15,553 nt of DNA from contig JAUXGM010000042.1 in the NCBI GenBank assembly GCA_030622125.1, positions 1-15,553 of the forward strand. Direction: 5' to 3'. Position numbers and translations under genes: made by a program. Shown here in pieces: positions 1 to 15,553 of the stretch (positions are counted from its first letter, which is position 1; every line of letters begins with the position of its first letter). The DNA is from a bacterium. Lineage in GTDB: Bacteria > AUK180. Under the pieces are notes generated by a model. It was not told the DNA's origin and ran no database searches. It saw nothing but the letters and a program-made list of their open reading frames with translations.

Positions 1-6
1 ATTTTC

Positions 7-43
7 AGTCAAATAGTCGTTTGACTGTTTGACTATGTTTTTT
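7..43 (+). terminator. Possible intrinsic terminator at the window's left edge
   Basis: Bases 7-18 (AGTCAAATAGTC) pair with 23-34 (GACTGTTTGACT) around a four-base GTTT loop. The stem is 12 pairs with one G-U wobble. Six T's follow at 38-43. This is the layout of a rho-independent terminator for a plus-strand gene ending before the window. The stem is AT-rich and therefore only moderately stable, so it could also be a protein-binding palindrome built from repeated TTTGACT words. Confidence 0.4.
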
Positions 44-76
44 AATAATTTATGACATGTTCGTCATTTATTAAAA
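40..76. repeat. AT-rich inverted repeat
   Basis: Bases 40-48 plus 52-56 (TTTTAATAA, then ATGAC) pair with 63-76 (GTCATTTATTAAAA). The stem is 14 pairs with a 3-base bulge (49-51) and a 6-base loop (57-62). No T-run distinguishes a direction. It sits between the terminator-like hairpin and the GTCCCC repeats, so it may be part of the same element remnant. Confidence 0.5.
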
Positions 77-107
77 TAATTTTGCAACTTTTGCAACCAC
101 CGTCCCC
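77..107 (-). repeat. Dispersed repeat, copy 1 (second copy at 9694-9723)
   Basis: Read on the minus strand, this 31-base stretch matches 9694-9723 on the plus strand at about 27 of 31 positions with one single-base gap. The longest exact shared run is TGGTTGCAAAAGTTG. It partly overlaps the first GTCCCC direct repeat (96-115), so the dispersed unit includes the GGGAC word. Confidence 0.55.
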
Positions 108-147
108 ATTTTTTATGAAGGTGCGGGACCACCGTCCCCATTTTTTA
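96..147. repeat. 20-base direct repeat, two copies 32 bases apart
   Basis: ACCACCGTCCCCATTTTTTA occurs perfectly at 96-115 and again at 128-147. Its complement reads GGGGACGGTGGT, and related GTGTCCC words recur at 162-168 and 304-310. From memory, GGGGAC-type words like these often flank REP-associated or IS200-type transposase genes in AT-rich bacteria, but no transposase is present here. Confidence 0.6.
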
Positions 148-219
148 CTTATTTTTTTTGATGTGTCCCGGACTCTTCATTAGATAACAATAGACCACCC
201 GAAAACGATATTACCGGTT

Positions 220-251
220 AATAAGAAAATAAGGGAATAAGGAAATAAGAA
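220..251 (+). repeat. Imperfect 8-base tandem repeat, four units
   Basis: Four consecutive octamers, AATAAGAA, AATAAGGG, AATAAGGA and AATAAGAA, make a purine-only stretch on the plus strand apart from the T in each unit. It lies in non-coding DNA. No function can be read from it; slippage during replication is the simplest origin. Confidence 0.55.
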
Positions 252-274
252 AAACAATAGCATCACCGTCAAGT

Positions 275-311
275 GGGGCACCCTTTTTGCGAAGCAAAAA
301 AGAGTGTCCCC
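275..311. repeat. Long imperfect palindrome with GCGAAGC tip
   Basis: GGGGCACCCTTTTTGC (275-290) and GCAAAAAAGAGTGTCCCC (294-311) are imperfect reverse complements around a GAA loop. The tip is GCGAAGC, a sequence known to form an exceptionally stable mini-hairpin in single-stranded DNA. The base carries the same GGGG/CCCC words as the direct repeats at 96-147. Such structures are typical of ends recognised by HUH (Y1) transposases, which I infer rather than see. Confidence 0.55.
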
Positions 312-320
312 TGTTCCAGT

Positions 321-351
321 TGCCTGTCTGCGTGCAACGCACAGGCAGGCA
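321..351. repeat. GC-rich hairpin repeat
   Basis: TGCCTGTCT (321-329) pairs with AGGCAGGCA (343-351) with one G-U wobble. Inside, GCGT (330-333) pairs with ACGC (337-340) around a GCA loop, leaving a 2-base bulge (341-342). It is much more GC-rich than its surroundings and lies 9 bases from the preceding palindrome. It is probably a dispersed REP-like unit. Confidence 0.55.
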
Positions 352-398
352 AATTCCGTAAACATCATCATTACAATATTTAATTCCGTTAAATCCGT
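352..398 (+). repeat. Three short AATTCCGT-like direct repeats
   Basis: AATTCCGT occurs at 352-359 and 382-389, and AAATCCGT at 391-398, followed by GG and an A-run. This is a weak, degenerate repeat in the non-coding leader region. It may be a decayed dispersed repeat. From 399 to 471 I see nothing further before the promoter. Confidence 0.35.
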
Positions 399-471
399 GG
401 TTAAAAAATCTTATTTGGTAAAAAAACTGTTTTTAAAAAAAATCCAATATGTTGAGACACCAGACAAAAAT

Positions 472-500
472 TTGAATTTTTTTGAAAAATAGATTATAAT
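472..500 (+). promoter_or_regulatory. Sigma-70-type promoter for the CsgG-like lipoprotein
   Basis: TTGAAT (472-477) and TATAAT (495-500) are separated by exactly 17 bases. The expected start of transcription is near 507, just before the GGGAGG ribosome site at 511-516, giving a very short leader of about 15 bases. Confidence 0.7.
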
Positions 501-521
501 AAAGCAAATCGGGAGGTGAAT

Positions 522-1520
522 ATGAACGGTAAGCGATTTTTGCTTTGTTTCATTGGTATCGGATTATTGTTTGCATTAGGTTGCGGTGGCGGATATACCC
601 GGATTAAAATGCTGGAGCCCGCTCAATACACATTACCGCATGTTAAAACATTTGCTATTATGGATTTTAAATCTGTTCGGTCTTTTGGAAGCGATCCAGC
701 AGGGGAGTTCGCTAACTCTATTTCTCAAACACTGGTAACGAATGGTTTTTATAAGGTCATCGAAAGAGAGAACCTTCAAACTGTAATCTCCGAACACCAA
801 CTTACAATAAGCGGTTTAACACAGCAAGATGCTTCTCAACAAATAGGACAACTATTGGGCGCCGATGCAATAATTACCGGTGATATATCGGATTATTCAT
901 TCAAAGGACATGGCGAATGGGTTAAAGTAAAAAGATATAATTCAAAAGAAAAAAAGAACTACTTTGAAAAACAATTTAAGGCATTTAGAAAAGCAAGAAT
1001 TGAGGTTACAATAAAGATTATCAATGTTAAAACAGGACAGATCGCTGTTTCAAGAACATACAGTAAAGAAAGCCAGAAGAATGTGCGAAAAAAAACCAGA
1101 ACCGGCGCGATAAATGCATTGCCGTCGGGAAAGAAAATGCTTTCCGATCTAAGAAATATTATTGTTCGTGTATTTGTAAATGAAATTGCTCCGCACACTG
1201 TTTATAAACAAGAGCGACTACTTACCGGCAAGGATCCAAGAATGAAGGATGCCTTAAAATTCGCACTCGGTGGACTTTGGGAAAATGCAATTCCTATATG
1301 GAAAGAAATCGGGCAAACCGGTGTCTTTAAAGATAAAAAAGCTTGCTTTTATAACCTTTCAGTTGCATATCAAGCACTAAGTGATTATAATCAAGCATTG
1401 CAATTTATTGAAGAAGCCCTCCGCTATGGCAGTGATTCATTACTGATAAAGAAAAAATCAGAATTAAGGATATTAAAAGAAAAAAGAGAAAAGGTTATAG
1501 AACAGATATACAATAGATAA
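522..1520 (+). CDS. CsgG-domain lipoprotein with C-terminal TPR-like segment
   Basis: A 332-residue envelope protein, apparently a lipoprotein. The ATG at 522 is chosen over the in-frame GTG at 516 because GGGAGG (511-516) lies 5 bases before it and overlaps that GTG. A short basic N-terminus and hydrophobic stretch end in FALGC, a slightly atypical lipobox, so the mature protein probably starts at Cys21 on a lipid anchor. Residues about 40-220 resemble the CsgG/curli-assembly fold, including LGADAIITGDI around residues 112-122, which matches the family's recurring LGADaii.G motif. Residues about 240-310 look like a tetratricopeptide pair (spaced A, Y and L/A positions in SVAYQALSDYNQALQFIEEA). 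CsgG relatives of this kind serve as periplasmic or outer-membrane assembly factors, and a true secretion pore cannot be claimed. It is the only plus-strand gene and converges with the LPS operon, whose last stop codon lies 2 bases away. Confidence 0.75.
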   Translation: MNGKRFLLCFIGIGLLFALGCGGGYTRIKMLEPAQYTLPHVKTFAIMDFKSVRSFGSDPAGEFANSISQTLVTNGFYKVIERENLQTVISEHQLTISGLTQQDASQQIGQLLGADAIITGDISDYSFKGHGEWVKVKRYNSKEKKNYFEKQFKAFRKARIEVTIKIINVKTGQIAVSRTYSKESQKNVRKKTRTGAINALPSGKKMLSDLRNIIVRVFVNEIAPHTVYKQERLLTGKDPRMKDALKFALGGLWENAIPIWKEIGQTGVFKDKKACFYNLSVAYQALSDYNQALQFIEEALRYGSDSLLIKKKSELRILKEKREKVIEQIYNR

Positions 1521-1522
1521 AT

Positions 1523-1939
1523 TTAGAGTCCGCTAAAATCGTATTTATTTTTATTTTCTTTAAACCATCTGATCAGTACTAATGCCGCTTTGAGATTTGT
1601 AAGTGATTTAATCACCAATTTTTTTAGATTTATATCCGTTGTTTTTGAAAGTTGTTGATAGCTTTCCTGATATTGTTTTCTTATCGTTTTTTCGGCATCA
1701 TCCAAACATTTAATTCCAGAATTTATTCCCTGTGAGATAAATTTCATCTCAGCTTTAAGATAATAATCTATACTCATCGTCTCGTCCCATAGTGTCATAA
1801 ATATATTGAACGGTTTTTTGCATATTTCACAACTACACTGAATTTGTCGGTTTGTTATAATTATTGATAAGGAAGCATTTTCTTCTTTTCCGAAGTAAAA
1901 TACCTGCATACTTTTTAACTTTTTTGTTTTAATATCCAT
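1523..1939 (-). CDS. Hypothetical protein, last gene of the LPS-sugar operon
   Basis: A 138-residue protein I do not recognise. It has no signal peptide or membrane segment and looks cytoplasmic. The N-terminal third is beta-like and contains a Cys cluster (CSCEIC, residues about 35-40) that could bind a metal, although only three cysteines are close together. The C-terminal two thirds are charged and helical, with a lysine/leucine-rich amphipathic stretch around residues 75-130. It starts 8 bases after the kdsA stop, with a weak GGA ribosome site inside the end of kdsA, so it is probably co-transcribed and translated with it. No role in Kdo synthesis can be inferred beyond this linkage. The annotation as a gene rests on length, operon spacing and sensible composition. 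Confidence 0.6.
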   Translation of the reverse strand: MDIKTKKLKSMQVFYFGKEENASLSIIITNRQIQCSCEICKKPFNIFMTLWDETMSIDYYLKAEMKFISQGINSGIKCLDDAEKTIRKQYQESYQQLSKTTDINLKKLVIKSLTNLKAALVLIRWFKENKNKYDFSGL

Positions 1940-1947
1940 ATATTATT

Positions 1948-2721
1948 TTAATCCAAAATGCTATAAATTGTCAAGAGTTTTTTTAACAATTTTTTTGTTT
2001 TGTCAAGATAATAAATATTTGCACTATCCGATGGTGATCTATTCGGTGAAGGATGAACTTCTAAAAAGACCCCGTCGGCACCGGCAGCAACGGCGGAACA
2101 AGCAATAGTTGGAACAAATTCGCGATTACCCAAGGTTATTCCTTCGCCGGCTCCCGGCATCTGAACGGAATGCGTGGCATCAATGATAATGGGCACACCA
2201 AATTTCTTCATAATCGGAATTCCCGTCATATCCACGACCAGCCGATTGTAACCGAATGTCGTTCCTCGTTCGGTTATCCACACACTGGAATTCCCAACAG
2301 AACGCACTTTATCAATAATATTTTTTACCTCATAAGGTGACAAAAATTGCCCCTTTTTAATGTTCACGGTCTTCATTGTTTCTGCCGCCTTTATTATAAG
2401 ATCGGTTTGTCTGCAAAGAAAAGCCGGGATCTGTAATACATCGGCAACATCCTTCACGATTTCAATTTGAGATGGAAGATGAACATCCGTTGTTATTTTG
2501 ATCTTTAATTTATCTTTGATATGAGAAAGTATTTCAATCCCTTTTTCAATTCCGGGACCCCTATACGAACCAATACTTGAACGATTTGCCTTATCAAAGG
2601 ATGCTTTAAAATAAAAATCAACAGAAAATTTTGAAGTGATCTCTTTTAGTCTTGCGGCAATTTCATAAGTTAAACTTTCATCTTCAATAACGCAGGGACC
2701 TGCTATAAATTTAAATGCCAT
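1948..2721 (-). CDS. kdsA: 3-deoxy-8-phosphooctulonate synthase (Kdo-8-P synthase)
   Basis: This cytoplasmic enzyme condenses phosphoenolpyruvate with arabinose 5-phosphate to form Kdo 8-phosphate, the first committed Kdo step. The 257-residue protein is slightly shorter than E. coli KdsA but complete. Hallmarks in order are AGPCVIE (residues 7-13), KASFDKANRSS near 40-50, TDVHLP near 79, IPAFLCRQTDL near 98-108, DATHSVQMPG near 181 and EVHPSPNRSPSDSAN near 221-235. The Cys10 in AGPC, with the later His, Glu and Asp, matches the metal-dependent class (Aquifex type), where E. coli KdsA has Asn. The ATG at 2721 lies inside the last codons of kdsB (11-base overlap), with AGAGG about 10 bases upstream, implying coupled translation. 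Confidence 0.95.
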   Translation of the reverse strand: MAFKFIAGPCVIEDESLTYEIAARLKEITSKFSVDFYFKASFDKANRSSIGSYRGPGIEKGIEILSHIKDKLKIKITTDVHLPSQIEIVKDVADVLQIPAFLCRQTDLIIKAAETMKTVNIKKGQFLSPYEVKNIIDKVRSVGNSSVWITERGTTFGYNRLVVDMTGIPIMKKFGVPIIIDATHSVQMPGAGEGITLGNREFVPTIACSAVAAGADGVFLEVHPSPNRSPSDSANIYYLDKTKKLLKKLLTIYSILD

Positions 2722-3427
2722 TTTTTAAAAACCTCTTTATTTTTTTTAGATCTTCCTCAGTATCGACACCTATGGTATCCTCTAATATCTGAGTAACAAA
2801 TATTTTGTATCCATGCTCCAATATTCTTAATTGTTCAAGATCCTCCGAGGATTCACATTTTAACGGTAATAATTTAAGATATTTTTTTATGAAATCTTTT
2901 CTATAAAGATAAACACCAATATGTTTATAATATGGACCTTTTGCAGGGATTGGACTCCTCGAAAAATACATTGCAGAATTATTCTTATTAAAGACAACCT
3001 TGACCTTATTGGGATCAAGGGCAGATGATGGAGAAAGCGGGAAATAATATGTTCCGCATACGAAACTACTATCCGCCACAGGAAACCTTTCAATCAAAAG
3101 ATCAATATACTTCCCTTTGAAAAGAGGTTCATCGCCCTGAAGATTAAAAATAAAATCATATTTATCAAAAGATCCTAAAACGGAAGCGATCCTTTCCGTT
3201 CCACTTTTTACATCCGATGAGGTCATAATTACCTTTCCGCCAAAATCCTCAACAACACTTGAGATTTTTTTATTATCCGTTAAAACAAAAACATCCTCAG
3301 AATAACAGCTTTTTTTTGCATTTTCCCATACCATTCGGATCATTGTTTTGCCGTCGATCTTTGCAAGCGGTTTTCCCGGAAAGCGGGTGGATCCATATCT
3401 TACGGGTATAACAATGCAAATTTTCAT
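2711..3427 (-). CDS. kdsB: 3-deoxy-manno-octulosonate cytidylyltransferase (CMP-Kdo synthetase)
   Basis: Activates Kdo with CTP to CMP-Kdo, the donor used to attach Kdo to lipid A. It acts in the cytoplasm. The 238-residue protein has the family's usual length. Recognisable motifs are the nucleotide-binding start VIPVRYGSTRFPGKPL (residues 6-21), NLQGDEPLF near 95-103 with the catalytic acidic residue, HIGVYLYRKDFI near 168-179, SSEDLEQLRILEHG near 190-203 and GVDTEEDL near 220-227. Its ATG overlaps the rfaE2 stop in an ATGA arrangement (4 bases), and its end overlaps kdsA by 11 bases. The Kdo-8-P phosphatase needed between KdsA and KdsB is not in the window. Confidence 0.95.
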   Translation of the reverse strand: MKICIVIPVRYGSTRFPGKPLAKIDGKTMIRMVWENAKKSCYSEDVFVLTDNKKISSVVEDFGGKVIMTSSDVKSGTERIASVLGSFDKYDFIFNLQGDEPLFKGKYIDLLIERFPVADSSFVCGTYYFPLSPSSALDPNKVKVVFNKNNSAMYFSRSPIPAKGPYYKHIGVYLYRKDFIKKYLKLLPLKCESSEDLEQLRILEHGYKIFVTQILEDTIGVDTEEDLKKIKRFLKNGI

Positions 3428-3906
3428 TTACAAAACCTCTCTTTTATCCGTTCAATAATGCTTGAACTGCTTGTTCGATGTAAAAACGGGACGGTTACCA
3501 CCTTTCCTCCGTTCTTAATAACCCCTTTTGCTCCTACAATATCATCTGTTTCGTAATCATTTCCTTTAACGAGAATATCGGGCATTACCCTGTTTATAAG
3601 ATCATACGGTGTATCTTCTTCAAATTTAATGATATAATCGACGAAATCGAGGTAGGATAAAAAATCCGCTCTTTCGTCAAAAGAAAAAATAGGTCTATTA
3701 ATGCCTTTTAATCTTTTAACGGATTGATCCGAATTTAATCCGACTATCAAAATATCTCCGAAATTTCGTGCTTTTTTCAAGTAATCAAGATGACCGATAT
3801 GTATCAGGTCAAAACAGCCGTTTGTGAAGACAATATTTTTTTTTGCGGATATTATTATTTTTAAATGTTTATTAAATGATCTAAAATCTTTGAAAACCTT
3901 ATTCAC
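3424..3906 (-). CDS. rfaE2: D-glycero-beta-D-manno-heptose 1-phosphate adenylyltransferase
   Basis: Transfers AMP from ATP to heptose 1-phosphate, giving ADP-heptose for the LPS inner core. The 160-residue protein corresponds to the C-terminal domain of bifunctional HldE, here a separate gene. Visible motifs are the cytidylyltransferase-fold TNGCFDLIHIGHLDYL near residues 28-43 (the HxGH site), GLNSDQSVKRLKG near 55-67, and VKGNDYETDD followed by the family's typical RTSSSSIIERI C-terminus. The start is a GTG at 3906, since no ATG precedes the conserved core. It overlaps the rfaE1 stop by 8 bases, so kinase and adenylyltransferase are probably made together. gmhA and gmhB, the other steps of the pathway, are not in the window. 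Confidence 0.92.
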   Translation of the reverse strand: MNKVFKDFRSFNKHLKIIISAKKNIVFTNGCFDLIHIGHLDYLKKARNFGDILIVGLNSDQSVKRLKGINRPIFSFDERADFLSYLDFVDYIIKFEEDTPYDLINRVMPDILVKGNDYETDDIVGAKGVIKNGGKVVTVPFLHRTSSSSIIERIKERFCK

Positions 3907-4858
3907 TTTCCAATATTTCCTTCATTATTTTTGGGGTGCAGGCAGTTGTTCCGATCTGTGTTACAACATAACTGGCTCCATAGTTAGCAAATTGCGATGC
4001 TTCAATAGGTGTAAAACCGGATACTATCGCCATAGTAAATATTGCAACAACGGTATCCCCGGCACCGGTTACATCATAAACCTTCTTGGCTCTTGTCGGT
4101 ATAAAATGGTAATTTCCGTCATACAACAGCATTCCTTTTGAACCCCTTGTTATTAAGGTAATTTCATTTTTACATTTTTTGTGTAATTTTTTAATTATTT
4201 GTTTTATGGGTATTTCCCTTTTCAAATGCAAAAGTGAGATCGCTTCACTAAAATTTGGTGTAATAGTGTATGTATCTTTATAAAAACCAATATCTCTTGT
4301 CGGGTGCGGATCAGCTACAGCAATAATCTCCCTTTTCGAACACCAGTCCGTAATTTTTTTCATAATAGAGGCATTCAAAAACCCTTTATTGTAATCCTCA
4401 ATGATAACACCATGATAAGATGTGTTCTTTAAGAGATTTAATATCTGCGCCCCCGATCTTAAATAGGTATTATCCGAATCGTAATCAATACGGACAACCT
4501 GTTGATTTAATGCAATTACCCGTTCTTTCAATATTGTTTTTAATCTTTTATTCTCAATAAGAAAATTACTGCTTATATTATTTTCTTTCAATAATTTTTT
4601 AATAATGTCGGCATCTTTATCCTTTCCTATAACGCCTACGAGAAGAGGAATACCTCCCATTTTGACAATATTTTTTGCGACATTTGCCGATGCACCGAGT
4701 TTATATTCTTCCTTTTCAATCTTTACAACGGGAACAGGGGCTTCAGGCGAAATTCTATCAACAGAACCATAAACATATTTATCTAAAATAATATCGCCTA
4801 TGATCAATATCCTTTTTCCCCTTATATTGTTAAGTTTTTTTAATAATAGTGTTTTCAT
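3899..4858 (-). CDS. rfaE1: D-glycero-beta-D-manno-heptose-7-phosphate kinase
   Basis: Phosphorylates heptose 7-phosphate at C1, using ATP, to the 1,7-bisphosphate. It corresponds to the N-terminal PfkB/ribokinase domain of HldE. The 319-residue protein is full length. Motifs are IIGDIILDKYVYGSVDRISP near residues 19-38 (sugar-binding start), a GASANVAKN version of the usual GAANVA stretch near 55-63, DPHPTRD and the following TPN..E near 185-206, and the PfkB signature VTGAGDTVVA near 265-274 holding the catalytic Asp. Its ATG overlaps the galT-like gene's stop in an ATGA arrangement (4 bases). Confidence 0.93.
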   Translation of the reverse strand: MKTLLLKKLNNIRGKRILIIGDIILDKYVYGSVDRISPEAPVPVVKIEKEEYKLGASANVAKNIVKMGGIPLLVGVIGKDKDADIIKKLLKENNISSNFLIENKRLKTILKERVIALNQQVVRIDYDSDNTYLRSGAQILNLLKNTSYHGVIIEDYNKGFLNASIMKKITDWCSKREIIAVADPHPTRDIGFYKDTYTITPNFSEAISLLHLKREIPIKQIIKKLHKKCKNEITLITRGSKGMLLYDGNYHFIPTRAKKVYDVTGAGDTVVAIFTMAIVSGFTPIEASQFANYGASYVVTQIGTTACTPKIMKEILESE

Positions 4859-5880
4859 TTGTTGAGGATTTTTTTAAGCTCTTTTGCAGCATATTCGGGT
4901 GGAAGATGATTTATATAAAAGCCCGTTCCCCATTCAAAGCCGGCGATCTGTTTCAATCGTGGAATAATTTCAATATGCCAGTGGAAATCTTTACTTACCG
5001 TTTTCCAATATCCTTCATGAGGAATAAGATTTGGGGTATCATGCAGTATGATATTATAACTTATATTTTCACCGATGATCTTGATAAGAGCACGAAAAAA
5101 TGATTTTGTAACAAATGCAAGGTCCATTATCTCTTCCTTGGATATGGTTGTAAAATCATGTGAATGCTTGATTGGAAGTATCCATGTTTCAAATGGAAAT
5201 CGTGGCGCCCATGGGGCAATAACAACAAAATGGTCGCTTTTGATAATAACCCTTTCATCAAGTAGTATCTCTTGATTTATAACATCACAAAAGATACAAC
5301 GTTCTTTGAATTTATAATGAAATTTTGCTCCTTCTAATTCTTCCTTGATCTTTTTCGGTGTAACGGGAAGAGCAATTATTTGAGAATGCGAATGTTTAAT
5401 TGTTGATGCTCCGGATTCTACTCCATGATTTTTAAAAACAAGAATGTACCTAAATCTTTGATCTCTTTTAAGATCAATTATTCTATCTCTGTATGCCCAA
5501 AAGACCTTTTCAATCTGGTTGGTATTCATATCTGCAAAGGAAGTATTATGTTCAGGTGTCTCAACTATGATCTCATGAGCTCCAATTCCATTCATAGAAT
5601 CATAAATACCAAAACCTTTCTGATCAATGTCGCCCTCAATTTGCAGTAAGGGTGATAACACAGGGAAACCTCTGACCCACCATTTACTCTTATTATCGGG
5701 GTACCGATAAGAGAAAAGCTCAGGAGGGGTCATTTCCTCATTACCAGGACAAAACGGGCATTTTTCAACATCCTTGGAGTCATTATCCGGGGTAAGTTTG
5801 TAATCGTAAGGTCTTTTTGCCCGTTCCGTTGCAATGATTATCCAACTATTTGTTATGGGATCCTTTCGTAATTCAGGCAT
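4855..5880 (-). CDS. galT: GalT-family hexose-1-phosphate nucleotidylyltransferase
   Basis: A 341-residue HIT-superfamily enzyme of the galactose-1-phosphate uridylyltransferase family. The ATG at 5880 is chosen because AAGGAG lies 5 bases before it and runs into the alternative GTG at 5886. Motifs are RKDPITNSWIIIATERAKRP (residues 5-24), CPFCPGNE (41-48, likely zinc ligands), GAHEIIVETPEHN (100-112), the active site HSHSQ (163-167, His165 the expected nucleotidylated residue) preceded by SGAS, and a second CIFC pair (195-198). The usual middle Pro of HPHxQ is Ser, a variant I believe is common in non-enterobacterial members. Being embedded between rfaE1 and a glycosidase, with no galactose genes nearby, it may act on another sugar 1-phosphate, as some members (ADP-glucose phosphorylases) do. 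The substrate is uncertain. Confidence 0.85.
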   Translation of the reverse strand: MPELRKDPITNSWIIIATERAKRPYDYKLTPDNDSKDVEKCPFCPGNEEMTPPELFSYRYPDNKSKWWVRGFPVLSPLLQIEGDIDQKGFGIYDSMNGIGAHEIIVETPEHNTSFADMNTNQIEKVFWAYRDRIIDLKRDQRFRYILVFKNHGVESGASTIKHSHSQIIALPVTPKKIKEELEGAKFHYKFKERCIFCDVINQEILLDERVIIKSDHFVVIAPWAPRFPFETWILPIKHSHDFTTISKEEIMDLAFVTKSFFRALIKIIGENISYNIILHDTPNLIPHEGYWKTVSKDFHWHIEIIPRLKQIAGFEWGTGFYINHLPPEYAAKELKKILNK

Positions 5881-5882
5881 TA

Positions 5883-7106
5883 TCACTCCTTTTTTTCTAT
5901 TATATCATTTATTATTTCAAAAATCAAAAAATTAAGTAGTTTTTTATCTTTTACGATCTCTTCTGTGGTTGTAGTTACATAATAATCATTCTTAAAATTA
6001 TTAAGCAGGGAAAATTTTGAAAATCCATTACTGATCTCAACAATAGCATCTTTATTCGGTTTTAAGCCTCTAATGGAGAGGTCATTTATGATATAATTAT
6101 TTAAATTATTAAATAATGTTTTCCATTTCGTACATTTTAAAACATAGGTATCTTTTTTATCCGTAAAGGTAGAAAAGAAAACCTTATATTCTTTTCCTTT
6201 ATAATTTATCAAAATGCTTTTTTGAGCCCGATGGCTTATTGAAATTATCCTGTATTCTTTCCATAATCTCTTTTCTATCGGATTTAAAAATGTCTTATTT
6301 ACCATAGGTGGTAATGTTATTTTTATTATGCCTTTTTTGAAAAATAGTATTGCCGTTTTTATTTTTCTTTCAGAACCGTCGGATAACCTATTCTTTATCG
6401 TTGTATTTTCGTTATTGCTTATTATAAGTTCGGAAGAACCACCTCCGTCAAGAGCAATTCCCGATAAACAACCGAGCTTTTTTAAAAATTTTCCGAGATT
6501 ATATTCATCTATTCCCCAGGAAATAAGAGATCTGCCTTCTACAACTACAAGATAAATACAATCCTTTGATATGCCAATTGCGCTCATCGGGTTCTTTTTC
6601 CCTTTTTTTGCAATGATAATTCCATTCCTTAGAAGAATATCTCCAACGGATAAAATTGCTCTGTATTTTTTTGCAAGATCGGTATTAAAATTTTGTTTTT
6701 TAATCTTTTCTATATCCAATGTTCCATTATTATTTATTAAGATACTTCCTCTATTGTAAAAACCTTTTCGAGATAAGATATTTCCATAGATGCTTAAAAT
6801 GCCCAATGTTTCATTATTTTCTCTACCGAAAAAGCCACCGTTAATACCAAGATCCGCTTTTGTTCTTTGCATAATTTTGGAAAGAGATTCTACATACGGG
6901 TCATTAACGAAATAAATATTCGGCTGATAAATTCCTTTTTTTATCTTTAAAACATGTGCAATTACTGGACCTTTATTGTAAAATGTGTATTTTTTATATT
7001 CATAGTCATTTGAATAGATTCCACCTATAACAAGTAAAAAAAGAAGTAAAAAAATTCTGTTTTTCATCATATCGTAAGTGCAAAACTTATGCCAATTTGA
7101 TTTCAT
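5883..7106 (-). CDS. Secreted phosphodiester glycosidase-like protein (NAGPA/DUF2233 domain)
   Basis: A 407-residue exported protein. The hydrophobic stretch after MMKNR (residues 13-32) is a signal peptide or anchor; a start at Met13 (7070) would give a more standard signal, but the upstream ATG at 7106 shares its A with the era stop (TAATG) and suits coupled translation. Residues about 50-270 match the phosphodiester glycosidase fold of human NAGPA and Bacillus YveA-like proteins: LGINGGFFG near 96-104 and LDGGGSSELII near 228-238 are the signature glycine motifs. Members cleave sugar-phosphodiester linkages. The C-terminal 135 residues are an extension I do not recognise, rich in Asn, Lys and aromatic residues. 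It lies between era and galT in the LPS-sugar operon, so an envelope glycan substrate is plausible but inferred. Confidence 0.8.
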   Translation of the reverse strand: MKSNWHKFCTYDMMKNRIFLLLFLLVIGGIYSNDYEYKKYTFYNKGPVIAHVLKIKKGIYQPNIYFVNDPYVESLSKIMQRTKADLGINGGFFGRENNETLGILSIYGNILSRKGFYNRGSILINNNGTLDIEKIKKQNFNTDLAKKYRAILSVGDILLRNGIIIAKKGKKNPMSAIGISKDCIYLVVVEGRSLISWGIDEYNLGKFLKKLGCLSGIALDGGGSSELIISNNENTTIKNRLSDGSERKIKTAILFFKKGIIKITLPPMVNKTFLNPIEKRLWKEYRIISISHRAQKSILINYKGKEYKVFFSTFTDKKDTYVLKCTKWKTLFNNLNNYIINDLSIRGLKPNKDAIVEISNGFSKFSLLNNFKNDYYVTTTTEEIVKDKKLLNFLIFEIINDIIEKKE

Positions 7107-7981
7107 TATACCGTATATCCAAGCATTTTTAAAAATTGTTCATCCTTTTGCCAATTTGATTTTACCTTTACAAAAAGATTTAGATAAAATTTCTTTTGAA
7201 ATATTCTTTCTAAGATCATTCTTGAATTTGTACCGATTCTTTTTGCCATAGCTCCTTCTTTTCCGATGATAATCCCTTTTTGTGATTTTCTTTCTACAAA
7301 GATCGTAGCATCTATTACAATAATATTTTTCTTTTCTTTCATTTGATCAACATATACGGCACAACCATAAGGTATCTCGTCGCCTAAAAAGTTAAAGATC
7401 GCCCCTTTTATTGCTTCTGCAATAATAAACCGCTCTGAATTTCCAGAGATATACTCTTGCGGATAATAGAAATCCCCCTCGGGAAGATAATTGAGGATCG
7501 CTTTTGTTACTTCATCGATCTTGATATTTTTTAAAGCGGAGATAGGAATAAAATCCTTTATAAAATCATTGTTTGATAGCTCCTTGATAATCGGAAGTAT
7601 TTTTGCTTTATCTATTTTATCAATCTTATTGAGAACACAAATTACATCCTTTTTACATTTTTGCAGCAATGCCAAAATATCCGCATCCGATTTGAAATGA
7701 TATACATCAACAAAGTAAAGAACGATCTCTGCCATTTCAAGTGACCCGATCGCCGAACCGTTCAATATTTTATTAAGTTCCATTTTCCTTTCGGTAATAC
7801 CGGGAGTATCAAGAAATACTATCTGAAAATCTTCTCCGTTCAATATCCCCGTTATTCGGTTGCGGGTGGTCTGCGGTCGTTTGGAAATTGAAGAGAGTGG
7901 GATCCTAAGCACGCTGTTTAGGAATGTCGATTTTCCTGCATTCGGTCTGCCAATAATTGTAACAAATCCTGATTTAATCAT
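7106..7981 (-). CDS. era: GTPase Era
   Basis: Ras-like GTPase that binds the 3' end of 16S rRNA and helps assemble the small ribosomal subunit. The 291-residue form starts at the ATG at 7981, giving the normal short lead before the G1 loop. A TTG at 8005 would add eight residues but falls inside the promoter. G motifs: GRPNAGKS (11-18, Ala where Val is usual), RPQTTRN near 35-41, DTPG near 61-64, NKID near 118-121 and SAL near 150-152. The C-terminal KH domain is present, with the GXXG loop in IIGKEGAMAKRIG near 240-252. It is the first gene of the operon: a strong promoter abuts its ATG and its stop is fused to the next start as TAATG. Confidence 0.96.
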   Translation of the reverse strand: MIKSGFVTIIGRPNAGKSTFLNSVLRIPLSSISKRPQTTRNRITGILNGEDFQIVFLDTPGITERKMELNKILNGSAIGSLEMAEIVLYFVDVYHFKSDADILALLQKCKKDVICVLNKIDKIDKAKILPIIKELSNNDFIKDFIPISALKNIKIDEVTKAILNYLPEGDFYYPQEYISGNSERFIIAEAIKGAIFNFLGDEIPYGCAVYVDQMKEKKNIIVIDATIFVERKSQKGIIIGKEGAMAKRIGTNSRMILERIFQKKFYLNLFVKVKSNWQKDEQFLKMLGYTV

Positions 7982-7987
7982 AGAGAT

Positions 7988-8016
7988 ATTATAATGATTT
8001 TCCAATTTTTTTTCAA
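7988..8016 (-). promoter_or_regulatory. Promoter of the era-LPS operon, apparently leaderless
   Basis: On the minus strand TTGAAA (8016-8011) and TATAAT (7993-7988) are separated by exactly 17 bases. Only 6 bases lie between the -10 box and the era ATG (7981), where transcription would normally begin. The predicted mRNA therefore starts at or next to the ATG and has no Shine-Dalgarno sequence. Confidence 0.7.
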
Positions 8017-8027
8017 GGGGCTTATGA

Positions 8028-8756
8028 TTATTTTTTGATTATAGTATTATAAATAGGGCTTTCGGGTGTAGATATTATTTCTTTGATCTTCCAGCCGGTA
8101 CCTTTCAGAATATCCTTTAATTCTTCAGGTGAAACAAATAGATAATCAAACCAGTTCCCTTTATACTTTTTATATAATATCCTTAATGTAGTTTGTCCAG
8201 CCGTTCGTCCTCTTTTTTTATTAAATTTATGATAATCAAGATGTTCCTTCATATTTGTTTTATAGACATCATTCGTTTCCGCAATGATCAATCCGTCTTT
8301 GGTTGTGATGTTGTACATTTTTTTCAGTAGCCATCTTGCTCTTTTGGGGTTTCCAAGAAGCCCAAAATTATTTCCCATCATTATTATCGTATCAAATACT
8401 CCAAGATTTTTACTTATTTTTGTTATTGACATTTCTTTTGAATGCTTGACGCCTCTTTCCCTGCATACCTTAATGGCAAGTGGTGAATTATCGATGCCCA
8501 AAACATAATGCCCTCTATTTTGCAGATAGAGAGAAAACCTTCCTGCACCGCATCCGATATCAAGAATCTTTCCTTTTGCATATTTGATCGCTTTTTTATT
8601 TATACTATTCCATTTTTTATACTCAAAAAAATAGCAAGCAGGACCAAGTAGGGAAGCATCTATATAACCGTCATCTCTTTCCACTATCTCAACCGGATCT
8701 TTACCATTCAACTCATCATAAAGCAAGTGTCCAAACGCATCAAATTTATCCTTCAT
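8028..8756 (-). CDS. Class I SAM-dependent methyltransferase
   Basis: A 242-residue Rossmann-fold methyltransferase. The SAM-binding motif is ILDIGCGAGRFSLYL (residues 64-78), followed by motif II with an acidic residue at IDNS (88-91) and a post-motif IIMMGNNFGLLG near 124-135. The N-terminus (VERDDGYID near residues 25-33, then a YFFEYKKW stretch) is typical of a widespread family of small-molecule methyltransferases whose substrate is not known. The ATG at 8756 overlaps the end of the nitroreductase-like gene by 11 bases, so the two are translated together and may act on related substrates. It ends 11 bases before the -35 box of the era promoter. Confidence 0.85.
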   Translation of the reverse strand: MKDKFDAFGHLLYDELNGKDPVEIVERDDGYIDASLLGPACYFFEYKKWNSINKKAIKYAKGKILDIGCGAGRFSLYLQNRGHYVLGIDNSPLAIKVCRERGVKHSKEMSITKISKNLGVFDTIIMMGNNFGLLGNPKRARWLLKKMYNITTKDGLIIAETNDVYKTNMKEHLDYHKFNKKRGRTAGQTTLRILYKKYKGNWFDYLFVSPEELKDILKGTGWKIKEIISTPESPIYNTIIKK

Positions 8757-9672
8757 TTCTTTCTTCCAAAAATGAAAAACCGAAATCTTTCAGGATTTTC
8801 AAAAATTCTTCATTCCCCGATGCCATCATATCGGCTACATAGTGCAGTCCGTAATAATACTGAACCATATTAATATAACCATTCTTGTTTATTTTCTTAA
8901 TACATTTCTCGGCAAATTTTTCTCCATGAACATTCTTACATACCCTTTCTATCCTATTTAATCGTTCCGGAGTTATCTCAATTTTTATTGAATTATATTT
9001 TTTGTTGAACGCATTTTTTAATTCATCGTTTGATAGTTTTTTATATTCTTCATCATGAACGATTATATCAATATCAAGTTTTTTTCTTACCGATATTTTT
9101 TTTAAAGGGAATCCAAGACAAAGAAGCACAACGGGGAATACCCCATCAGGTAATTTGAACATCTTTTTTAATTGACGAAAACATTCAGTTACCGTTCCAA
9201 TGTAAACCGAGCCAAGTCCCATAGAATCTGCTGCTGTAGAAATATTCTGAGCTGCAATCACCGTATCCTGAAACGAGATCCAAAAATGGTGGAATGAATT
9301 TGTTGCTGTAAATGGTGCAATTTCAACTTCTGCCCACTTTTTTAATCTATAAAGGTCAATGCAAAAAAGAAGATCTACGGGTGCATCTTTTATCCATTTT
9401 TGATTTCCACAGAGTTCAGCAAGCTTCTTTCTCGTATCCTTATCTTCTATCTTTATAATAGAAAAGGGTTGGAGATTGCCGCCTGATGGTGCATGTGTTC
9501 CTGCTTCAAAAATATATTTAAGTATCTTTTTAGGTATCTTTTTTTTCTTAAACAGACGGCAGCTTCCCCTTTCCAAAAGAAGTTTAATCGTTTCATTGGG
9601 ATATTTTGCTTTCACTTTCTGTTTTATACCGTGATGGTCAATTCTTTCTGTTTTTTTGACATCCTTTTTCAT
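8746..9672 (-). CDS. Nitroreductase-family flavoprotein with C-terminal extension
   Basis: A 308-residue FMN-dependent oxidoreductase-like protein. The ATG at 9672 is used rather than GTG at 9678, because GAGG (9679-9682) sits 5 bases upstream of the ATG. The nitroreductase fold covers residues about 28-200: RGSCRLF (35-41, FMN phosphate contact), HAPSGGNLQPF (60-70), a central helix with AAQNISTAADSMGLGSVYIG near 140-160, and LLCLGFP near 185-191. The last roughly 100 residues are a charged helical region not part of the standard fold, ending in an aromatic stretch (MVQYYYGLHYV). Substrate is unknown; family members reduce nitro groups, quinones or flavin, or dehalogenate. Directly upstream of and overlapping a methyltransferase. 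Confidence 0.85.
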   Translation of the reverse strand: MKKDVKKTERIDHHGIKQKVKAKYPNETIKLLLERGSCRLFKKKKIPKKILKYIFEAGTHAPSGGNLQPFSIIKIEDKDTRKKLAELCGNQKWIKDAPVDLLFCIDLYRLKKWAEVEIAPFTATNSFHHFWISFQDTVIAAQNISTAADSMGLGSVYIGTVTECFRQLKKMFKLPDGVFPVVLLCLGFPLKKISVRKKLDIDIIVHDEEYKKLSNDELKNAFNKKYNSIKIEITPERLNRIERVCKNVHGEKFAEKCIKKINKNGYINMVQYYYGLHYVADMMASGNEEFLKILKDFGFSFLEERNEG

Positions 9673-9693
9673 TTTCACCTCGCATTGAAAAAC

Positions 9694-9723
9694 TGGGACG
9701 TTGGTTGCAAAAGTTGTAAATTA
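9694..9723 (+). repeat. Dispersed repeat, copy 2 (first copy at 77-107)
   Basis: This copy lies in the 103-base gap between the AlbA_2 regulator and the nitroreductase-like gene. It matches the minus strand of 77-107 at about 27 of 31 positions, including GGGACG and TGGTTGCAAAAGTTG. The rest of the gap (9673-9693 and 9724-9775) shows the ribosome site of the next gene and no convincing promoter. Confidence 0.55.
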
Positions 9724-9775
9724 AATCTGCAAATATTGATCGTTGACTGGTGTTCATTAGATTGTCCTCATTATA

Positions 9776-11188
9776 TTAATCTTTTTCAATTATCTCCCAA
9801 TGCCCGCCCTTTGCTGGACCAATTCTTTTTATTTTTTTCCGTTGTTTTAACTTATTTAAATGATATTTTACTCCATTTTCTGTAATATTGCCTATTATCT
9901 TCGCAATTTCTTTTCTACTGGTATAAGGATTCTTTTTCAAAATCTCAATTATTTTCTGGGTAGTTTTCTGGGTAGTTTTCTGGGTAGTTTTCTGGGTAGT
10001 TTTCTGGGTAGTTTTTTTATTTCTTTTGTATTTTTTTTTCAAAAATGTTATCCTAAAAGCAATTCCTGGTTCACTCCATTTAAATTCTATTTCGGGATAA
10101 TTTTTCAAACTATCTGAAATTATTTTTAACCCATTTCCCCACTGTTCGATAATTCCGAGTTTTTTAAAAATAGGCGCAAGAACTTTGTTCCTAATTTCTG
10201 ATTGTCCTGCTTCCATTAAATCAAAATCAATGGAAGGCATTAATTTCCCTGGACTTGTAATCTCAATTTTATCATCAAAAATTGCGATTTTTATATCTTT
10301 ACCTGTTAAGGAATAATCCCTGTGAATTACAGCATTTCTGATAGCCTCTCTAATGGCATAGATAGGATATTCCCATTTATCTTTTCTATAAACTCCGTTA
10401 TAACCGGCTGTCCCTTGCGAAATGTGTCTTAGAACAAATTTAAAAGCTTTTTCCGGTTGTATTATTATACTTTCATCAATCGTTTTTCGATCTATGTAAT
10501 TCCCCGGTACTGTGCATTTAAATCGCGCACACTCTATCTTTGCATAGGGATAAAATTCATTTTTTAATTGATTATTTGATAATAAAATGAGAGCATTTAC
10601 AAAATAAAATTCACCTTTAAATTCTTTTATAAGATTCAATTTTTTCAATACTTGAATTGTTAATTTTTCTTTTGTTTTATCATAATAGAAATTTTTAAAA
10701 TGTTCTATGGCAAGGTCTGAAAACAATCTTTGATAAACAATTTCACCATCAAACGATAAATTTTTCTTTTGTCGCACTAATTCTTCAATAATTTCCTCTG
10801 TAGCAATTCTATTTGTAGAACCTACTCTAATATATGTTCCGTCTTTTATCCCTTTTGATTTTAGGAAATAAGGTGGATTACTTCCTTTAAAAATTTTTAC
10901 CTTCAATAAAATCTTGCCTTCAACATTAAGCATACTTATTTCAGGGAGAATTAATGGTTCAGAACTATCATAAATAATGTTTGAAATTTTTTCCTCTATT
11001 TCTAATATCTTTTCAGCATCTACACCAACAATTTCCCTTGGTTTATCTTTTACACCAACATATATTTCTCCACCCGCATCATTAGCAAATGCAATAATTG
11101 TTTTAGTTAAATCGAATTTAGAAGGAAGTTTTTCTTTAAACTCAATTCTTCTCCCTTCAGGCTGTTTAATTCTATCAATAAAATTCAT
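9776..11188 (-). CDS. AlbA_2 (Schlafen-type) / GHKL ATPase-like transcriptional regulator with TTQK repeat linker
   Basis: A 470-residue protein of the COG2865 type, often annotated as RecG-like or as a putative transcriptional regulator. Residues 1-135 are the AlbA_2/Schlafen-core domain (IEFKEKLP at 15-22, AFANDAGGEIYVGVKD at 33-48, IRVGSTNRIA at 120-129). Residues about 270-385 form a GHKL-like ATPase module: EAIRNAVIHRDYS at 281-293 as the N box and ITSPGKL at 310-316. Residues 393-412 are five exact TTQK repeats. Residues about 413-470 form a winged helix (ILKKNPYTSRKEIAKIIG). The start ATG (11188) has GAGG 9 bases upstream. It probably senses a nucleotide and binds DNA or RNA; relatives occur in regulation and in phage-defence settings, and this sequence does not decide between them. 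Confidence 0.82.
   Translation of the reverse strand: MNFIDRIKQPEGRRIEFKEKLPSKFDLTKTIIAFANDAGGEIYVGVKDKPREIVGVDAEKILEIEEKISNIIYDSSEPLILPEISMLNVEGKILLKVKIFKGSNPPYFLKSKGIKDGTYIRVGSTNRIATEEIIEELVRQKKNLSFDGEIVYQRLFSDLAIEHFKNFYYDKTKEKLTIQVLKKLNLIKEFKGEFYFVNALILLSNNQLKNEFYPYAKIECARFKCTVPGNYIDRKTIDESIIIQPEKAFKFVLRHISQGTAGYNGVYRKDKWEYPIYAIREAIRNAVIHRDYSLTGKDIKIAIFDDKIEITSPGKLMPSIDFDLMEAGQSEIRNKVLAPIFKKLGIIEQWGNGLKIISDSLKNYPEIEFKWSEPGIAFRITFLKKKYKRNKKTTQKTTQKTTQKTTQKTTQKIIEILKKNPYTSRKEIAKIIGNITENGVKYHLNKLKQRKKIKRIGPAKGGHWEIIEKD
9952..10011 (-). repeat. Five perfect 12-base tandem repeats encoding TTQK
   Basis: TTTTCTGGGTAG (plus strand) is repeated five times with no mismatch, in frame within the AlbA_2 regulator, and each unit encodes Thr-Thr-Gln-Lys. 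The perfect identity at DNA level, not only in protein, shows recent copy-number change. Because 12 is a multiple of 3, gain or loss of units changes the linker length without shifting the reading frame. Confidence 0.9.
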
Positions 11189-11257
11189 ATACTCAAACCT
11201 CTATCCCATAATTCATAAATGCCAAATTCATTTCACTTTTTGTCATTTTTATATAAT

Positions 11258-11285
11258 ATTATAACAAATAATAATAAAAAGTCAA
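11258..11285 (-). promoter_or_regulatory. Sigma-70-type promoter for the AlbA_2 regulator
   Basis: On the minus strand TTGACT (11285-11280) and TATAAT (11263-11258) are separated by 16 bases. Transcription should begin near 11250, leaving a leader of about 60 bases before the ATG at 11188. The leader has no strong fold that I can see. Confidence 0.65.
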
Positions 11286-11409
11286 AAAAAATTAGTGCGA
11301 ATGATACGAATAAAATCAGAAACGATTTTTTACTCTATTTGAGAGTTTGTGAAATGAAAATTCTATTTTTTTTATTCATCCAACACTTTGAAAAGGTATT
11401 GTGGTTTAT

Positions 11410-11450
11410 CCCTCACACCCGTTAAGGTGTGGTGTCGTTGCTCTCGTTTT
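11410..11450. repeat. Short palindrome-bearing element (related sequence at 15350-15385)
   Basis: CACACC (11414-11419) and GGTGTG (11426-11431) form a perfect 6-pair hairpin around CGTTAA. The following bases to GCTCTCGTTT (11440-11449) resemble 15350-15381, which reads CACACTGTTATGTGAGG and then GCTCTCATTT, at roughly 26 of 36 aligned positions. The rest of the 11189-11519 gap holds the regulator promoter and AT-rich DNA with no gene. Confidence 0.35.
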
Positions 11451-11519
11451 TCTCCCGTTTTTACAGTGAAACCTTTTATCTCCGTTGTTATATAAAGTAA
11501 TGACTTTTTATTCGCCGTT

Positions 11520-12491
11520 TTAAGATTCGTTCATCTTATTTTTTATCTCATCTATGGGTATCTTGTCTAATCCTTGTTTCCTCTGTCCATCATAAAGATA
11601 GAAGAATTTATCATCATAATGTCTTATATCTTTATTAAACTCCCTCCAGCCTTCATCTATATTTTTTAGTAATCTATATATGAGAAATTTCTGCAAAATG
11701 AGAGAAAATAATCGTTGATTTCCTTCTCTGGGAATTTCTTTGGGAAATTTATTTATTGCGATGTTTATTCTTATGATTTCACCTCGATAGTAATTGATAT
11801 TATTACTTACATCAGAAATTATTTTATCTTTTTCAACTCTTAAAATTATTATTACCCCAGGAGCATCGGCATGACATAAATAACCCAATCCTAATTCCCA
11901 TGTATTATCAACTTTGATTAATTCATCAATAGCATCTACATCTACATCATAAGCATCTGAAACCTCACCAATATTTTTTAAGAAATATTTATCTTCCAGT
12001 GAAATTACATAAAATGGATTTACATTCCAACCATTTCCCCCTGAGGGATTTGATATGCAAAGTATTGGCATATCTGTTTTAGGAACAATATATAAGATTT
12101 CGTCTAAAGGACGATATTTCTTAATTGGTAGCTTAATTTCATTATTATCGCTTTTTACTATAATAATTGACTTTGGAATATTGTCGTAATAAATCCATTC
12201 TTCTTTTTTAACATTATACAATTCAAGTTCAATTTTCTTATCATATATGGAGAAGCATTTTTTAGAATGAAGCGAATAAAGATCGCTAAAAATATTTGTA
12301 TTTGTAAGCACATCGTCAAAAGCTAATTTTAGAAGATTGTATTTCTTTTGACTTTCAAGATTCACGTCCTTATTTCCTGTTCTCACATTTTGTTTATATG
12401 TCCCATGTCCTCGGTAATTACAAGACATGGAAACAAGAAATATGAATAAAATCAAAAATATTCCAATGATACGATGTTTATAATTTTTCAT
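11520..12491 (-). CDS. Predicted lipoprotein of unknown function
   Basis: A 323-residue exported protein I cannot assign to a family. The N-terminus MKNYKHR plus a hydrophobic stretch ends in VSMSC (Cys24), a plausible lipobox, so it is probably a lipid-anchored envelope protein. The mature part is mixed alpha/beta with no repeats or catalytic motif that I recognise. A Gly/Asn/Trp-rich patch (SNPSGGNGWNVNP near residues 147-159) and an acidic patch (DAYDVDVDAIDEL near 178-190) stand out. The ATG at 12491 overlaps the stop of a small upstream ORF as ATGA and has no clear ribosome site of its own, pointing to coupled translation. It could equally be a cargo gene of an accessory island. Confidence 0.7.
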   Translation of the reverse strand: MKNYKHRIIGIFLILFIFLVSMSCNYRGHGTYKQNVRTGNKDVNLESQKKYNLLKLAFDDVLTNTNIFSDLYSLHSKKCFSIYDKKIELELYNVKKEEWIYYDNIPKSIIIVKSDNNEIKLPIKKYRPLDEILYIVPKTDMPILCISNPSGGNGWNVNPFYVISLEDKYFLKNIGEVSDAYDVDVDAIDELIKVDNTWELGLGYLCHADAPGVIIILRVEKDKIISDVSNNINYYRGEIIRINIAINKFPKEIPREGNQRLFSLILQKFLIYRLLKNIDEGWREFNKDIRHYDDKFFYLYDGQRKQGLDKIPIDEIKNKMNES

Positions 12492-12604
12492 GATGAATAT
12501 CTTACAGAATTATTAGCCATTATTTTATATAATTCGTTTATATCCAAAGTACTTCGGATATACATCCAATAACTGCTTTTTCTTTCATCTTCATGACTCA
12601 TCAT
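12488..12604 (-). CDS. Small ORF (38 residues) coupled to the lipoprotein gene
   Basis: The ORF starts at the ATG at 12604 and ends with a TGA that overlaps the lipoprotein ATG (ATGA). The product is polar with a helical look (YWMYIRSTLDINELYKIMA at residues 12-30). The same frame stays open upstream of the ATG for about 12 more codons. It may be a real small gene, or the C-terminal half of a single ~69-residue gene whose first half is the 31-residue ORF at 12591-12686 in another frame. Confidence 0.4.
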   Translation of the reverse strand: MMSHEDERKSSYWMYIRSTLDINELYKIMANNSVRYSS

Positions 12605-12686
12605 CTCTACATTCTCCAAGATTATCCAAAGGACTCACCATTCTACCAATATGCCTTTTCGTTATTTTGATTTTATACTTTTTCAT
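12591..12686 (-). CDS. Small ORF (31 residues) directly after a promoter, overlapping the next small ORF
   Basis: The ORF runs from the ATG at 12686 to TGA at 12591 and overlaps the 38-residue ORF by 14 bases in a different frame. It begins with a basic stretch (MKKYKIKITKR) followed by a neutral to acidic tail (SPLDNLGECRDDES). No Shine-Dalgarno sequence is present, and a strong promoter ends 7 bases before the ATG, so a leaderless transcript is possible. An alternative start is the ATG at residue 16. It may be half of a frameshifted gene. Confidence 0.33.
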   Translation of the reverse strand: MKKYKIKITKRHIGRMVSPLDNLGECRDDES

Positions 12687-12693
12687 ATATTTA

Positions 12694-12722
12694 ATTATAA
12701 CTTATTTAATATCAGAAATCAA
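12694..12722 (-). promoter_or_regulatory. Sigma-70-type promoter before the small ORFs and lipoprotein
   Basis: On the minus strand TTGATT (12722-12717) and TATAAT (12699-12694) are separated by exactly 17 bases. The -10 box ends 7 bases before the ATG at 12686. Transcription probably carries the small ORFs and the lipoprotein. The same -10-to-ATG spacing is seen at era. Confidence 0.6.
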
Positions 12723-12740
12723 TTTTTTTTAGAAATAATG

Positions 12741-13691
12741 TCATTTCTCTGTATTTTTGAATATTTCAAAGAATTTTTCGGGTGATTGTTCAATGAGTTC
12801 AACAAGTCTTTTCCTGCTGTATTTTTGCTCAATTTTCAATCCCATATAACATCCGACAATATAGAACAATCTATCACCCGAACATTGTCCTAAGATATTT
12901 TCTAAAATTGCATTTGTTATTTCTTTGTCAATATTTTCATCTAAGTATTGAATTACGGAATTAAACTGATTTATCTTTTTGTATAATGCTGTTGTATCAA
13001 GTAAAATCTTATAGTCATAATCAGAAATTTCATTCATTTCTATTCGTTTATGATAAGGTGTTAATGTTGCTAAACCTTCGTTCATTGTCATTAACAGCAC
13101 AATTTCTTTTAAATCTCTTACAGTTTTAGCTTTAAAAATATCTGGTAATGGATGAAATTTTTCAAACCCTATATGAAAAAGTTCGTGAGTAATATATAGT
13201 TTCAATTCATTATAATTTTCTGTGAATTGATTGCAATCTATATTCATACAAATTTTATTATCAAATGCAATTCCGTTATATCCACCTATTACAAAATAAA
13301 TAGTTACTTTTTGTTTATAATCTTTTGGAAGATATTTTAAACACAATTTTGCATAGTCTGTAATGATTTCTTGCTCATTTTCTTTTAAATATTTAATGAT
13401 TTTAATATATTCATATTTTCGTGTCTTTACATTGGAAAAAACAAATCCGTCATTTTTACCATTTAATGAGTTTAGTAAATTATCTTCTGTAATAGGATTA
13501 GAAGAATATTTCTTACTATGAAGTAAAATATGTTGATAACCTGGATTATTAACTATTTTCTCAACATTGTCTTGATTATCTGTAAAATGTTCCAAAACTA
13601 ACTTTGTTCCCGAATAATCAAAAGTAATTTCTCCTAGTAAAAGCGAATTCGCAAGTAACATCATAACTCCCAAAAATTGTATTGTTTTCAT
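12741..13691 (-). CDS. Secreted HExxH zinc peptidase-like protein (DUF5700 type)
   Basis: A 316-residue protein with a signal peptide (residues 1-20, ending LLLG before EITF). HELFH at 169-173 is the HExxH zinc-binding helix, preceded by Thr, and the third ligand is probably Glu205 in MNEGLAT, giving the gluzincin-like spacing of about 32 residues. The rest is helical, in keeping with the DUF5700 'putative zinc-dependent peptidase' family, which I name from motif pattern and length. It is likely a periplasmic or outer-membrane-facing protease of unknown substrate. The start at 13691 has a weak GAGA site. It follows the Tiki-superfamily gene by 27 bases, so the two are probably co-expressed. 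Confidence 0.75.
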   Translation of the reverse strand: MKTIQFLGVMMLLANSLLLGEITFDYSGTKLVLEHFTDNQDNVEKIVNNPGYQHILLHSKKYSSNPITEDNLLNSLNGKNDGFVFSNVKTRKYEYIKIIKYLKENEQEIITDYAKLCLKYLPKDYKQKVTIYFVIGGYNGIAFDNKICMNIDCNQFTENYNELKLYITHELFHIGFEKFHPLPDIFKAKTVRDLKEIVLLMTMNEGLATLTPYHKRIEMNEISDYDYKILLDTTALYKKINQFNSVIQYLDENIDKEITNAILENILGQCSGDRLFYIVGCYMGLKIEQKYSRKRLVELIEQSPEKFFEIFKNTEK

Positions 13692-13718
13692 TTTGTATTC
13701 TCGATTTATTTTCTATAT

Positions 13719-14708
13719 TTAAAACTGTATGTAAATATCAAACATTTTTGATACCGGAATATTCTGATCCTCAATCATCTTGTATAATCCTTCATTTTCA
13801 ATCCACCAAGAAATATCTTTATACAATAGTTGGGAAGTATAAACTATCGTTGGTGTCTTATTCTTATTTAAAATTTCATTTATCGCATTTTTATCTTTTG
13901 TATTAACAAATATTGATAGAATTTTCTCTGCACCATAATATTCTGAAAGTCTTAATCCAACAGGTTTTTCGTAAAATAAAACATCATCAAGGGTTAATTT
14001 TGGAAATTCGAGAATTCTATCTTCCCAAGGTACTACCGGTATTTTATCAGGATTATCTTTTAATTGTTTTACCAATTCAGGAATGCCATAATATACTTTA
14101 TTCTTATGAATATGATCTCGCCCTATGATAATTAATACTTTGCCTTTTCTTTTACTGATAACTGTTTTAATATTACTTTCAATAACAGGCTCACGATCTT
14201 TAAAATATTTAGATTGGGCTTTTATCATATCTGTACAAATCCAATTCCCATCGTCACAAGATGCGTTATGTATATTTTTTTTCTCCATATCAAAAAAGAA
14301 AGCTGTTGCTTTTTCACTTTTTGATAAATTTTTATTTCCGGAATCAATTGAACGAAACCAACAATAAAAAGATTGCAAATATTCAGGTTTGCCTTTTAAT
14401 TCTGCATTCGGATTTTTTCTATATTCTCTTAACATCTCATTTCCAATACTTTCAGGGATCTCAAGCCCGATATGTCTGATTCCATGTTCTTTAATACTAT
14501 TTTCAATAAGACTCATTTCAAAATCCGTTGTCAAAGAATCAAAGTGGCTCTCCCCTATCAGAATTATTTCATAAGAATCTATTTCATCTAGTAATTCCTT
14601 TAATATGCTATTCACAGATCCTCCCCCATTAATTGTTTCTATTTGACCAAATACATTTTGAAAAAACATAGATAAGAAAAATATTATTAATACTAATTTC
14701 TTTCCCAT
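13719..14708 (-). CDS. Secreted EreA/ChaN/Tiki-superfamily protein
   Basis: A 329-residue exported protein. The signal peptide is residues 1-20 or so (cleavage near VFG). The fold is suggested by the superfamily's spaced motifs: GESHFDS (52-58), GLEIPE with Glu83, DREPVIESNI (171-180, the Arg/Asp-Glu helix that reads RDxxMAeN in EreA), and GRDHI (196-200). Members include haem-binding ChaN, erythromycin esterase EreA, TraB and the Tiki metalloproteases, so hydrolase or metal-binding activity is likely but not specified. The C-terminal 100 residues are less conserved. GGGAGG sits 4 bases before the ATG at 14708. Upstream lies a coupled 30-residue ORF and DUF3795, downstream the DUF5700 peptidase. 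Confidence 0.7.
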   Translation of the reverse strand: MGKKLVLIIFFLSMFFQNVFGQIETINGGGSVNSILKELLDEIDSYEIILIGESHFDSLTTDFEMSLIENSIKEHGIRHIGLEIPESIGNEMLREYRKNPNAELKGKPEYLQSFYCWFRSIDSGNKNLSKSEKATAFFFDMEKKNIHNASCDDGNWICTDMIKAQSKYFKDREPVIESNIKTVISKRKGKVLIIIGRDHIHKNKVYYGIPELVKQLKDNPDKIPVVPWEDRILEFPKLTLDDVLFYEKPVGLRLSEYYGAEKILSIFVNTKDKNAINEILNKNKTPTIVYTSQLLYKDISWWIENEGLYKMIEDQNIPVSKMFDIYIQF

Positions 14709-14719
14709 TTTTCCTCCCT

Positions 14720-14812
14720 TTATACACTTTTGCTTTCAATAGATCGCTTAATAACTTTTTCAAATTCATTCGGTTCAAGTGTGCCAATTCGATAGTTTTC
14801 ACCATTTGTCAT
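14720..14812 (-). CDS. Small ORF (30 residues) coupled to DUF3795
   Basis: The ATG at 14812 overlaps the DUF3795 stop as ATGA, and the ORF ends at 14720, just before the ribosome site of the next gene. The product starts MTNGENYRIGTLEPNEFEKV, is charged and mostly helical, and matches nothing I recognise. Tight fit between two genes favours real translation, but it could also be the remnant of a longer gene. Confidence 0.4.
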   Translation of the reverse strand: MTNGENYRIGTLEPNEFEKVIKRSIESKSV

Positions 14813-15276
14813 TTTTGCTTCACATACCAATATTTATTCCCTTTAAGAAATTCTTCAATTCCTTGTTTCTTGATTTTTCGCAGATTTTTTATATGTGCAT
14901 CACCATGACCCGATTTTAAAAAATCCAGTTTTTCACATGCCTCAAATTCATCGCATTCCCAACAGCCTTCAATGCCCTTTTTCTGACAGCATTTTCTAAT
15001 TTTACAAAAAGGCGGACCGCCACCATCTTTACAGACCTTTTTGCATCGCAATTTTACCATTGCCCCTAAAACCTCATAACATTCCTTATAATTATTGAAT
15101 ATCTTAAAAAATGAGATTTCCGACAGAGCTTCTGCTGTCTTGTCAAATCTTGCCTCTCTCAATTCTTTTCTGAGATCTCTTGCCAAATCGGCAATCTTCC
15201 CTTTGTGAATGGGGCAATCCCCACAGTAAAGTCCACAGCACGCAATTAAGTTTTTGTTTTCTTCATTATTGTTCAT
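14809..15276 (-). CDS. DUF3795 cysteine-rich protein
   Basis: A 155-residue cytoplasmic protein of the DUF3795 family. Its N-terminal CCGLYCGDCPIHKG (residues 13-26) is the family signature. Further cysteines follow at RCKKVC (near 77-82), PPFCKIRKCCQKKGIEGCWECDEFEACE (near 88-115) and surround basic helices. This spacing suggests zinc or iron-sulfur binding; function is not established for the family. The ATG at 15276 has GGAG 8 bases upstream. It is the first gene of the apparent four-gene run with the 30-residue ORF, the Tiki-like protein and the peptidase. No convincing promoter was found in the gap up to the Nudix gene. Confidence 0.85.
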   Translation of the reverse strand: MNNNEENKNLIACCGLYCGDCPIHKGKIADLARDLRKELREARFDKTAEALSEISFFKIFNNYKECYEVLGAMVKLRCKKVCKDGGGPPFCKIRKCCQKKGIEGCWECDEFEACEKLDFLKSGHGDAHIKNLRKIKKQGIEEFLKGNKYWYVKQK

Positions 15277-15349
15277 TTCTTAGACTCCATATTAAATTAT
15301 TTTCCTATCCTTAAAAGCAAGGTTCGGAATTTCATATAACTTGTTTATA

Positions 15350-15385
15350 CACACTGTTATGTGAGGTTTTCGCTCTCATTTCGAT
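15350..15385. repeat. Element related to 11410-11450
   Basis: CACACTGTTATGTGAGG followed by GCTCTCATTT parallels the element at 11414-11449 with gaps. Nearby, ATATAAC (15335-15341) and GTTATGT (15356-15362) form a loose inverted pair. The remainder of the 15277-15417 gap is AT-rich and holds only the DUF3795 ribosome site. Confidence 0.3.
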
Positions 15386-15417
15386 TCGACTGCTTGACAG
15401 TTGATAGTGTTTCCTGT

Positions 15418-15552
15418 TCAATGAACCGCTATGCTTCCGTCTTTTATTCTTTCTCTCAACTCCCACAATGCCGTTTTGTTGCTGTCATACCTAAGGCAAT
15501 CCATGGCTTCTTCATAGCTCACCCACAAATACTCGGAATGCTCTCCCGAACA
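15418..15552 (-). CDS. Nudix hydrolase, C-terminal end (cut by the window edge)
   Basis: Only the last 44 codons before the TGA at 15418 are in the window, and the gene continues beyond 15553. The segment EHSEYLWVSYEEAMDCLRYD followed by NKTALWELRERI is typical of the C-terminus of Ap4A-type Nudix hydrolases (bis(5'-nucleosyl)-tetraphosphatases), which follow the Nudix box with a W-[VL]-S-x-E-E-A motif and a final helix. The Nudix box itself lies outside the window, so activity cannot be judged. Confidence 0.7.
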   Translation of the reverse strand, partial: CSGEHSEYLWVSYEEAMDCLRYDSNKTALWELRERIKDGSIAVH

Positions 15553-15553
15553 A

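Follow-up and report, generated by a model that had tools for sequence, protein, structure and literature searches.

Transcription factors with a winged helix-turn-helix (wHTH) domain of the Lrp/AsnC and CAP types usually have palindromic operators as their targets, located upstream of genes. In the TubR-tubC system a wHTH protein occupies 12-bp direct repeats arranged in an array, which serves as a plasmid centromere and is situated outside the gene. Binding sites can also lie within a coding sequence: the rep gene of pSK41 contains four Rep boxes bound by the wHTH of its own product, the box region codes for a linker with a dispensable amino-acid sequence, and in pPR9 the DNA-binding part and the origin have been swapped together (PMC5703833). 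Finally, in the HsdS specificity subunits the TAEL repeat is a 12-bp in-frame unit encoding four residues and present in a variable number; it forms an alpha-helix that acts as a spacer and determines the gap in the target, and the adjoining recognition domains are exchanged (PMC3874165).

The gene considered here combines in-frame 12-bp direct repeats with an adjacent wHTH domain, and very probably the repeats form a self-recognised tandem site, so that the key and the lock reside in one gene, with a likely autoregulatory role. A literature search over open-licence papers retrieved no account of self-recognised coding arrays in AlbA_2/HATPase or Fic genes.

The gene and its array

The window, that is, the whole stretch of 15,553 nucleotides that was analysed (GenBank contig JAUXGM010000042.1), contains the following features of the gene.

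9776..11188, minus strand: SLFN_AlbA_2 - HATPase_c_4 - 12-bp array - wHTH gene (ORF, 470 aa)
10802..11158, minus strand: SLFN_AlbA_2 domain, residues 11-129 (Pfam PF04326, E 1.1e-23)
10043..10303, minus strand: HATPase_c_4 domain, residues 296-382 (Pfam PF13749, E 6.9e-23)
9952..10015, minus strand: array of 12-bp units AAAACTACCCAG (sense strand), 5.3 copies (Tandem Repeats Finder)
9788..9967, minus strand: winged helix, residues 408-467, KTTQKIIEIL...GGHWEI (HTH_24 match, profile A1, model)
9848..9880, minus strand: start of the recognition helix, ENGVKYHLNKL, residues 437-447 (covariation analysis and model)

The Pfam scan and the model assign to the protein all three characters of SLFN_AlbA_2 - HATPase_c_4 - wHTH proteins, the scores being 84.5 bits for SLFN_AlbA_2 (gathering cut-off 25.3), 80.9 bits for HATPase_c_4 (cut-off 26) and 27.6 bits for HTH_24 at residues 408-453 (cut-off 21.9). 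In the same scan we observed neither target-recognition domains of type I S subunits nor a RepA_N or replication domain. The AlphaFold model (mean pLDDT 87.7) shows a well-formed wHTH, with helices up to residue 419, at 425-432 and at 437-449, wing strands at 453-456 and 463-466, and a wing loop at 457-462, while residues 391-401, the first half of the repeat, have pLDDT below 50. The domain is Lrp/AsnC- and CAP-like, as follows from its homology to PDB entries 1i1g, 2e1c and 1cgp.

The array has period 12, 5.3 copies and 100% matches (Tandem Repeats Finder score 128, compared to 47 for the runner-up in the window), confirming the five perfect 12-base repeats that the sequence-only reading had reported. 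It encodes (KTTQ)x5, residues 392-411, and is placed between HATPase_c_4 and HTH_24. Pfam likewise agrees with the domain order proposed in that reading, a GHKL-like module, the repeats and the winged helix, with the correction that the array does not simply precede the wHTH but abuts and overlaps it, the last KTTQ being the first turn of the domain. An on/off phase-variable contingency locus, for which the unit should not be a multiple of three, was rejected, as the 12-bp unit keeps the reading frame.

In the host genome (2.08 Mb) this is the sole (TTQK)2 array, and there also are weaker paralogues of the gene, one of which (G000:C15:15421-16137, L011/L012) has AAAAGTTGGGAG-type sites every 22 bp, matching its STTAVENN helix. 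The neighbours in the window are chromosomal-type genes, e.g. those of Era and KDO-type enzymes. An Era-like GTPase (7106-8005) lies alongside envelope genes; the KDO/ADP-heptose-type genes at 1948-4858 (DAHP synthetase-family KdsA-like, cytidylyltransferase KdsB-like, nucleotidyltransferase, PfkB kinase) are a part of a Gram-negative envelope gene cluster; and a CsgG-like/DUF6340 lipoprotein is encoded at 516-1520. No defence neighbourhood was found around the gene, and membership in a defence system was rejected, the padloc matches being to pAgo/SIR2-type models that span the AlbA_2/HATPase domains.

The array in related genes

Homologues come from many bacterial phyla and archaea. On viral contigs they are few (3 and 3 loci), hence a phage trait was rejected for the family; the E. 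coli plasmid homologues retrieved by the protein search are distant (26% over query residues 3-379).

The repeats occur at this place far more often than expected by chance: four residues is the best peptide period in 75 of 138 homologues, compared to 4 of 211 neighbouring ORFs and to none of the shuffled sequences. At the DNA level, we scanned the region just 3' of the HATPase domain in 328 genes and observed the best period of 12 bp in 205 of them, 11 bp in 12, and 13 bp in 2, with no such arrays in shuffled sequences. About 30% of the wHTH modules (95/322) lack an array at the threshold used. The array abuts the wHTH, and in the commonest class the last unit serves as the first turn of this domain. 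The array sequences AAAACTACCCAG, AAAACTGTGGAG and AAAAGTTCGGAG are examples; the peptides that the units encode have no chemistry in common (KTVE, TREK, SSEK, VTPQ, KWPE, VNVP, IDGA, TDND, KTTQ, GGQK, and others).

In a second wHTH class, marked by the MTIPDKP motif, 11-bp arrays occur (GGGACCAAGTC, for example), in which the frame is broken and the peptide repeat is 11 residues long; these are found in the proteins most closely related to the window protein at the N-terminus (L044, L045, L046, L049, L052, L058), and 12-bp arrays with the CAAGT core also occur in this class (L026, L027, L106). It probably follows the same principle with another domain. In four genomes of rumen Bacteroidia (G045-G048) the family is greatly expanded, with 17-29 HATPase_c_4 (PF13749) matches per genome.

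Constraint on the unit

We compared 69 pairs of arrays that share a unit peptide while their wHTH domains are less than 75% identical. The unit codons are identical in 254 of 276 cases (92%), whereas identical residues of the adjoining wHTH are encoded by the same codon in 787 of 1765 cases (45%). Thus, recent transfer of the cassette fails to explain the shared unit codons. For instance, Bacteroidota, Elusimicrobiota and archaea encode KTVE as AAA ACT GTG GAG (with GAA at the end of one array), KSSE is AAA AGT TCG GAG from Methanococcoides through Bacteroidota, and TREK units have the codon AGG in every case. Within arrays, synonymous codons are identical in 835 of 886 cases, with 47% expected.

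The same DNA is also found in different frames and at different spacing. The unit AAAACTGTGGAG is read as KTVE and, in a different phase, as GENC, both with the helix RRGIEW; the GENC phase is seen in L416 and, with one base changed, in L381, the helices being RRGIEW or LRGVEW. In L369, the core ACTGTGGAG occurs in two phases with mixed spacing. The spacing is 11 bp for AAACTATCCAG in L097 and 13 bp for AAAAAGTACCCAG in L074, and the AAAAGTTGGGAG-like sites that the TTAVEN helix of the host-genome paralogue L011 would call for recur in its gene every 22 bp. The 11-, 13- and 22-bp arrays retain the motif core, and those with 11 and 13 bp break the frame.

These comparisons indicate that the constraint on the array unit acts at the level of the DNA and not of the peptide. 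Hence the identity of the repeats is not merely a trace of recent expansion, as had been suggested from the window alone, since synonymous sites of the unit are kept across phyla, in various phases and at 11/13-bp spacing. We also checked whether conservation at the protein level could account for the repeats, and it does not, the constraint being on the DNA.

Recognition-helix residues and unit bases

The covariation set comprised 204 non-redundant array-wHTH pairs, aligned to each other. In the regression of unit similarity over these 204 arrays, the strongest columns were 33 (z 14.2), 31 (z 11.4) and 34 (z 9.8), followed by the weaker columns 51 (z 5.6), 30 (z 5.3) and 53 (z 4.5); kinship among sequences inflates these raw z-scores, although close kin were left out and the rest of the domain was used as a control. 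Columns 30, 31, 33 and 34 form the start of the recognition helix, and columns 51 and 53 belong to the wing. Column 32, which is hydrophobic, and all the others, those of the core included, are near zero, with the exception of columns 1-4, which overlap the repeat.

Mutual information links column 31 with bases 5-6, column 34 with base 5, column 33 with bases 9-10, column 30 with base 8, and column 51 with base 12. Protein pairs differing only at column 33 show base differences of 0.72 and 0.76 at bases 9-10 (base 11 being next, 0.59), and those differing only at column 30, of 0.76 and 0.88 at bases 7-8, while proteins identical at all four columns have 1-6% differences over bases 1-10.

The bases can be predicted from these residues when relatives with at least 60% identity are excluded. 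The nearest protein by the four residues gives 4.56 of 6 bases (bases 5-10) correctly, compared to 2.1 for a random one, and if all four residues match, 5.39 of 6 bases are correct and 76% of the units are wholly correct. The nearest neighbour by the rest of the domain yields 2.6-2.8 of 6 bases (2.83), with 6% of units wholly correct. None of 20000 permutations reached the observed value (0/20000); without the freedom to rotate the unit the values are 5.32 vs 3.07; and among all four-residue frames of equal shape, the one starting at column 30 (30/31/33/34) is the best. Prediction across phases is weaker for phase-1 units (2.58 vs 1.86 of 6).

Particular residues correspond to particular bases. 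For columns 31 and 34 taken together, Gly-Trp goes with CT (38/38), Gly-Tyr with CT (11/11), Ala-Lys with GT (34/36), Gly-Lys with GT (10/10), Lys-Glu with GG (7/7) and Ala-Met with CT (4/4); for column 33, Glu goes with GG (79/86), Lys with CC (31/40) and Ala with AC (12/12). In the usual chemistry of such contacts, Lys is opposite guanines on the other strand, and Glu is opposite cytosines. The coupled columns map to the recognition helix, the element that in CAP carries the base-contacting residues R180, E181 and R185, which by the alignment register are columns 29, 30 and 34. In the window protein, columns 30, 31, 33 and 34 are N438, G439, K441 and Y442. With AAAACTACCCAG they obey the code: of the six bases, 6 and 5 are given correctly by the two proteins that match N-G-K-Y at all four residues. 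The AlphaFold model places these coupled residues where helix 437-449 starts, and A459 (column 51) in the wing loop.

Since unit bases 5-10 change in step with four recognition-helix residues, the array is a candidate cognate site, and we are highly confident in predicting that the adjacent wHTH binds it as a tandem site. The tracking of bases by residues is independent of the peptide sequence and of the codon phase, independence of the spacing (11/12/13 bp) having been tested less thoroughly. The view of the sequence-only reading that DNA binding is what matters is thus supported.

Beyond the gene, its own unit is not enriched (15 vs 13.3), and the operator search, in which own units were not enriched in the flanks, found no upstream operator; in the ten genomes scanned, tandem AAAACT-type pairs are nearly all within such arrays. 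Hence, judging from these counts, the main tandem target would be the gene itself.

Copy number and exchange of the cassette

The number of units was compared in close species-level pairs rather than in E. coli strains. In near-identical genes it differs by one unit between Fibrobacter L059 and L060, by three between L319 and L320, where the flanking domains are 99.7% and 100% identical, and by four between L186 and L228, with the reservation that many of the sources are metagenome assemblies and short reads can miscount repeats. The expectation that in-frame units allow the length to change is borne out by these whole-unit differences.

The array and the wHTH behave as one exchangeable cassette. 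In sister genomes with the AlbA_2-HATPase part 97-99% identical, both the array and the wHTH are replaced, while the last residues (GGHWEIIENKTKTE and the like, the GGHWEII tail) are kept. In G001, a genome of the window's own family, one protein is 66% identical to the window protein up to the array and has another C-terminus, and another one is 73% identical from the array onward. In the contig MENF01000072.1 (L101/L250; L101 694-4928), seven partial C-terminal cassettes surround one full gene. They comprise the end of the HATPase, a linker or an array, and the wHTH, with several different arrays, and the DNA repeats of this bank are 63-90% alike. The bank resembles orphan tips of Rhs/CDI genes, and smaller banks are seen at L103, L104, L070, L078 and L121. 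Some proteins (L238, L220, L178; L192; L142; L162; L257) have two successive array-wHTH pairs, mostly with different units, and the same cassette is borne by Fic/DOC proteins. Units are shared by 0 of 86 pairs of paralogues within a genome and by 7 of 410 pairs between genomes, the numbers being too small for a claim.

Possible roles of the array

If the array is a self-recognised site, wHTH protomers would bind three to five units side by side near the 3' end of the gene. The bound array would then most likely provide negative autoregulation, which is the simplest account, as an intragenic operator or a roadblock, graded by the number of units, and an operator carried beside its reader would still fit the wHTH after a swap of the cassette. 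Whether negative autoregulation is the main purpose of the array we would put at even chances; an operator at the 3' end is unusual for autoregulation, and this counts against the proposal.

Two other roles seem doubtful, to a similar extent. First, the protein could bind its own gene in order to promote exchange of cassettes among paralogues and orphan cassettes, hence switching specificity. This agrees with the wholly different arrays and wHTHs found behind 97-99% identical N-parts in sister species that keep the GGHWEII tail, with the seven-cassette bank flanking the full gene in L250/L101, and with up to 29 PF13749 matches per genome; however, plain homologous recombination between the flanking sequences may be enough, and many genes, including the one in the window, are solitary. 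Second, the array could be a platform on which the AlbA_2/HATPase or Fic effector is assembled or activated on DNA, as a sensor or in defence. Tandem sites suit the assembly of oligomers, and the cassette is indeed joined to unrelated effectors, AlbA_2-HATPase and Fic/DOC, but the window gene has no defence neighbourhood, and the padloc matches are those pAgo/SIR2-type models that span the same domains.

It is rather improbable that the array is primarily a variable-length protein linker, whose tetrapeptides space the HATPase from the wHTH and tune the geometry like TAEL in HsdS, as the sequence-only reading proposed. The part of that proposal concerning length stands: the 12-bp units are in frame, the array is located between two domains, near-identical genes differ by whole units, and the linker must change its length regardless of the role of the DNA. 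The spacer role does not, as the unit DNA is predicted by the recognition helix. Moreover, the unit chemistry is unconstrained (KTTQ, TREK, VNVP, GGQK, KWPE, IDGA), synonymous codons are kept across phyla, one DNA motif is used in different frames, and there exist periods of 11 and 13 bp. A helical spacer of the HsdS type was rejected on the same grounds, the unit peptides VNVP, KGGQ, IDGA and KWPE being unrelated and the constraint acting on DNA.

Functionless slippage of 12-bp repeats at a tolerant linker would yield the variable copy number and the identity of synonymous codons within arrays (835/886), as would gene conversion, and is the likely mechanism of copy-number change, but as a full account it is hardly credible and is refuted by the regression, by the prediction of bases from recognition residues, and by the presence of one and the same unit DNA in phyla that are far apart and whose wHTHs have diverged.

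Taking the array as a self-recognised site, we consider it probable that these genes contain widespread mobile lock-and-key cassettes, in which a wHTH with its own sites is joined to unrelated effectors, exchanged as a unit and evolving new specificities. If so, recognition pairs of protein and DNA are naturally catalogued in chromosomes, each gene recording its own target. For most DNA-binding proteins finding the target needs an experiment, whereas here, in bacteria and archaea, it is apparently printed beside the domain that reads it, with a residue-to-base code legible from sequence (Glu33-GG, Lys33-CC, Gly31-Trp34-CT, Ala31-Lys34-GT). This would provide candidate DNA targets for a long-uncharacterised family (Schlafen-like AlbA_2, GHKL-type fold) and for a part of the Fic family. 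Self-recognition would also account for the conspicuous repeat across genomes, and it raises the question of why a protein should chiefly bind its own gene. More generally, what looks like a low-complexity linker can turn out to be a DNA element within a coding sequence.

Comparison with known systems

The domains of the window protein are those of SLFN_AlbA_2/HATPase_c_4 (RecG-like C-terminal) proteins. With the Lrp/AsnC and CAP regulators it shares a homologous wHTH with the coupled columns on the recognition helix, although, unlike their operators, the window array consists of direct repeats within a gene. TubR-tubC is similar in having 12-bp direct repeats and a wHTH, and differs in that tubC is not linked to a coding sequence. 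The TAEL repeat of HsdS has the same 12-bp format, but TAEL is not a target, whereas here the unit DNA is the proposed one.

The nearest precedent is the RepA_N rep of the pSK41 type, with a wHTH and tandem boxes inside its own gene in common, the binding being suggested in our case by covariation only. That rep is a plasmid replication initiator and its boxes are the origin, whereas the window gene lies among chromosomal-type genes and encodes an AlbA_2-HATPase protein (or, elsewhere, Fic). Also in contrast to pSK41 rep, the units here are 12 (11/13) bp long, precede the wHTH, and comprise many subtypes under one readable code.
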